From the NCBI GenBank assembly GCA_027486935.1, contig JAIXOF010000059.1, positions 1 to 62,371 of the forward strand: a stretch of 62,371 nucleotides of DNA. The letters are read 5' to 3'. Shown here in pieces: positions 1-62,371 of this stretch. Under the pieces are notes generated by a model. The model had not been told where the DNA came from. It saw nothing but the letters and a program-made list of their open reading frames with translations, and did not search any database. Both the position numbers and the translations under genes were made by a program. The stretch comes from Cyanobium sp. C1_MAG_00004. Lineage in GTDB: Bacteria > Cyanobacteriota > Cyanobacteriia > PCC-6307 > Cyanobiaceae. Within the stretch, counting starts at the first letter, position 1, and each line of letters opens with the position of its first letter.

Positions 1-217
1 ACGGGGCACCCTGCGCAATCTCTTCAAGGGAAGCTCTCTGCAGGGACGCTTTTTCGGCAAGACGGGCACGATCAGCGGAGTGCGATCGATCAGCGGTGTG
101 TTGCAGACCGCAAGCGGCCCCCGTTACGTCAGCACCATCAGCAACGGGGCAGGCAGCCCGAACAGCACCATCGGCGCGGTGTTGAGTGATTCTCTGAACA
201 CCGCGCTCTGTCCCTGA
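1..217 (+). CDS. dacB: D-alanyl-D-alanine carboxypeptidase / endopeptidase (PBP4, peptidase S13), C-terminal fragment
   Basis: Only the last 71 codons are in the window; the frame opens before base 1 and stops with TGA at 215-217. The fragment carries the sequence FFGKTGTISGVRSISG near bases 53-100. The KTG triad in this setting, followed by a G-rich strand, is the third active-site motif of penicillin-binding carboxypeptidases, and the short distance to the C-terminus fits the S13 (DacB/PBP4) family. The enzyme would trim or cleave peptidoglycan peptides in the periplasm. The SxxK and SxN motifs lie outside the window, so the family assignment rests on the KTG region alone. Confidence 0.75.
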   Translation, partial: RGTLRNLFKGSSLQGRFFGKTGTISGVRSISGVLQTASGPRYVSTISNGAGSPNSTIGAVLSDSLNTALCP

Positions 218-224
218 GCCAGCG

Positions 225-1112
225 TCAGCTGGCCAGCTGCCGCAGTTTGCTGGCCACCCGCGCCCGGCGCGAGCCGCCACCTTCGTTCAGAGCTGATGGG
301 CCTGCACCTGATGGGGCTTCAGGGTTCTGAAGCCTGACCAGCTCACGCCGTCCCCCCAGCACCACCTGGCTGAGGTCCCGCAGACGGGTTTCGAGCTCGC
401 CGAGCACCTGCTCGGCGTAGCGGTTGGCACCGTCGACAACGCTGCCGGCTTCCTGGCGGCTGCGGGCCACCAGGGCATCGCACTGTTGCTGGGTCTGCTG
501 GCGGAACTGCAGAGCATCGTTCTGAAGACGCTCGGCCTCGGCCTGACTGGCCTGCTGGACCCGGAGACCTTCCTGCCGGATCTGCTCCAGTTCGGCCATC
601 GCCTGCTGACGGTTGCGGTCGTGCTGTTCGACCAGGAGCCGCTGACGCTCGGCAGCCTCCTGCTCGAGCTGCTGACGTCGTGCTGCGAACTGCTGTTCGA
701 GCTGGGCCAGGCGCATCTGCTGCTCTTGCTCAGCTTGAGCGGCCTGAGAACGGGCCTGCAGCAGCACTTGATCACACTGCTGTCGGGCCTGTTCACGCAT
801 CTCGTGCACCTGGCGCTCAGCCTCCTGGCGGATGCCGGCTGAGTTGATCAGCTGCTCACGCTCGCGCTGGGCTGCCTGCAGGATCTCATCGGCCTGATGG
901 CGAGCCTTGCCGATGAACTCCTCCTTTTGACCCAGCAGATCCCTGGCCAGGGCGAGCTGCGGCGGAATCGCGTCCCGCAGGGCATCGATGACCTCCATGG
1001 CATCGGTCTCGTTGACCAGACGGCCGCCGCTAAAGGGGATGCGGCTGCCATCCAGCACGACTTCCTCGAGCTGATCGAGTTGATCCAGCACGGTGATCTG
1101 CGGATCGGCCAT
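225..1112 (-). CDS. DivIVA/Cdv3-like coiled-coil cell-division protein
   Basis: A 295-residue protein. The N-terminal 60 residues (with the stretch LEEVVLDGSRIPFSGGRLVN) are followed by about 170 residues rich in Q, E, R and A in heptad-like order, typical of a long coiled coil, and then a Ser/Gly-rich tail. I recall the same layout, including the RIP motif in the N-terminal part, in the cyanobacterial DivIVA-like division protein Cdv3, which acts at the septum; this is from memory, not a search. The gene starts one base after the coaD stop, so the two are probably co-transcribed. No membrane segment is visible. It could also be read as a generic ATP-synthase-b-like coiled coil, so the division role is an inference. 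Confidence 0.6.
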   Translation of the reverse strand: MADPQITVLDQLDQLEEVVLDGSRIPFSGGRLVNETDAMEVIDALRDAIPPQLALARDLLGQKEEFIGKARHQADEILQAAQREREQLINSAGIRQEAERQVHEMREQARQQCDQVLLQARSQAAQAEQEQQMRLAQLEQQFAARRQQLEQEAAERQRLLVEQHDRNRQQAMAELEQIRQEGLRVQQASQAEAERLQNDALQFRQQTQQQCDALVARSRQEAGSVVDGANRYAEQVLGELETRLRDLSQVVLGGRRELVRLQNPEAPSGAGPSALNEGGGSRRARVASKLRQLAS

Positions 1113-1113
1113 C

Positions 1114-1605
1114 TCAGGTTCCTGGGGATGTCCGATTTAAGAGCCTGGCCAGGTCGGATGCCACTCCCGTGGGGACCATGTGACGAACATCACCACCGAA
1201 GCGCGCCACCTCCTTGACCACCGAACTGCTCAAAAAACTGTGCTGGGTGGCGGTGGCCAGGAACACCGTCTCGATGGCCGGGTCCAGGCTCTTGTTGGTG
1301 TGCGCGATCTGCAGCTCGAATTCGAAATCGCTGAGGGCCCGCAGACCCCGCAGAATCACCTGGGCCTGGCAGTGACGGGCGTACTGAACCGTCAATCCAT
1401 CAAAGCTGCCCACCTCCACATTGGGCAGGTGAACGGTGGCCGCGCCGATCTGGTCCAGGCGGGTCGCGAGGCTGAAGGCCGGCGTTTTGCTGGGGTTCTG
1501 CAAGACGGCCACCACCACCTGATCAAACAGGGCGCTGGCCCGCTCGATCAGATCCAGGTGCCCCAGGGTCAGGGGATCGAAGCTGCCGGGGTAGAGCGCG
1601 CGCAT
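1114..1605 (-). CDS. coaD: Phosphopantetheine adenylyltransferase
   Basis: A 163-residue cytoplasmic enzyme of coenzyme A synthesis that transfers AMP from ATP to 4'-phosphopantetheine. The nucleotidyltransferase signature is clear: [10 protein letters not shown] near residues 7-16 (the HxGH-type T/HxGH motif), the substrate-binding stretch [14 protein letters not shown] in the middle, and the C-terminal SSSVVKEVA motif. Length matches the family (about 160 residues). The ATG at 1603-1605 is the natural start because the signature begins only four residues after it. The Cdv3-like gene follows immediately on the same strand. Confidence 0.95.
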
Positions 1606-1665
1606 GGGCTGAGCCTATGGCTGCGGGGTTGCAGTTCCTAGAGTCGGGCCAGTGCCAGACCTGTC

Positions 1666-2148
1666 ATGACCCTGAACGCCGACGCCAAGAAAACCCTGCT
1701 GCGCAAGATCCCCCACGGCGTCTTCATCTGCGGTGTGGCCGAAGGCGATGAAGTCAACGGCTTCACCGCCAGCTGGGTGACCCAGGGGTCGTTCGAGCCG
1801 CCGTTGGTGGTGATGGCCGTGCGCAGTGACAGCACCAGCAACGGCATCATCCAGCGAACCGGTCGCTTCTCCCTGAACGTGCTCAAGGCGGATCAGAAAG
1901 AGCTGGCGGCCGTGTTCTTCAAGCCCCAGAAGGCGATCGGCGGTCGCTTTGACGCGGCTCCCTTCAGCCTGGGTGAGCTGGGTCTGCCGATTCTCGATGG
2001 CGCCATCGGTGCCGTCGAATGTGAGCTGGTGGGCCAGGTGGCCGCCGGCGACCACACCGTCTTTGTGGGTGAGGTGAAGACCGCGACCCTGCATGCCGAT
2101 GGCCCCGCGCTTGAGCTCTCCAGCACCGGCTGGCAGTACGGCGGTTGA
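1666..2148 (+). CDS. Flavin reductase-like FMN-binding protein
   Basis: A 160-residue single-domain protein of the flavin-reductase-like (split-barrel) family, also found as the C-terminal module of cyanobacterial flavodiiron proteins. Diagnostic stretches are the N-terminal [23 protein letters not shown] (FMN-binding loop), the [15 protein letters not shown] core, and FVGEV near the C-terminus. It probably binds FMN and reduces it, or an attached acceptor, with NAD(P)H in the cytoplasm; the partner is not evident. Its TGA overlaps the TTG start of uvrC, which suggests coupled translation. The start is divergent from coaD, with 60 bp between them. Confidence 0.85.
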
Positions 2149-4148
2149 GCCAAACCCCGCTGCTGCTCGAGCCCACCCGGCTCAAGGCAAGGCTGGCCGA
2201 GATCCCCAGCGAGCCGGGTTGTTACCTGATGCGCGATGGGGAGGACAGGGTCCTCTACATCGGCAAGGCCAAGGTGCTGCGCAACCGTGTGCGCAGCTAC
2301 TTCCAGAGCGGCAGCGGTCACGGCCATAGCCCGCGCATCCGCTTGATGGTGCGGCAGGTCTGCGAGATCGAGTTCATCGTCACCGACTCCGAAGCCGAAG
2401 CGCTGGCCCTGGAGTCGAACCTGATCAAACAGAACCAGCCGCACTTCAATGTGCTGCTCAAGGACGACAAAAAATACCCCTACCTCTGCATCACCTGGAG
2501 CGAGGCCTATCCGCGGATCTTCATCACGCGCCGGCGCCGGTTCCGATCGCCCCTGGATCGCTTTTATGGCCCGTACGTGGATGTGGGCCTGCTGCGCCGC
2601 ACCCTGGGCCTGGTGAAGCGGGTGTTTCCGCTGCGGCAAAGGCCCCAGCCTCTGTACAAGGACCGCACCTGCCTCAACTACGACATTGGGCGCTGCCCGG
2701 GGGTCTGCCAGCAGAAGATCACCTCCGAGGCGTATCACCAGACGCTGCGACAGGTGGCGATGGTGTTCCAGGGGCGCAACGACGAGCTGATCGATCTGCT
2801 CAACGGGCAGATGGAGCGCTATGCCGAACGCCTGGACTTTGAAAGCGCGGCCCGCGTGCGCGACCAGATCCAGGGGCTGGACACCCTGACTGCCGACCAG
2901 AAGATGAGCATTGGCGACAGTTCGGTCAGCCGCGATGTGCTCGCGATGGCCAGCAATGGCCGGGTGGCGGCAGTCCAGCTGTTTCAGATGCGGGCCGGCA
3001 AGCTGGTGGGCCGTCTCGGTTACATGGCCGATGCGGTGGTCCCAGCCGACACTGCGGATTCCAGCACCGATCTGGGGCGCATCCTGCAGACCGTGATCGA
3101 AGAGCACTACAGCCAGGTCGAGGGAGTTGAGATCCCCCCCGAGCTGGTGCTGCAGCACCCGTTGCCCCAACAGGCCCTGATCGCTGACTGGCTGGGCGAG
3201 CAGCGGGGCCGCAAGGTGCGCCTGCTGGTGCCCCAGCGGCAGCAAAAGGCCGATCTGATCGAGCTGGTGGTACGCAATGCCAGCTATGAGCTCGAACGGG
3301 CCCAGCGCAGCAGTGAACAGAACCTTCTGGCCACCGAAGACCTGGCCCAGCTGCTGGACCTGCCGGTGCCGCCGCGACGGATCGAGGGATACGACATCAG
3401 CCACATCCAGGGCAGTGATGCCGTGGCCTCACAGGTGGTGTTCATCGACGGTCTGCCGGCCAAGCAGCACTACCGCAAATACAAGATCCAGAGCAGCACG
3501 ATCCGCTCGGGTCATTCCGACGATTTCATGGCCATGGCCGAAATCATGCGGCGCCGTTTTCGCCGCTGGTCCCAGGCCAAGGCCGACGGTGCCGATCTGG
3601 CCGCACTGCGCCGTGGTTCTGACAGTGCCCTGCACACCGGCGGCATGGGCGACTGGCCCGATGTGGTGATGATCGACGGTGGCAAGGGCCAGCTCTCCGC
3701 TGTGATGGAGGCCCTGCGGGAGCTTGACCTGCACGAGGAGCTGGTGGTCTGCTCCCTCGCCAAACAGCGCGAAGAGGTGTTCCTGCCGGGGGCCAGGGAA
3801 CCCCTCGACAGTGAACCCGAGCAGCTGGGGGTGCAGCTGCTGCGGCGCCTGCGCGATGAGGCCCACCGCTTTGCGGTGAGCTTCCACCGCCAGCAGCGGG
3901 GCGAGCGCATGAAGCGCTCACGCCTGTCCGACATTCCGGGGCTGGGACCCCGCCGGGTCAAAGAGCTGCTGGCCCACTTTCGCTCGATCGACGCGATCCA
4001 GCTGGCCACCGTTGAGCAGATCGGTGCGGCGCCCGGCATGGGCCCGGCCCTGGCCCGTGCGGTGTGGGACTACTTCCATCCGCAGGCCGAGCAGCCCGGC
4101 TCAGCGATCGAGCATGAGGATGGGCTGTTGGCCGATCTGGCTTCGTGA
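2145..4148 (+). CDS. uvrC: UvrABC excinuclease subunit C
   Basis: A 667-residue nucleotide-excision-repair nuclease that cuts on both sides of a UvrB-marked lesion. Visible modules: GIY-YIG nuclease near residues 20-100 ([20 protein letters not shown]), a UVR motif around residues 215-250 that contacts UvrB, the RNase H-like second nuclease domain ([19 protein letters not shown] and MIDGGKGQL), and a C-terminal helix-hairpin-helix pair ([23 protein letters not shown]). It is somewhat longer than the roughly 610 residues of E. coli UvrC. The start is TTG at 2145, overlapping the stop of the flavin reductase; the ORF ends in an overlap with the next gene. Confidence 0.97.
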
Positions 4149-4468
4149 TGCGCCACCTGTTGCAGAAGCTTCGAATCCTGCTGGTGGCGGCCGGTCTGAC
4201 GGGCCTGATGCTGGGCGGCGCTATGGCTCCGGCGGCGGCCTCTCCGGGCATCTGTGTCGGTCCTGTCTGCGGTGACGGGTTTGAGCGCAGCGGCACTTAC
4301 CCCTGGCTGTTGCGGCTGCGGGTGGTTGACCAACAGGGACGGCATGAACGGTTGGCCATCGACTGCCGCAGTGGTGTTCTGACTCCGCTCGCCGGCCCCG
4401 TTGAGCGGGGTTATGCCCAGGCCGTGGCCCAACGGGCCTGTCGCTTCACCCTTGAGGCAGCGGCATGA
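4148..4468 (+). CDS. Small secreted protein of unknown function with four cysteines
   Basis: A 106-residue protein. The N-terminus is a clear signal peptide: basic residues, then a hydrophobic stretch ending in an AAASP cleavage region near residue 30. The mature part has four cysteines (C-x4-C just after cleavage, one in DCRSG, one in RACRF), which suggests two disulfides in the periplasm or lumen. ATG at 4148 shares a base with the uvrC TGA; GTG at 4145 is an alternative start. The stop overlaps the photolyase ATG (ATGA), so it sits inside a translationally coupled run of uvrC and photolyase. I do not recognise the family. Confidence 0.7.
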   Translation: MRHLLQKLRILLVAAGLTGLMLGGAMAPAAASPGICVGPVCGDGFERSGTYPWLLRLRVVDQQGRHERLAIDCRSGVLTPLAGPVERGYAQAVAQRACRFTLEAAA

Positions 4469-6021
4469 GCCCTGGGGTCTGGGTGCTGGGTGACCAGTTG
4501 TCCCTGCAGCAGGCCGCGCTGGTGGCACTGGAAACGCGACTGGGTGCCTCCCAGGCCCGCAGCCTCTGCCGGGTGCTGTTGATCGAGTGCACCGGAGTGT
4601 TGCGATGGCGCGCCTACCACCGCCAGAAGCTGGTGTTGGTCTGGAGTGCCATGCGCCATTTTGCCGCCGAACTCGAGGCGGCGGGCTGGCAGGTCGATTA
4701 CCACCAGGCCGGCAGTTTTTCTGAAGCGCTGCTGTCCTGGCTGGCTGTGCACAGCATCAGCGAGCTGCATTTGATGGAGCCGGCTGAGCGCCCCTTTCGC
4801 GAGGCCATCGACCAGCTGGGGACCAGGGCCGGCACCCCGCCCCTGGTCTGGCACCCCTCCAACGCCTTTCTGTGGAGCCGTGAAGCCTTTGCTGCCTGGG
4901 CCAGGGCCTACAAACAGCTGCGGATGGAGCTGTTTTACCGCGAGGGTCGGCGGCGGCTTGACGTACTCATGGACCCAGACGGCCAACCGATGGGCGGCCA
5001 GTGGAACTACGACCACGACAACCGCAAGGCTCCCCCCAAAGGGCTGAACGGTCCGTCGCCCCTGTGGTTCGAGGCCGATGCAATTACCCGGGCTGTGATC
5101 GACAAGGTCAAGGGCCTGCCAGACCTGCCGGGCGATCTTGAGCCGTTCGGCTGGGCCGTCACCCGACAGCAGGCCCTGGCCGTGCTCGAGCACTTCATCG
5201 ACACCCGTCTCGATGGCTTTGGCCCGTATCAGGACGCCATGGTTAGCGGTCAGCCCACCCTCTGGCACGCCCTGCTCTCGCCCTACCTGAACCTGGGACT
5301 GCTCCATCCCCTGGAGGTGATCCGCCGCCTCGAGCAAGCCGGCCTGGAACGCAACACCCCGCTGGCCAGCCTCGAGGGCGTGATCCGGCAGATCCTCGGT
5401 TGGCGCGAGTACACCCATGGGCTCTATTGGTGGTTCGGCGCTAACTACAGCAAGCGCAACCATTTCGGCGCCACCACGCCGTTGCCCCCCTGGCTTGAAC
5501 AGCTGAACAACAGCGGCATGGCCTGCATGGACACGGTGCTGAGCGAGATCAGGGCCTCGGGCTATGCCCACCACATCCAGAGGCTGATGGTGCTGGCCAA
5601 TTACGGACTGCTGAGCGGGCTGGACCCCCAGGCGTTGACGGCCTGGTTTCACCGCATGTTTATCGACGGGTACGACTGGGTGATGCAGACCAATGTGATC
5701 GGCATGGGGTTGTTCGCCGACGGGGGGCTGCTGGCCAGCAAGCCCTATGCCGCCAGCGGCGCCTACATCAACCGCATGAGCGGGTACTGCAAGGGGTGTC
5801 GCTACAACGTCAAAGCCCGCAGCGGCGAGGAAGCCTGTCCGTTCAACGGCCTTTACTGGGATTTCCTGGCGCGTCACCAGGAGCAGCTGCGACGCAATCC
5901 ACGCATGGCGCTGGTGATGAAGCAGCTTGAGAAAATGGCCCCCGGCGAGCTCGGGGCCATTCGCGCCCAGGCGCAGGCCCATCGGGACGCCAACGGGGCC
6001 GGGCTGGGGGATGGCCCTTAG
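4465..6021 (+). CDS. Iron-sulfur cryptochrome/photolyase, (6-4) photolyase type (FeS-BCP, PhrB family)
   Basis: A 518-residue flavoprotein of the photolyase-related group (N-terminal lobe starting GVWVLGDQLS, helical FAD domain with GWREYTHGLYWWFG and MACMDTVLSEIRASGYAHHI). The group uses light to repair (6-4) photoproducts in DNA. Four cysteines, C354, C442, C445 and C458, occur with the spacing 88/3/13. This is the same spacing as the 4Fe-4S ligands of Agrobacterium PhrB (C350, C438, C441, C454), so the cluster site is intact. The ATG at 4465 overlaps the preceding stop. Partner genes are uvrC upstream and hemJ downstream. A sensory rather than repair role cannot be excluded from sequence. 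Confidence 0.93.
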   Translation: MSPGVWVLGDQLSLQQAALVALETRLGASQARSLCRVLLIECTGVLRWRAYHRQKLVLVWSAMRHFAAELEAAGWQVDYHQAGSFSEALLSWLAVHSISELHLMEPAERPFREAIDQLGTRAGTPPLVWHPSNAFLWSREAFAAWARAYKQLRMELFYREGRRRLDVLMDPDGQPMGGQWNYDHDNRKAPPKGLNGPSPLWFEADAITRAVIDKVKGLPDLPGDLEPFGWAVTRQQALAVLEHFIDTRLDGFGPYQDAMVSGQPTLWHALLSPYLNLGLLHPLEVIRRLEQAGLERNTPLASLEGVIRQILGWREYTHGLYWWFGANYSKRNHFGATTPLPPWLEQLNNSGMACMDTVLSEIRASGYAHHIQRLMVLANYGLLSGLDPQALTAWFHRMFIDGYDWVMQTNVIGMGLFADGGLLASKPYAASGAYINRMSGYCKGCRYNVKARSGEEACPFNGLYWDFLARHQEQLRRNPRMALVMKQLEKMAPGELGAIRAQAQAHRDANGAGLGDGP

Positions 6022-6044
6022 CCTGCGTGGGCCGATTCCACCCC

Positions 6045-6659
6045 ATGACCCTGGCCATGATGCCGGCCCTGACCTGGCCTCCCGAGGCTTACCTGTGGTT
6101 CAAGACGCTGCACATCGTCGGCGTGGTGGTCTGGTTCGCCGGGCTCTTTTACCTGGTGCGGCTGTTCATCTACCACCGTGAGGCCGAGGATCTCGAGCCG
6201 TCGCTACGGCAGGCTTTCCAGCAGCAGTACGCCCTGATGGAGCGTCGACTGGCCAACATCATCACCACCCCCGGCATGGTGGTCGCGGTGGTCTGTGCCG
6301 CCGGCCTCCTGAGCGTGAATCCGGCCTGGCTCCAGCAAGGCTGGATGCACGCCAAGCTCGGCTTTGTGGCCGCTTTGCTGGTGTACCACTGGTTCTGCTA
6401 TCGCCTCATGGGCCAACTGCAGCAGGGTCAGTGCCGATGGAGTGGACGCCAGCTGCGGGCCCTCAACGAACTGCCAACGCTGCTGCTGGTGATCGTCGTG
6501 ATGCTGGTGGTGTTCAAAAATCAGTTTCCGACAGGGGCGGCTACCTGGTTCATCGTCGGTTTGGTGGTGTTCATGGCCGCCTCGATTCAGTTCTATGCCC
6601 GTTGGCGTCGGCTGCGAGCCGAGCGAGAGGCGACTGCAACGGCCGGAATCGGGTCATGA
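6045..6659 (+). CDS. hemJ: Protoporphyrinogen IX oxidase, HemJ type
   Basis: A 204-residue integral membrane protein with about four hydrophobic spans (WFKTLHIVGVVVWFAGLFYL first). It matches the HemJ/UPF0093 family, which oxidises protoporphyrinogen IX in the common haem and chlorophyll pathway of most cyanobacteria. The conserved histidine is His23 in TLHIVG, and the conserved lysine sits in WMHAKLG; the loop NIITTPGM is also typical. The ATG at 6045 is preferred; a GTG at 6027 would add six residues. It begins 23 bp after the photolyase stop and ends in an ATGA overlap with the PHP gene. Confidence 0.92.
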   Translation: MTLAMMPALTWPPEAYLWFKTLHIVGVVVWFAGLFYLVRLFIYHREAEDLEPSLRQAFQQQYALMERRLANIITTPGMVVAVVCAAGLLSVNPAWLQQGWMHAKLGFVAALLVYHWFCYRLMGQLQQGQCRWSGRQLRALNELPTLLLVIVVMLVVFKNQFPTGAATWFIVGLVVFMAASIQFYARWRRLRAEREATATAGIGS

Positions 6660-7315
6660 GCAGGCGCTCCGCCCACCCGCTGGAACCGGTGCTGCGGGCG
6701 GTCACCCCCGGCTGCTGCCCGAGGCGACTCAACTTTCATTGCCACACAGTGTTCAGTGATGGCAGCCTCAAGCCCGAGGATCTGGCCGAACAGGCCGTGA
6801 CCATCGGTCTCGAACACCTGGCGGTGACGGATCACCACAGCACGGCTGCCTATGCCCCGGCCGCCGCCTGGTTGACCCGGGCCGCAGCCCAGGGACACAC
6901 CGTTCCGCAACTGTGGCGTGGCGTTGAAATCAGCGCCCTGCTGGACGGTTGTCTGGTCCACGTCCTGGCCCTGGGGTTTGCTGAGCACCATCCCAGCCTG
7001 GAGCCGTACCTGCAGGGCAACAGCCAGGTTGGAACTGCACTAAGGGCCGAAGCCGTGCTCGCGGCGATTCATGAGGCCGAGGGCCTGGCCGTGTTGGCCC
7101 ATCCCGCCCGCTACCGGTTGCCGTTCAAGCGCTTGATCGCATCAGCGGCAGCACTGGGCTTTGACGGAGCCGAAGCCTGGTACGACTACACGATGGGGCC
7201 TCGCTGGCAGCCAACGGATCTGGTCTGTGGGTCCATCGCCAGGGATCTGGCCAATCGTGGCCTTTTGATGAGTTGTGGGACCGATACCCATGGCCTTGAT
7301 CTCTGCGGCCGCTAG
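6656..7315 (+). CDS. PHP-domain metal-dependent phosphoesterase
   Basis: A 219-residue protein with the motifs of the PHP superfamily: NFHCHTVFSDG near residues 27-37, TDHHS near 60, a central Glu in GVEISA, AHPARY near 145 and GTDTHG close to the C-terminus. These residues bind two or three metal ions that hydrolyse phosphoesters, for example nucleoside 3',5'-bisphosphates or small signalling phosphates; the substrate cannot be read from sequence. A longer in-frame start far upstream would overlap hemJ by over 200 bp, so the ATG at 6656, overlapping the hemJ stop by four bases, is chosen. Confidence 0.85.
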   Translation: MSRRSAHPLEPVLRAVTPGCCPRRLNFHCHTVFSDGSLKPEDLAEQAVTIGLEHLAVTDHHSTAAYAPAAAWLTRAAAQGHTVPQLWRGVEISALLDGCLVHVLALGFAEHHPSLEPYLQGNSQVGTALRAEAVLAAIHEAEGLAVLAHPARYRLPFKRLIASAAALGFDGAEAWYDYTMGPRWQPTDLVCGSIARDLANRGLLMSCGTDTHGLDLCGR

Positions 7316-7343
7316 GGTTTAGCGAGCATTTCCCGCCTCGCCG

Positions 7344-7874
7344 ATGGGTCTGTTCGATCGTCTGCTCGGTTCCAAGGCAGCCGCCAATGCTGCTGAGGCC
7401 AACGCTTCCAAAAAGCCGGACAACACGTTTTTTCTTGAGCCTGAGGCCTCCAGCAGCCTGGGGGACGTGTCGTTCATGAAGCGCTCCAACACGATCCGCC
7501 GCACTTTCCCCGGGACCGCCGACAACCCGGGCACCAAGGAGATGGTCGCCGAAGTGGCCTCGATGGAGGCCCGCCTCGACAAGGTCAGCGAAGGGTTGCC
7601 GGGTGGCGACACGGTCGAGCAGGAGATCAACCTGACCGGTGGTGTGCCCAAGCCCGTCAAGAAGACCTTCGCTCAGCAGCTGAGCCAGGCCGAACTGGAG
7701 CAGCGCATGAAGGGCTCCGCCGTTGGCGTCAATGTCATCGGCGGTCCAGCAGCCATCAAAAAGGACAAGGAAGAGCAGGCAGCCACCCAGAACCAGCCCC
7801 AGATCACCCAGCAGGGGGCCAAACCCGGCGCCATCGATCCGTTCAAGGCGATGGCCAAGGATCTGCGCTCCTGA
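7344..7874 (+). CDS. Conserved cyanobacterial protein of unknown function
   Basis: A 176-residue soluble, charged, low-complexity protein starting MGLFDRLLGSKAAANAAEA. There is an Ala/Lys-rich N-terminus, a central part with SFMKRSNTIRRTFPGT, and a Gln-rich tail ending in DPFKAMAKDLRS. The amphipathic N-terminal helix followed by disordered sequence suggests a peripheral membrane or scaffold protein, but that is a guess. The clean ATG, codon usage like its neighbours and isolation between the PHP gene and cobN support a real gene. Its stop (7872-7874) directly abuts the stop of the convergent cobN gene. Confidence 0.75.
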   Translation: MGLFDRLLGSKAAANAAEANASKKPDNTFFLEPEASSSLGDVSFMKRSNTIRRTFPGTADNPGTKEMVAEVASMEARLDKVSEGLPGGDTVEQEINLTGGVPKPVKKTFAQQLSQAELEQRMKGSAVGVNVIGGPAAIKKDKEEQAATQNQPQITQQGAKPGAIDPFKAMAKDLRS

Positions 7875-10800
7875 TCATGAGCCCCGACCCCCTGGAGCGG
7901 CTTCGGTCAGCGCTTCGCTCTCCCGCACCAGTTGCCTGAGGCGTTCGAGCTGATCGGGGCTCGCTCCTTGCCACAGCCCCCTGTTGTGGGCCTCGAGTAG
8001 CCGTTCGCCCATGTCACGCAGGGCCCAGGGGTTGCTCTGCTCGAGCCGGCGGCGCACCGCAGGATCCTCGAGCCAGGCCTGCTGGATGGCGCCATAGCCC
8101 CAGTCGGGCGCCCGTCCCGTGCTGGCGTCATAGGCAAACAGGTAGTCCAGGCTGGCGGCCATTTCGAAGCCGCCCTTGTAGCCGTGTTCTCCCATCGCCT
8201 CGATCCAGCGTGGGTTGAGCAGGCGTGAGCGCAACACCTTGTCGAGCTCCCGTTCCAGCCGGTGCAACCGCGGTCGCTGCTGGCGCGAGTGATCGGCGAA
8301 CCAGAGTGCCGGTGCCTGGCCCTGCAACTGCTCGGCGGCAGCGCTGAGGCCGCCCTGAAACTGGTAGTAGTCATCGGAATCGAGCAGGTCGTGCTCGCGG
8401 TTGTCCTGGTTGTGCAGGACCACCTGCACGGCCTGGAGACGCCGCTCCAATCCAGTGCGGTCTGCGCAGGCCTCGATCGACCCGGCGGCGGCGGCAGGTC
8501 CGGCGGCGCTGCTGTCATAACGCCAGCTGCTCCACTGCAGAAACGCCTCACCCAGCTGATCGCGGCTCTCCCACTGACCGCTATCGATCAAGGCCTGCAA
8601 ACCCGCTCCATAGGCCCCGGGAGCACTGCCGTACACCCGCCCCGCATGGCCATCGCGGCGGGCAGCCTCGGCTAGAGGGTTGTCGGCGGCGGCTTCATCC
8701 TGGGCGGCCACCAACGCACAGGCGCGGTTGACCAGCGCCACCAGTTGGGGAAAGGCATCGCGAAACAGGCCCGAGATGCGCAGGGTCACATCGACCCGGG
8801 GCCGTTGCAGCAAGCTCAGGGGTATCAACTCCAGATCCACCAGCCGGCGCGTCGGTCCATCCCAGATCGGTCGGACGCCCAGCAGGGCCAGAGCCTGGGC
8901 GATGTCCTCGCCGCCATTGCGCATGGTGGCCGTCCCCCAGACGCTCAGGGCCAGGGTCCTGAGCGGTTCCCCCTGCTCCTGCAGATGCAGTTCGAGCAGC
9001 AGTTCGGCGCTGCGACGCCCCAGATCCCAGGCGGTTTCAGTGGGCAGTCCGCGCAGGTCGACGCTGTAGAAATTGCGTCCTGTGGGCAACAGATCGGGCC
9101 GCCCCCGGGTCGGTGCCCCTGCTGGTCCGGCCTGGATTCGTCCCCCGTCCAGTCCCACCATCAGGGCCCGGCGCTCGGCGTCGCCGCAGGCCCGTAACCG
9201 CGGGATCAACGCGTGCCACAGATGGTGCAGACAGGCTTCACTGGCGGGCCCCGGTGCCGTCAGGGGCAACCGCTGGGATCGCTGCTGCGGTTGCAGCTTC
9301 AGTTGCTCTGCGGCCCCCCAGGCCTGCCTGATCAGCTCCAGGGCCTGGGCCTCAAGCCAGGCCACCCCATCGCCCACCCTGCGCAAGGTTGACGGACTGT
9401 GCTCTCTGGTGCCCTGTTGATCGTGGAGCTGCAGCAACCGCTCCCGGTCAGCAGGGGCCAGGGGTTGCTCCTCTGGGTCGGCCCAGGGATCAAACCCAAA
9501 CCCATGGTCGAGGGCCAGGGCCTGGGTCAGTCCATGGAGCCCCGCCTGGGGAGCCCGCGCCAGGCAGAGCAGCAGCTCACAGGAGCGTTGCTCGTCCGGC
9601 AGGGTGCCATAGGTGTGGAGCCCGAGACGGATTTGGGCCTCCTTCAATTCGCACAGGTACCCATCGGCCGCATCGAGGGCGGCATCCAGGTCCTCGGGCG
9701 ATCGGACCAGGTTGAGAGATCCGAGCTGGTCGGCCAACTTCTGGCGTAGCGGCATGGACCGCTCACTGCCCAGCGCGCAGGCCTCCCAGTATTCGTCGAG
9801 CAGGGACTCGAGCTCAAGCAGGGACCCGTAAAGCCCGGCTCGGCCCAACGGTGGCGTCAGATGGTCGAGGATCACGGCCTGGGCCCGGCGCTTGGCCTGG
9901 GACCCCTCGCCCGGATCGTTGACGATGAACGGGTACAGATGGGGCATGGGCCCCAAGGCCAGCTCGGGGAAGCACTGGTCAGACAGACCCAGCGCCTTGC
10001 CCGGCAACCATTCGAGGTTGCCGTGCTTGCCCACGTGCACAACCGCCTGCGCACCGAAGACCTGGCGCAACCACAGGTACTGGGCCAGGTAGGCGTGGGT
10101 CGGCGCCAGATCGGGGCTGTGAAAGGTGGTTGCCGGGTCCCGGTCGTAGCCACGGGCGGGTTGGATCAGCACCGCCACATGACCCAACAGCAGACCCTTG
10201 ATCGAAAAACAAGCCAGGCCAGATGGACCTCGCTCGAGCGAGGGATCGGTCTCTGGAAGGCCCCACTGTTGTTCCAGGCGGCTGCGGGCTGCCCCTGGCA
10301 GGGTGGCGTACCACTGGCAATACGTGTCCAGGGGAAGCCGGTCCATGGGGACCAGGTGGTCGCTTTCAGGGTCGTTGCTGCGTCCGGCCAGCAGCGCCGC
10401 GATCAGGGCGTCACCGTCGGCTGGGGGTGCGGGCAGGGCGTAGCCCGCGTCCTGAAGCCACTGCAGCATCAGGGCGGTGCTGGCTGGGGTGTCCAGACCG
10501 ACGCCATTGGCCAGGCGGCTGTTGCGGGTCGGGTAGTTGGCCAGCACCAGGGCGATGCGCCGCTGCGGTGCTGGCGTCCGGGCCAGGCTGATCCAGTTGC
10601 CGCACAGCTGGACGACCCAGTCCAGCCGCGACGGATCGGGCTGGTAGTGGTGCAGCGCTGAACCGATGCCGGGGCTATGGCCATTGCCAGTGCCGGCGGG
10701 ATCATGGATCTCGACGCTCTCCTTGAAGGCGCCGACCCGGGTGGTCAGGCGGCCGTCGAGCTCCGGCAGGGCCACCTGCAGGGTCAGGTCGAGGGGACTG

Positions 10801-11699
10801 AGGCCGATGCTGCTGGCCTCCCAGATGGCCCGGCTCTGGCTGCTGCCCAGCACCTGCAGCACCGGCACCCCCAGCCCATCCCACAGGGGTGCCCCCAGGC
10901 CAGCCTCGTCGAATTGCACCGAGGCAAAGGCAGTGCCGCAGAGCACCGCTTCGACCCGCTCGCGGACCAGCAGACGTCCCACGCCATCGGCGACGACGGC
11001 ATCCCGCAGACCGCTGACCCACAGCCCCCGGGGCACCAGACCCTGCCTGCGCAGCCCCGCCAGCAGGGCATCCATCCAGGCGGTGTCATCCGCCTGCAGC
11101 AGCGCCCGGTACAGCACCACCCCGACCCGGGGACCAGCCTCGTCGCGCCAGTCGTGGGGCAGGGGATCGGCCTGGGGCAGGGCCTCGGGCCATGGCACCG
11201 CGGCGCCGCGCAATAGGGCGGCCAGGGACTCGAGGACGCGAACGAGATTCGCCTCGCCACCGGCGCGCCAACAGCGGGCCAGGGCCTGGGCCAGCAGCGG
11301 CTCGACCGTGCCCATGGCACTGAGGGACGAATCTTCGTCAGGGGTTCCCGCCAGCACCAGCAGCTGACGGTCCCGGGCTTGGCTGGCCCAGAGCTGCAGT
11401 TGTTCGAGCCCGTAGCTCCAGTGGCCCCGCCCTCCCAAAAGCCTGACCACGACAAGCCTGGCGTGGGCGACGGTTGTGCTCAGGTAATGATCGACCTGCG
11501 CAGGGCCGCCCAAGGCCGACAGGTTGAGGCCGCGCAACTCAAGCCCCAGCAATCCAGGCTGGGACTCGGTCAATGCTGCCAGAAGGCGCAAATCGGTGTC
11601 GGCACTGGTGAGCACCAGCACCGGCGCCGGAGCCTGTTCGACCAGCTGACCCCGCTGGTCGGGATCGTGGCTGCCGGGTTGGGCCGCAAGCCTGTGCAT
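7875..11699 (-). CDS. cobN: Cobaltochelatase large subunit CobN
   Basis: A 1274-residue protein of the CobN/magnesium-chelatase H superfamily, of typical length. Family stretches include QVVHVGKHGNLEW-like sequence (seen as VVHVGKHGNLEWLPG), YGSLLELESLLDEYWEA, GRNFYSVDLRGLPTETAW, and SVWGTATMRNGGEDIAQALALLG. The last distinguishes the CobN side from some ChlH proteins but the superfamily is close. CobN inserts cobalt into the corrin ring using ATPase partners. No cobS or cobT is in the window, so the motor may be ChlI/ChlD as proposed for cyanobacteria. The gene is divergent from ilvE, with a 76 bp intergenic region, and metH (a B12 user) lies just beyond. Confidence 0.9.
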   Translation of the reverse strand: MHRLAAQPGSHDPDQRGQLVEQAPAPVLVLTSADTDLRLLAALTESQPGLLGLELRGLNLSALGGPAQVDHYLSTTVAHARLVVVRLLGGRGHWSYGLEQLQLWASQARDRQLLVLAGTPDEDSSLSAMGTVEPLLAQALARCWRAGGEANLVRVLESLAALLRGAAVPWPEALPQADPLPHDWRDEAGPRVGVVLYRALLQADDTAWMDALLAGLRRQGLVPRGLWVSGLRDAVVADGVGRLLVRERVEAVLCGTAFASVQFDEAGLGAPLWDGLGVPVLQVLGSSQSRAIWEASSIGLSPLDLTLQVALPELDGRLTTRVGAFKESVEIHDPAGTGNGHSPGIGSALHHYQPDPSRLDWVVQLCGNWISLARTPAPQRRIALVLANYPTRNSRLANGVGLDTPASTALMLQWLQDAGYALPAPPADGDALIAALLAGRSNDPESDHLVPMDRLPLDTYCQWYATLPGAARSRLEQQWGLPETDPSLERGPSGLACFSIKGLLLGHVAVLIQPARGYDRDPATTFHSPDLAPTHAYLAQYLWLRQVFGAQAVVHVGKHGNLEWLPGKALGLSDQCFPELALGPMPHLYPFIVNDPGEGSQAKRRAQAVILDHLTPPLGRAGLYGSLLELESLLDEYWEACALGSERSMPLRQKLADQLGSLNLVRSPEDLDAALDAADGYLCELKEAQIRLGLHTYGTLPDEQRSCELLLCLARAPQAGLHGLTQALALDHGFGFDPWADPEEQPLAPADRERLLQLHDQQGTREHSPSTLRRVGDGVAWLEAQALELIRQAWGAAEQLKLQPQQRSQRLPLTAPGPASEACLHHLWHALIPRLRACGDAERRALMVGLDGGRIQAGPAGAPTRGRPDLLPTGRNFYSVDLRGLPTETAWDLGRRSAELLLELHLQEQGEPLRTLALSVWGTATMRNGGEDIAQALALLGVRPIWDGPTRRLVDLELIPLSLLQRPRVDVTLRISGLFRDAFPQLVALVNRACALVAAQDEAAADNPLAEAARRDGHAGRVYGSAPGAYGAGLQALIDSGQWESRDQLGEAFLQWSSWRYDSSAAGPAAAAGSIEACADRTGLERRLQAVQVVLHNQDNREHDLLDSDDYYQFQGGLSAAAEQLQGQAPALWFADHSRQQRPRLHRLERELDKVLRSRLLNPRWIEAMGEHGYKGGFEMAASLDYLFAYDASTGRAPDWGYGAIQQAWLEDPAVRRRLEQSNPWALRDMGERLLEAHNRGLWQGASPDQLERLRQLVRESEALTEAAPGGRGS

Positions 11700-11775
11700 C
11701 GGTCCATCCTGCAGCTGCAGTGAGAAGATCGGGGCACATCAGGCCCGTTCAGCCGCCGCATCGCCCGGGAGCGCC

Positions 11776-12693
11776 ATGCACCAGTTTCTTCCCTATGCCT
11801 GGTTCAAAGGCCGCTGCGTGCCGTTTGCCGAAGCCACCCTGTCGGTGGCAACCCACGCCCTGCACTACGGCACCGGGGCGTTCGGCGGCATGCGCGCCCT
11901 GCCCAATCCGGCGGACAGCAACGAAATCTTGCTGTTCCGAGCCGACCGCCACGCCAGACGCCTAAGCCAAAGCGCCCGGCTGCTGCTGACCGAGCTGTCC
12001 GAAGAGACGATCCTGGCGGCGATCACGGCGTTTCTGCGGGCCAACAAACCCAGCACACCCGCCTACCTGCGGCCCTTCGTCTACACCAGTGATCTGGGGA
12101 TCGCCCCACGGCTGCACAACATCGAGACCGACTTTCTGATCTACGGCCTTGAGCTGGGCGATTACCTGTCGCCTGACGGTGTGAGCTGCCGCATCAGCTC
12201 CTGGTGCCGCCAGGAAGACCGCTCGTTGCCCTTGCGCGGCAAGATCAGCGGCGCCTACATCACCAGTTCCCTGGCCAAGACCGAAGCGGTGCAGAGCGGC
12301 TTTGACGAGGCCCTGCTGCTCAACAGCCGCGGCAAGGTGAGTGAGGCCAGCGGCATGAACCTGTTTCTGGTGCGCGACGGGGTGCTGATCACCCCGGGGG
12401 TGGATCAGGACATCCTCGAAGGCATCACCCGCGCCAGCGTCCTGGAACTGGCCCGGGACATGGGCATTCCCACCCTGGAACGTCCGGTTGACAAGACCGA
12501 GCTGTTTGTGGCCGATGAGGTCTTCCTCAGTGGCACCGCCGCCAAGGTGACGCCGGTTCGGCGGATCGAGACCACCGATCTGCCGGGCCATAGGCCAGTG
12601 ATGGAGCGCCTGCGCGAACGCCTGACCGCGATCACGGAAGGCCGCGATTCCGCCTATGACCATTGGGTCACCCGCATTCGCCTCGACGCCTGA
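11776..12693 (+). CDS. ilvE: Branched-chain amino acid aminotransferase (class IV)
   Basis: A 305-residue PLP enzyme that makes leucine, isoleucine and valine from their 2-oxo acids with glutamate. Fold type IV features: N-terminal [15 protein letters not shown], the Schiff-base lysine K156 in [15 protein letters not shown], the glutamate in [11 protein letters not shown], and the C-terminal [12 protein letters not shown] phosphate-binding loop. Length is normal. The start ATG lies 76 bp from the divergent cobN start. The stop overlaps the metH start (TGATG at 12691-12695), so ilvE and metH are probably co-transcribed. A D-amino acid transaminase is less likely given the overall pattern. Confidence 0.93.
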
Positions 12694-15600
12694 TGACCAC
12701 CAGCACGAGCCCCGCTGCCGTTGCCCAGCAGACGATGGCCCGGCCTGGCTTTCTGGAGCGGTTGCACGATGCCCAACGTCCGGTTCTGGTGTTTGACGGG
12801 GCCACCGGCACCTCCCTGCAGCAGATGGACCTGAGCGCCGACGATTTCGGCGGCCCGGCCCTCGAGGGCTGCAACGAGAACCTCGTCTTCACCCGACCCG
12901 ATGCGGTTCAGGCGGTGCATCGCCAGTTTCTGGAGGTGGGGGCCGATGTGATCGAGACGGATACCTTCGGTGCCACCTCGTTGGTGCTGGCTGAATACGA
13001 CATTGCCGATAAGGCCTTTGCGCTGAACCAGCGGGCCGCTGAGCTGGCCCGTCAAATGGCCGACGCCTTCAGCACCCCAGAGAAGCCGCGTTTCGTGGCG
13101 GGTTCGATGGGGCCCACCACCAAGCTCCCCACCCTGGGCCACGTCGACTTCGACACGATGAAGGCGTCGTTTGCGGAGCAGGCTGAGGGTCTGCTGGCCG
13201 GCGACGTCGACCTGTTCATCGTCGAGACCTGTCAGGACGTGCTGCAGATCAAGGCAGCCCTGCAGGGCATCGAGTCAGCATTTGCCAGGACAGGACAACG
13301 CCGGCCCCTGATGGTCAGCGTGACGATGGAGACCACCGGCACGATGTTGGTGGGTTCTGACATCGCTGCAGTGGTGGCGATTCTGGAACCGTTCAACATC
13401 GATGTGCTGGGGCTCAACTGCGCCACCGGGCCCGAGCAGATGAAGGAGCACATCCGCTATCTGAGTGCCCACAGTCCGTTTGTGGTGAGCTGCATTCCGA
13501 ATGCAGGACTGCCAGAGAACATCGGCGGTGTGGCCCATTACCGGCTCACCCCCACCGAAATGAAGATGCAGTTGATGCACTTCGTCGAAGACCTGGGTGT
13601 GCAGGTGATCGGTGGCTGCTGCGGCACAACCCCGGCCCACATCGGCGCCCTGGTGGACCTGGCGAGCGAACTGAAGCCTGCCGCGCGTGCGGTGAGGCGA
13701 TCGGACCGCCCAGCCCAGGACAAGGCGCTCGATCCAAGGCCACTGCTGACGGTCGAACCGGCGGCCAGCTCGATCTACGGCACCACCCCGTATCACCAGG
13801 ACAACTCGTTTCTGATCATCGGCGAGCGGCTCAACGCCAGCGGCTCCAAAAAGGTGCGCGAGCTGCTCGCAGCCGAAGACTGGGACGGGCTGGTGGCCGT
13901 GGCACGAGGTCAGGTCAAGGAGAATGCCCACGTGCTCGACGTCAACGTCGACTACGTCGGCCGTGATGGCGAGCGCGACATGCATGCGCTGGTGAGCCGT
14001 CTGGTCACCAACGTCAACCTGCCGCTGATGCTCGACTCCACCGAATGGCAAAAGATGGAGGCCGGCCTCAAGGTGGCTGGCGGCAAGTGCATCCTCAACT
14101 CAACGAACTACGAAGACGGACCTGAACGGTTCTTCAAAGTGCTCGAGCTGGCCCGTAACTACGGCGCCGGTGTGGTGATCGGCACCATCGACGAAGAGGG
14201 CATGGCCCGCTCAGCCGACAAAAAATTTGCCATCGCCCAGCGCGCCTACCGCGACGCGCTCGAATTCGGCATCCCAGCCCACGAATTGTTCTACGACCCG
14301 TTGGCCCTGCCGATCTCAACCGGGATCGAAGAGGATCGCCTCAATGGCGCAGCGACGATCGCGGCGATCCGCCAGATCCGCCAGAACCTCCCCGGCGTGC
14401 ATGTGGTGCTGGGGGTCAGCAACGTCAGCTTTGGCCTGTCCCCGGCGGCCCGCATCGTGCTCAACAGCGTGTTTCTGCACGACTGCTGCCAGGCGGGCAT
14501 GGATGCCGCCATCGTCAGCCCGGCCAAGATTCTGCCGCTGGTCAAGATCAGCGAGGAACACCAGCAGGTCTGCCGCGATCTGATCAACGACCGGCGGCGC
14601 TTCGAAAACGACGCCCCGGCCGGCAGCGGAGCTCCGTGCATCTACGACCCACTGACCGAGCTCACCCAGCTGTTTGAGGGGGTTAGCGCCAAGGAGGCCC
14701 GAGCCTCGGGACCATCGCTGGCCGATCTGCCGCTTGAGGAGCGGCTCAAGCAGCACATCATCGATGGCGAGCGCATCGGCCTGGAGGCGGCGCTCGATGA
14801 GGCCCTCCAGAGCTACCCCCCGCTGAAGATCATCAACACCTTCCTGCTCGACGGCATGAAGGTGGTCGGCGAGCTGTTCGGCAGCGGCCAGATGCAGCTG
14901 CCGTTTGTGCTGCAGAGCGCCGAGACCATGAAAGCGGCGGTGGCCCAGCTGGAGCCCCACATGGAGAAGCTCGAGGGCGAGAGCAGCAGCAAGGGCAAGT
15001 TCCTGATCGCCACGGTCAAGGGCGATGTCCACGACATCGGCAAGAACCTGGTGGACATCATCCTGACCAACAACGGCTACGAGGTGATCAACCTCGGCAT
15101 CAAGCAGAGCTGCGAGGCGATCATCGAGGCCCAGCGTTCACACCAGGCCGACTGCATCGCGATGAGTGGTCTATTGGTCAAGTCGACGGCCTTCATGAAG
15201 GACAACCTCGGTGCTTTCAATGAAGCCGGGATCAATGTGCCGGTGATCCTGGGTGGGGCCGCCCTGACCCCGCGCTTTGTGCATGGCGACTGCCGCGCCG
15301 CCTACAACGGTCAGGTGGTCTATGGGCGGGATGCCTTTGCCGATCTGCGCTTCATGGACGCGTTGATGGAGGCCAAAGCATCCCAGCAATGGGATGACCA
15401 ACGGGGCTTTCTGGGCACGATTCCCGAGGGATTGGGCCTGGGCCCCGCCAGTGACAACGACGACCCAGCCGCGGCCGAGCCCGGGGCGTCGGCTGCCAGC
15501 CAGGAGGACCCATCACCGCAGACCACTGCCGAGCAGGCGAGCCCGGTCGTCAGCGACGAACGCTCGCAGGCCGTTCCCGAAGAGCCCGCGCTGGCTCCAC

Positions 15601-16436
15601 CGTTCTGGGGCGCGCAGGTGCTCAGCGAGCGCGAGATCGATCTGGGCGAGGTGTTCGCCTACCTCGATCTCAATGCCCTGTTTGCCGGTCAGTGGCAGCT
15701 GCGCAAGGGCCAGCAGCAATCGCGCGACGCGTACGAGGCCATGCTGGCCGACAAGGCCGAACCGGTTCTGCAGCAGTGGATGGGGCGGTGCCTCGACGAG
15801 CAGTTGCTGACGCCACGGGTTGCCTATGGCTATTTCCCCTGTGGTCGGGACGGCAATGCGGTGGTGCTGTTTGATCCCCAGGGTCTCGGGACCGCAGCAA
15901 CAGCTGGAGCTGCCGGCGCTGAGCTGGGTCGGTTTGAACTGCCGCGCCAACGCTCGGGCAATCGCTACTGCATCGCTGACTTCTACCGCGACCTGGGCGC
16001 TGGGAGCGATGGCCGGCCAACCGCAACCGACGTGCTGCCCATGCAGGCCGTGACCATGGGCGAGCGGGCCACCGCCTTTGCCCAGCAGCTGTTTGGCGCC
16101 GATCAGTACAGCGACTACCTGTACTTTCACGGCTTGGCGGTGCAGATGGCCGAAGCCCTCGCCGAATGGACCCATGCCCGCATCCGCCGCGAGCTCGGCT
16201 TCGCCGACCCGACCGGCATGCCCTTGCGCGATGTCCTGGCCCAGCGCTACCGCGGCAGCCGCTACTCATTCGGCTACCCGGCCTGTCCCAACGTGGCCGA
16301 CTCACGGCAGCAGCTGGCCTGGCTCGACGCCCAGCGCATCGGTCTGTCCATGGACGAGAGCGAGCAGCTGCACCCCGAGCAGAGCACCACAGCGCTGGTG
16401 GCGCTGCACAGCAAGGCGCGTTACTTCAGCGCCTAG
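12693..16436 (+). CDS. metH: Cobalamin-dependent methionine synthase
   Basis: About 1247 residues, four modules in the usual order. The homocysteine/zinc barrel comes first ([11 protein letters not shown]; zinc cysteines in [11 protein letters not shown] and GGCCGTTP). The folate barrel follows ([11 protein letters not shown]), then the B12 cap and B12 domain (GDVHDIGKN with the cobalt-ligand His780, then SGLLVKS and GGAAL), and finally the AdoMet reactivation domain ([10 protein letters not shown]). It methylates homocysteine using methyltetrahydrofolate. Between the B12 and reactivation domains, residues about 913-970, lies an acidic, Pro/Ala/Ser-rich linker longer than usual. The start is taken at 12693 (TGATG overlap with ilvE); an in-frame start at 12663 would overlap ilvE further. 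Confidence 0.97.
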
Positions 16437-16464
16437 CCTGTCGGCTTTCAAAGCACGGTGCGCC

Positions 16465-16737
16465 ATGGCGATTGCAGGACCTGACGGCGTTGACGCCGCC
16501 ATCAAGGCCGGCGTGGACCTCGACGGCACTCCGATCCCAGCCGAAATGCTGGACCTCTACAACGAGGTGATGGAACTGGAAAGCCAGCGCGCCCGCAGCG
16601 GCGTCAAGAAATCCATGCGGAACCGGATCGTCAAGACCGGAGCCAAGCACTTCGATCAGGCGAGCCTGGATGCCCGCCTGAAGGCCGCCGGCTGGGACGG
16701 TCTCAAGGACAAGGAGATCGCCTTCTTCTACGGCTGA
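16465..16737 (+). CDS. Small conserved picocyanobacterial protein
   Basis: A 90-residue soluble protein starting MAIAGPDGVDAAIKAGVDL and ending in DKEIAFFYG. It is highly charged and helical, with the basic segment SGVKKSMRNRIVKTGAKHFD at its centre. A very similar protein follows metH in other Synechococcus genomes as I remember them; this is recollection, not a search. No catalytic motif or membrane span is visible; the basic stretch might bind nucleic acid or a phosphate ligand. The ATG at 16465 lies 28 bp after metH. An open frame continues upstream inside metH but is a shadow. Confidence 0.75.
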   Translation: MAIAGPDGVDAAIKAGVDLDGTPIPAEMLDLYNEVMELESQRARSGVKKSMRNRIVKTGAKHFDQASLDARLKAAGWDGLKDKEIAFFYG

Positions 16738-16758
16738 TCCCCCCCAGGGGTTCAGCGC

Positions 16759-16986
16759 CTAGGCGCAGAGGTCTTCGAGTGTTTCGATGACCTCCTGCTG
16801 GAACTCTTCAAGATCGGCAGAGTCGCTGAGATCAATCCCCTCGCCGGCGGCGTTCTGGGCCAGTTCCTGAAAGTGGAAAGCCCCTTCGCCATGGGCCAGA
16901 AACTCCATGGCGGAAGGCTCACCGCTCTCTTTGTAGGCGTCGCAGAGGGCCAAAAAGGCCGCGTCTTCGGTGAAGTCCCAGCTCAT
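16759..16986 (-). CDS. Small acidic conserved protein
   Basis: A 75-residue acidic protein beginning MSWDFTEDAAFLALCDAY and ending ETLEDLCA. It is predicted all-helical with many Asp and Glu; two cysteines are present. No known domain is recognised. ATG at 16984-16986 is chosen; a TTG nine codons upstream is open but gives a poorer N-terminus. The gene is convergent with the preceding small protein (21 bp between stops) and divergent from the DUF2237 gene across about 115 bp, where both promoters must lie. Conserved-looking codon usage argues for a real gene. Confidence 0.6.
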   Translation of the reverse strand: MSWDFTEDAAFLALCDAYKESGEPSAMEFLAHGEGAFHFQELAQNAAGEGIDLSDSADLEEFQQEVIETLEDLCA

Positions 16987-17101
16987 GCAGCAGTCGTGGC
17001 GAAGGTCGATCAAATCGAGATCTCAAAGACCTTTAACGCCTGACCCCCGGATCCCGTCAACCTCCCGGGCCAAGTTCGCTCCACTCCCGTTGCCAAATTC
17101 C

Positions 17102-17467
17102 ATGCCATCCCCTGCCCTGAATGTGCTCGGTGAGCCTCTGAGCGTCTGCGGTTGCGAGCCGATGACTGGCTGGACCCGCGACGGTTCCTGCCGCACCGAT
17201 CCTGCTGACCTGGGACGCCACACCGTCTGCTGTGTCGTGAGTGAACAGTTCCTCAGCTACAGCAGGGCCCAGGGCAACGACCTGAGCACGCCGATGCCGG
17301 CCTATGGCTTTCCAGGGCTCAAACCGGGAGACCACTGGTGTGTCTGTGCCGCCCGTTGGCTCCAGGCCCATGACGACGCTGTGGCACCACCGGTCCGCCT
17401 CGCGGCCTGCGAACAGTCGACGCTGGAACTGATCCCGCTGGAGCTGTTGCAGCGGTATGCCGCCTGA
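17102..17467 (+). CDS. DUF2237 family protein
   Basis: A 121-residue protein that reads as a full DUF2237 domain: NVLGEPLSVCGCEPMTGWTR at the start, the motif DLGRHTVCCVVSEQFL, then GNDLSTPMPAYGFPGLKPGD and WCVCAARWLQA. Several cysteines and the GNDLST and GLKPGD boxes are the family signature. The family is widespread in proteobacteria and cyanobacteria with no firm biochemical role known to me. The ATG at 17102 gives the normal family length; the open frame extending back to 16970 crosses the divergent promoter region. The gene is convergent with the SDR gene, 17 bp away. Confidence 0.88.
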   Translation: MPSPALNVLGEPLSVCGCEPMTGWTRDGSCRTDPADLGRHTVCCVVSEQFLSYSRAQGNDLSTPMPAYGFPGLKPGDHWCVCAARWLQAHDDAVAPPVRLAACEQSTLELIPLELLQRYAA

Positions 17468-17484
17468 ACCGGCAGGCCTGGTGC

Positions 17485-18222
17485 TTACCAGGGGATTGCC
17501 TGACCGTCCCAGGCCCAGAAACCGCCGCTATCGGCCGCTGTGAGGCCCGCCAGCACCTGCAGCAGCTGGCTGGCTGCCCTGGCAGGGGTAAACAGCCGAT
17601 CGGCCTGCACAGAGCCGCGGAAGGGCTGTGAGAGCGCAGTGGCGGTGGTGCCAGGGTGCAGCAGGCTCACGCAACACTGGGGCAAGCGACGACGCCACTC
17701 GATCGCCAGGGTGCGCAGCAGCTGGTTCTGGGCGGCTTTGGCGCCCCGGTAGGCGTACCAGCCACCCAGCTGGTTGTCGCCGATGCTGCCAACCCTTGCT
17801 GAGAGGCTGGAAAAGTGACAGGGCAGATCCCTGGACAGGGCTCCCGCGACCGCCTGGGCCAGCAGCAGGGGACCGAAGGCGTTGATGGCGAAGCTTGCTT
17901 CCAGCGCCCGCCGTTCGACCGCAGCCAGCCGTTTCTCCGGCTGCAGTCCGGGTCCATGCAGAACGCCGGCGGTGTTGATCACCAGACGCAGCGGCTGCCA
18001 CTGGCTTTCGGCCAGTTGCTTGAGATCCTCCAGGCTGGCATCGTCCACCAGGTCCAGCCTGCAGGCATCGCCTGGGATGGGTGCCCGTGTGGCCAGGTGC
18101 AGCTGGAGGTGGGGGCTCTGTTGTTGCAGCTGCTCCAACAAGGCGCGGCCGATGCCCCCGCCACCGACGATCAGCGCATGCCCGTGCCACTGGCGCCAGG
18201 TCGGGTCCGCTGAGGTGCCCAT
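17485..18222 (-). CDS. Short-chain dehydrogenase/reductase
   Basis: A 245-residue SDR. It shows the dinucleotide-binding glycine motif GGGGIGRAL near residue 20, NTAG near residue 90, the catalytic serine in SSLSARVG, and the catalytic YxxxK as YAYRGAK, followed by AAQNQLLRTLAIEW. The C-terminal part (HPGTTATALSQPF, then GFWAWDGQAIPW) matches the subgroup that includes cyanobacterial C-factor-like reductases. It reduces or oxidises an unknown small substrate with NAD(P)H. The start MGTSADPTW (ATG at 18220-18222) is chosen over a much longer open frame that would run into gpsA. The gene is divergent from gpsA, with about 40 bp between starts. Confidence 0.85.
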   Translation of the reverse strand: MGTSADPTWRQWHGHALIVGGGGIGRALLEQLQQQSPHLQLHLATRAPIPGDACRLDLVDDASLEDLKQLAESQWQPLRLVINTAGVLHGPGLQPEKRLAAVERRALEASFAINAFGPLLLAQAVAGALSRDLPCHFSSLSARVGSIGDNQLGGWYAYRGAKAAQNQLLRTLAIEWRRRLPQCCVSLLHPGTTATALSQPFRGSVQADRLFTPARAASQLLQVLAGLTAADSGGFWAWDGQAIPW

Positions 18223-18264
18223 GGGCCGATCCCGGTCCGGACTGCATGGCGCATGATGGCAGCC

Positions 18265-19188
18265 ATGACACTGCGGATCACGGTGCTGGGACGGGGTGCC
18301 TGGGGCGGCACGCTGGTGGACCTTTGGCAGGGCCAGGGGCATCGGGTCCGCAGCTGGTCACGAGCCGACAGCCAAACCAACCCTGAGGACCTGCTCGAGA
18401 CCGATCTGGTGGTCAGTGCCATTGCCATGGCCGGTATTCAGGACCTGGCGACCCGGTTGGCGCCCCATTGGCCCACGGGGTTACCGCTGCTGAGCTGCAG
18501 CAAAGGCATCGACCTGCAACGGCTCGAGACTGCCTCCCAGCTGTGGTGCCGGGGTTTGGGCCAGCAACCGAGGTTGGCGGTGCTCAGCGGTCCCAACCTG
18601 GCCCGTGAATTGCAGCAGGGCCTGCCGGCCGCCAGCACCCTGGCCAGTGACGATCAGGAGCTGGGCACCTGGTTGCAGCACCACCTGAGCGGCGAGACCC
18701 TGCGCCTGTATCGCCATCACGACCCGATCGGCACCGAAGCCGCCGGAGCCCTCAAGAACGTGATCGCGATCGCCGCAGGCATCTGCGATGGCCTCGAGCT
18801 GGGCGCCAATGCCAAGGCCTCGCTGCTGTGCCGCGGCCTGGTCGAGATCGGGCAGGTGGTCAGCGGCCTGGGGGGCCAGAGCAGCACGCTCTACGGTCTG
18901 GCGGGCCTGGGCGATCTGCTGGCGACGGCCAGCAGTCCCTTGAGCCGCAACTACCGCATGGGTCTGCTGCTCGCCCAGGGGTGCACAGCTGCCGAGGCCC
19001 TGGCGCGGATCGGCGCCACCGTGGAAGGCGTGCGCACGGCCGATGCTGCCCTGGCCCTGGCCAGCCAACGGCAATGGCACCTGCCGATCTGCGAACAGGT
19101 CGCTGCGGTGATCTCCGCAGCCGTGACACCGGCCCAAGCAGTGCAGTCGCTGATGGGTCGGGAATTGAAAGCCGAGTTGCGTCCATGA
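18265..19188 (+). CDS. gpsA: Glycerol-3-phosphate dehydrogenase [NAD(P)+]
   Basis: A 307-residue enzyme that makes sn-glycerol-3-phosphate from dihydroxyacetone phosphate for lipid synthesis. It has the N-terminal nucleotide-binding loop LGRGAWGGTL, the SCSKGI box, LSGPNLARE, the catalytic lysine in AAGALKNVIAIAAG, and GLAGLGDLLATASSPLSRNYRMG near the C-terminus. It is slightly shorter than the common 330 residues. Starts at 18253, 18256 and 18265 are all in frame; MTLRITVLG (18265) is preferred because the beta strand begins right after it. The stop overlaps the next start (ATGA). Confidence 0.95.
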   Translation: MTLRITVLGRGAWGGTLVDLWQGQGHRVRSWSRADSQTNPEDLLETDLVVSAIAMAGIQDLATRLAPHWPTGLPLLSCSKGIDLQRLETASQLWCRGLGQQPRLAVLSGPNLARELQQGLPAASTLASDDQELGTWLQHHLSGETLRLYRHHDPIGTEAAGALKNVIAIAAGICDGLELGANAKASLLCRGLVEIGQVVSGLGGQSSTLYGLAGLGDLLATASSPLSRNYRMGLLLAQGCTAAEALARIGATVEGVRTADAALALASQRQWHLPICEQVAAVISAAVTPAQAVQSLMGRELKAELRP

Positions 19189-20084
19189 CCCAGGGCACCC
19201 CGGCCGTTCTGGTGGAGGCGTTCACGTCGGTTCCCTGTCAGGGCAATGGGGCAGCCGTTGTGCTGCTGGATCAGCCCGTCAGCGACGCCTGGATGCAGGG
19301 CTTGGCCCGCAGCTTCAACCAATCCGAAACCGCCTTTCTGTTGCCCTGCGCGGGTGGCTGGGCTCTGCGCTGGTTCACCCCCAGCTGCGAGGTGCCGCTC
19401 TGCGGGCATGCAACCCTGGCGGCCCTGTTGGCACTGGACCATTGGCAGCGCCTGGAGCCCGAGGCCCTGACCACATTCATCACCCGCAGCGGCCCGCTAC
19501 AGGTGGGCCTGCGGCAGGGCCTGGCCCAGATTCATCTGCCCTGCAGCAGGCTCATCCCGACAGAGGCACCGGACTACCTGAAGGAGCTGTTGCTGGTCTA
19601 CCTGCAATCCGATCCCCTGGGGTACTGGCACAGTGACCTTGGGTACAGCGTTGCCCTGCTGGATGCGGCTGCACCACTGGCAACGCTGCATTCCCCATCG
19701 GCCCTGCTCCAGCCACCGGAAACAGCGGGGCTGGTGTTGATGCAGGCCATGGGAGCGCAGCCTGACAAGCCGACCGTCGCAGGGCAGCCGGCCGACTACC
19801 AGCTGCGGTTCTTTGCCCCTGGTCTGGGCATCGATGAGGACCCGGTCACCGGCTCGGCCCATGCGCTGGTGGCCCCGATCTGGCAGCAACGGTTGAATCG
19901 CGAACGGGTGGTGGGTTGGCAATGCTCGGCCCGATCTGGCGGCATGATCTGTGAGGTGGCACCGTCAGGCATGATTCGCCTGAGCGGCACGGGAGTTCTG
20001 CTGTGGTGCGGCAGCTTGCAAAGGCAACCCGACAGCTGCCCAGGCGCTGCAGAACGCTGGCTTCAACTTGGGGCCGCCGGCTGA
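19185..20084 (+). CDS. PhzF family isomerase/epimerase
   Basis: A 299-residue protein of the PhzF/diaminopimelate-epimerase-like fold. Typical features: VEAFTSVPCQGNGAAVVLL at the N-terminus, FNQSETAFLLP (catalytic glutamate in the SET/SEI motif), RWFTPSCEVPLCGHATLA, and the second half FFAPGLGIDEDPVTGSAHA. PhzF proteins isomerise or cyclise small acids without a cofactor; the substrate here is unknown, and no phenazine genes are nearby. The start at 19185 overlaps the gpsA stop. The last 80 bp overlap the annotated start of the SpoIID gene. Confidence 0.9.
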   Translation: MTQGTPAVLVEAFTSVPCQGNGAAVVLLDQPVSDAWMQGLARSFNQSETAFLLPCAGGWALRWFTPSCEVPLCGHATLAALLALDHWQRLEPEALTTFITRSGPLQVGLRQGLAQIHLPCSRLIPTEAPDYLKELLLVYLQSDPLGYWHSDLGYSVALLDAAAPLATLHSPSALLQPPETAGLVLMQAMGAQPDKPTVAGQPADYQLRFFAPGLGIDEDPVTGSAHALVAPIWQQRLNRERVVGWQCSARSGGMICEVAPSGMIRLSGTGVLLWCGSLQRQPDSCPGAAERWLQLGAAG

Positions 20085-21040
20085 AGGCCACACCGCAACT
20101 GTTGCTGGGCCCACCCCTGGCCGCCTCCTTAGTCGCACTTGGCTTTGGTCTTCAACAACTGTCAGGCCGACTGGAACCCTCGGGGCAGCTCAACGATCCG
20201 CTGCTCGACGCCCTCCATGCCGAACCGATCGGTCGGGAGCTGCAGCAGGTGAAGGCAACCCGGGCCAGCCGCCGGGTCAGTGCGAGCACGGACAGGTCCC
20301 AGCTGGCCCTGACCGAACCGGATCAAGCGCGACCCCTGGATCTCGAGATCCGGGTGGCCCTGTTGTCGGCCGGAGTCAATCCGGCCCTGAGCAGCACGGG
20401 GCCCTGGCTGTTACGCAGCCCCAGCGGTCAGATCCTGCAACAGGGACAGGGGGGAGATGCGGTGGATCTCGGCCTGGTCAGGCAGGCCGGAGAGGCCTGG
20501 TTGAGCGGCCTGGGACAGCAAGCCCTGTTGGCCAACAATCAACGCTACGGAGGCCGCTTTCGTCTGTTGATGCAGGGGCAGGGGATCCAGGTGATCAATC
20601 ACCTCTCGCTTGAGCAGTACATCGCTGCAGTGGTGGGCTCTGAGATGCCCAGCAGCTGGCCCCTGGAAGCCCTCAAGGCCCAGGCTGTGGCTGCCCGCTC
20701 CTATGCCCTGGCTCACATGGCACGGCCGGCGAACCGTCACTGGCACCTCGGGGACACCACCCGCTGGCAGGCCTACAGGGGCCTGGAGCGGCTGAATGGT
20801 CGCACCCAGGATGCGGCGGTGCGCACCGCCGGGCTGATCCTCAGCTATCAGGGGGGGATCGTGGAAAGCCTGTATGCCTCAACCCAGCAGATTTCCCTGG
20901 AGGCCCATGGGCATCTGGGCGCCAGCATGAGCCAACACGGGGCCCGCACCCTGGCCGAACAGGGCCATCGGTACAACGTGATTCTGGGCCGTTATTACCC
21001 CGGGGCCTCCCTGGCCAGGTTGCGGTCCGGTGCCGGCTGA
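20003..21040 (+). CDS. SpoIID/LytB-domain peptidoglycan hydrolase-like protein
   Basis: Up to 345 residues. The N-terminus is Arg-rich and leads into a hydrophobic segment (LLLGPPLAASLVALGFGL), a likely signal anchor. The C-terminal half is a SpoIID domain: YIAAVVGSEMPSSWPLEALK, AQAVAARSYAL, a middle TRWQAYRGLE and the end HGHLGASMSQHGARTLAEQG. In Bacillus, SpoIID is a lytic transglycosylase; in cyanobacteria the relatives are thought to act on the cell wall. The GTG start at 20003 overlaps phzF by 82 bp; a TTG at 20102 would avoid the overlap but cuts into the hydrophobic segment. Start uncertain. Confidence 0.85.
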   Translation: MVRQLAKATRQLPRRCRTLASTWGRRLKATPQLLLGPPLAASLVALGFGLQQLSGRLEPSGQLNDPLLDALHAEPIGRELQQVKATRASRRVSASTDRSQLALTEPDQARPLDLEIRVALLSAGVNPALSSTGPWLLRSPSGQILQQGQGGDAVDLGLVRQAGEAWLSGLGQQALLANNQRYGGRFRLLMQGQGIQVINHLSLEQYIAAVVGSEMPSSWPLEALKAQAVAARSYALAHMARPANRHWHLGDTTRWQAYRGLERLNGRTQDAAVRTAGLILSYQGGIVESLYASTQQISLEAHGHLGASMSQHGARTLAEQGHRYNVILGRYYPGASLARLRSGAG

Positions 21041-21857
21041 ATCCCTTTGGCAACAGGCCCTGGAGCGCTCGCATCAGGCGCGCTACGAGGGGCAGTTGGT
21101 GCCCCTCGAGACCGAGACCCTGCCGCTGGGTCTGGAGCCGTTCGTGGTGCGACGCCTGCTCAGCAGGGCCCCGAAGCATCTCGGTGCCTCAGGGCCCAAA
21201 CCCAACCCCTTTTTGCCCTGGGAAGCGGCCCTTGAGGTCTGCCGCCTGACCACAGGCCATGTGCTGCTGTTGAACAAATACCCCGTCCAGGCCGCCCATC
21301 TGCTGGTGATCACCCCGGACTGGCAACCCCAGGCCGGCTGGCTGAGCCTGGCTGATTGCCAGGCGGTTGTGGAGGTCAGCGCTGACACCACCGGGCTGTG
21401 GTTTTTCAACAGTTGCGCGGCCGCCGGTGCCAGCCAGCCCCATCGCCATCTGCAGTTGTTGCCCCGCCATGCCGGCGAACCCCGTTGTCCACTGGAGGCC
21501 TATGTCCTGGCTGGACTCGACGGCGCAGCCGGCGAACGAGCCTTTCCGTGGGCCCATGCTCTGAGCCGCCGTCAGAACCCGAGCTGTGCCGCAGAACTGC
21601 GCGCGTTGATGCTCGAGCAGGCCGAACGGCTGGGGCTCGGCCATCCGAACGCCGATGCCCGGCCGCGACATCCGTACAACCTGTTGTTCTGCGATGACTG
21701 GCTGCTGACCGTGCGCAGGAGCCGCGAGCATTGGCTGGGGTTCAGCATCAACGCCCTTGGTTTTGCCGGGTATCTGCTGGCAACACAAGGGTCTGAGCTG
21801 GAACGATTGCGCCAGGACGGCCCCTGGCAACTGTTGAAAGCGGTGGCGGCTCCGTGA
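21030..21857 (+). CDS. ATP adenylyltransferase / diadenosine tetraphosphate phosphorylase (Apa2 type)
   Basis: A 275-residue protein of the Ap4A phosphorylase branch of the HIT-like superfamily. The N-terminal part has NPFLPWE and LLLNKYPVQAAHLLVITP; the nucleotide-transferase motif is ASQPHRHLQLLP (HxHxQ), and the C-terminal part has HPYNLLFCDDWLLTVRR. The enzyme splits diadenosine tetraphosphate with phosphate to ATP (or ADP) and ADP, keeping the alarmone low. GTG at 21030 overlaps the SpoIID stop by eleven bases, consistent with a continuous transcript from gpsA. The gene is of normal family length. Confidence 0.9.
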   Translation: MPAESLWQQALERSHQARYEGQLVPLETETLPLGLEPFVVRRLLSRAPKHLGASGPKPNPFLPWEAALEVCRLTTGHVLLLNKYPVQAAHLLVITPDWQPQAGWLSLADCQAVVEVSADTTGLWFFNSCAAAGASQPHRHLQLLPRHAGEPRCPLEAYVLAGLDGAAGERAFPWAHALSRRQNPSCAAELRALMLEQAERLGLGHPNADARPRHPYNLLFCDDWLLTVRRSREHWLGFSINALGFAGYLLATQGSELERLRQDGPWQLLKAVAAP

Positions 21858-21917
21858 TTTCTCGGTTGACGCAGCCAGGGCGGATCGGGCGAGCTGAACA
21901 AAGCCGCTACGACCTCC

Positions 21918-22670
21918 TTGGCCAACACCCGTCCATTCCAAGACAGCCGACGACGCGACAGCCGACGACGCGATCGTTGGCTGCTCAGCCAACGCCCCTT
22001 GGTCGCGCCGATCGCCAACCACTACGCCCAACTCAGTCCTGAGCCCATCGAGGATCTGATCCAGGTGGGTTTGATCGGTCTGCTGCGGGCGGCCGAAGGC
22101 TACGACTGCACCACCCAGATTCCCTTCGAATGCTTTGCCAGGCCCCACATCCGCGGAGCGATCCTGCATCACCTCAGGGACCGGGCCTGGTTGGTGAGGC
22201 TGCCCCGTCGCCAGGCCGAACGGCAGTCGCGCCAAGCTCATGCCAACAACGATCTGGCAAGCGGTGCCCTGGCGGCCAGCGACCAGGTCCTGGAACGCTG
22301 GCGGGCAATGAGCAGGCCCTTGAGCCTGGAGAACCTGCAGGCGGAACCGACGGCGCCGTCCTCGGTCGGTGGTGGGGAGGAGGCCCTTGAACGGGTTCTC
22401 TCTGCCCCAGAGGCTCAGGAGACCTATGCGCCGAACGGTCTTGCCATGGCATGGCAGCAGTGTTCGGTGGAGCAGATGCTGGCCATGGTGGGACCCCGGC
22501 ACAGACGGGTGCTGCGGCACGTGGTGCTCGACGGTTGGAGCTATAGGCGAACGGCGACTGCCATGAATGTCAGTGCGCCCACAGTGCAACGCCTGTACCA
22601 CCGGGCCCTGGCCGAGCTGCAGGGTCGGCTCAGCTGCGATCGCGCTGCATCTGCTGCTCGAGGGTGCTGA
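21918..22670 (+). CDS. RNA polymerase sigma-70 factor, group 3 (SigF/SigB-like)
   Basis: A 250-residue alternative sigma factor. Region 2 is seen as LVAPIANHYAQLSPEPIEDLI, then QVGLIGLLRAAEGYD and PFECFARPHIRGAILHHLRD; region 4 ends in a helix-turn-helix (DGWSYRRTATAMNVSAPTVQ). No region 1.1 is visible, and the middle is variable, fitting group 3 factors. It would redirect RNA polymerase to stress or motility promoters. TTG at 21918 is the only reasonable start; the frame has a stop at 21867 and no ATG or GTG between. An in-frame 15-base tandem duplication near the start encodes DSRRR twice. The 3' end overlaps an antisense small gene by 41 bp. Confidence 0.88.
   Translation: MANTRPFQDSRRRDSRRRDRWLLSQRPLVAPIANHYAQLSPEPIEDLIQVGLIGLLRAAEGYDCTTQIPFECFARPHIRGAILHHLRDRAWLVRLPRRQAERQSRQAHANNDLASGALAASDQVLERWRAMSRPLSLENLQAEPTAPSSVGGGEEALERVLSAPEAQETYAPNGLAMAWQQCSVEQMLAMVGPRHRRVLRHVVLDGWSYRRTATAMNVSAPTVQRLYHRALAELQGRLSCDRAASAARGC
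21942..21971 (+). repeat. Tandem 15-base duplication in the sigma-factor gene
   Basis: The unit GACAGCCGACGACGC occurs twice without a gap, at 21942-21956 and 21957-21971. It is in frame and encodes DSRRR-DSRRR in the N-terminal region of the sigma factor. The copies are identical, so the duplication may be recent. Confidence 0.95.
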
Positions 22671-22809
22671 TGGCTGCATTGAGCGCAGCCAGCTGGCGCT
22701 CCGCGGCATCACGCCAGTGGCTGAGCATCCTCAGCTTGCGTTCCTGATGGCTGCGGCGGCTGTCAGCGGCCGCCTCCCCGGTGTAACACGACAGAAAGGG
22801 CAGAGGCAT
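22630..22809 (-). CDS. Small basic coiled-coil protein, conserved in picocyanobacteria
   Basis: A 59-residue protein beginning MPLPFLSCYTGEAAADSRR. It has a basic middle (HQERKLRMLSHWRD) and a C-terminal amphipathic helix (RQLAALNAAISTLEQQM). I recall similar small proteins with TGEA and HWRD boxes in other marine Synechococcus and Prochlorococcus; no function is known to me. It overlaps the sigma-factor 3' end by 41 bp on the opposite strand, and its ATG at 22807-22809 lies only 5 bp from the divergent DUF3370 start. A longer in-frame start (22914) would run inside DUF3370 and is less likely. Confidence 0.55.
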   Translation of the reverse strand: MPLPFLSCYTGEAAADSRRSHQERKLRMLSHWRDAAERQLAALNAAISTLEQQMQRDRS

Positions 22810-22814
22810 GTACC

Positions 22815-24701
22815 ATGACTTCAACCTCTGAACTTCTAGCAGTTTCAGCAGGGGATCCGGGAGTCGTGTTTCCTCCACTAGCAATGGATACGAAACCCGG
22901 CGCAACCAGGTCATCGATAGCGTTGCAACGGGTGGCTGCTAATGCTCGGTTAGCCACTGCTTCATTGACCATTGGTACCCATTTGTCTGTTCGCACCCAG
23001 TTGACTGCTTCGGCGCAGTGGGCTTCAGGTGCGTTGACTGCAATCACCCTGGCATTGGTTTCAGCGGCTGGATCTGATGTACTTTTGGCCCAGAAGGGCC
23101 ACACCTACGTAGCCCTCATGGCCGGCCAAAGTGCCAGGGCCCTCAATGGACAGTTCAATCAGGTACCGGTTCTACATTCCAACCAACCTGAAGAAGTTGA
23201 AGGTCCTGGCATTCTGATCAATACCGCACCTGGTCAGGCATACAGCAGCGAAAATGGCCAGGCGTTGCGAAATGCCGAGTTCACCTTTGATGGTGATTTT
23301 GGCATTCACATTCACCACAAATATTTTCCTACCTATCGGAATCGTATCGCCCCGGGGCAGAGGCGATCTGAATTGACGGTTGGCTTGATTCTGATCAACC
23401 CGACCAACAGGCCAGTACACCTGAAGTTCAGTTCTGGCGCTGTACGCAATAGTTTTGAGGCCCCCTACCTGGCGAACAGTCTGCAAGGTGTTCGCCCGCT
23501 GGGTCCCCGACCCTGGAACACCGGGCCGGGTGACGCCACTGCCGTTCAGATGCTGCGCGGCAGGCTGGACTCCAGGCTCAGCAATGCCATCACCGTTCCT
23601 GCCCAAAGCAGGTTGGTGCTGTTTCAAACGGACCTGCCTGCCCTGGGCATCGCCAATGCCCTGCTGCGTGGGCGCAGCGATGGCCCCTTTCAGATGGCGG
23701 TGGTGGCGGCGCGGAATCCGCAATCTGAGTCAGACCTGCTTCGTGTTCTTGACAATGGGCAGTTGGCTCCAGGGCGTGTTTATCTCAACCGCGTCAGCGA
23801 GATCGAAAATCGCCAGATCTTTTCACGGGTCGGCGGAGTAGCTCTTGGAGACGCTTACAAAGCGAGCCTGACCCACAACCTCGAGATCAATGGTCCCCTG
23901 CATGTGCCGTTCACCAGCACGCATCGGCACCACTTCGGCACCAGGGAAGTCCAGGTCAATGGTCTGGCCAGCCGCATGCTCGATTCATCGCTCGACAATG
24001 TCGGGACCTATGGCGTTCGTTTTGATGTCGATTTCAACCTCAAGGGAACCGGTCCCTACGACTTGGTGCTGAGTCATCCGGCCCCGGCCGGCAGTCGACC
24101 GTTCACTGCCTTTCGCGGCTCGCTGCAAATCCAGACATCTGAGGGCACCAAGGACCTGCATGTCGTCCTCCGTTCAGGCCAGAGCCTGTCGTTGGCCTCA
24201 CTCAACCTGAAACCGGAGGTCGACAACCCGCTCAGGGTCAGCATGGTCTATCCGGCTGATGCGACTCCTGGTCATCTGCTCAGTGTGGTGCCAAGCCAGC
24301 AGCTGAGCCGTGTGCTCAATCAAGAACGGCAGATCGCCCTGGCCAGGCAAGAAGCCGAACGGGTGACCCGGGCCCAGGCGGCGGCCCGCACCACAGCAGC
24401 CAAGCGCAGCGGCCAGACCGCAGCAGCCGGCGCCACTGACCCGGGCCTCCCGAAACTGCCGCCGCTCACCCTGGGAGAGGCATCAGGATCGGTGGCCGGC
24501 CTGCAGCAGGAAGACCCCTTCATGCTGCCGCCACCGCCACTGCAGCCAGCCTTGACCATGCCGCCGCTGGTCTACCCGCCCAGTGTGGGCCCTGTTGTTC
24601 TGCCCTCACAACAGGGCCTGCCCCAGTCGTCTCTGCAGGATCGCTACCAACAGGCTCTTGAGGCTCAACAGGTGATCATGCGTGGTCTGCAGGCCCGCTG
24701 A
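22815..24701 (+). CDS. DUF3370 family exported protein
   Basis: A 628-residue protein. The core (residues about 105-500) is a DUF3370-type sequence rich in beta strands, with NSNQPEEVEGPGIL-like and GDFGIHIHHKYF, NPTNRPVHLKFSSG, and LVLFQTDLPAL. A hydrophobic stretch near residues 72-92 (ALTAITLALVSAAGSDVLLA) probably acts as a late signal or anchor. The C-terminal 130 residues are low complexity: Ala/Arg-rich then Pro-rich. An AGAGG ribosome-binding site eight bases upstream supports ATG 22815; ATG 22884 is an alternative. The first 600 bp are visibly richer in A and T than neighbouring genes. Cyanobacterial family of unknown function, possibly surface-associated. Confidence 0.8.
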   Translation: MTSTSELLAVSAGDPGVVFPPLAMDTKPGATRSSIALQRVAANARLATASLTIGTHLSVRTQLTASAQWASGALTAITLALVSAAGSDVLLAQKGHTYVALMAGQSARALNGQFNQVPVLHSNQPEEVEGPGILINTAPGQAYSSENGQALRNAEFTFDGDFGIHIHHKYFPTYRNRIAPGQRRSELTVGLILINPTNRPVHLKFSSGAVRNSFEAPYLANSLQGVRPLGPRPWNTGPGDATAVQMLRGRLDSRLSNAITVPAQSRLVLFQTDLPALGIANALLRGRSDGPFQMAVVAARNPQSESDLLRVLDNGQLAPGRVYLNRVSEIENRQIFSRVGGVALGDAYKASLTHNLEINGPLHVPFTSTHRHHFGTREVQVNGLASRMLDSSLDNVGTYGVRFDVDFNLKGTGPYDLVLSHPAPAGSRPFTAFRGSLQIQTSEGTKDLHVVLRSGQSLSLASLNLKPEVDNPLRVSMVYPADATPGHLLSVVPSQQLSRVLNQERQIALARQEAERVTRAQAAARTTAAKRSGQTAAAGATDPGLPKLPPLTLGEASGSVAGLQQEDPFMLPPPPLQPALTMPPLVYPPSVGPVVLPSQQGLPQSSLQDRYQQALEAQQVIMRGLQAR

Positions 24702-24725
24702 TCAACAGGAGAGGTGCAGTTGAGC

Positions 24726-25748
24726 ATGCAGCGCGACGATCAGACCGAGCGACGCCGGATCACGCTCGAGCTTCCTGCCGATGTGATCAGCTGGATCGAT
24801 CGTTTTCGCAGCGAATGGGGTCTGCGGGGGCGAGGCCCCACGGTCGAGAAGCTGCTGCGCGAATTGTTCGATGCCAACGACGATTCCGATGCCGATGACC
24901 CTGCCGTTGCCCAGGGCACTGGCGAGGACAACAGCCAACACGATTCAGCTCCCCAGAGCCCATTTGATGAGTCGGGGGCGCTGGTGCTCGTCAGTCAGCG
25001 CCAGGGCGGTGAACTAGAGGCTGATTTCATTCATCCCCACCGCGAGGGAGTCAGCAGGAACCGTGCCAGTGGTGGCATCGACCTTCCAGGTTTCGTGCGT
25101 CGTCAATCCGATCAACTCAAGCGTTCCGTGTCGGCATCGAGCCAACCGGACCGTTCGGCACGGGACACATTTGCGATGGTCGTCGACACGGATCTTGACG
25201 CGGCATTGCAGACCGCCCGGACCCATTGGTTTGAGTTGTATGGAACTGAACCCGACGCGCACGTGCTCGAATCAGCCATGACCTGGCTCTCCTCAGACAT
25301 CTGGGGCCAGGCCGACCAGAGCGAGGGACGACCTTTCAGCTGGAGTCTGGCCTGCACGGTGACGACCCAGTTGGCACCGAGCTGGCCGGTAGGAAGCCCC
25401 AGCTTTGAAAAAGTGATCGTGATGGCTGGTCTGCTGGAGGATCCCTTCAGCGCTGCAACCTTGAGCCTGCGGATCCCCACCCTGATCCGGCGATTTGTGA
25501 ACCGCTTCCGCAAGCGGCACCGCGGGATGTCCTTTGAGACGTTGCAGCACACCATGAGCCTCCATGGTGCGCTCAAGTTGTTGCACCTGCCGACGGCACC
25601 CGGCCACCGTCTGACACTGGCGGACATCCGCGAGGCCTATCGCGAGCAGGCTCTGGAACACCATCCTGATTCAGGGGGTTCCGCTGAACAGATGCGACGG
25701 CTGAACGAGGCCTATCAACTCTTGAAAGAGCTGTATCGAGCGTCTTAG
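24726..25748 (+). CDS. RHH-like/J-domain fusion protein
   Basis: About 340 residues. The N-terminal 50 residues look like a ribbon-helix-helix DNA-binding unit (RRRITLELPADVISWIDRFR, then TVEKLLRELF). An acidic linker (NDDSDADD) and a middle domain of unknown type (residues 140-280) follow. The last 45 residues are a J domain: DIREAYREQALEHHPDSGG with the HPD triad at 313-315, then AYQLLKELY. The J domain should stimulate an Hsp70 (DnaK). Such a layout suggests a DNA-bound or RNA-linked co-chaperone; this is inference. AGGAGAGG at 24707-24714 supports starts at TTG 24720 or ATG 24726; GTG 24714 is too close. Confidence 0.75.
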   Translation: MQRDDQTERRRITLELPADVISWIDRFRSEWGLRGRGPTVEKLLRELFDANDDSDADDPAVAQGTGEDNSQHDSAPQSPFDESGALVLVSQRQGGELEADFIHPHREGVSRNRASGGIDLPGFVRRQSDQLKRSVSASSQPDRSARDTFAMVVDTDLDAALQTARTHWFELYGTEPDAHVLESAMTWLSSDIWGQADQSEGRPFSWSLACTVTTQLAPSWPVGSPSFEKVIVMAGLLEDPFSAATLSLRIPTLIRRFVNRFRKRHRGMSFETLQHTMSLHGALKLLHLPTAPGHRLTLADIREAYREQALEHHPDSGGSAEQMRRLNEAYQLLKELYRAS

Positions 25749-26663
25749 ATGAAACTCTTTTTAGGTCCAGTATCAAGACTTGCCTGATACAAGCAAGCCA
25801 TCCCTCGCCCGCCTCGGTCAAGCCTGCCGATTGCATTCGCCACCCAACATTCAGGAAGCACCCGTGCCGGCATTGTCGGCTCAGTATCCAGGCAACACGT
25901 GTTGAGCCTGGTTGACGCCAGCGTCGCCTCGCCTCACACGAGAATCATCGATCTCGAGCAAGTCGTAGCACAAGACCAACTCTGGGACATAATTGAGATT
26001 GCTGGACTAGAGCCGAGAGCATTGGCATCCAGTTGGGCGGCTGCCTGAGCCAATGGCTCTGCCAAGGGGGAAGACTGGTCCTGGGCAGAAAAGCTGGAAT
26101 TTTGTCGATTTCATCTGCAGGGCTCACGCAATTCACCATGGCCACGGGCAAGACGCGAGAGCGGTGGCGAAGGAGCATGAACGCCGATGGACCCGATTGG
26201 CACGACTAGCGCCAGCAGAGCTCGGTCCAAGTGATCGAAAACCGTGTCCAGTGGACCATCCGCGACCCGAAAAATCAAGGCTGGGACAGCTTTCAATTAT
26301 TGGCGTACCTGCATGAGTCACAGGTACGCGGCCTGCACCCCGCTGGTTCAGCAGCCGCTCACAAGTTTCAATTCACTGTTCTTGCCTGAGACGCATAAAA
26401 GGTCTTAGAATTAGTATTAACTGAGACTCAAACGACGGCAATGGTCGCGATCCAGCGCCGGCACCATGGCTCGCGCCTGCGCAGACTCCCAGCCCACCAT
26501 GCCCAAGGAGCGAGAACACGAAGGCCCGGCGATGGGCAGCGCCGACGCAACGATGGGGCAACGACGACAACAGGATTGACCCAATGATCCCAGCCTGGTC
26601 TCAATATGCATCCAGGACTAATTCGCAGATGAGACTGATGGACGCTACGGGCAGCAACAAAGA
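25749..26663. other. Gene-poor stretch of about 900 bp, possible decayed gene
   Basis: No convincing gene of normal length. On the plus strand one frame is open from 25788 to a TGA at 26046-26048 (86 codons; its best start, GTG 25899, gives 49 residues containing DLEQVVAQDQLWDIIEIAGL), and the same frame reads on after that single stop (GEDWSWAEKLEFCRFHLQG) to about 26180. A second short frame, GTG 26231 to 26389, gives 52 residues with NRVQWTIRDPKNQGWDSFQL. These fragments look protein-like but are in different frames and match no family I know. The region may be a degenerate gene, or regulatory DNA for the flanking genes. Confidence 0.5.
26382..26411 (+). promoter_or_regulatory. Possible sigma-70-type promoter in the gene-poor stretch
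   Basis: TTGCCT at 26382-26387 and TAGAAT at 26406-26411 are separated by 18 bp, followed by an A/T-rich tract. It would drive a transcript rightward across 26418-26660, where no good gene is seen. Chance occurrence is quite possible. Confidence 0.25.
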
Positions 26664-26686
26664 AGCCTCCCCGAGAGGGGGAGGCT
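26664..26686 (-). terminator. Intrinsic terminator of apcD
   Basis: A perfect 9-bp stem (AGCCTCCCC at 26664-26672, GGGGAGGCT at 26678-26686) with a 5-base loop. Read on the minus strand, the hairpin is followed by a T-rich run (TCTTTGTTG), so it terminates the apcD transcript. It lies about 30 bp past the apcD stop. Confidence 0.8.
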
Positions 26687-26716
26687 GATCAAAACGATCG
26701 AGGTGAGCACCCGACA

Positions 26717-27211
26717 TCAGGTGCTGGTCTGCATGCCCTGAATCAAAAAGTCGAAGTAAGGGCCCGCAATGGCTGCATCGTCGCCTGAAAGCAGGGCAAC
26801 CGCGGCGTCCTTGAGACAGCGCATCGATTCGACCATGCCGGGCATCGGAACACCGAGGCTGTTGTACATCTCACGTGCACCGACCAGGCCGATGGTCTGG
26901 ATCATCTCGGTGCTGCCAGCAAGCACCCCGTAGGTCACAAGCCGGAGGTACCAGCTGAAATCGCGCAGGCACTGGGCCCTCTGCTTTTGGCCATAGGCGT
27001 TACCGCCGGGAGCGACGTACTCAGGCTTGCGCGAGAAGAGTTGCTTGGCTGCTTCGTCAACGATCTTCCGTTCGTTGTCGGTCAACTGCTTCACCACCCG
27101 CAGGCGGCGGGCGCCTCCCGAGAGGAAATCGACCATCGAACGGAGCTCTCCGCCACTGGGGTAGCGCAGCTCATCATCTGCCTGGAGGATCAGATCGCGA
27201 ACGACGCTCAT
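26717..27211 (-). CDS. apcD: Allophycocyanin alpha-B subunit
   Basis: A 164-residue phycobiliprotein of the phycobilisome core, a terminal emitter that passes energy to photosystem chlorophyll. The sequence follows ApcD closely: [19 protein letters not shown], then [17 protein letters not shown] with the phycocyanobilin-binding Cys81, and [27 protein letters not shown]. The length matches ApcD (161) and the N-terminal [11 protein letters not shown] box separates it from ApcA and ApcF. ATG 27209-27211 is chosen; the open frame before it continues into the divergent rlmD leader. It is followed by a strong terminator and appears monocistronic. Confidence 0.95.
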
Positions 27212-27339
27212 GGAGCTCAGGTCAATCAGGGCGACTCTATCGGTCCCGCATGGTCGACGTCGGCGTTGAGACAAGTGGTGTAACGCCCCTTTGCATGACG
27301 GGTGATGGTTTGAATGGAAGCAGGCTTGTTGACCGTGCC

Positions 27340-28677
27340 ATGACTCAGATCGCCGAGGTCACCATCACAGGCCTCAGCCACGATGGTCGCGGGGTGGGAC
27401 GCCATGGGGGTCAGGTGGTCTTCGTTCCGGATCTGCTGCCGGGCGAACGGGCGAGGCTGCGTCTCGAGCGCGGGGCACGCGGCGTGCTCAATGGGGTCTG
27501 CCTCGAGCGGCTCAGCGACAGCGCTGAACGGCGCCGCCCAGCCTGCATCCTTGCCGAGCGCTGCGGCGGCTGCTCACTGCAGCATCTCGGCCATGACGGT
27601 CAACTGGCGAGCAAAGCGCTGGTGCTCGAGCAGGCCTTGACCCGGATTGGCCAGATCGGGCTCGCCCCACGACCGGTCTGCAGCAACGGCAAGGAACTCG
27701 GCTATCGCAACCGCGCGGTGATTCCACTGGAGCGCACTCCAGAAGGAGCCATCAAGGCTGGCTACTACCGCAAGGGCAGCCACCGGATCGTCAACATGAA
27801 CCACTGCCCGGTGCTGGACCCGCGCCTGGATCGCCTGATTGCTCCGATCAAGGCAGATCTGGAGGCAAGCGGCTGGCCCGTCGATCGACACCTCCAGGCC
27901 GGCGGTGGGTTGCGACATCTGGCCCTACGGGTTGGCCATCACACCGGTGAGCTGTTGATCACCCTGATCAGCAGCCACGCGGATCTGCCCGAACGGCAGG
28001 CTCTGGCCTCGCAATGGATGGCGCGATGGCCCGATGTCGTCGGGGTCCTGCTGAACCTGCAGCCCAAAGCGAACAACACCCTGTTTGGCCCCCAGAGCGA
28101 ACTGCTGGCCGGACGCAGCTGGTTGCGGGACCGTTTCTGCGATCTGGACGTTGCGATCGGCTGCGACACGTTCTTTCAGGTCAACACACTTCAGGCCGAA
28201 ACCGTTGCAGGGCAGATGCTGCTGGCACTCCCCCCCGGCGATGGGCTGGTGATTGATGCCTACTGCGGTGTCGGTGCCTTCAGCCTGCCACTGGCGGCAG
28301 CCGGTCACCGGGTGCTGGGGCTCGAACTTCAGGAGACCTCGATCGAGCTGGCGCGACGCAATGCCGACCTCAATCACCTTCAGGAGCACTGTGAGTTTCT
28401 GGGTGGGTCCGTGACTGACCACCTGGCAGCCCAGCTGCCGATGGCCAAAGCCGTCCTGGTGGACCCCCCGCGCAAAGGGTTGGAGCCAGCTGTCCGGCAG
28501 GCTCTGATCGATCAGCCGGTGGCCAGGCTGCTGTATCTGAGCTGCGACCCCGCAACACTGGCCCGGGACCTAGGGGTGTTGAGCGGCAACGGCCCTTACG
28601 CGCTGGAATCGCTGCAGCCCTACGACTTCTTTCCGAACACCAGCCATGTCGAGACCCTGGCAGTACTCAGCTCCTGA
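27340..28677 (+). CDS. rlmD: 23S rRNA (uracil-5-)-methyltransferase RlmD/RumA family
   Basis: A 445-residue TrmA-superfamily enzyme. It starts with a TRAM domain ([20 protein letters not shown]), then an iron-sulfur site C69-x5-C75-x2-C78 with C156, and the SAM domain ([16 protein letters not shown]). The catalytic cysteine is in [14 protein letters not shown], close to DPPRKGLEP. The four cysteines indicate a 4Fe-4S RlmD-like protein rather than TrmA. In cyanobacteria it may act on 23S U1939 or U747. ATG 27340 is preferred because the TRAM domain begins right after it; an open extension to 27250 lies in the apcD divergent region. Its 3' end overlaps pheT by 11 bp tail to tail. Confidence 0.92.
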
Positions 28678-31117
28678 GCTGAATGCCTGCCTGACCTGCC
28701 AGCGCCGTGCGCACCCGTTCATGGGCCTGGTCCACATCGGCATCGGTCAAGGTGCGCTTGGGATCGCGATAGCGCAACCTGAAGGCCTGACTGCAGACCC
28801 CCTCACCCAGTTGATCACTGCGGTAGGTGTCAATCAGTTCGACATGTTCAAGCAACGGCCGGCCAGCTTTGCGCATCAGGGCCAGTAGCTCGGCCGAGAC
28901 GACGGTCTGCGGGACGATGACGGCCACATCGCGCTCAGATGCCGGCACGGTGGCAAACGGTTTGAACGGCGGGCGCCAGCGCGCCATGCGAGTGGCGGCG
29001 CTCAGAACAGCTGTCAGATCCAGTTCGAACAGGTAAGTCAGCTCCGGCAAGTCCAACTCGCTCGCCCGTTGCGGATGCAGCTGTCCAAACCAGCCAGCAC
29101 TTCGCCCTTCAATCCACAACCCCGCGGCACGACCGGGATGAAGCAGGGGCTGGCCTTGCAGCGGGCGATCCTCAACGGTCAGCAACAGGCTGTCGAGCCC
29201 CTGTTGCAAACGACCACGGGCAGCGTGATAGGTCAGGGGTTGGGGCTTGCCACTGACCGTCCACTGTTCGGAGCTGCGCGAACCGCAGAGCACACCGCCC
29301 AACAGACTGCGCTGTTCGTCGGAGGATTCAGCGGCGAAAACATTGCCGATCTCAAAACCCCAGAACCCGGACTGGCCGTTCTGAAGATTGCGCGAGGCCG
29401 CAGCCAGCAGCTCATCGTGCAGCCCATCCCGCAGATGGCCGTAATCACTGAGCAGTGGGTTGGCCAGGGGAATGCGACCTGATCCGGCGGGCACCAGGGA
29501 GAAGCTGCACAGTTCCTGCAGGCCTGCCCCGCAGAGCCCCCGCCTCAAACGCCGTTCGGCCACCTGCATGGGCTCAAGCCCACCAGGCTCCAGGGGATCG
29601 GGCAAATGGGACGCAAAGCGGTCGTAACCAACAAGGCGCGCCACCTCTTCGATCAGATCGACCTCCCGCTGTAGATCGATGGCCCGCTGTGGAGGAACCC
29701 GCACCAACCAGCCCTCGTCGGTGGCGTGCAGTTCGCAGCCGATGGCGCTCAGGGTCTGCTCGATCTCGTCGTCATCCAGATCAACCGCGTGCTCGTCATC
29801 GGCTGCGGCCTGCAGGGGGCCCAACAGGTTGTGCAGCGCCAGGCGCCTGAGCAACAGGGGGTCCCGTTCCTGCTGGGGCGACTGGTGCACCCAACGCTGC
29901 TGGGGCCGGGCTCCGGCGATCTGCTGCAACAGGTCGACGGCGCGGTCGGCGGCCTGCAGGGTCGCCTCGTGGGGCAAACCCTTTTCAAAACGGCTGCTGG
30001 CTTCAGTCCGCAGTCCCTGGCTGCGGGCTGAGACCCGCACGGCCTGGGGAGCAAACACCGCCGCCTCGAGCCAGATGGCGGTGGTGGTGGGTGTGACGGC
30101 TTCGGCAGCCCCTCCCATGACCCCCGCCAGGGCGATCGGTTGATCGGCGTAGGTGACGACCAGGGCCCCATCGCTGAGGGTTCGCGTCTCAGCGTCCAGG
30201 GTGGTGAACGACTCGTCGGGATGGGCCTGCCGTAGGCCCAACGCCGCCGGATCAGCAGCGGCACTGCCGTTCACAGCGGCCAGGGCTTGGCTGTCAAAGG
30301 CATGTAGGGGCTGGCCGGTTTCCAGCATCACCAGATTGGTGATGTCGACCACGTTGTTGATCGGCCGGATGCCCGCCTTGTCCAGGCGACGCTGCAGCCA
30401 GAACGGCGAAGGTGCCACCTTCAGGCCCTCGAGGGCGGTGATGCTGAACAGACCACCGGCTTCGATCGCTCGCTGCTGTTCGGTTGAAACCGGTAAAGGC
30501 TGGGTTGGCTGGCTGGGACTCTGGGGCAGCACCGTCTCGCCGCCGCTCAGGGCAGCCACCTCTCGGGCGATTCCCAGCATGGAGAGTCCGTCTGGCCGAT
30601 TGGCTGTAATCGCTAGTTCGAGCACGGTGTCATCCAGGCCCAGCGAGGAAGCCACCGGTGTGCCCAGGGCTGGAACTGGGTCGAGCAACGCGTCCAGCAC
30701 CGCAATCCCGTCGCTGTTGCCGGCCAAGCCAAGCTCGCCCAACGAACAGATCATGCCGCTGCTGGCGACCCCACGCAGCTCAGCCGGTTTGATCGTCAGA
30801 CCGACTGCGGGCAGGGTGGCACCCACTAACGCAACAGGTACGTGGATACCGGCCCGCACATTGGCGGCACCACAGACGATCTGCAGCAGCGCATCGGCAC
30901 CGATATCAACCTGGCAGACGCTCAGCTTGGTGGCATCTGGGTGGGGTTGCCGGTCCCGCACAAACCCCACCACCACCCCGGCTGCCTGCAGATCCAGACG
31001 CTCGATCGCGTCCACTTCAAATCCAGCGACTGACAGCCTTTCGGCCAGCGTCTCCGGCTCTAAGGCCGTTGCGCTCGTCTGGACCAGTTCCTTGAGCCAC
31101 TGGAGCGAGACGCGCAT
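28667..31117 (-). CDS. pheT: Phenylalanyl-tRNA synthetase beta subunit
   Basis: An 816-residue subunit of the alpha2-beta2 synthetase. Modules: N-terminal tRNA-binding EMAP-like domain (residues about 40-150, GVVVGFVRDRQPHPDATKLS), B3/B4 editing domain in the middle, B5 domain, the catalytic-like core and the C-terminal FDX-ACB anticodon domain (PASERDVAVIVPQTV). Size is close to E. coli PheT (795). ATG 31115-31117 is the obvious start. No pheS is adjacent, as is often seen in cyanobacteria. It is divergent from rpmG, and its 3' end overlaps rlmD slightly. Confidence 0.97.
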   Translation of the reverse strand: MRVSLQWLKELVQTSATALEPETLAERLSVAGFEVDAIERLDLQAAGVVVGFVRDRQPHPDATKLSVCQVDIGADALLQIVCGAANVRAGIHVPVALVGATLPAVGLTIKPAELRGVASSGMICSLGELGLAGNSDGIAVLDALLDPVPALGTPVASSLGLDDTVLELAITANRPDGLSMLGIAREVAALSGGETVLPQSPSQPTQPLPVSTEQQRAIEAGGLFSITALEGLKVAPSPFWLQRRLDKAGIRPINNVVDITNLVMLETGQPLHAFDSQALAAVNGSAAADPAALGLRQAHPDESFTTLDAETRTLSDGALVVTYADQPIALAGVMGGAAEAVTPTTTAIWLEAAVFAPQAVRVSARSQGLRTEASSRFEKGLPHEATLQAADRAVDLLQQIAGARPQQRWVHQSPQQERDPLLLRRLALHNLLGPLQAAADDEHAVDLDDDEIEQTLSAIGCELHATDEGWLVRVPPQRAIDLQREVDLIEEVARLVGYDRFASHLPDPLEPGGLEPMQVAERRLRRGLCGAGLQELCSFSLVPAGSGRIPLANPLLSDYGHLRDGLHDELLAAASRNLQNGQSGFWGFEIGNVFAAESSDEQRSLLGGVLCGSRSSEQWTVSGKPQPLTYHAARGRLQQGLDSLLLTVEDRPLQGQPLLHPGRAAGLWIEGRSAGWFGQLHPQRASELDLPELTYLFELDLTAVLSAATRMARWRPPFKPFATVPASERDVAVIVPQTVVSAELLALMRKAGRPLLEHVELIDTYRSDQLGEGVCSQAFRLRYRDPKRTLTDADVDQAHERVRTALAGQAGIQLRS

Positions 31118-31228
31118 CGAGACCGCCTGAGGTGATCCGGATCCTAGGGATCGAACCGGGGGTGTCCCACCGGCAGGTAAGGTTAGCGATTGTCACTTCG
31201 CTTCGCTTACGCGGCGCAACGTCCTTCC

Positions 31229-31423
31229 ATGGCTAAAAACAAGGGCGTCCGGATCGTGATCACTCTCGAGTGCACCGAATGCCGGTCCAACCCCGCCAAG
31301 CGGTCTCCCGGTGTGTCCCGTTACACCACCGAGAAGAACCGCCGCAACACCACTGAACGGCTTGAGCTGAAGAAGTTCTGCCCGCACTGCAACGCCTCGA
31401 CGGTTCACAAAGAAATCAAGTGA
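31229..31423 (+). CDS. rpmG: 50S ribosomal protein L33
   Basis: A 64-residue basic protein that reads as L33 ([18 protein letters not shown], then [20 protein letters not shown]). Four cysteines in two CxxC pairs (CTEC and CPHC) form the zinc ribbon of the C+ paralogue type. ATG 31229 gives the standard length. It is followed 56 bp later by rpsR, the usual cyanobacterial order L33-S18, and then by an RNase II gene. Confidence 0.98.
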
Positions 31424-31479
31424 ATCGGCACTGCTGCGGCAGCCCCTGGTCTCATCACTGATCCCATCTCAGCTCTTCC

Positions 31480-31701
31480 ATGTCCAGCTCCTTTTTCAAG
31501 AAACGCCTCTCGCCGATCAAGCCCGGTGATCCGATCGACTACAAGGATGTCGATCTGCTGAAGAAGTTCATCACCGAACGCGGCAAGATCCTGCCCCGCC
31601 GTTTGACCGGTCTGACGGCCAAGCAGCAGCGCGATCTGACCAACGCTGTCAAACGCGCCCGGATTGTGGCCCTGCTGCCGTTCGTCAATCCCGAGGGCTG
31701 A
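31480..31701 (+). CDS. rpsR: 30S ribosomal protein S18
   Basis: A 73-residue protein with the S18 signature: [35 protein letters not shown], and [20 protein letters not shown]. It binds 16S rRNA in the platform of the small subunit and pairs with S6. ATG 31480 is the natural start. It lies between rpmG and the RNase II-type gene, 20 bp upstream of the latter, in one probable operon. Confidence 0.98.
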
Positions 31702-31721
31702 GCCCAACGGTCCCCACGCCC

Positions 31722-33743
31722 GTGCACCGCGGTGACCTGATCGGTGTCCGCGATGGCAACCGCCATCAGCTCGGCGTCGTCACTGACGTTCAGGACCGAC
31801 GCATCACCGTGGCCCTGGGTTTGCACGGCAAGCGTCAGGTGCTGCCGTTGCGGCAGATCCAGCTGGTCTGGAGCTTGCCCGCAACGGCAGCCAGCCCACC
31901 AGAGCGCCTATCGCAGATGCCCTGGGGACTGGATGCAGCCTCGCTGCAGGCTTCGGCTCCAGCGCCGAGGGATCTGGCGACTGCCTGGCAATTGCTCCAG
32001 GCTGATCCAGCTCCCCTGCCGCTGAAGGACTGGGTCTGCCTGTTCTCGCCTGCCCCCGAGCCCAGCCAGGTTGCTGGCCTGTGGTTGTGGTTGCAGGGTG
32101 ATCAGCTCTGGTTCGACGAGCGCAACGGTCAGATCGTGGCCCGTTCGGCTGCTGATCTGCACAGACTGCGGCGCCAACGGCGCCGGCTGCGGCTGCAGCA
32201 GGCAGAGCAGGTCAGCTGGCATCAACACATCCTGGGGCGCAAGCCCTTGGCGGTGGATGAGCTGGGTCCCCACCAGCAGGATGAGCTGCAGCTGTTGTTG
32301 ATGTGGGCCAGCGGTGAGACAGACACCCCATTGCCAGAACCGCTGCAGCAGGCCTTGCGCCGGGCTGGATGCCATTGCGAGCCCCAGGCGATCCGCCAAT
32401 TGCTGGTGGATCTGAACCAGTGGGACCCCCACCAGCTGCCGGCGTGGCGTCAAAGCGTCTGGGCCCATGGCTTCAGCGCTGAGCTCGAAGCCCATGCCGC
32501 TGACCTGCTCGCCCGTGTCGACCAGCCATGGCCTGGCGATGAAGGCCGCAGGGACCGCAGCAGCCTGCACTGCGTCACGATCGATGACGAGGACACCCAG
32601 GATGTTGATGACGGCCTGAGCCTCGAGCGCCTCGATGGTGGCTCTGAACGGCTCTGGATCCATGTGGCCGACCCCGGCCGACTGATCCCAGCAGGGGACC
32701 CCCTGGACCTGGAGGCCCGCCGCCGCGCCAGCAGCCTGTATCTGGCCAGGGGAATCGAGCCGATGTTCCCGTGGCAGCTGTCCTGCAGCGCCCTGAGCCT
32801 CCGGGCTGGGCACCGTTGTGCCGCCTGGAGCATCTGGGCCGAGCTGGACAGTGATGGTGCTGTGGCAGCCAGCGGTCTGGAGCGCACCTGGATCAGACCT
32901 GCCTACCGACTCAGTTACGGCGATGCCGATGAGCTGATCGAACTGGCACCACCCGAAGAGCCCGATCTGGCAGACATCCACCGGCTGCTGCAGCGGCGGC
33001 GCCAGTGGCGGCAGGCCAGGGGAGCCTTGCTTCTGGATCAGCCCGAAGGAAGGATTCGCTGCCGCAATGACCAATCACAGCTCGAGGTCAGCGAACCGAC
33101 GTCTGGGCGGCTGCTAGTGGCCGAGGCGATGATCCTGGCGGGGGCCGTGGTGGCCGCATTCGGGGCGGCGCAGGGTCTGGCGCTGCCCTACCGCAGCCAG
33201 TTGCCAGCCCCCCTGCCACCCAGCAGTGCTCTGCAGCAGTTGCCGCCTGGGCCGGTGCGCCATGCCGCCCTCAAGCAAGGGCTCGGCCGGGGCCTGAGCC
33301 AGGCCACCCCTGGACCCCATTTCAGCCTGGGACTCGAGTCCTATGTGCAGGCCACCAGCCCGATCCGTCGCTATGGAGACCTGCTGGTCCAACGCCAGTT
33401 GGCGGCCCTGCTGGCAGGCCAGGAGCCCCTGGATCACCAAGCGGTGCAGCAGCAGCTCTCCGATCTGTCAGAACCGCTGCGGCAGGGCAACCAGATCAGC
33501 CGTGACGACCAGCGGCACTGGCGTCAGGTCTGGTTCGCAGCCCACCGCAGTGAACAGTGGCACGGCCTGTTGCTGCGCTGGCTACGCGAAAGCGACCAGT
33601 TGGGGCTGATCTGGATCGAGGCGTTGGCCATGGAGCTGCCCTGCCACTGCCCCGCTGGCAGCCAGCCAGGCGACGCACTTGAGGTGCGTGTTCACCGGGT
33701 CGATCCTCTGCAGGACTGCCTGCAGTTGCGCGCTCAGCGCTGA
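31722..33743 (+). CDS. RNase II family 3'-5' exoribonuclease
   Basis: A 673-residue RNB-family enzyme that degrades RNA from the 3' end. The RNB domain starts at about residue 280 with the metal-binding aspartates in TIDDEDTQDVDDGLSLERL, followed by LWIHVADPGRLIPAG, FPWQLSCSALSLR and the conserved YVQATSPIRRYGDLL. A C-terminal S1-like tail (LEVRVHRVDPLQDCLQLR) is short. The N-terminal cold-shock-like part (GVVTDVQDRRITVALGLHGK) begins soon after GTG 31722. Position after rpsR is typical of cyanobacteria. Its stop overlaps the FAD oxidoreductase stop by 10 bp on the opposite strand. Confidence 0.93.
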   Translation: MHRGDLIGVRDGNRHQLGVVTDVQDRRITVALGLHGKRQVLPLRQIQLVWSLPATAASPPERLSQMPWGLDAASLQASAPAPRDLATAWQLLQADPAPLPLKDWVCLFSPAPEPSQVAGLWLWLQGDQLWFDERNGQIVARSAADLHRLRRQRRRLRLQQAEQVSWHQHILGRKPLAVDELGPHQQDELQLLLMWASGETDTPLPEPLQQALRRAGCHCEPQAIRQLLVDLNQWDPHQLPAWRQSVWAHGFSAELEAHAADLLARVDQPWPGDEGRRDRSSLHCVTIDDEDTQDVDDGLSLERLDGGSERLWIHVADPGRLIPAGDPLDLEARRRASSLYLARGIEPMFPWQLSCSALSLRAGHRCAAWSIWAELDSDGAVAASGLERTWIRPAYRLSYGDADELIELAPPEEPDLADIHRLLQRRRQWRQARGALLLDQPEGRIRCRNDQSQLEVSEPTSGRLLVAEAMILAGAVVAAFGAAQGLALPYRSQLPAPLPPSSALQQLPPGPVRHAALKQGLGRGLSQATPGPHFSLGLESYVQATSPIRRYGDLLVQRQLAALLAGQEPLDHQAVQQQLSDLSEPLRQGNQISRDDQRHWRQVWFAAHRSEQWHGLLLRWLRESDQLGLIWIEALAMELPCHCPAGSQPGDALEVRVHRVDPLQDCLQLRAQR

Positions 33744-35557
33744 GGCGCGCGGTCTAGCAGCAACCGACTCAGGCGCAGCCATGGTCCCCAGGGGTTGGAA
33801 CAGCCGATTGCCTGCAGGGTGCTGCCTGCTGGCCAGTGGGCCAACTGGGCTGCGAGCTCGGGTTCGAGCGTGATCAGGGGCCAGCGGCCTTCGGCCGTGT
33901 CCAGCACATAACCCTCATGGGCATCACCGCCAAACACCCCAGAGAACAGGCGCTCATGGGGTTCAGCCGGGGGCGTACTGGGCCCAGGGGGCTGGCCGTC
34001 CAGGCGCCCGGCCCCATCCAGGGCTTCGGGGTGTTGCAGGCAGGTCCGTTGGCGTTCACGCCAGTGGGGGTGATGCCAGGGGGTGTCCCACAGCGGAAAG
34101 GGACCGGCTGGAGCCGTCGGTTCATCAATCAGGGCCCGCTGCAGCTGTTCAACGGGCAGTTCGGCCGGCGCCACGCCGCGCTGCAGGCAGAGGGCCGCCG
34201 CCAGCCCGGCTGCCTGGCCGATGTTCAGGACCAGGGGCTGCAGTCGCGTGGCGCCATTGGCCATGTGACTGACGCTGAGGCATTTGTCGGCCGCCAGCAG
34301 GTTCTCGGTGCCGTCACTGAGCAACGCCCCGTAGGGAATGCAAAAGGGTGTTCCGCTCCAGCGGCCACCCCAGCGGCAGCTTTTGGCTGCCAGAGGCCAA
34401 TCGCCACCAGGGTAGTGATGGTCGTTGGCGTAGTTGCCCACCGCAATGCTGGTGCTGCGTTGGCCGTCATCGGGCAATGCTGCCCGCATCGCCCCAGCCC
34501 CCAGGGGGAGCAGATCCTGCTCCACCACCGTCTTGAGCCCCCGCAGGCGCCGTCCCTCACGCCAATAGGGCATGGGAGCCAACGGTGAAGGCCCCTGCAA
34601 CTGCTCCAGCCGATCCGGCTGTGCTGGGAACAGGGCGGCCAACTGCAGAATCCCTGCCGACGCCTCCTCAAGGGCAGCGGCAAAGGCCAGGCTGTGGGCC
34701 TGCATGCGCGGCGCCAATTGGGCCAGATGGTGGCGTTGCTGCTGACTGCTGCCCCTGAACAGGCCGGGCAGTTCGTCGTGCCAGTCATTGCCGTGCAGCG
34801 GCCAGTTCAGCATCAGCAGATCGCCCGGTAGGCGGCCATAGCTGAGGGTGCGCGCCAACCCGAAGCGCCCGGTGGCGCCGCCAAACGGGGGTCCCAGGGG
34901 CTGGTCGCTCAACCCGTCCAGCTGACCAGGCTGCACCTGGCCGAACACCACCCAGGTGGGTGACTGGACGGGTTGACGCTCGAAAAAAACCTCCTGCTGC
35001 AGCCGTGACTGCGGTGGGGCGCTGGGTTCGTTCCAGGTTTCCTGACTTTCCCAGCCCAGTCGAAAGTCAGCGGCACCGTGGGCCAGCAGATCGCCCAGGT
35101 CGCTGCCGTCGATCACCAGCTGGGGCAGGACGGTCAACGGACCGCCAGCGCGCTCGACCGTGACGCTATGGACGCGCGCCCCGCGACGTTCGAGCGCGAG
35201 CAGCTCGCAGCCAGCCAGCCACTGCAGGTTCGGCGCACTGGCGACCCAGCCCCTGAGCACCGACTCGGCGATGGCGGGCCTGAAGCCGAAACAACTCACC
35301 CAGTTGTGATCGAGGCCCGTCGGCTCGGCCACCGCCAGGGCCCGCAGCAGGGCACCCCAGAGACCGGTCTGCCAGGGGGTGAGCTCGTTGCCATCAGGGG
35401 CGCAGACCCCTGCGGCGCTGATCATCCCCCCAAGCCAGTGGCCGGGGGTCAGCAGCAGGGTCTGAACCCCGCTGCGGGCGGCCTGCAGCGCGGCGGCGAC
35501 TCCGCCGCTGCCGCCGCCCCAGACCAGCAGTGGAACCGAGGTTGTGGCGCTGCTCAT
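33734..35557 (-). CDS. FAD-dependent oxidoreductase
   Basis: A 607-residue flavoprotein of the FAD-dependent oxidoreductase (xanthan-lyase-associated, FAD_oxidored) type. It opens with a dinucleotide-binding loop (VPLLVWGGGSGGVAAALQAA), followed by GGMISAAGVCAPDGNE, QLVIDGSDLGDLLA, and late FAD-contacting sequence such as FCIPYGALLSDGTENLLAAD, NGATRLQP. The substrate is unknown. ATG 35555-35557 is only 12 bp from the divergent metG start, so its promoter must overlap the metG coding region or be very compact. Open sequence upstream of the ATG belongs to antisense of metG. Confidence 0.85.
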   Translation of the reverse strand: MSSATTSVPLLVWGGGSGGVAAALQAARSGVQTLLLTPGHWLGGMISAAGVCAPDGNELTPWQTGLWGALLRALAVAEPTGLDHNWVSCFGFRPAIAESVLRGWVASAPNLQWLAGCELLALERRGARVHSVTVERAGGPLTVLPQLVIDGSDLGDLLAHGAADFRLGWESQETWNEPSAPPQSRLQQEVFFERQPVQSPTWVVFGQVQPGQLDGLSDQPLGPPFGGATGRFGLARTLSYGRLPGDLLMLNWPLHGNDWHDELPGLFRGSSQQQRHHLAQLAPRMQAHSLAFAAALEEASAGILQLAALFPAQPDRLEQLQGPSPLAPMPYWREGRRLRGLKTVVEQDLLPLGAGAMRAALPDDGQRSTSIAVGNYANDHHYPGGDWPLAAKSCRWGGRWSGTPFCIPYGALLSDGTENLLAADKCLSVSHMANGATRLQPLVLNIGQAAGLAAALCLQRGVAPAELPVEQLQRALIDEPTAPAGPFPLWDTPWHHPHWRERQRTCLQHPEALDGAGRLDGQPPGPSTPPAEPHERLFSGVFGGDAHEGYVLDTAEGRWPLITLEPELAAQLAHWPAGSTLQAIGCSNPWGPWLRLSRLLLDRAPQR

Positions 35558-35569
35558 AGGATCCGGCCG

Positions 35570-37159
35570 ATGACTTACACCCTCACCACCCCTCTCTATT
35601 ACGTCAACGACCGGGCCCACCTCGGCAGCGCCTACACCACCCTGGCCTGCGATGCGATCGCCCGCTACCGGCGGCTCAAAGGAGAGTCCGTGCTGTTCAT
35701 CACCGGGTGTGATGAACACGGCCAGAAGATCCAGCGCACGGCCGAGGCCGCCGGCATGAGTCCCCAGGCGCATTGCGATGCGATCAGCGCTGACTATCGC
35801 GCCCTGTGGGAGCGCTGGCAGATCAGCAACGACCGCTTCATTCGCACCACTGACCCCCGCCACCAGCGGATCGTTGAGCAGTTCTTCGCCCGGGTCGAAG
35901 CCAACGGCGATATCACCGAAGGACGGCAACAGGGCTGGTACTGCGTTGCCTGCGAAGAATTCAAGGACGATCCCAGGGAGGCCCAGGATCCGGAATGCCC
36001 GATTCACCGCCGCCCCCTGGAGTGGCGCGATGAGGTCAATCTGTTCTTCCGCCTGTCCAGGTATCAGGACCAGATTCAGGCTCTGATTCAGACACCGGGC
36101 TTCATCGCACCTGAAAGCCGTCGTCGGGAGGTTGAAAACTTTGTGGCCCATGGCCTCAGGGACTTTTCGATCTCCAGAGTCAACCTCCCCTGGGGGATCC
36201 CCGTTCCAGGCCACCAGGGCCACACGTTCTATGTCTGGTTTGACGCGCTGTTGGGTTACATCACAGCGTTGCTTGCTGCCGAGGATGAACCGTTACTGGA
36301 CACCGCTCTGGCGCGGGGCTGGCCCGCCAGCCTGCATGTGATCGGCAAGGACATCCTGCGGTTTCACGCGGTCTACTGGCCGGCGATGCTGCTCTCGGCT
36401 GGATTACCACTACCGGCAAAAGTGTTTGGGCACGGATTTCTGACTCGGGAGGGTCAGAAAATGGGCAAGTCGCTCGGCAATGTGCTCGATCCAGCCGTGC
36501 TGCTCGAGCGCTGCGGCACCGATGCGGTGCGCTGGTATCTGCTGCGTGACATCCCGTTCGGAGACGACGGTGATTTCCAGCAGCAACGCTTCACGGATCT
36601 GGTCAACAACGATTTGGCCAACACGATCGGCAACCTGCTGAACCGCACCAGTTCGATGGCGCGCCGTTGGTTTGATGACGGTGTCCCCCCAGGTCAGGAC
36701 AGCACCCGCAGCGCCGATTCAAGTCACCCCCTGGCGGTCGCAGCGACAGCGGCCTGCCGCACGTTCGAAGCCGCCCTGGAGCAGCTCGATTTTCGACAGG
36801 CGGCCGAAGCTGCTCTGCAGCTGGCAATTCAGGCGAACGGCTACCTCAATGAACAGGCTCCCTGGAGCCTGATGAAGCGGGAGGGCACGCGCGATCAGGT
36901 CGCTGATGATCTCTATGCCGTGCTCGAGTCAGCCCGCATCGTCGGCCTGTTGTTGGCCCCCCTGCTGCCGGATCTGTCATCCCGCATGTTGCTGCAGCTT
37001 GGGCAGACACCGCCCCAGTCATTGGCCGCTGCGGCCCCGGATCAGCCGTCCCCATCCAGCTGGGTCGACCAGCTGCGCTGGGGTGGTTTGGTCCCCGCCA
37101 GCACCCTGCCCGAACCCGTGCCGGTGATGGCCAGACTCGAACTGACCGAGGACCTGTGA
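35570..37159 (+). CDS. metG: Methionyl-tRNA synthetase
   Basis: A 529-residue class I synthetase. The HIGH-like box is AHLGSAYTT, the connective domain has CVACEEF and CPIHRRPLEW (partial zinc knuckle), the WFDALLGYIT motif is present, and the signature lysine loop is QKMGKSLGNVLDP (KMGKS in place of KMSKS). No C-terminal dimerisation (Trbp111-like) domain. ATG 35570 begins directly with MTYTLTTPLYYVNDRAHLG, the standard start. It is 12 bp from the divergent FAD gene and shares its stop with the start of lptC (TGATG). Confidence 0.97.
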   Translation: MTYTLTTPLYYVNDRAHLGSAYTTLACDAIARYRRLKGESVLFITGCDEHGQKIQRTAEAAGMSPQAHCDAISADYRALWERWQISNDRFIRTTDPRHQRIVEQFFARVEANGDITEGRQQGWYCVACEEFKDDPREAQDPECPIHRRPLEWRDEVNLFFRLSRYQDQIQALIQTPGFIAPESRRREVENFVAHGLRDFSISRVNLPWGIPVPGHQGHTFYVWFDALLGYITALLAAEDEPLLDTALARGWPASLHVIGKDILRFHAVYWPAMLLSAGLPLPAKVFGHGFLTREGQKMGKSLGNVLDPAVLLERCGTDAVRWYLLRDIPFGDDGDFQQQRFTDLVNNDLANTIGNLLNRTSSMARRWFDDGVPPGQDSTRSADSSHPLAVAATAACRTFEAALEQLDFRQAAEAALQLAIQANGYLNEQAPWSLMKREGTRDQVADDLYAVLESARIVGLLLAPLLPDLSSRMLLQLGQTPPQSLAAAAPDQPSPSSWVDQLRWGGLVPASTLPEPVPVMARLELTEDL

Positions 37160-38325
37160 TGGCCAGGCCCCGGCGACTGTCGGCTGCACCGTTGCTTGCC
37201 GCTGCCCTGGCCCTGCTGAGCGGTTGCAGCCGCCAGGGTGCAGAGTCAGCCCCACGCCGTCCCACGCCCTTCGTGTTTCAGGCGCTGAACCTGCGCCAAC
37301 AGGACGGTCAGGGGCGGTTGCTGTGGCGGGTGAGCAGCCCGGAGGCCCGTTATGACCTCTCCCGTCACCTGGCTCAGGCCCGCCAGCTACGGGGCGAGAT
37401 CCACGTCAATGGTCAGGCTCTGTATCGCCTGCTGGCCAGCCACGGCACCGTGATCAACGACGGCCAGGTGATCCAGCTCGAGGGTGATGTGCGCATTGAA
37501 CGGTTCGGCCCTGATCCGGTGACCATCCGTGCCAGCCGCATGCGTTGGTATCCCCAGCAACAACGGATCGAGCTGGACCGCAGCGCCGAGGCCAGGAACC
37601 CCCAGCTCTTGCTGCAGGCCCAGCGCGCCACCTTGCTGTTGGCCCAGGACCGGCTCGAGCTCCGCGGCCAGCCACGGCTGCAGCGCCGACCCAGCAACGG
37701 GCCAGAGAGTTGCCTGAGCCTGCGGGTCAACGCCCTCGACTGGTCACCCGGCAACGGGCGCCTCACGGCCACCGGCCCTGTGATGGCCAACGGGCTTGGT
37801 TCGGGTGCAGAGACCGGAAACCTGCAGGCCTCCAGCCTGAGCGGCAACACGTTGCAACGCCGGCTTGAACTGCAGGCACCGGTGATGCTGTCGGTGCCCG
37901 AACGCCGTGCCTGGCTCAAGGCACAGCAGACCGTCATCAATTTGAACGACAACAGCGTCAGCTCGGCAGCCCCTTTCACGGCGGCTGTTGGAGCCCTCAA
38001 CATCAGTGGCCAGGCCTTCAACCTGGCACTGGATCAGCAGCTGGTGACCCTGCCCAGCGGATGCCGGCTCGTTCAGCCGGACGCCAACCTGGAGGCGGGG
38101 AGCTGCCGCTGGAACTGGCAGAGCCAGACGATTCAGGCCGGCGGTGGTGTGGTGCTGCGGCGTCCTCAGCAACAGCAGCAGACCCGGGCGGCGAGCCTGA
38201 GCGGCAGGCTTGGTCCGGATGGGTTGCTGATTCTCAGGGCTCCGGGTTCAAAGGTGCGCTCGACCCTGAGACTGCCGCGATCGAGTCCAGGGACGGGGAC
38301 TCAGGCAGGAGCCATTCGTCTCTGA
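37159..38325 (+). CDS. lptC: LptC-like lipopolysaccharide transport lipoprotein
   Basis: A 388-residue protein with a lipoprotein signal peptide: hydrophobic run then LLSGCSR, with the lipidated Cys near residue 24. The following domain (residues about 40-190) has the LptC/OstA pattern of short beta strands (GRLLWRVSSPEARYDLS, VINDGQVIQLEGDVRI), and the second half repeats this strand pattern. It should link the inner-membrane LptBFG transporter to LptA. It is about twice as long as E. coli LptC (191), which fits the cyanobacterial form. ATG 37159 overlaps the metG stop; the last 92 bp overlap the CCB-like gene tail to tail. Confidence 0.85.
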   Translation: MARPRRLSAAPLLAAALALLSGCSRQGAESAPRRPTPFVFQALNLRQQDGQGRLLWRVSSPEARYDLSRHLAQARQLRGEIHVNGQALYRLLASHGTVINDGQVIQLEGDVRIERFGPDPVTIRASRMRWYPQQQRIELDRSAEARNPQLLLQAQRATLLLAQDRLELRGQPRLQRRPSNGPESCLSLRVNALDWSPGNGRLTATGPVMANGLGSGAETGNLQASSLSGNTLQRRLELQAPVMLSVPERRAWLKAQQTVINLNDNSVSSAAPFTAAVGALNISGQAFNLALDQQLVTLPSGCRLVQPDANLEAGSCRWNWQSQTIQAGGGVVLRRPQQQQQTRAASLSGRLGPDGLLILRAPGSKVRSTLRLPRSSPGTGTQAGAIRL

Positions 38326-38932
38326 GACGTCCGGCCCAGCCCTGCAGCCAGGCCTGATCACTGCTGCTGAAACAGCGGGGGGACCACCCCCCGAGCAACA
38401 GCAGGCCATCCGGGCCCAGGGGCTGAACCATCACGCTCGGTAGCCCATCCAACAGCGCATCGAATTCAGCACGACCGGGATAGTGCTTGAGATCCACCAG
38501 ATGGATGAGCTTGCCCCGCTGGCGGGCCTGGTCGCAGATCGGCCCCGGCTCGAAGCGCTCAGGCTGCTGCGGATCCTGCTGCAGCCCCCGGCGTAACCAG
38601 ACATCACCGTTGACCCAGCAGAGCACGACGCAGGCCGGTGTGGCCGTGAGCAACAACCGCGATCCCCAGTTCAGTTCAGCACTGAGACGTTCCGGCAGAG
38701 CCCTGCGCAGCAGAAACCCTTCCTGACCGGCCAGCGCGACGCGGGCCGCCGGTTCGGGCAGCACCCGGGTCCAGAGGGCACCGATCAACATCAGCCCGAC
38801 GGACAACAGACTGGCCAGCACCGAACTGCGTTCCAACGCTGGATTGAGTTCGGGAGCCGTCAGTTGGTTGGCAACACTGACGAGCAGCGCCAGCCCCCCG
38901 GCGCCGATGCAGATGCGGGCTGATCGAGACAT
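38234..38932 (-). CDS. Cofactor assembly of complex C subunit B-like protein (CCB2/CCB4, DUF2930)
   Basis: A 232-residue membrane protein with two N-terminal hydrophobic segments (ICIGAGGLALLVSVANQLT, then VLASLLSVGLMLIGALW) and a soluble C-terminal part. The layout and the box LNWGSRLLLTATPACVVLCW fit the CCB2/CCB4 family that helps attach haem ci to cytochrome b6. This match is from memory and moderate. ATG at 38930-38932 is preferred; the frame runs further upstream into the divergent TerB gene. Its 3' end overlaps lptC by 92 bp in antisense; both stops are fixed by the sequence, so the overlap is real. Confidence 0.7.
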   Translation of the reverse strand: MSRSARICIGAGGLALLVSVANQLTAPELNPALERSSVLASLLSVGLMLIGALWTRVLPEPAARVALAGQEGFLLRRALPERLSAELNWGSRLLLTATPACVVLCWVNGDVWLRRGLQQDPQQPERFEPGPICDQARQRGKLIHLVDLKHYPGRAEFDALLDGLPSVMVQPLGPDGLLLLGGWSPRCFSSSDQAWLQGWAGRLRDEWLLPESPSLDSIAAVSGSSAPLNPEP

Positions 38933-38992
38933 CCCAACAGGATGCCGGATCGACGGTTCATTGCTGCAATAAGACAGCTGCTCGATCTGTTG

Positions 38993-39397
38993 ATGGACCC
39001 TGCTCAAGCCTTTGCTGCCATCTGCCTGGCTGCCGTCGGATGTGACGGTCAACTGGGACGGGATGAAGCCCATGCCCTGCGTGCCCAGCTCGAATACCGC
39101 TCGCCGTTCAGCACCAGTTCAGAGCAGGAGATGGGTGAGCTGTTTGACCAACTGCTGACCCAGCTGCGCGGGCAGGGTTGGGAAGACCTGATCAGCCAGG
39201 CCATTCCCGCCCTGAACCACAGCCAGCGGGAGACCGTTCTGGCCCTGGCAGCCCACCTTGTGCGCGCTGATCGGCAGGTGCAACCCATCGAAGAGAGCTT
39301 TTTGCAGCAACTGTCCCAACAGCTGGATCTGCCCTCTGCACGGGCCGACCAGATTCTTGAGGTGGTGGCTCTGCTCCATCGCGATGCGCTGGCCTGA
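38993..39397 (+). CDS. TerB-family protein
   Basis: A 134-residue all-helical protein (151 if the upstream ATG 38942 is used). It has the TerB-like layout: AFAAICLAAVGCDGQLGRDE early, a middle helical bundle and AAHLVRADRQVQPIEESFL with a conserved acidic/aspartate pattern, as in co-factor metal-binding TerB domains. Function in cyanobacteria is unknown; the name does not imply tellurite resistance. ATG 38993 aligns best with family starts as I know them (DPAQAFAA). It is divergent from the CCB-like gene and its stop overlaps the start region of the TPM gene. Confidence 0.75.
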   Translation: MDPAQAFAAICLAAVGCDGQLGRDEAHALRAQLEYRSPFSTSSEQEMGELFDQLLTQLRGQGWEDLISQAIPALNHSQRETVLALAAHLVRADRQVQPIEESFLQQLSQQLDLPSARADQILEVVALLHRDALA

Positions 39398-40193
39398 TCC
39401 CTGGCCCCGCAGGGGGGCACCCTTGCGCGCAGGCGGCAAACTGGGGGGAGCTGGCCTGTTGCCCTTGGCTTCGTTGTCGACTGTCTTCGCGTCCCGACCG
39501 GGACGTGCAATCCAGCGCTGCTGCCTGCGTCTTCTGTTGACAATGGTGGCCGTGGTCCTGCTGCTGGTGCCGGTGGCGCCGGCCCGGGCCCTGAGCGCCA
39601 TCAACCTGCCTCCCCAGCCCCCTGCTGACCATGTTCTGGATCAGGCGGACTTGTTGAGCAGGGCCGCCAACGGCGAGATTTCGCGCGCACTCGAGGCCCT
39701 TTCTGTTGATGGAGTGCAGGCGAGCTGGGTGAGTGTGCCCCGACTTGACTACGACGTGTCCCTGACCCGGTTTGGTGACGAGCTGCTGCAACGGTGGCAG
39801 GACAAGGACACTTCGGGTAACCAGACGCAGCAGTTGTTGCTGTTGGTCGATGGCCAGACCAACGGCACGGCCATCGTTGCCAGCCCTGCTTTGCGGGAAA
39901 GGCTCAGTCCCCAGCTGCTCTCCAGCACAGCTCGCACCACCATGGGGCAGCCCCTGCGAGAAGGAGGCCGGACGCGTCAGGCCAGCCTCGATGCCATCGG
40001 CCGCCTGCAAGCGGTTTTGAACGGCAATGCTGATCCGGGCCCGCCCCAGGTGGCCTCGGACGTGGCTATGTCTCCGGTTCGGGTCCCGAGCCATGAGGAG
40101 ACGCAGTCCAGCAACGCCTTCACCTGGGTGGTGGTGTTGTTGGTGGTGGGCACGGTGGTGCCGATGCTGACCTGGTGGGTTTTCTCGCGCTGA
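39384..40193 (+). CDS. TPM-domain protein, Psb32-like
   Basis: Up to 269 residues. A hydrophobic signal-anchor (RLLLTMVAVVLLLVPVAPARA) precedes the TPM domain, which begins LPPQPPADHVLDQADLLSRA and continues through VDGVQASWVSVPRLDYDVSL and LLLLVDGQTNGTAIVASPAL. A second hydrophobic stretch closes the protein (FTWVVVLLVVGTVVPMLTWW). In Synechocystis the related Psb32 accelerates photosystem II repair and protects it from photodamage; whether this is the orthologue is inferred. The start is uncertain, between ATG 39384 and ATG 39543 (in the signal region). It overlaps the TerB stop by 14 bp and precedes pxcA. Confidence 0.78.
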   Translation: MRWPDPWPRRGAPLRAGGKLGGAGLLPLASLSTVFASRPGRAIQRCCLRLLLTMVAVVLLLVPVAPARALSAINLPPQPPADHVLDQADLLSRAANGEISRALEALSVDGVQASWVSVPRLDYDVSLTRFGDELLQRWQDKDTSGNQTQQLLLLVDGQTNGTAIVASPALRERLSPQLLSSTARTTMGQPLREGGRTRQASLDAIGRLQAVLNGNADPGPPQVASDVAMSPVRVPSHEETQSSNAFTWVVVLLVVGTVVPMLTWWVFSR

Positions 40194-40196
40194 ACC

Positions 40197-41339
40197 ATGG
40201 CTCTCAACGACTGGATCGGTGCCTTTGGCAAGGCTGAAGCCATCGATCTCACCAACCAGCTGGAGCGAGGCTATGAAGCGGCCTTGCTCATTCAGAGCAT
40301 CGAACTCGAGCATTACAACGACCGGCCCGTACGGCCTGAACTGGACCTGCGTCTGCCGGCCGCCAGCCAGGCAGCAATCCTGCGGCGGTTCAAGGCTGCA
40401 CTGCAGGTCTGCCGCGAGGTCAGTGAAGCGGTCGACCCCCATCGCAGTGAACTGTCGGGCCAGGAGTCGCGGCAGTTCCAGTTGATTGAAGCGATCGTGC
40501 TTCGCTATTCGAATCGCAAGCAGCTGCCATCCCTCAGCCGCTCACCCGAGGTGTTGCCCCGCAGCCTGATCGGTGTGGTCGATCAGGTTCGCCGACAGCT
40601 CGATCCAGAGGCTGAGGCTTCGGTGGTGGCAGGGTTCAGACGCCGCCGCGACTCCACCCTGGTGTCGTTGCGGGTGCTGTTGCTGTTGATTCTGGTCCCG
40701 GTGCTGATTCAGCAGTCCAGCCGGATGTTTGTGGTTTCCCCCCTGGTGGACCGTTTCGCACCCGACAGCGCCTTCCTCAGCTATCCCAAGCCAGCCTTGG
40801 AGGAGAGAGCTGTCGAAAAGCTAAGAGTCTTTCAAGCTGAGATTGAATTTGATGCCCTGTTGAAGGGGCAGCCGCTTCCGACACGAGAAGAACTTCAGCA
40901 ACAGTTGGCCGACAGGGCACAAACACTCAAAGATCAGGCCGACGAGGAAAGCACCGAAGCAATCAAAAATGTAATTGCCGACCTATTTGCCCTGGCTGGC
41001 TTTGTCGCAGTCTGTGTTGTATGCCGGCGTGACCTCCAGGTTCTGCGGGGCTTCATTGATGAAATGATCTACGGGCTCAGTGACAGTGCCAAGGCTTTTA
41101 CAATCATCCTGTTCACAGATATCTTTGTTGGTTTTCACTCTCCGGAGGGGTGGACAGTTCTGCTCGATGGTGTCGCCCACCATATCGGGGTTCCCGCGCG
41201 TGAAAATTTCATCATGTTGTTCATTGCCACCTTCCCGGTGGTGCTTGCGACGATCTTCAAATATTGGATCTTCCGCTACCTCAATCGTGTATCGCCATCC
41301 TCTGTGGCGACCCTGCGCAACATGAACGGTGGAGGTTGA
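40197..41339 (+). CDS. pxcA: Proton extrusion protein PxcA (CemA family)
   Basis: A 380-residue protein with soluble N-terminal half and a CemA-like membrane domain. Hydrophobic spans include VLLLLILVPVLIQQSS, DLFALAGFVAVCVVC, AFTIILFTDIFVGFHSPEGW and FIMLFIATFPVVLATIFKYW. The HSPEGWTVLL and HHIGVPA boxes are the CemA signature. It drives light-dependent proton extrusion across the plasma membrane and protects photosynthesis under fluctuating light. ATG 40197 follows the TPM gene by three bases, and its end overlaps the cobU start. From about 40800 the base composition becomes clearly richer in A and T than the 5' part. Confidence 0.92.
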   Translation: MALNDWIGAFGKAEAIDLTNQLERGYEAALLIQSIELEHYNDRPVRPELDLRLPAASQAAILRRFKAALQVCREVSEAVDPHRSELSGQESRQFQLIEAIVLRYSNRKQLPSLSRSPEVLPRSLIGVVDQVRRQLDPEAEASVVAGFRRRRDSTLVSLRVLLLLILVPVLIQQSSRMFVVSPLVDRFAPDSAFLSYPKPALEERAVEKLRVFQAEIEFDALLKGQPLPTREELQQQLADRAQTLKDQADEESTEAIKNVIADLFALAGFVAVCVVCRRDLQVLRGFIDEMIYGLSDSAKAFTIILFTDIFVGFHSPEGWTVLLDGVAHHIGVPARENFIMLFIATFPVVLATIFKYWIFRYLNRVSPSSVATLRNMNGGG

Positions 41340-41892
41340 GCCCCGTCGCTGCACCCTGGTGACCGGCCCAGCCAGCAGCGGCAAGAGCCTGTTTGCCGAA
41401 CAACTGGCCATGGCGGCCGGACGCCCCGTGACCTATCTGGCCACCGGTCCCCAACGGCCCGATGACCGCGACTGGCAAGACCGACTCCAGCGCCATCGCC
41501 AGCGCAGACCCGAAACCTGGCAGTGCTTCGAGGTGGAGCAGAACCTGGCGCCTGCGTTGCTCAGCTGCCCAGCCGGTCAACTGGCCCTTGTTGACTCGCT
41601 GGGCACCTGGGTCGCCTCGGCCCTGGAGCTGAGCAGTGACAGCTGGAATGGGCGATGCCGGGACCTGCTGGACACCATCAACCGCTGCGAGGCCAACCTG
41701 ATCCTGGTCGCCGAAGAGGCTTCATGGGGCGTCGTGCCTGCGACCGCGATCGGCGGACTGTTCAGGCAGCGACTTGGGCAACTGCTGCAGGACCTGATGC
41801 CCTGCTGCGATGGCGCCTGGTTGGTGATGCACGGCCGCGCCATCGACCTGTTGGCGATCAGCCAGCCCGTCTCACCCCACCACGGCCCCTGA
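41329..41892 (+). CDS. cobU: Adenosylcobinamide kinase / adenosylcobinamide-phosphate guanylyltransferase
   Basis: A 187-residue enzyme of the nucleotide-loop assembly in cobalamin synthesis. It has the P-loop LVTGPASSGKSLFAE near residues 9-23, the TYLATG and RRPETW boxes (guanylate-binding histidine region near HRQRRP), and LVDSLGTW. The C-terminal third is somewhat shorter and ends in a Pro/His tail. It phosphorylates adenosylcobinamide and transfers GMP from GTP. GTG 41329 overlaps the pxcA stop by 11 bases; trmL follows after six bases. Confidence 0.92.
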   Translation: MEVEPRRCTLVTGPASSGKSLFAEQLAMAAGRPVTYLATGPQRPDDRDWQDRLQRHRQRRPETWQCFEVEQNLAPALLSCPAGQLALVDSLGTWVASALELSSDSWNGRCRDLLDTINRCEANLILVAEEASWGVVPATAIGGLFRQRLGQLLQDLMPCCDGAWLVMHGRAIDLLAISQPVSPHHGP

Positions 41893-41898
41893 GCTGCG

Positions 41899-42381
41899 AT
41901 GCCGAACGTGGTCCTGTTTGAACCGCAGATTCCGCCGAACACCGGCAATGTGGCGCGCACCTGTGCGGCCACGGGTACGGGCCTGCACCTGATCGAGCCG
42001 CTCGGGTTCTCACTGGAGGACCGCTACCTGCGGCGAGCTGGCCTCGATTACTGGCCCCTGGTGGACCTGCATCGCCATGGGGACTGGGAGTCGTTTGAAC
42101 ACCGGCGCCGTCAGCATGGAGGCCGGCTGGTCGCCCTGAGCAGTCATGCCGACCTGCCCTACACGAGGTTTCAGTTCCTGACGAACGATTGGCTGCTCTT
42201 CGGCAGAGAGACCGACGGATTACCCGAACCGATCCATAGGGCCTGCGATGCGAGACTCGTGATTCCCATGCGATTCGCCGCGACAGCCAGCCAGTCCGGC
42301 GTCCGCTCCTTGAACCTGTCGGTGTCGGTCGGTGTGGTCCTGTTCGAATCGCTACGACAGCTCAATCAGCTGACCTGCTGA
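41899..42381 (+). CDS. trmL: tRNA (cytidine/uridine-34 2'-O)-methyltransferase TrmL (SpoU family)
   Basis: A 160-residue SPOUT-fold methyltransferase that modifies the wobble base of leucine tRNAs. Signature motifs: VLFEPQIPPNTGNVARTCAA at the N-terminus, the LLFGRETDGLPE motif 2, and the C-terminal RSLNLSVSVGVVLFE motif 3 that forms the knot. Length matches TrmL. ATG 41899 is six bases after the cobU stop, so the two are likely co-transcribed. Confidence 0.95.
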   Translation: MPNVVLFEPQIPPNTGNVARTCAATGTGLHLIEPLGFSLEDRYLRRAGLDYWPLVDLHRHGDWESFEHRRRQHGGRLVALSSHADLPYTRFQFLTNDWLLFGRETDGLPEPIHRACDARLVIPMRFAATASQSGVRSLNLSVSVGVVLFESLRQLNQLTC

Positions 42382-42439
42382 GATCTCCTCTGCTGCAGGG
42401 AGTCTTGGGTTATCGAGCCCCATTCTGTAGCCAGCAATG

Positions 42440-42469
42440 CTTGAACTTCAAGGTTCAGTGCGTTACTGT
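42440..42469 (+). promoter_or_regulatory. Candidate promoter and operator of the M23 peptidase gene
   Basis: TTGAAC (42441-42446) and TACTGT (42464-42469) are spaced by 17 bp, an acceptable sigma-70 promoter about 55 bp upstream of the M23 start. A perfect inverted repeat, CTTGAA-C-TTCAAG (42440-42452), covers the -35 box and could be an operator. No experimental support. Confidence 0.4.
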
Positions 42470-42524
42470 CTGCGCGCCCCGTGGATGGTGGCTTCTCCAA
42501 AGGGTGTTGTTCGATAGGTGATGA

Positions 42525-43562
42525 ATGAAGCTGCGATTGTGTTGGTCAGGTTTTGCGCTCGCCGCCATCGGCACGCACGCTGTGGTGGTCGCCATGGCGC
42601 CACAAAGCTGGGATGTGTCCGAGCAGAATCGTCTGCTGGCCTCCCTGCCCCCAGTCGCACCCCTGCCAGCTTCCTCACCTGACCGCGTCTGGGTCAGAGT
42701 GCGCCAGCCGGTTCCCCTGGAGCAGCTGGCAGGCTCCCTCAACCTCTCAGGTCCACGGCTCGCCTCGCTCAACGACGTCGACGCGGACCATCAGTTTTCT
42801 AAGGGTGACTGGCTTGTGCTGCCGGCTCAGCAAGTCAGGCTGGCCAAGCTGCTCCCCCAGATCGACAGTTCCGATCTGCGACGCACCCCTCCCCTGCAGG
42901 AGCTGCCGCCGGTCGAAAGCAACGCCGTGGTGCGATTCGGTGACAGCGTGCGCAAAATCGCAAGCCGCTACGGCATGACCCTGCAGGAGCTCCTGCGGCT
43001 CAATCCCGGTCTGGAAACGGCCCGTCTGGTGGTCGGAGCCCCCGTGCGGGTGATGCAGTCCGCCACTGCGCGCCCCAGGCTCCTGTTGGGTGTGCGCCCA
43101 GGGACCAGCGGAGGCCTGAGCTGGCCTGAACTACCTGACTTTGGTGAACACGATCGCCAGCAGCCCCAGGAACTGTCGTCCGAGCGCTGGATCTGGCCGA
43201 CCCGGGGCATGTTCAGTTCCGGTTATGGCTGGCGCTGGGGGCGCATGCACAAGGGCATCGACATTGCCAACAACGTCGGCACCCCGATTGTCGCCGCCAA
43301 GGATGGTGTTGTGTCGTTCTCGGGGTGGCACAGCGGTGGCTACGGCTATCTCGTGACCATCAGCCACGACGACGGCAGCCGCAGCCTGTATGCCCACAAC
43401 AGCCGCCTGCTGGTTCAGCCGGGAGACCCGGTCCGCCAGGGTGACCAGATCGCCCTGATGGGAAGCACCGGGCGCAGCACCGGACCCCATCTTCATTTTG
43501 AGATCCACCCAGCCGGCCGCGGCGCCGCCAATCCACTGCAGTTTCTGCCGCAGCGTGCCTGA
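42525..43562 (+). CDS. M23 family metallopeptidase with LysM-like domain
   Basis: A 345-residue exported protein. A signal peptide or N-terminal anchor (LCWSGFALAAIGTHAVVVAM) is followed by a region with one or two LysM-like motifs (VRFGDSVRKIASRYGMTLQE, LLRLNPGL). The C-terminal M23 peptidase has all zinc-site residues: GRMHKGIDIAN, GNYGYLVTISHDD-like loop (GGYGYLVTISH) and the HLHFE motif in GPHLHFEIH. It should cut peptidoglycan crosslinks or bridge peptides in the periplasm, or act as a NlpD/EnvC-type activator if inactive, but the HxH is intact. ATG 42525 has a candidate promoter at 42440-42469. Confidence 0.93.
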   Translation: MKLRLCWSGFALAAIGTHAVVVAMAPQSWDVSEQNRLLASLPPVAPLPASSPDRVWVRVRQPVPLEQLAGSLNLSGPRLASLNDVDADHQFSKGDWLVLPAQQVRLAKLLPQIDSSDLRRTPPLQELPPVESNAVVRFGDSVRKIASRYGMTLQELLRLNPGLETARLVVGAPVRVMQSATARPRLLLGVRPGTSGGLSWPELPDFGEHDRQQPQELSSERWIWPTRGMFSSGYGWRWGRMHKGIDIANNVGTPIVAAKDGVVSFSGWHSGGYGYLVTISHDDGSRSLYAHNSRLLVQPGDPVRQGDQIALMGSTGRSTGPHLHFEIHPAGRGAANPLQFLPQRA

Positions 43563-43599
43563 GGCCCAGGCTCACGATCGTTTAAAGTCCGAACACCGC

Positions 43600-43673
43600 G
43601 GCTCGGTAGCTCAGCTGGTTAGAGCGTGGGATTCATAACCCCAAGGTCGGGAGTTCAAGTCTCCCCCGAGCCA
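43600..43673 (+). tRNA. tRNA with anticodon CAT (tRNA-Met, elongator-like)
   Basis: A 74-base cloverleaf: acceptor stem GGCTCGG/CCGAGCC, D stem GCTC/GAGC, anticodon loop TTCATAA with anticodon CAT, TPsiC stem GGGAG/CTCCC with TTCAAGT loop, and discriminator A. No CCA is encoded. The first base pair is G-C, so this is not the initiator tRNA (which has an unpaired C1-A72). A CAT anticodon could also belong to a lysidine-modified isoleucine tRNA. The bottom pair of the anticodon stem reads A31-C39, a mismatch. Confidence 0.9.
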
Positions 43674-43697
43674 TTTTGGCTGAGGATCGGCGTTCAC

Positions 43698-44063
43698 TCA
43701 ACTCAGATCCACCGCGTTCAGCCCGTTCAGAAATCTATCGCTGATGTCCGCATTGGCATCAACGTCTGCTAACCACCCGCTTGGTTCGTACGAGCCAGGC
43801 TGATTCTGGGCATTGGCTGGCATCGTTTCCACCACCACCAGCCCGCCTGTCTCCCGCCCGGCTTGACGCCGCCCCCGGGACTGGGATCCCTGTTTCGCGG
43901 CGATGGCCCTGACCAGTGCCTTGCTGCGGTTCACCTCTCCGATCCGTTCACCTTCCTTGGGGCGCACCAGAGGATTGGCCTTGAGCTCGCTTCGCACCTG
44001 ATTCAGCAACCGGAAATGACCGGTTGTGTTGTATTTCCGCAGCACTGATGGGTCCCAGCTCAT
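43698..44063 (-). CDS. Conserved cyanobacterial protein of unknown function
   Basis: A 121-residue protein starting MSWDPSVLRKYNTTGHFRLL. The N-terminal 35 residues (RKYNTTGHFRLLNQVRSELK) look conserved, as I recall similar proteins in Synechococcus; the middle is basic and low complexity, and the tail acidic. No known domain. ATG 44061-44063 gives this conserved start. It is convergent with the tRNA (24 bp apart) and divergent from the peroxiredoxin gene across 156 bp. It could be a nucleic-acid-binding accessory protein given its basic middle, but this is a guess. Confidence 0.7.
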   Translation of the reverse strand: MSWDPSVLRKYNTTGHFRLLNQVRSELKANPLVRPKEGERIGEVNRSKALVRAIAAKQGSQSRGRRQAGRETGGLVVVETMPANAQNQPGSYEPSGWLADVDANADISDRFLNGLNAVDLS

Positions 44064-44219
44064 GACGGTCCAGATCGTTGTCCCAGCCTAGAGCTCGAAC
44101 CGGGGCTCAAGATTTGTGATAGGTTGTAACGGCTTAAACCCGAAGTCGGATCGACTACGGATAAGCATCGGCCGCGCCGTCCAGCGCAGCCCCGTTTCAG
44201 ATCTCCCAACCCATCAACC

Positions 44220-44810
44220 ATGTCCCGGCTCGTCGGCCTGCCTGCTCCCGATTTCACCGCCACCGCCGTGGTGGACCAGGAATTCAAGACGGTGTCCCTC
44301 TCCCAGTACCGGGGCAAGTACGTCGTTCTCTTCTTCTACCCCCTCGATTTCACCTTCGTCTGCCCGACTGAAATCACGGCGTTCTCGGACCGCTACAGCG
44401 AGTTCTCGAGCCGCAACTGCGAAGTCCTGGGCGTGTCGGTTGACAGCGAGTTCAGCCACCTGGCCTGGATTCAGACCGAGCGCAAGAACGGTGGTCTGGG
44501 CGACATCGCCTACCCGCTGCTGGCCGATCTCAAGAAAGAGATTGCCCGCGCCTATGAGGTGCTCGACGAAGATGCAGGCGTGGCACTGCGCGGCCTGTTC
44601 ATCATCGATCCCCAGGGTGTGATCATGCAGGCCACGATCAACAACCTGCCAGTGGGCCGCAGTGTGGACGAAACCCTGCGTCTGCTGCAGGCGTTCCAGT
44701 ACGTGCAGTCCCACCCCGACGAGGTCTGCCCCGCCAACTGGACCCCGGGCGACAAGACCATGAACCCCGATCCCGTGAAGTCCAAGGATTTCTTCGCCGC
44801 TGTCAACTGA
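44220..44810 (+). CDS. Typical 2-Cys peroxiredoxin
   Basis: A 196-residue thiol peroxidase that reduces H2O2 and organic peroxides, recycled by thioredoxin. The peroxidatic cysteine is C48 in DFTFVCPTE and the resolving cysteine is C170 in EVCPANW, as in plant chloroplast 2-Cys Prx and cyanobacterial PrxA. Length is normal. The ATG at 44220 is followed by the expected [14 protein letters not shown] start. A strong intrinsic terminator lies 20 bp after the stop, and the 156-bp upstream gap should hold its promoter, so it is probably a single-gene unit. Confidence 0.95.
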
Positions 44811-44831
44811 CAGCGTTGGGCTCAATGCTGC

Positions 44832-44857
44832 AGGGGGGGCCTAGGCCCCCCCTTTTT
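44832..44857 (+). terminator. Intrinsic terminator of the peroxiredoxin gene
   Basis: A perfect palindrome of seven G, CCTAGG and seven C, followed by TTTTT at 44853-44857. This is a strong rho-independent terminator directly after the peroxiredoxin gene, and lies next to the convergent purQ gene. Confidence 0.9.
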
Positions 44858-44867
44858 CATGGGGCCA

Positions 44868-45521
44868 TCACCCCAGCAACGCAGCCAGCAACCGTTGCCC
44901 GTCGATGCCACCGGTTGCGGGGTCGCAGGCCCGTTCAGGGTGGGGCATCAGACCCAACACATTGCCGGCCGGATTGCAGATCCCTGCCACATCGGCAACA
45001 GAACCGTTGGGATTGTGGCGATAGCGCAAAACCACCTGACCATTGGCCTCGAGCACAGGCAGCTGGTCAGCTTCAATCTGATAGCGCCCCTCACCGTGGG
45101 CGATCGGGAATCGCAGCAGCTCACCGTTGCTGTAACCCTTCAACCAACGGCATGAACCGGGTTGGACTGTGAGTTCGCTGGTCTCGCAAACGAAATGCAG
45201 GTGTTCGTTACGGGTCAGGGCACCAGGCAACAACCCCAGTTCCGTGAGCACCTGGAAACCATTGCAGATCCCCAGAACTGGGCCGCCTGCCTCAGCAAAG
45301 CGAACCACTTCCTGCAGCACTGGCGCAAATCGGGCGATGGCACCGCAACGCAGATAATCGCCGTAGCTGAAACCACCCGGGATCACGACGGCATCAAGGC
45401 CGCTGAGGTCCCTGTCCTCGTGCCAGAGGAACCGGCTAGAGATTCCCAGGCAGCCCTCGGCGGCCCATTGCACATCCCGATCGCAATTGGACCCGGGAAA
45501 CACGACGATGCCCAGAGTCAT
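44868..45521 (-). CDS. purQ: Phosphoribosylformylglycinamidine synthase, glutaminase subunit
   Basis: A 217-residue class I amidotransferase that supplies ammonia to PurL in purine synthesis. Start [20 protein letters not shown], nucleophile cysteine in [19 protein letters not shown], and C-terminal [12 protein letters not shown] with the catalytic His and Glu. Length is standard. ATG 45519-45521 lies three bases after the purS stop, so purS-purQ form an operon; PurL must be elsewhere. Confidence 0.97.
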
Positions 45522-45524
45522 GGA

Positions 45525-45794
45525 TCAGGCCTCCGCCGTGGCGGGTTCAAGTTGCTCCAATGCCCAGTTCTCGATCACCGGATTGGCCAGCAGCCGGTCA
45601 CTGAGCAGCTCCAGTTGTGCGCGCGCGCCGTCGAGGCTGTCGGCCTCAAGCTCGACCTCGACGGCCTTGCCGATCCGCAGCCGTTGAATCGCTGAGACCC
45701 CCAGCCGGCCCGCTGCCGCCCGGGTTGCCTCGCCGGCCGGATCTAGTACCGAAGGCCTCAAAGACACGAGGACACGGGCGCGATAAAGGGGCAC
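45525..45794 (-). CDS. purS: Phosphoribosylformylglycinamidine synthase subunit PurS
   Basis: An 89-residue bridging protein of the PurLQS complex. The beta-alpha-beta pattern is seen as RVLVSLRPSVLDPAGEATR, RLRIGKAVEVEL and LLSDRLLANPVIENW. PurS is needed where PurL is the short form. GTG 45792-45794 is preferred because it gives the normal 80-90 residues; the frame extends further to 45842. It is divergent from the small secreted protein gene. Confidence 0.92.
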   Translation of the reverse strand: MPLYRARVLVSLRPSVLDPAGEATRAAAGRLGVSAIQRLRIGKAVEVELEADSLDGARAQLELLSDRLLANPVIENWALEQLEPATAEA

Positions 45795-45902
45795 TGGTGC
45801 GAGCCGGCGAGTTGTTAAATCTTGCCAGCCAGAGCACCGCACACTGGCGGCGGCTCATCACGGTGTGAACAGGACCAGTGGGGCAGGGGGCGGCTCAAAG
45901 CG

Positions 45903-46241
45903 GTGTTCAGACGCAGGTGGCCCAAACCGGATGCCGTGGTGGTCCTGATGCTGCTGGGCGCAACCGCCTGCCCGGTTCAGGCCATGCCAGCCGATGGTCT
46001 GACCTGCCGGTCGATGGGCGGCCCCTGGCAGCCCTGCACGATGCGGATCGATGCCAATGGCCTGGAATGGCAGCTGAGAATCGGCACCCAACCGGCCATC
46101 CGGTTCAGACACGATGGTCTCGGCAACGTGAGCATGCGATCAGGCCCCAGCCTGTGGCAACCGGTGCAGGCTCGCTGGCTTGCCGATGCGAGTCTCTGTT
46201 GGAACGGCATCTGTGCCCGGGGACCTATCCCATTGGATTAA
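45903..46241 (+). CDS. Small secreted protein of unknown function with paired cysteines
   Basis: A 112-residue protein with a signal peptide (VVVLMLLGATACPVQA) and a mature domain of about 85 residues with four cysteines: a pair in LTCRSMGGPWQPC and a C-x4-C near the C-terminus (LCWNGIC). Two disulfides are likely in the periplasm or thylakoid lumen. The middle (WQLRIGTQPAIRFRHDGLG) is beta-rich. GTG 45903 gives the best N-terminus. It is convergent with cobW, overlapping its stop by four bases. No family recognised; the size and cysteine pattern resemble the other small secreted protein at 4.1 kb, but no clear homology can be claimed. Confidence 0.55.
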   Translation: MFRRRWPKPDAVVVLMLLGATACPVQAMPADGLTCRSMGGPWQPCTMRIDANGLEWQLRIGTQPAIRFRHDGLGNVSMRSGPSLWQPVQARWLADASLCWNGICARGPIPLD

Positions 46242-47368
46242 GCCGCCTGGTCCAGCAGCGTGCGCTGCAGACCGGCCTGGTCGAGAGCAAAGCCGAGTAC
46301 CACCAGCTTCAGCTGTCCCGTAGCTCGGGATGGTTGATCAGGGTCCGGACTGCCCTCGTACCAACAGTCCAACCGGGGCCCCACGGCCTGGATCTGCAGC
46401 AATCGCTGCTTGGCGGGACTGCTGTACCAGCCCTTGAGCCTGATCACCGTGTGCTCCCGCAGCAGGGTTCTAAGCGCCTGCTCGAGCTGCGGTTGCTGCC
46501 AATCCCCCTCGAACGTCAGGACAAGGGATTGGATCTGGACATGGCTGTGGTCATGGTCATGGTCATCGTCATGGCCGTGTTCATGGCTGTGTTCATGGCT
46601 GTGCTCGTGGCCATGGGCATGGGTGTGGTCATGCTCGTGCTCCGCGTTCGTTGCTGTCCGGGCAACTCGGGCGGACCCAATCGGGCTCAGCAGCAGCTCG
46701 GGATCGACAACCCCCGCCGCACTCGGCAGCAGGGGGGTTCCAGGGCGGCAGCGGGACGACAGCGTGGCCGTCAGGTTCTGCAGAGCCACCTCGCTGATGC
46801 AGTCAGCCCGGCTGATCAACACCAGATCGGCGGCTTGCAGCTGGTCCTCGAACAGATCCTCGATCGCATCGAGATGGTCGAGGCTGGGGTCGGCCAGGCG
46901 CTGGGCCTCGAGGGCGGCAGGGTCGGCGACCACATGGCCATCGGCCAGCGCCTGACCATCCACCACCGTCACAACACCATGGACGCGGGTGCGCGCGCGG
47001 ATGGATGGCCAGCCAAAAGCGGCCACCAGGGGCTCGGGCAGCGCCAGCCCACTGGTCTCGACGACGATGCCATCGAGCTCGTCCGAGCGCTGCAGCAGCT
47101 TCTCCATCGTCGGCAGAAAGTCATCCTGCACGGTGCAGCACAGGCAGCCATTCGCCAGTTCGACCAGACGCCCCTCGAGCTGATCGTCGGGACAGAACCC
47201 GCATGATTTCAGCAGCTCACCATCAATTCCCACCTCACCGAACTCGTTGACCAGCACCGCCAGTCGCTGGCCGCTGTGCAACAGCAGATGCCGCAGCACC
47301 GTGGTCTTGCCCGCCCCCAAAAAACCGGTCACAACGGTGACAGGAAGACGCTTCTGCGGGGCGCTCAA
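46238..47368 (-). CDS. cobW: CobW-type GTPase / metallochaperone (COG0523)
   Basis: A 376-residue G3E GTPase. The P-loop is GFLGAGKTT (residues 15-23), the metal-binding CLCC motif at 75-78 follows as NGCLCCTV, and the expected NKxD guanine motif is replaced by SRAD in LVLISRAD. Residues 244-276 are a His-rich arm with 16 histidines in 33 positions, plausible for cobalt or zinc storage. The C-terminal CobW_C domain is present. In a genome with cobN and metH it probably delivers cobalt to CobN, but some family members handle zinc. Start at 47366-47368 is clear. Confidence 0.9.
   Translation of the reverse strand: MSAPQKRLPVTVVTGFLGAGKTTVLRHLLLHSGQRLAVLVNEFGEVGIDGELLKSCGFCPDDQLEGRLVELANGCLCCTVQDDFLPTMEKLLQRSDELDGIVVETSGLALPEPLVAAFGWPSIRARTRVHGVVTVVDGQALADGHVVADPAALEAQRLADPSLDHLDAIEDLFEDQLQAADLVLISRADCISEVALQNLTATLSSRCRPGTPLLPSAAGVVDPELLLSPIGSARVARTATNAEHEHDHTHAHGHEHSHEHSHEHGHDDDHDHDHSHVQIQSLVLTFEGDWQQPQLEQALRTLLREHTVIRLKGWYSSPAKQRLLQIQAVGPRLDCWYEGSPDPDQPSRATGQLKLVVLGFALDQAGLQRTLLDQAA
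46541..46639 (-). repeat. His-rich coding repeat in cobW
   Basis: Degenerate tandem units of CAT/GTG-type codons (His alternating with Glu, Ser, Gly or Asp) encode 16 histidines in 33 residues. This is an intragenic repeat, not a CRISPR or satellite. Confidence 0.9.
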
Positions 47369-47407
47369 CGGCGTGGATGCAAGGGGTGGCTCAATCTATG
47401 GGCCTGG

Positions 47408-47908
47408 TCAGCGGCAGGCGAGGCTGTCGCGGGTGCTGATCCCCGTGCGGCTGTTGCTGCCGCAGGCCCTTTTGCAGAGAGCTTTCTGTTCGGGCAGGTC
47501 GAGCACGGCGTCACTGAAGTCCGCACCGGTGATCTCGGCACCTGCGAAATGGCTCTGCATCAACATCGCGTTGCGCAGGACCGCGTCGCGCAGATCGGCG
47601 CCGTCAAACCGGCTGGCGTAAGCCACCACATCTTCGAGATCAGCCCCCTGCAGGTTGCTCTGTTGCAGGTTGCTGCCGTTGAACACCGCCCCACGCAGAT
47701 CCGCACCGCTCAGATCAAAACCCGCCAGTTCCGCTTTGAGGAACTCCTGCTGCTTGAGATCGCGTCCATGCATGTCGGGCTGCAGGTCCTGCAAGGAGCG
47801 TTGACTGCGCAGTTCAGGCGCGGTGATCGCCCAACCGGGGCTGGCGCCGGCCAATGTGGTGACCATCACGGCGCAGACCAGAAACACGGCGGCTAACAGG
47901 CGGGCCAT
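47408..47908 (-). CDS. Exported pentapeptide-repeat protein
   Basis: A 166-residue protein with an N-terminal signal peptide (LLAAVFLVCAVMVTTLAG, cleavage near ASPGWA). About ten pentapeptide units of the A(D/N)LXX type follow (ELAGFDLSGADLRGAVF, NLQQSNLQGADLEDV), folding as a right-handed quadrilateral helix. The C-terminal tail has three cysteines (LCKRACG, SLACR), likely disulfide-linked. It is probably lumenal or periplasmic, like the lumenal TL17-type proteins of plants. ATG 47906-47908 is chosen; the longer frame to 48259 is antisense to the next gene. Its start is divergent from the UPRTase-like gene. Confidence 0.82.
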   Translation of the reverse strand: MARLLAAVFLVCAVMVTTLAGASPGWAITAPELRSQRSLQDLQPDMHGRDLKQQEFLKAELAGFDLSGADLRGAVFNGSNLQQSNLQGADLEDVVAYASRFDGADLRDAVLRNAMLMQSHFAGAEITGADFSDAVLDLPEQKALCKRACGSNSRTGISTRDSLACR

Positions 47909-47947
47909 GGGGCGGGAACTACGGTGGTCCAACAAGTTATGGCAGCC

Positions 47948-48592
47948 ATGGCGATGGCTTTGCGGGTCGTGGTCCCGCCTCACCCCCTGCTGAGCCACTG
48001 GTTGACGGTGCTGCGTGATCGGCAGACCCCGCAGCCGCTCTATGCCACGGCGATGGCTGAACTGGGGCGTTGGCTCGCCTATGAAGCCATGCGCGACTGG
48101 CTGCCCCGTCGTCAGGTCGAGATCAGCACCCCAACGGGCCCCAGCAGCGGCGAGGTGGTGGATGCTGCAGTCCCCCTGTTGGCGGTGGTCGGCCTGCGCG
48201 CCGGCCTGGGACTGTGGCAGGGGGGCCAGACGGTACTGCCGGCAGCCCTGGTCGGCCATCTGAGTGCTGACGCAGACGGACTGATCAATGCAGCCCTGCC
48301 CGATCCCCTGCCCCAGGGCTGCGGGGTGGTGCTCTTCTGGGGAGAGCTCGCCGAACCCGAACCGGTGCTGCAGGTGCTCAACAACCTGGCCGAACGGGGC
48401 ATCTCAGGCCCACGCCTGCGACTGATCACAGCGTTGGCGGCTGCTCCGGCACTGCACGCAATCGGCGAACGGCACGGGGAGCTGACCCTGCACTGCGCCG
48501 CCATCGACCCTGAGCTGGACGACCAGGGGGCGATCCGCCCTGGCATCGGCATGATCGAAACACGTCTGTTTGGCTTTCAGCAGGCCCGTTAG
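47948..48592 (+). CDS. Uracil phosphoribosyltransferase-like protein lacking the PRPP loop
   Basis: A 214-residue protein clearly related to UPRTase (Upp): HPLLSHWLTVLRD early, GRWLAYEAM, VVGLRAGLGLW, and a C-terminal PGIGMIETRLFG. The PRPP-binding loop, DPMLATGGS in canonical Upp, is replaced by FWGELAEPE around residues 130-138. It therefore probably does not make UMP as a normal UPRTase would; it may bind a nucleotide or serve another role. Several starts are possible (GTG 47924, ATG 47939, 47948, 47954); ATG 47948 is a compromise. Annotating it simply as upp would overstate its function. Confidence 0.8.
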   Translation: MAMALRVVVPPHPLLSHWLTVLRDRQTPQPLYATAMAELGRWLAYEAMRDWLPRRQVEISTPTGPSSGEVVDAAVPLLAVVGLRAGLGLWQGGQTVLPAALVGHLSADADGLINAALPDPLPQGCGVVLFWGELAEPEPVLQVLNNLAERGISGPRLRLITALAAAPALHAIGERHGELTLHCAAIDPELDDQGAIRPGIGMIETRLFGFQQAR

Positions 48593-48621
48593 CCTGGTGC
48601 TGGAGCAACCTTTCGACAGGT

Positions 48622-48927
48622 ATGGCGCGACAGTCCGAAGCAGATTCCGGCAGCGCTCTGCTGGTCAGTGCCATGGCTGGGGCCGTCCTTGGTGCCGCGG
48701 GGCTTGCCTGGTGGCTGTTGTCTGAAGCCGAACGGCGCCGCCTGCAGCCACGTCAGCAGCGGGTTCTGCGTCTGAGCCGCCTGTCCGAAGGGGGCGATGC
48801 CGACGGGTTTGCCGAATCCTCATCTTTGTCGAATTCTGGCGAGAAGGAGCTTCACGACAAGGTTCACGAGCTCAATCAGGCGATCGACGATGTGCGTCGC
48901 CAGCTCGAGAGCATGGGGAGTCGGTAG
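48622..48927 (+). CDS. Conserved single-span membrane protein
   Basis: A 101-residue protein with one hydrophobic helix near residues 12-33 (LLVSAMAGAVLGAAGLAWWL) and a charged, helical C-terminal tail (ELHDKVHELNQAIDDVRRQL) that is likely a short coiled coil. It would sit in the plasma or thylakoid membrane with a cytoplasmic tail. No known family. ATG 48622 follows the UPRTase-like stop by 29 bp, and ilvD begins 27 bp later, so it may be part of the same transcript. Confidence 0.7.
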   Translation: MARQSEADSGSALLVSAMAGAVLGAAGLAWWLLSEAERRRLQPRQQRVLRLSRLSEGGDADGFAESSSLSNSGEKELHDKVHELNQAIDDVRRQLESMGSR

Positions 48928-48954
48928 GTTGCAAGGCGGCATCGATGACCGCCC

Positions 48955-50628
48955 ATGCTCCGCTCCGCCGCCATCACCCAGGGAATCCAGCGCTCGCCCA
49001 ACCGGGCCATGCTGCGGGCCGTGGGCTTCGGGGACGGCGATTTCAACAAGCCGATCATCGGCATTGCCAACGGCTACAGCACGATCACGCCCTGCAACGT
49101 CGGCCTCAACGACCTGACCCGTCGTGCCGAGCACGCTGCCCAGCAGGCCGGGGCCATGCCCCAGACCTTCGGCACGATCACCGTCAGCGACGGCATCTCG
49201 ATGGGTACCGAGGGTATGAAGTACTCGCTGGTGAGCCGCGAAGTCATCGCCGATTCGATCGAAACCGCCTGCAATGCCCAGAGCATGGATGGGTTGCTGG
49301 CGGTCGGCGGGTGTGACAAGAACATGCCCGGCGCCATGCTCGCCATGGCGCGGATGAATATCCCGGCGGTGTTCGTTTATGGCGGCACGATCAAGCCGGG
49401 CAAGCTCGGCGCCTGCGACCTGACGGTGGTCAGTGCCTTTGAGGCGGTGGGCCAGTACAGCGGCGGCCGCATCGACGAACAACAGCTCACCGCGATCGAA
49501 AAGAACGCCTGCCCCGGGGCTGGCAGCTGCGGCGGCATGTTCACCGCCAACACGATGAGCGCCGCGTTCGAAGTGATGGGTCTGAGCCTGCCCTACAGCT
49601 CAACCATGGCCGCCGAAGACCCCGAAAAGGCCGACAGCGCAGCCCGCAGCGCCGAAGTGCTGGTCGAGGCGATCGCCCAGAACATCCGGCCGCGGGATCT
49701 GCTGACCCGGGAAGCCTTCGAGAACGCCATCTCGGTGATCATGGCCGTGGGCGGCTCCACCAACTCGGTGCTGCACCTGCTGGCCGTAGCGCGCACCGCC
49801 GGTGTCGAGCTGTCGATCGACGACTTCGAGGTGATCCGTCAGCGGGTGCCGGTGATCTGCGATCTCAAGCCCAGCGGCCGCTTCGTCACGGTCGATCTGC
49901 ACAATGCAGGCGGCATCCCCCAGGTGATGAAACTGCTGCTCGATGCTGGGCTTCTGCATGGCGACTGCCGCACGGTCGAGGGCAAGACCCTGCGCGAGGT
50001 GCTGGCCGATGTGCCCAGCACGCCGCCTGCCGGCCAGGAGGTGATTCGCCCGCTCAGCAACCCTCTCTATGCCAAGGGGCACCTGGCGATTCTCAAGGGC
50101 AACCTGGCCAGCGAAGGCAGCGTGGCCAAGATCAGTGGCGTCAAGAACCCATCGGTCACCGGGCCGGCCCGGGTGTTCGAAAGCGAGGAAGAGGCTCTGG
50201 CGGCGATCCTGGCCAAGCAGATCAAGGCCGGCGATGTGGTCGTGATCCGCTATGAGGGCCCCGTGGGCGGCCCTGGCATGCGCGAAATGCTGGCACCCAC
50301 AGCCGCCATCATCGGCGAGGGCCTGGGTGATTCGGTGGCGCTGATCACCGACGGGCGCTTCTCGGGCGGCACCTACGGCATGGTCGTGGGTCACGTGGCC
50401 CCCGAAGCTGCCGTGGGCGGCCCCATCGGTCTGGTGCAGGAAGGCGACAGCATCACCGTCGATGCCCACCAACTGCTGATCCAACTCAATGTCAGCGATG
50501 ACGAGCTGGAGCGGCGCCGTGCCGCCTGGGTCAAGCCCGAGCCCCGTTACCGCACAGGTGTGCTGGGCAAATATGCGCGCCTGGTGAGCAGCAGCAGCAA
50601 AGGTGCCGTCACGGATCTGGTCCCGTAA
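48955..50628 (+). CDS. ilvD: Dihydroxy-acid dehydratase
   Basis: A 557-residue iron-sulfur dehydratase of valine and isoleucine synthesis, making 2-oxo acids from 2,3-dihydroxy acids. Iron-sulfur cysteines are in [12 protein letters not shown] and [16 protein letters not shown]; the C-terminal half has [12 protein letters not shown] and [10 protein letters not shown], typical of the DHAD/6PGDH-dehydratase family. ATG 48955 gives the standard start [19 protein letters not shown]. Length is normal. The stop overlaps the downstream convergent gene by 20 bp. Confidence 0.97.
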
Positions 50629-51004
50629 CCAGAAGGGCCCTAAGCCGGCGGCAAAGGGCTTCAAGCGGGGCCCCTCCGTCCGGACGTGGGCAGCGCGCAC
50701 CGCTGTCGGGCAGCATCCACACCGGATGGCTGCCATGCCAGAGCACCGCTGCGCCATCATCTGCCGTCGAACTCAACATCAGGTTGAGGTCGTGGCCGCT
50801 GCGATAGATCTCCAACTCGAGGTCATCGAGCGGCGATCGTTCGCCATTCGGATTGCGGGTTTCAATCAGTAGACAGCAGTCGGTGCAATCCCCGATCGTG
50901 CTGGGCGGTTCACCGATAAAGCGCACCGCATGTTGCAGCGGTCTGCGGCACAGGTCAGCCGCCTGAGCCACCAGCTGCAGCAGGGGCCACTCGCTGTCAT
51001 CCAT
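50609..51004 (-). CDS. Conserved protein of unknown function, downstream of CIA30
   Basis: A 131-residue acidic protein starting [19 protein letters not shown]. It contains [20 protein letters not shown] with several cysteines, and a C-terminal part with [17 protein letters not shown]. No known family. It follows the CIA30 gene on the minus strand by 18 bp (or directly, if GTG 51020-51022 is used) and is convergent with ilvD, overlapping it by 20 bp. The tight coupling suggests a role related to the CIA30 protein or the gnd/pgl cluster, but nothing in the sequence proves it. Confidence 0.6.
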
Positions 51005-51022
51005 GGGCGATGGGAATAGCAC

Positions 51023-51622
51023 TCATTCCAGAAGCGACGCGGCCGGGACAGAGCGAATCTGCCGCAGGACCAGGTGAATCGGACCGGGCCTGAACCCCTG
51101 GTTGAGGCCACCCTGGTCATCAAATTTGGAATGCAGCAACTGCAGCCGCGTGATGCGACTGGGATCGAAGCGGGGCAGGTAGCCCAGGGGCAGCGCCTGA
51201 ACCGGCTGCGCACGCACCGAGGCGCTCAGTTGGTCAAAGGGCAGGGTCACGGTCGTGAAACCCTGGGCCTGGGTGGCAAATTCGCTCACCCAGCGCAGAC
51301 CACCGGGGATCAGGTTGGTCAGGCCCCCGACCCCGTCGCTGCAGGCCAAAGCCAACTTGAAGCGGCGACCTTCACCGGCAATCTCCAGTTGCAGAGCCGC
51401 ATCTGCCGAGAGATCGAGGGGGGGCGACAACTGGGGCGAGCGGGCGCTGATGAACCCACCACCCTGCTCGACCACCTCGCCCACAAAGGTGAGGCCCTGG
51501 TCGCTGTGGATCTGAACCTGGCCACTGCTGCGGCCCCCCATGATCGGGTCGTTGAGGGCGTGCCAACCGGCAAAGCCCGCACCGGCGAACAGTTGCCTGC
51601 TTTCAGGCTGGGTCATGGGCAT
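51023..51622 (-). CDS. CIA30-family protein
   Basis: A 199-residue protein of the CIA30 (complex I intermediate-associated) family with a galactose-binding-like beta-sandwich. Typical stretches are FAGWHALNDPIMGGRSSGQV near the N-terminus, GGGFISARSPQLSPPLDLS, and TVTLPFDQLSASVRAQP; ends with FRPGPIHLVLRQIRS. In mitochondria CIA30 helps assemble complex I; cyanobacterial forms might act on NDH-1 or on another process. It lies directly behind pgl (15 bp) in the glpX-to-pgl run, on the same strand. Confidence 0.82.
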   Translation of the reverse strand: MPMTQPESRQLFAGAGFAGWHALNDPIMGGRSSGQVQIHSDQGLTFVGEVVEQGGGFISARSPQLSPPLDLSADAALQLEIAGEGRRFKLALACSDGVGGLTNLIPGGLRWVSEFATQAQGFTTVTLPFDQLSASVRAQPVQALPLGYLPRFDPSRITRLQLLHSKFDDQGGLNQGFRPGPIHLVLRQIRSVPAASLLE

Positions 51623-51637
51623 CGAACGGTGCTGGCG

Positions 51638-52360
51638 CTAAGCCTGGCAGACCTCGGTAGCGGCTGCCTGGTCAGCGATGACCAGGACCTCTGAATCGGG
51701 CTGAACCAGCCGGGCAGGGGTCCGCTGGGGATCCTCGTTTGGATCCAACAGTCGGGCCAAAGCCGTTTGTTTGCCGCTGCCACTGACCAGAACAATCACC
51801 CTGCGGGCGGCGCTGAGCACCGGTGCCGTCAGGGTGACCCGGGGCAGACCCTTGCCCTCACCGATGGTGGTCCAACGGTCCACCACCGTCGGTGCCGACG
51901 TACCGGGAAACAACGAGGCGGTGTGGCCATCGTCGCCAAGGCCAAGCAACACCAGATCGAGCTGGGGAGGACGGCCTGGGCAGACGGTTTCCAGCAGCTC
52001 GGCAAAGGCAGCCGCACTGGCCTGCGGGTCGGCCAGCTCGGTCGGCACAGGATGAAAACGGGCGTGACTGCCTGGCTCGGGGGCCGCCAGCAGCGTCTCG
52101 CGCAGCATGCGGGCATTGCTACTGGGATCCTGGGGAGGAACCCAGCGCTCATCCCCCAGCAGCACATCAACCCGGTCCCAAGCCAGATGCTGGCGGGCCA
52201 GCAGCCGGTAAGCCGACTTCGGGGTTTCGCCTCCGGCCAGGGCGATCTGGCAGCGGTCGCGCTGACCCAGGGCCTGGTCGATCGCCAAGGCGATCTGCTC
52301 GGCACAGTGGCAGGCCAGCTCGTCGGCAGAGCTGCAGACCTGCAGGCGGTACCGGGTCAT
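51638..52360 (-). CDS. pgl: 6-Phosphogluconolactonase
   Basis: A 240-residue sugar-lactonase (DevB/Pgl) of the oxidative pentose phosphate pathway. It has the GlcN6P-isomerase-like fold: ALAGGETPKSAYRLLA (phosphate loop), DVLLGDERWVPPQDPSSNAR, LDLVLLGLGDDGHTASLFPG and the end RVIVLVSGSGKQTAL. The ATG at 52358-52360 overlaps the gnd stop (ATGA); MAG at 52369 would be three residues longer. Immediate proximity to gnd fits successive steps of the pathway. Confidence 0.95.
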   Translation of the reverse strand: MTRYRLQVCSSADELACHCAEQIALAIDQALGQRDRCQIALAGGETPKSAYRLLARQHLAWDRVDVLLGDERWVPPQDPSSNARMLRETLLAAPEPGSHARFHPVPTELADPQASAAAFAELLETVCPGRPPQLDLVLLGLGDDGHTASLFPGTSAPTVVDRWTTIGEGKGLPRVTLTAPVLSAARRVIVLVSGSGKQTALARLLDPNEDPQRTPARLVQPDSEVLVIADQAAATEVCQA

Positions 52361-53787
52361 GCCAGCCACTCGGTGTGGAAGGTGCCGTCCCGGTCGACCC
52401 GTTGGTAGGTGTGGCTGCCGAAACAGTCGCGCATGGCCTGCACCAGGTTCTGGGGCAGGCGACCGCTGCCGTAACTCGTGATGTAGTCCAGGGTGCTGCT
52501 GAAACAGGGGACCGGGATGCCCGAAGCCGCAGCACCGGCCACGATGCGCCGCAGGCCCGGGATGCGGCGATTCACCTGCTCTGCGAACCAGGGGTCAATC
52601 AGCAGGTTCGGCAGGGCCTGATTGGCCGTGTAGGCGTTCTGGATGCGCTGCAGCAGGCGCGCACGGATGATGCAGCCTCCTTTCCAGATCTGGCCGATGG
52701 CCGCAAAGTCCAGGTTGTAGTTGTGGAGTTTGCTGGCTTCCTGCAGCAGGGCCATGCCCTGGGCATAGCTGGCCATCGCCGCCAGGATCGTGGCATCGCG
52801 CAGATCGCTCAGGTCATCGCCATCACCCAGCGAAAAGCCATGGCTGGGGGTGCTGGCAGGGCGAACAGCCGGCAGCAGGGCTTCGGCTGCCATCCGCTCG
52901 ACCCGCAGGGAGCTCATCACCCGAGCGTTCAGTGCCGCATAAATCGTTGGCACGGCGATGCCCATGTTGAGGGCACTTTCGACCGTCCACAGGCCAGTGC
53001 CTTTCTGGCCAGCGGCATCGACAATGGCCTCCACCAGATCAGCACCGTTCTCGGGGTCCTTGGTCCGCAGGCAGACCTCGGTGATCTCGACCAGGAATGA
53101 AGCCAGCTCCTCGCTGCTGTTCCACAGCGCCAGCACGTCGGCCATCTGGGTGCCGTTCATTCCGGCAACGCGCTTCATCAGGTCGTAGGCCTCGGCCAGC
53201 ACCTGCTCGATTCCGTACTCAATCCCGTTGTGGACGGTCTTGACAAAATGGCCGGCGCCGCCAGGTCCGATGTAGGTGACACAGGGACCATCGTCGACCT
53301 GGGCGGCCATTTTGCGCACCAGGCTTTCGATCGCGTCGTAGGCCGCCCGCGTGCCCCCCGGCATCATGCTGGGACCTTCCAGGGCGCCCTTGGCTCCGCC
53401 AGAGACACCCATGCCGATGTAACCGAAGCTCTTGCTCTCGAGTTCGGCGACGCGGCGTTCGGTGTCGGTGTACAGCGAGTTACCGCCATCGATCAGCAGA
53501 TCACCTTCCTCGAGCAGGGGCGAGAGGGTGGCAATCAGGTCGTCGATCGGCTGACCGGCCTTGACCATCATCAGAATCCGCCGTGGACGCTCGAGAGAGT
53601 CCACAAACTCTTCAAGCGTGGCGGCCCCGATGATGTCCTTGCCGGCCCCACGGCCAGCAAGAAATTCCAAGGTCTTAGCGTGGGTCCTGTTGTAAACCAC
53701 CGAGGAAAAACCGTTGCGCTCGGCATTGAGCACAAGGTTTTCACCCATCACACCGAGGCCAATCAGGCCGAAGTGAGCCTTGCCCAT
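52357..53787 (-). CDS. gnd: 6-Phosphogluconate dehydrogenase (decarboxylating)
   Basis: A 476-residue NADP-linked dehydrogenase of the oxidative pentose phosphate pathway. The Rossmann loop is GLIGLGVMGENLVLNAE, followed by the LIDGGNSLYTDTERRV and GVSGGAKGALEGPSMMPGG motifs (substrate and catalytic lysine region), and the C-terminal helical dimer domain. Length equals the usual 470-480. ATG 53785-53787 (MGKAHFGLIG) is chosen; the frame extends 14 residues further upstream but without family similarity. The stop overlaps pgl. Confidence 0.97.
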   Translation of the reverse strand: MGKAHFGLIGLGVMGENLVLNAERNGFSSVVYNRTHAKTLEFLAGRGAGKDIIGAATLEEFVDSLERPRRILMMVKAGQPIDDLIATLSPLLEEGDLLIDGGNSLYTDTERRVAELESKSFGYIGMGVSGGAKGALEGPSMMPGGTRAAYDAIESLVRKMAAQVDDGPCVTYIGPGGAGHFVKTVHNGIEYGIEQVLAEAYDLMKRVAGMNGTQMADVLALWNSSEELASFLVEITEVCLRTKDPENGADLVEAIVDAAGQKGTGLWTVESALNMGIAVPTIYAALNARVMSSLRVERMAAEALLPAVRPASTPSHGFSLGDGDDLSDLRDATILAAMASYAQGMALLQEASKLHNYNLDFAAIGQIWKGGCIIRARLLQRIQNAYTANQALPNLLIDPWFAEQVNRRIPGLRRIVAGAAASGIPVPCFSSTLDYITSYGSGRLPQNLVQAMRDCFGSHTYQRVDRDGTFHTEWLA

Positions 53788-53910
53788 GGGAGGGGTCCAG
53801 GAAGCATGTCCCCCTAAGTGTGGCGACAACTGCCAGGGGGCACCAACCGATCGATGCCCGCTGTCACACGAACCTGTGTTGAATCGCGCACCAGGCCAGA
53901 CCGCTGTCGC

Positions 53911-55206
53911 CTAGATCACAGTGCCATCGGCAATGGTGCCGTTTTTGACGACGACAACAATGCCGTTACGGATGTAGAAGTTGAGCTCAGGGCGGTCAGC
54001 TTCCTCGACCCGGTCCTTGTTGATGATGGTCACATTCTGGCCGATGCGCACGTTCTTATCGAGAATCGCACCTTTGACCGTCGTGCCACGACCGACGCCC
54101 ACAGGAATGCCACCACGTTCACGCAGCAAGACACGTTCTTCAGAGGATTCAAAATAATCGGCACCCATCACGAGGGTGTCCTGCAAAACGACCTCATCTT
54201 CAACCCTGGACCGCACGCCAAGGACACAATGGTGGATGCTGCAGGACTTCAGCAGTGAACCTTCGCCAATGATCGATTCGGTGACCTGGGCGTCCTGCAG
54301 TTTGCTCGGGGGTAGATAGCGAGGACGGGTGTAGATCGGAAACTTCTCGTCGTAGAACGAAAAGGCTGGATTTGGCTGTTGGGTCAGAGCAAGGTTGGCC
54401 TCGTAGAAAGCACCGATGGTACCGATGTCCTCCCAGTAATCATCAAACAGGTAGCTCTGCAGCCGATCACCCTGGGCGAGGGACGTCGGGATGATCTCCT
54501 TGCCGAAGTCTGTTGACGTGGGGTTGCTATGCAGCAGATCAAACAGGGTCTGACGACTGAACACATAGATGCCCATCGAAGCGAGGTAAGGCCGCTTGGC
54601 TGCTTCCTCGGCCGAGAGACCCAGGCTCTGGGTGTCCACGCGCATGGATTCAAGTTCCGGGCCTTTCGGCTTTTCACGGAACTCCTGGATGCGTCCATCG
54701 CTGCTGGTGCGCATCAGGCCGAAGCCCTCGGCCTGAGCCGCATCGACCGGCAGCGCACCAACCGTCAGGTCGGCGCCGGTGTCGATGTGATGCTGTACGA
54801 ACTTGCTGTAGTCCATCCGGTACAGCTGGTCGCCCGAAAGAATCAGGTAGTGGTCAACGTCCCACTCCTGAAACAGCCACTGGTATTTACGCACTGCATC
54901 GGCTGTCCCTTCAAACCAACTCGGGCTGTCGGGGGTTTGCTGTGCCGCCAGGACCTCAACGAATCCCTGGCCAAAGCCGGCCGAGAGATTGAAGGTCATG
55001 GTCAGGTGCCTGTTCAGCGAGGCGCTGTTGAACTGTGTCAACACGTAGATCTTGTTAATCTCCGAATTGATGCAATTGCTGATCGGAATGTCGATCAGAC
55101 GGTACTTGCCAGCCAGAGGCACCGCTGGTTTGGCCCGCATCTTGGTGAGCGGATAGAGCCGTGTGCCGGCGCCACCACCAAGAATGATCGCGAGAACACG
55201 CTTCAT
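53911..55206 (-). CDS. glgC: Glucose-1-phosphate adenylyltransferase (ADP-glucose pyrophosphorylase)
   Basis: A 431-residue enzyme of glycogen synthesis, activated by 3-phosphoglycerate in cyanobacteria. Signature: [21 protein letters not shown] at the start (RxGxR/catalytic loop), [12 protein letters not shown] (metal-binding aspartate), FREKPKG (substrate lysine region) and C-terminal left-handed beta-helix with IIDKN-type hexapeptides ([13 protein letters not shown]). Length is standard. It is downstream of hemA and upstream of gnd on the same strand, with 96 and 123 bp gaps. Confidence 0.97.
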
Positions 55207-55302
55207 GGCAATGGCCTTGTCTGGGGTGAGGCGACCGTACCGGAACGGCCTACTAAGACGCGAGTGTTTGGCAGCACCACGGCACGAACTGTTGCAGAGG
55301 CT

Positions 55303-56613
55303 TCACACCTCATCACTGGCCTCATGCAGGTCGAACAGCTCGCTGAGGGCGCGGATGTTGGCGTGGCGCTGTGGACGGCTTTGGGGAGCTCGCAACTGGG
55401 TAACAGGGTTGTGAAGGATCTTGTTGATGATGCCCTTGCTGAGGGCCTCAACCACCTTGCGCTCACGCGAGGACAGATCAGGTCCCATGCGCGACAGGGC
55501 CTTCTGCAGCTCGGACTCGCGGATGTCCTCGAGTTGACGGCGCAGACGGTTGAGGACGGGAACCGCCTCCAGCCCATCCCACCACTCCAGGAACAGGCGG
55601 GCTTCCTCAGCGAGCATGGCCTCAGCTTCCTGGGCCATCTCGCGACGGGCCTCCTGGTTGCGGTTGACCACCTCCTGCAGATCATCGACGTCGTAGCGCT
55701 GCACCCCTGCCAGGCCGCTGACATCGGACGCGATGTTGCGGGGTACCCCGATGTCAACCAGCATCAGGCTGGACCGGCGGTTCAGGGGGCCCAGACGCGT
55801 CGCATCGATGATGGGTTCATCGGCCGCTGTGCTGGTGAACACCAACGAGCAGGTGCTCAAACAATGGTCCAGATCGCTGATCGGCCGGCATTGCACCGGC
55901 AGAGCAGGGAAATCGGCGGCCATCTGCTCGGCACGCTGGACCGTGCGGTTGAGCAGGACAACGCCTCGGCACCCCTTGGCCGCAAGGTGCTGCAACAGCA
56001 ATCGGGCCATGCGGCCCGCACCGACCACAGCGACCTGTTCGTCTTCAAGACTGACCAGTTGATCGAGTCCCCGGGCCTGGCCCACCTTCAGCTGGGCGAG
56101 TTCGACCGCAGCTGAACTGATGGAGACGGCACCTGTGCCCAGGTTGGTCTCGGTGCGAACCCGTTTGCCGGTGCTCACCGCCTGATTCATCAGACGGTTG
56201 AGAATCGGACCGACCGAGCGATGCTCCTGGCCGAGCCGCACCATTTTCTTGACCTGGGACAGAATCTGTCCCTCGCCCAGCACCAACGAATCGAGACCTG
56301 CCGACACCCGGAGCAGGTGGGCGACGGCCTCCTCGTGGTGGAAGGTGAACAGGTGGGGCTCGAGTTCGGCCACACCGAGTCCGGAGTGGCGACTCAAAAA
56401 GGAGCCCACTGCCGAGATCCCAAGTTCGGGATGGCGCAGCAGGGTGTAGATCTCGAGCCGATTGCAGGTGCTGAGGATTGAGGCCTCAAGCACCTGGTCA
56501 TCGGCGCGAAGCTGCTGGAGAGAGACCTCCATGGTCTGCTCGGGGATGCTCAGTCGCTCACGGATCTCCACTGGAGCCGTGCGATGACTAAGCCCGATGA
56601 CGGCAAGATGCAT
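55303..56613 (-). CDS. hemA: Glutamyl-tRNA reductase
   Basis: A 436-residue enzyme that starts tetrapyrrole synthesis by reducing glutamyl-tRNA to glutamate-1-semialdehyde. The catalytic cysteine is in ILSTCNRLEIY, the substrate/tRNA part has EEAVAHLLRVSAGLDSLVLGE, and the NADPH domain has VVGAGRMARLLLQHL and LMLVDIGVPRNI. The C-terminal dimerisation helix is long, ending in FDLHEASDEV. ATG 56611-56613 (MHLAVIGLSHRTAPVEI) is the family start. It begins 19 bp after the glpX stop, so tetrapyrrole and Calvin-cycle genes share a transcript. Confidence 0.97.
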   Translation of the reverse strand: MHLAVIGLSHRTAPVEIRERLSIPEQTMEVSLQQLRADDQVLEASILSTCNRLEIYTLLRHPELGISAVGSFLSRHSGLGVAELEPHLFTFHHEEAVAHLLRVSAGLDSLVLGEGQILSQVKKMVRLGQEHRSVGPILNRLMNQAVSTGKRVRTETNLGTGAVSISSAAVELAQLKVGQARGLDQLVSLEDEQVAVVGAGRMARLLLQHLAAKGCRGVVLLNRTVQRAEQMAADFPALPVQCRPISDLDHCLSTCSLVFTSTAADEPIIDATRLGPLNRRSSLMLVDIGVPRNIASDVSGLAGVQRYDVDDLQEVVNRNQEARREMAQEAEAMLAEEARLFLEWWDGLEAVPVLNRLRRQLEDIRESELQKALSRMGPDLSSRERKVVEALSKGIINKILHNPVTQLRAPQSRPQRHANIRALSELFDLHEASDEV

Positions 56614-56632
56614 GGAAGCGGGGATGCTCCGA

Positions 56633-57637
56633 TCAGCGCAGAGCGATGCTCTGGGCACCGTCCTTGATGTGAACCGTGGTGGTGAAGCGGGCGGTGTTGT
56701 CGAGGGTGCTGATCACCAGGGAGCTGGTGCGGGTGCAGTCCTTCTCGAACTTGACACCGTCAAACAGCAGACCATCGGTGATTCCGGTGGCTGCGAACAC
56801 AACGTTCTCGCCGCAGGCCAGCTCCTCGGCTTCGTAGACGCGATCGGGATCGGTGATGCCCATCTCGGCCAGGCGCGCCAGGTTGCCCTCCTTGGTGAGG
56901 CCTTCCCACTCGGAGGTCTGGGCCACCGCCGGGTCATAGACCAGCTGACCCTGGAAGTGACCACCGAGCGCCCGCAGCGCAGCAGCAGAGATCACACCCT
57001 CGGGGGCTGCACCGATGCCCATCAGGCAGTGGGTGCCGGTGCCGGCAAATCCACAGGCGATCGCGGCCTGGACATCGCCGTCGCTGATGGGCTGAACGCG
57101 GGCGCCGGTCGCGCGGATCTCCTTGATCAGATCCTTGTGGCGGGCGCGGTCCATGACCACGATCACCAGCTCATCGGTGGGCAGGCCCAGGCACTGGCTG
57201 AGAATCGCAATGTTCTCGGTGGCGGACTTGCGGATGTCCACCTTGCCCTTGGCTGCCGGGGGCGCAGCCAGCTTCTTCATGTAGAAATCGGGCGCATTGA
57301 ACAGGCCGCCACGGTCCGAAGCGGCCAGAACGGCCATCGAACCACGCTGGCTGTTGGCGCAAAGATTGGTGCCCTCACAGGGATCCACGGCGAAGTCAAC
57401 GCCGGGGCCGGTACCGCTGCCCACCTCTTCACCGATGTAAAGCATCGGCGCTTCGTCGCGCTCGCCCTCACCGATGACGATGCGGCCCTGCATCTGGATT
57501 TTGTACATCCGCTCGCGCATCGCCTCGACGGCGGCGGCGTCGGCCTCGTTCTTGAGGCCCATGCCGGTCAGTTTTGCCGAGGCGATCCCGGCCTGCTCAA
57601 CGACCTCGAGAATTTCCTGGATGAGGGTGCGATCCAC
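56633..57637 (-). CDS. glpX: Class II fructose-1,6-/sedoheptulose-1,7-bisphosphatase
   Basis: A 334-residue GlpX-type bisphosphatase that regenerates RuBP precursors in the Calvin cycle. Characteristic stretches are [20 protein letters not shown] with metal-binding acids, [21 protein letters not shown] (lithium-sensitive phosphatase motif DPxxGT), and [29 protein letters not shown] in two adjacent parts. ATG 57635-57637 is the usual start [17 protein letters not shown]. It heads the minus-strand array; its promoter lies in the 184-bp gap towards rpe, shared with the divergent rpe gene. Confidence 0.97.
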
Positions 57638-57821
57638 AACGGTGCGGCAAGGGGGTGTCTCGCTTCAATCGGGAGAGGGCCGTAGGCCGTCGGCTCGCCT
57701 GCGGACAAGCCGCTGCAGCGATTCTCAGTCCTGAAGCGCCGCAACTGTATCAGTCTTGCCCGGTGGGGCTGATCCGGCCCGGTTCCTAAGATCCTGACCT
57801 CTTCGCCTGCGGCGGTCAGCC

Positions 57822-58505
57822 ATGAGCACCAAGCCCCTGGTCATTTCACCCTCCATCCTCTCGGCAGACTTCTCCCGCCTGGGGGATGACGTGCGTGCCG
57901 TGGATCAGGCCGGTGCTGACTGGATCCACGTCGATGTGATGGATGGGCGTTTCGTCCCCAACATCACCATCGGCCCGCTGATCGTGCAGGCCCTGCGACC
58001 AGTGACAACCAAGCCTCTGGATGTCCACCTGATGATCGTGGAGCCTGAGAAGTACGTTCCAGAATTCGCCAAGGCGGGCGCCGACATCATTTCGGTGCAA
58101 GTGGAGGCCTGCCCCCACCTGCACCGCAACCTGGCTCAGATCAGGGACCTGGGCAAAATGGCCGGAGCTGTCCTCAATCCCAGCACCCCGATCGACACAC
58201 TCGAGTATTGCCTCGAGTTGTGTGACCTGGTTCTGGTCATGAGTGTCAACCCCGGTTTCGGCGGCCAGAGTTTCATTGACAACCAGGTCCAGAAGATCCG
58301 GGACCTGCGTCAGATGTGTGATGCCAAGGGCCTGGATCCCTGGATCGAGGTCGACGGTGGCATCAAGGCAGACAACGCCTGGAAGGTCATCGAAGCCGGC
58401 GCCAATGCCATCGTCTCGGGTTCAGGCGTGTTCAACCAGCCCAGCTACGCCGACGCGATCACCGGCATTCGCAACAGCCGCCGGCCCGTTGCCGCCGCTG
58501 CCTGA
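57822..58505 (+). CDS. rpe: Ribulose-phosphate 3-epimerase
   Basis: A 227-residue TIM-barrel enzyme interconverting ribulose-5-phosphate and xylulose-5-phosphate. Motifs: [39 protein letters not shown] (metal-binding His/Asp), [23 protein letters not shown] and [11 protein letters not shown]. Length is normal. ATG 57822 lies in the divergent region with glpX, an arrangement that puts two pentose/hexose phosphate enzymes under adjacent promoters. An inverted repeat follows the stop. Confidence 0.97.
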
Positions 58506-58522
58506 TCGTCGCGCCACGGTGG

Positions 58523-58550
58523 AGCGGGAGTGGGTTGTTCCTCTCCCGCT
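58523..58550. terminator. Inverted repeat between rpe and ccsA
   Basis: An 8-bp perfect stem AGCGGGAG/CTCCCGCT (58523-58530 and 58543-58550) with a 12-base loop. It lies between convergent rpe and ccsA stops and may terminate both, but no strong T-run flanks it on either side, so it is weaker than the other terminators here. Confidence 0.45.
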
Positions 58551-58567
58551 GCCAGCTGGTGTGGCGA

Positions 58568-59476
58568 TCAGCTGTCGAAGAACCAGCCGTAACTGTGGAG
58601 TCCGATCCCGAGCAGATTGACCCCGATGTAGCAGACGACAATCACCACCAAACCGGCTGATGCCACCAGGGCTGGCTTGCGGCCCTGCCAGCCACGGATC
58701 AGTCGGGTGTGCAGATAGGCGGCATAAACCAGCCAGCAGATCAGTGCCCAGGTTTCCTTGGGATCCCAGCTCCACCAACTGCCCCAGGCCTCGTTGGCCC
58801 AGACGGCGCCACTGACAAGACCCACGGACAACAACAGAAAGCCGACCGTGATTGTTCGATAGCTGAGGCTGTCGAGCTGCTCGGCCGTACTCATGGACAC
58901 ACTTTCCAGTTGCAATCCAGCCGCCGCCGACCCCGCCAGCGAGGACTGGCGGTAGGCGCCTCCACCGATCGAACTGCTGCGCAGCTGCAAAGCCTGATCG
59001 CGATCGGTGAACAAGACCGCCACCGACAGCAGCGAGCCGACCAAGAGAGCGGCGTAACTGAGCATGATCACACTGACATGCATGATCAGCCAACTCGAGC
59101 GCAGGGCCGGCACCAACGGGGATGCTTCCTGCAGGCGATCGGGCAGCGCAAAGCTGGCAAAGGCCACGCAACCCAGGGCCATCGGCGAGGAGGCGGCACT
59201 GACAAGCGGCGATGACCAGGCGCGCTCAACCAGCAACTGGGCCAAGGTGCAGCCCCAGGCCAGAAAGCAGAGGGATTCGTAGAGGTTGCTGATCGGGAAA
59301 TGGCCCGAGTCCCACCAACGCAGCACCAGTTGGGCGGTCAATGCCAGGTTGGCAATGGCAACCAGGACGGTCACCGCGTTGCTGCGCTGGCCCCCGCTCA
59401 GGGACCAGAACGCCAGAGGTAGCGCCACCAGCAAGAGGGCAAAGGCGCCGAGGCCAAGGCTGAACACCGGATCCAT
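58568..59476 (-). CDS. ccsA: Cytochrome c biogenesis protein CcsA (system II haem ligase subunit)
   Basis: A 302-residue polytopic membrane protein of the CcsA/ResC family, with about eight hydrophobic spans. The haem-binding tryptophan-rich WWD motif is [19 protein letters not shown], followed by FYAAYLHTR-like [15 protein letters not shown]. It relays haem to apocytochromes such as cytochrome f and c6 in the lumen, with partner Ccs1 (not in the window). ATG 59474-59476 is the natural start. It is the last gene of the lpt run on the minus strand, 79 bp after lptF/G. Confidence 0.93.
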
Positions 59477-59555
59477 CAGGCTCTACACAGATCAACAGAA
59501 AGGACAGAAGCCAGACAGGCGCTCCTTGGGGGCGAGTCTGGCGCAGCTGGGGGCG

Positions 59556-60725
59556 TCAACGACTGGCCTGCCGGAGCAACCAGGCTCCTGCAACCAGGCC
59601 GATCAGCACCGGCGTCCAAGCCGAAACCACAGGCCAGAGGGTTCCCTTCACCCCTAGCGAACTGAAGATAAAGGACATCAGGTAGTAGCCGAAGATCAGC
59701 AGCACACTGATGCCGAAGCCCTGACTGCGGCTGGTGCGCGAATTCGGCCTCACGCCCAGGGAGCTGCCGACAAGCCCGAACACCAGGCAGATGGCCGGAA
59801 ACGCAAACTTTTCCTGGATGCGCACCCGCAGACGTCTGGACTCTTTGATGTTGTTGGCTTCGGACAGCAGGCGCTCGGCCCGGCGAGCCTGGGCCACGGT
59901 CATCTGGTTGGCGTCTGTGGGCAGCTGGGCCACTTCGATTGGGCCCTGCCCCAGCGGGTAGAGGTAGCGATCAAATTCAGCCGAGGTGGTCTGTCCCCCC
60001 GTCTCGTCGACGCTGATGAGACGACCCTGACGAAATTCCCACATGCCGGCAGCGGGGTTCCAGGTCCCGGTCTGCGCCGACAGCATCTGACGCTGCCCGA
60101 CCCTGGAAAAGTCGAGGACGGTTACATCCTTCATCTGACCCTGCTCAAAACGGCGGGCATAGAACAACTGGGACAGACCCTGGCCGACCTGGCCATCGGG
60201 TGCGGTCAGCGGTCCAAAGCGGGAATACAGGGTGTTGTCAGCGGTCTCGGTCGCGTTCGCCTGACCAAGCGCCCGGTTCAGGGTGTTGGCGGCGGCCAGA
60301 TTGGCCCTGGGAACGATCGCGTCGTTGAACACAAAGGTCAGCAGGCTCATCACCAGGGCCAGGGCCAGGGCGGGTAACACCATGCGACGGGTGCTCACCC
60401 CCACGCTGCGCAGGGCCGTGAGCTCGCTGTTTCCCGACAGGCGGCTGTAGGCGAGCAGGGTGGCCATCAGCGTGGCCATCGGAAACGCCAGGACGAGAAA
60501 GGCTGGCAGGTTCAGCAGCAAGACCTGCGAAGCGGCCCACAACGGCAGGCCCGATTCGGCAACACGGCGAACCAGTTCAAAGACGACGCCAACCGACAGC
60601 GACACGGCCGTGAAGGCCGCAATGCCGAACAACAGTGGGCCCACCAGTTCGCCCAGCAGCCAACGGTCCAACAGAGGGATGCGACCCCATTGCCGCCTGG
60701 ACCAGACCAAAACCCTGTTGATCAC
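59556..60725 (-). CDS. LptF/LptG-type permease of the LPS transporter
   Basis: A 389-residue YjgP/YjgQ-family protein. Three N-terminal spans (ELVGPLLFGIAAFTAVSLSV, ASQVLLLNLPAFLVLAFPMA, and near GVSTRRMVLPALALALVMSL), a periplasmic middle domain, and three C-terminal spans (FAFPAICLVFGLVGSSLGVR, GFGISVLLIFGYYLMSF). It forms, with a second such subunit, the membrane part of the LptBFG ATPase that extracts LPS. Only one LptF/G-like gene is seen here; a homodimer or a distant partner is possible. ATG 60725 overlaps the lptB stop by four bases. Confidence 0.9.
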   Translation of the reverse strand: MINRVLVWSRRQWGRIPLLDRWLLGELVGPLLFGIAAFTAVSLSVGVVFELVRRVAESGLPLWAASQVLLLNLPAFLVLAFPMATLMATLLAYSRLSGNSELTALRSVGVSTRRMVLPALALALVMSLLTFVFNDAIVPRANLAAANTLNRALGQANATETADNTLYSRFGPLTAPDGQVGQGLSQLFYARRFEQGQMKDVTVLDFSRVGQRQMLSAQTGTWNPAAGMWEFRQGRLISVDETGGQTTSAEFDRYLYPLGQGPIEVAQLPTDANQMTVAQARRAERLLSEANNIKESRRLRVRIQEKFAFPAICLVFGLVGSSLGVRPNSRTSRSQGFGISVLLIFGYYLMSFIFSSLGVKGTLWPVVSAWTPVLIGLVAGAWLLRQASR

Positions 60726-61450
60726 AACTGAAACCCCTCGCCCAGGTAATGGCGCCTGACCATGGGGTCCGAACCCATGGCGGCTGCCGTGCCCGAAGCC
60801 AGGATGCGGCCGTCGGTGAGGATGTAGGCCCGGTCGGTGATAGCCAGGGTCTCTCGCACATTGTGATCGGTGATCAGCACCCCCATGCCCCGATCCCGCA
60901 GGCTGGCGACCAGATCCTGTAGGTCGGCCACGGCCATCGGGTCAACGCCGGCAAAGGGTTCGTCCAACAGCAGGTAGCGGGGGCCATCGATCCCGACGGC
61001 CAATGCACGGGCGACTTCGCAGCGACGGCGCTCACCGCCGGACAGCTGATAACCGCGCCGTTGGAGGAACGGCTCGAGACGAAACTCTTCGACCAGCTGG
61101 TCCAGCCGCCGGCGTTGCTGCGCCTGGGGTGTCCCACTGACCTGCAAGGCCAGACGAAGATTGTCAGCCACACTCAACTGGCGGAACACGCTGGGCTCCT
61201 GGGGCAAATAACCGATGCCCAGCCGTGCCCGCTCGGGCATGGAGCGATCTTCGACAGCGTTGCCGTCCACCTGGATGCGGCCACTGTCCGGATGCAGCAA
61301 ACCGGTGATCAGATGAAACGTGGTTGTCTTACCGGCCCCGTTCGGCCCCAGCAGACCCACCACTTCTGAACGCTGGAGCTCCAGATCAATCCCCTTGACC
61401 AGTGGGCGCCCATCAATGCTGAGGGACACCTGTTCAACAACCAGGCTCAT
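60722..61450 (-). CDS. lptB: LPS export ABC transporter ATPase LptB
   Basis: A 242-residue ATP-binding cassette. Walker A GPNGAGKTTTF near residue 35, Q-loop in YLPQEPSVFRQLSV, signature LSGGERRRCEVARAL, Walker B YLLLDEPFAGVDP, and the switch histidine in LITDHNVRETL. The sequence resembles LptB more than general ABC proteins because of FAGVDPMAV and DHNVRETL. The start ATG 61450 overlaps the lptA stop (ATGA). It lies between lptA and lptF/G, the common order in this pathway. Confidence 0.95.
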   Translation of the reverse strand: MSLVVEQVSLSIDGRPLVKGIDLELQRSEVVGLLGPNGAGKTTTFHLITGLLHPDSGRIQVDGNAVEDRSMPERARLGIGYLPQEPSVFRQLSVADNLRLALQVSGTPQAQQRRRLDQLVEEFRLEPFLQRRGYQLSGGERRRCEVARALAVGIDGPRYLLLDEPFAGVDPMAVADLQDLVASLRDRGMGVLITDHNVRETLAITDRAYILTDGRILASGTAAAMGSDPMVRRHYLGEGFQL

Positions 61451-61950
61451 CGTTGATCGGGTCCGGTGGTCAACCCGTTCAACCGCAGGGTGCTGACCAC
61501 CTGCTGACCCTGGCGGGGCTGGGCCAGGACTCTCTGGCTGTTGAGCAGAACGATGACGCGCTCAGCGCGCAGGGCGCTGCCATCGGCCTGAATCACATCG
61601 ACGTCCCCGGTGAGCACAATCCTGGCTTCGCGCGAGAAATACTGGGCCTGCCTGGCTGTCGCGACCACGCGCCGGTCGGGATAAACGATCCGCACATTGC
61701 CGCTTGCCGTGATCACGCCGGTGCCGTTGTCAGCCTGTTGCTGGTCCGACTCGATCGAGACCAGGCCGGCCGTGGCCAACGCGGCCGCTGGGGTGGCACT
61801 GGCGCCTGTTGGCGACGATGGTTGGACCTGTGGCTGTGCCATGGCCGGGCCGTTTGATGGGTCGGCGGGTACCAAGGCAAAGGCCAGCAGCACCCCGGCC
61901 AGCTGGCTGAGCGGACGACTGCAACGCCATGGGGTCGACTCCTGGGTCAC
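61447..61950 (-). CDS. lptA: LptA/OstA-like periplasmic LPS-bridge protein
   Basis: A 167-residue exported protein. An N-terminal hydrophobic signal (LSQLAGVLLAFALVPADPS) precedes a low-complexity Pro/Ala/Ser linker and a short OstA/LptA beta domain: GLVSIESDQQQADNGTGVIT, ASGNVRIVYPDRRVVATARQ, AQYFSREARIVLTGDVDVI. It would form a protein bridge between LptC and the outer membrane. Its stop overlaps lptB; the DUF309 gene is 27 bp upstream on the same strand. Confidence 0.9.
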   Translation of the reverse strand: MTQESTPWRCSRPLSQLAGVLLAFALVPADPSNGPAMAQPQVQPSSPTGASATPAAALATAGLVSIESDQQQADNGTGVITASGNVRIVYPDRRVVATARQAQYFSREARIVLTGDVDVIQADGSALRAERVIVLLNSQRVLAQPRQGQQVVSTLRLNGLTTGPDQR

Positions 61951-61977
61951 CAGCCACAGTCAGCGCAATGCAGCAAT

Positions 61978-62371
61978 CTACAGAGCGTCCTGGCGGCCCC
62001 CATCACCATCCGCAGGGGGTGACAGCCTGATCAGGCGCAAGGGCGGCAGACCGGAAACAGACTCTGCGTTCTGCTCCTGCTGCTGCAGAACCACCAGATG
62101 GCGGGCAGCGGTAGAGACCAGTTCGGACAGCTCAAGTCCCAGGGCCCCGTTGTCGCAGCCCCGTAAACGACCCAGCCCTTCTCCCATCAGGATCGTGGCG
62201 CCGCGGCGGTTGTTCCGCTGTTGGTGAAGCTGGGCGACGGCGATCTGCAGGATCCCCTGCAAAACGGGGCGCATGGGACCTTGGGTCTCATGCCACAACT
62301 CCTCGAAACCGTCGTGGCAGGCGTACCAGTCGCCCGCGTTGAACAGGTCAATGGCCTGATCAAGACGCGGA
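61978..62371 (-). CDS. DUF309 family protein, 5' end missing
   Basis: The gene runs off the right edge of the window; the visible part ends at 61978. The DUF309 signature is seen as DLFNAGDWYACHDGFEELWH, followed by ETQGPMRPVLQGILQIAVAQ. The rest is helical (LHQQRNNRRGATILMGEGLG) with a Ser/Pro/Gly tail. DUF309 proteins are small, helical and of unknown function, often near membrane-lipid genes in cyanobacteria. A TTG at 62296-62298 would be an internal start, but the conserved motif lies upstream of it, so the true start is beyond 62371. Confidence 0.82.
   Translation of the reverse strand, partial: PRLDQAIDLFNAGDWYACHDGFEELWHETQGPMRPVLQGILQIAVAQLHQQRNNRRGATILMGEGLGRLRGCDNGALGLELSELVSTAARHLVVLQQQEQNAESVSGLPPLRLIRLSPPADGDGGRQDAL

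Follow-up and report, generated by a model that had tools for sequence, protein, structure and literature searches.

The window, the whole 62,371-nt stretch of the Cyanobium sp. C1_MAG_00004 contig that was analysed, contains a gene at 47948..48592 (+ strand) for a protein of 214 amino acids related to uracil phosphoribosyltransferase (UPRT, Upp). The local gene order is cobW, pentapeptide, UPRT, ssl2009-like and ilvD. On the opposite strand are a CobW/COG0523-type GTPase with a long histidine-rich stretch, HEHDHTHAHGHEHSHEHSHEHGHDDDHDHDHSH (46238-47368, -), and a pentapeptide-repeat-like protein divergent to the UPRT gene (47408..47908, -). Downstream, a small ssl2009-like gene (48622..48927, +) starts 29 bp after the UPRT-like stop codon, and after a further 27 bp comes ilvD, encoding dihydroxy-acid dehydratase (48955..50628, +), a conserved neighbour that served as our second tree marker. 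The small protein matches the ssl2009 family of thylakoid membrane proteins with E 1.2e-7, below the curated cut-off; in the open literature searched we found no paper naming ssl2009. The same gene order is common to the intact Upp of other Cyanobiaceae, and the pentapeptide gene is a neighbour of intact and degenerate orthologues alike. The CobW-type GTPase, two genes away, is likely to be a metal chaperone, and is conserved beside the UPRT locus. By tblastn none of these neighbours is found beside the Upp of other cyanobacteria, in flanks that mostly extend to only 1.5 kb. An apparent fusion of the UPRT and ssl2009 genes in L079 is spurious, being caused by a stretch of N/X.

A UPRT fold in single copy

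The reading frame is open from a GTG at 47924 or an ATG at 47948 to 48592 (+). The in-frame upstream GTG is a possible start; the 214-aa form is likely, because the starts of orthologues match 47948. This protein matches the Pfam UPRTase family PF14681 with E 1e-34 and 120.3 bits (cut-off 27), covering positions 1-205 of the 206 in the profile. An AlphaFold2 model (pLDDT 89.3, pTM 0.87) is collinear over residues 3-211 with 14 solved UPRTs at VIA Z scores of 23-27.5, while the next-best PRTases reach 12.5; Foldseek gives the same ranking. From the profile match and the structural scores, therefore, the fold and family membership are solid, and the UPRTase-like protein of the initial annotation is borne out by reading frame, profile and model. 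Its warning that the name upp would mislead is equally well founded, since the protein lies below both NCBIfam Upp equivalogs, with 99.4 against 208.35 bits for TIGR01091 and 110.2 against 114 bits for NF001097. The PyrR equivalog NF003549 is absent among its NCBIfam matches at E up to 1.

No second UPRT scores above the cut-off in the genome of the window. The search for a canonical upp elsewhere, as the initial annotation had proposed, was thus negative, and the idea that this is a paralogue standing beside a canonical Upp is rejected. An intact PyrR, with the motif VDDVIFTGRT, is encoded elsewhere in the same genome, and probably carries out any residual salvage of uracil. The uracil/xanthine permease PF00860 has no match in this genome; it occurs in 14 of 151 genomes of the family, with intact and degenerate genes alike, and is uninformative about a link to uracil uptake.

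Loss of the active site

The loops were assigned by alignment with the UPRT of B. caldolyticus as reference. In place of the PRPP loop DPMLATGGS the window protein has WGELAEPEP at residues 131-139 (48338..48364, +). The initial annotation had recognized this loss, but placed the string one residue early, as FWGELAEPE at 130-138 where the correct span is W131-P139. The flexible loop (residues 105-118; 48260..48301, +), identified from the alignment and the M. tuberculosis enzyme (MtUPRT; PMC3570474), is eroded, so that the catalytic arginine equivalent to MtUPRT Arg102 is Ala109; in Prochlorococcus-type members the alignment shows the loop to be deleted altogether. The former uracil hood (residues 198-209; 48539..48574, +) reads PGIGMIETRLFG instead of PGLGDAGDRLFG, with GDAGDR changed to GMIETR and the D-A-G-D gone. 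Thus, of the Upp motifs that had been listed as retained, this one is damaged, although the fold itself is kept. The pyrophosphate loop R84-A85-G86 (48197..48205, +) is intact in the window protein by alignment, and is lost in most of the degenerate orthologues.

In MtUPRT, Arg102 and Asp198 have been proposed as catalytic residues, and Arg77 and Arg102 as ligands of PRPP (PMC3570474). By numbering, the position of Asp198 corresponds to Met202 of the window protein, and that of Arg77 to the retained Arg84. A simple motif scan of the protein found no relocated PRPP motif, and the collinearity of residues 3-211 with the solved structures places no intact PRPP loop elsewhere. Given the active-site losses, the collinear structure and the absence of a relocated loop, the protein is, to judge from its sequence, very unlikely to make UMP. 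The doubt already expressed about normal UMP synthesis is therefore strengthened, the damage extending beyond what had been described to the flexible-loop arginine and the hood.

Two states at one locus

How general is this decay? We scored the active site at nine positions in 97 aligned Cyanobiaceae orthologues. The distribution is bimodal: 30 proteins have all nine, 67 have six or fewer, and none has seven or eight. A comparison of the loop in relatives, which the initial annotation had suggested, thus finds most of them degenerate. The window protein lies inside a well-supported clade of cyanobacterial-type Upp (support 97; 62 rows) and within it a well-supported Cyanobiaceae clade (100). 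Since intact and degenerate genes occupy one syntenic position, the change is one of decay in place and not the recruitment of a paralogue; as read from alignment, tree and synteny, the window gene is a true orthologue of cyanobacterial-type Upp. We found no paper on a degenerate picocyanobacterial UPRT in the open literature searched.

The degenerate loops differ strongly between subclades, as in FWGELAEPE, FLPVLASGR, VDQISDGE and SEQITTK. This bears on whether the protein might still be an enzyme, with altered chemistry or substrate and a rebuilt loop such as the xDQIxxG of Prochlorococcus and marine Synechococcus. In that subclade D-Q-I does recur and the loop is not entirely without pattern, and animal UPRTs presumed to be inactive may be functional in vivo (PMC4536494). 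Yet the divergence between subclades counts against it, the equivalent of MtUPRT Arg102 and the hood G-D have nearly gone (1% each) from the degenerate proteins, and the animal enzymes, unlike these, have an intact PRPP site. We regard a rebuilt enzyme as improbable.

Four members of the intact set (L015, L019, L020 and L029, genus code g9) have DPILARG in place of DPMLATG in an otherwise intact Upp; some of these may already be impaired, perhaps at the beginning of the same decay. In genome G030 the degenerate gene is kept even though a second UPRT, with a canonical loop, is present (L076, L077). The second protein, L076 (G030:C24:155268-155876), is of a different, long-branch type with DPMLATGQS and GDAGDLSFG. 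Matches in Bdellovibrionota (L050-L060) fall outside the cyanobacterial-type clade; they are Upp of the generic kind, with DPLIATAD as their loop, and were set aside.

Repeated loss and retention of the gene

On a tree of 100 proteins the degenerate label requires four changes, three of which are forced by well-supported branches. Thus L072 groups with the intact L033 (98, well supported), and L062 and L067 with the intact L008, L010 and L011 (99, well supported). If loss is taken as irreversible, a UPRT tree built with the loops masked gives seven and the ilvD tree gives 13; many branches are weak in both trees. The active site has probably been lost several times, at least three to four on these sequences, the exact number depending on the tree.

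The gene itself is retained. It is present in 93 of 94 good genomes in one sample of the family, the exception being the 40-contig draft G085, and in all 61 good genomes of a second; this near-universal retention refers to GTDB samples that include draft genomes. Only two of the 61 score in the intact range, at 212 bits or more, and every aligned member below 191 bits was degenerate. The retaining genomes include Prochlorococcus-like ones of 1.6-1.9 Mb; from genome size and the character of their sequences, we take the small-genome genera to be Prochlorococcus and marine Synechococcus. Pairwise dN/dS lies between 0.01 and 0.27 (median 0.12) for degenerate genes and between 0.01 and 0.20 (median 0.10) for intact ones, and by this measure the degenerate genes are under purifying selection.

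These data count against the explanation that the gene is dying, kept by chance or as the leader of a transcript with the ssl2009-like gene and ilvD. Repeated loss of the enzyme and the tight spacing of 29 and 27 bp to the downstream genes would both fit. But dN/dS is about 0.1 across the coding frame, frames are open in nearly all good genomes, and some residues are invariant in 67 divergent members. Moreover, a gene can die in these genomes: pyrR is broken by in-frame stops in the single-contig genomes G086, G110 and G130, in all three of which the UPRT-like frame is open. A dying gene is therefore very improbable. The pyrR pseudogenes of these three genomes (genus code g56; for example G110:C1:1458554-1459073) are found where the relatives G056 and G146 keep pyrR intact, and the three seemingly cannot convert uracil to UMP via Upp or PyrR.

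In Prochlorococcus and related picocyanobacteria, then, the sole UPRT copy has lost its active site, while selection maintains the gene in almost all genomes. This points towards an additional function that is not enzymatic and that may lie in photosynthesis, as has been suggested for the plant protein. As a general claim, that the protein is a selected pseudoenzyme is highly probable.

A conserved N-terminal module

The conservation of the degenerate proteins is concentrated in an N-terminal module, residues 5-53 (LRVVVPPHPLLSHWLTVLRDRQTP...ELGRWLAYEAMRDWLP; 47960..48106, +, from the alignment), where mean identity is 74%; in the PRPP loop it is 28%. P10, W18, P28, G40, W42 and W51 do not vary among the 67 degenerate orthologues, and generic Upp has them rarely or not at all; the window protein carries all six. 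In a four-group comparison, the positions that cyanobacterial-type proteins share whether degenerate or intact, and that are rare in generic Upp, are R6, P10, W18, P28, L39, G40, W42, W51, L89, R158 and L169, most of which fall in the module. Conversely, the positions universal in Upp and lost in the degenerate group make up the catalytic shell, including R84, A85, H104, G106, R109, Y113, P132, A135 and D202-A-G-D205, of which the window protein itself still has R84, A85, H104 and A135.

Could the remnant pocket be a sensor of some small molecule, such as a nucleotide or a base, signalling pyrimidine status as PyrR does? PRTase folds have been reused as regulators, PyrR being the example, the window protein has an intact RAG loop, and the hood Pro-Gly-x-Gly with the following arginine is kept across the family. 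A PyrR-like role in nucleotide sensing is nevertheless disfavoured, because the loops that bind phosphate and uracil are what is lost. They are the most variable parts of the protein, the Prochlorococcus-type members have dispensed with the flexible loop, conservation sits in the N-terminal module instead, and a separate intact PyrR exists. We think a sensor unlikely, if the least unlikely of the alternatives.

The N-terminal residues could instead be kept for folding or dimerization. In one form of this explanation the module is conserved for subunit assembly only, in a complex with a metabolic enzyme such as PyrR or IlvD that has nothing to do with photosynthesis. UPRTs are dimers or tetramers, and ilvD is co-directional in all degenerate loci with enough flank, including L096, which has an insertion. 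While the ssl2009-like gene and ilvD are present at most loci, both are absent beside eight of 20 intact-Upp loci with longer flanks, and the N-terminal signature is older than this neighbourhood. On balance assembly alone seems rather unlikely, a little less so than a rebuilt enzyme.

The signature follows the photosynthetic lineage. A match of the cyanobacterial-type clade occurs in 193 of 194 Cyanobacteriia genomes, although in G522 the match is no better than that of a generic Upp. G399, G365 and probably G522 have no cyanobacterial-type Upp; hence it is not strictly universal, or these assemblies are incomplete. The signature was not seen in the Upp of sampled non-photosynthetic sister lineages; the additional Upp of generic type in other cyanobacteria lacks it as well. 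Many Cyanobacteriia outside the Cyanobiaceae carry two Upp, one cyanobacterial-type and one generic bacterial, with canonical loops in both.

A possible second role for Upp

The best explanation, to which we give a probability of about 0.6, is that the window gene is an Upp that decayed in place and was kept for a second, non-catalytic role, perhaps connected with the thylakoid or cytochrome b6f. A cyanobacterial-type Upp would have lost its PRPP loop, flexible-loop arginine and uracil hood while the UPRT fold and the N-terminal helical module stayed, the module providing a structural or protein-interaction surface for which the gene was retained. A conserved non-catalytic role of this module would explain both the recurrent loss of catalysis and the retention of the gene. 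The initial annotation had read the retained scaffold as a sign of a new binding or regulatory role. The scaffold is indeed kept; newness is the weaker part, because the N-terminal module already occurs in the intact Upp of nearly all the photosynthetic cyanobacteria sampled, and an old role unmasked by the loss of catalysis fits better.

Photosynthesis is suggested because the signature is restricted to a photosynthetic class. The role might be the building or maintenance of a thylakoid complex, with cytochrome b6f as first candidate by analogy with plants. Plastid UPP probably shares the PPHPLxxHW motif, and plant UPP deficient in catalysis may support greening. Plant plastid UPP is reported to be needed for functional cytochrome b6f (Scherer et al. 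2024, doi 10.1111/tpj.17036; cited in PMC12386182 and PMC12313756), and a review gives UPRT a marked role in setting up photosynthesis (PMC9312225). For the picocyanobacterial protein, we infer a thylakoid or b6f connection from the neighbouring gene, the lineage distribution and the plant analogy, and its assignment to b6f in particular is tentative. Equally speculative is the broader proposal that Upp may have been dual since early photosynthetic cyanobacteria, combining salvage with a role of the N-terminal module in assembling a complex of the thylakoid (in all likelihood cytochrome b6f), and that picocyanobacteria including Prochlorococcus dropped salvage several times while retaining the other role. 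Cyanobacteriia lacking cytochrome b6 were not usable as a natural test; nine have no match, of which several are fragmented and others (G172, G223) are otherwise complete. In G172 and G223, which are near-complete and have no match to PF00033, masking or interruption of the gene is likelier than its loss.

The upp genes of the most abundant photosynthetic organisms probably have no active UPRT product, which affects metabolic models and tools based on 5-fluorouracil. That catalysis has been lost repeatedly while the gene stayed amounts to a natural experiment in separating functions, and it predicts that the N-terminal module is the moonlighting part. If true, the dead picocyanobacterial orthologues would be natural separation-of-function proteins for the moonlighting role in plants.

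Comparison with known systems

Canonical Upp (B. caldolyticus 1i5e, T. thermophilus 1v9s, T. maritima 1o5o) belongs to the same Pfam family as the window protein and shares its fold with Z about 26. Both have the N-terminal HPL...H, the glycine of the pyrophosphate loop and the hood Pro-Gly-x-Gly, whereas the PRPP loop, flexible-loop arginine and hood D-A-G-D are present only in the canonical enzyme. PyrR has a type I PRTase fold like that of the window protein (Z about 12), but is a distinct family. Animal UPRT (human, and Drosophila Krishah) is a homologue likewise kept despite an apparent loss of substrate binding. The losses differ in kind; the animal proteins have a preserved PRPP site but are missing two of the glycines in the uracil site (PMC4536494), while in the window protein it is the PRPP loop itself that has gone.

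A further comparison is with cyanobacterial-type Upp that is still intact, as it occurs in Cyanobacteriia, the Cyanobiaceae genera coded g9, g25, g33, g36, g38, g48 and g51 among them. These proteins are of the same clade and share W18, W42 and W51, and in Cyanobiaceae the locus is also that of the window gene; they differ in having DP(M/I)xAxGxS/T, the flexible-loop arginine and GDAGDR, none of which the window protein retains. Plant plastid UPP has an intact active site. In Arabidopsis it is expected to be a cyanobacterial-type UPRT of the photosynthetic compartment, and a role in photosynthesis has been reported for it.
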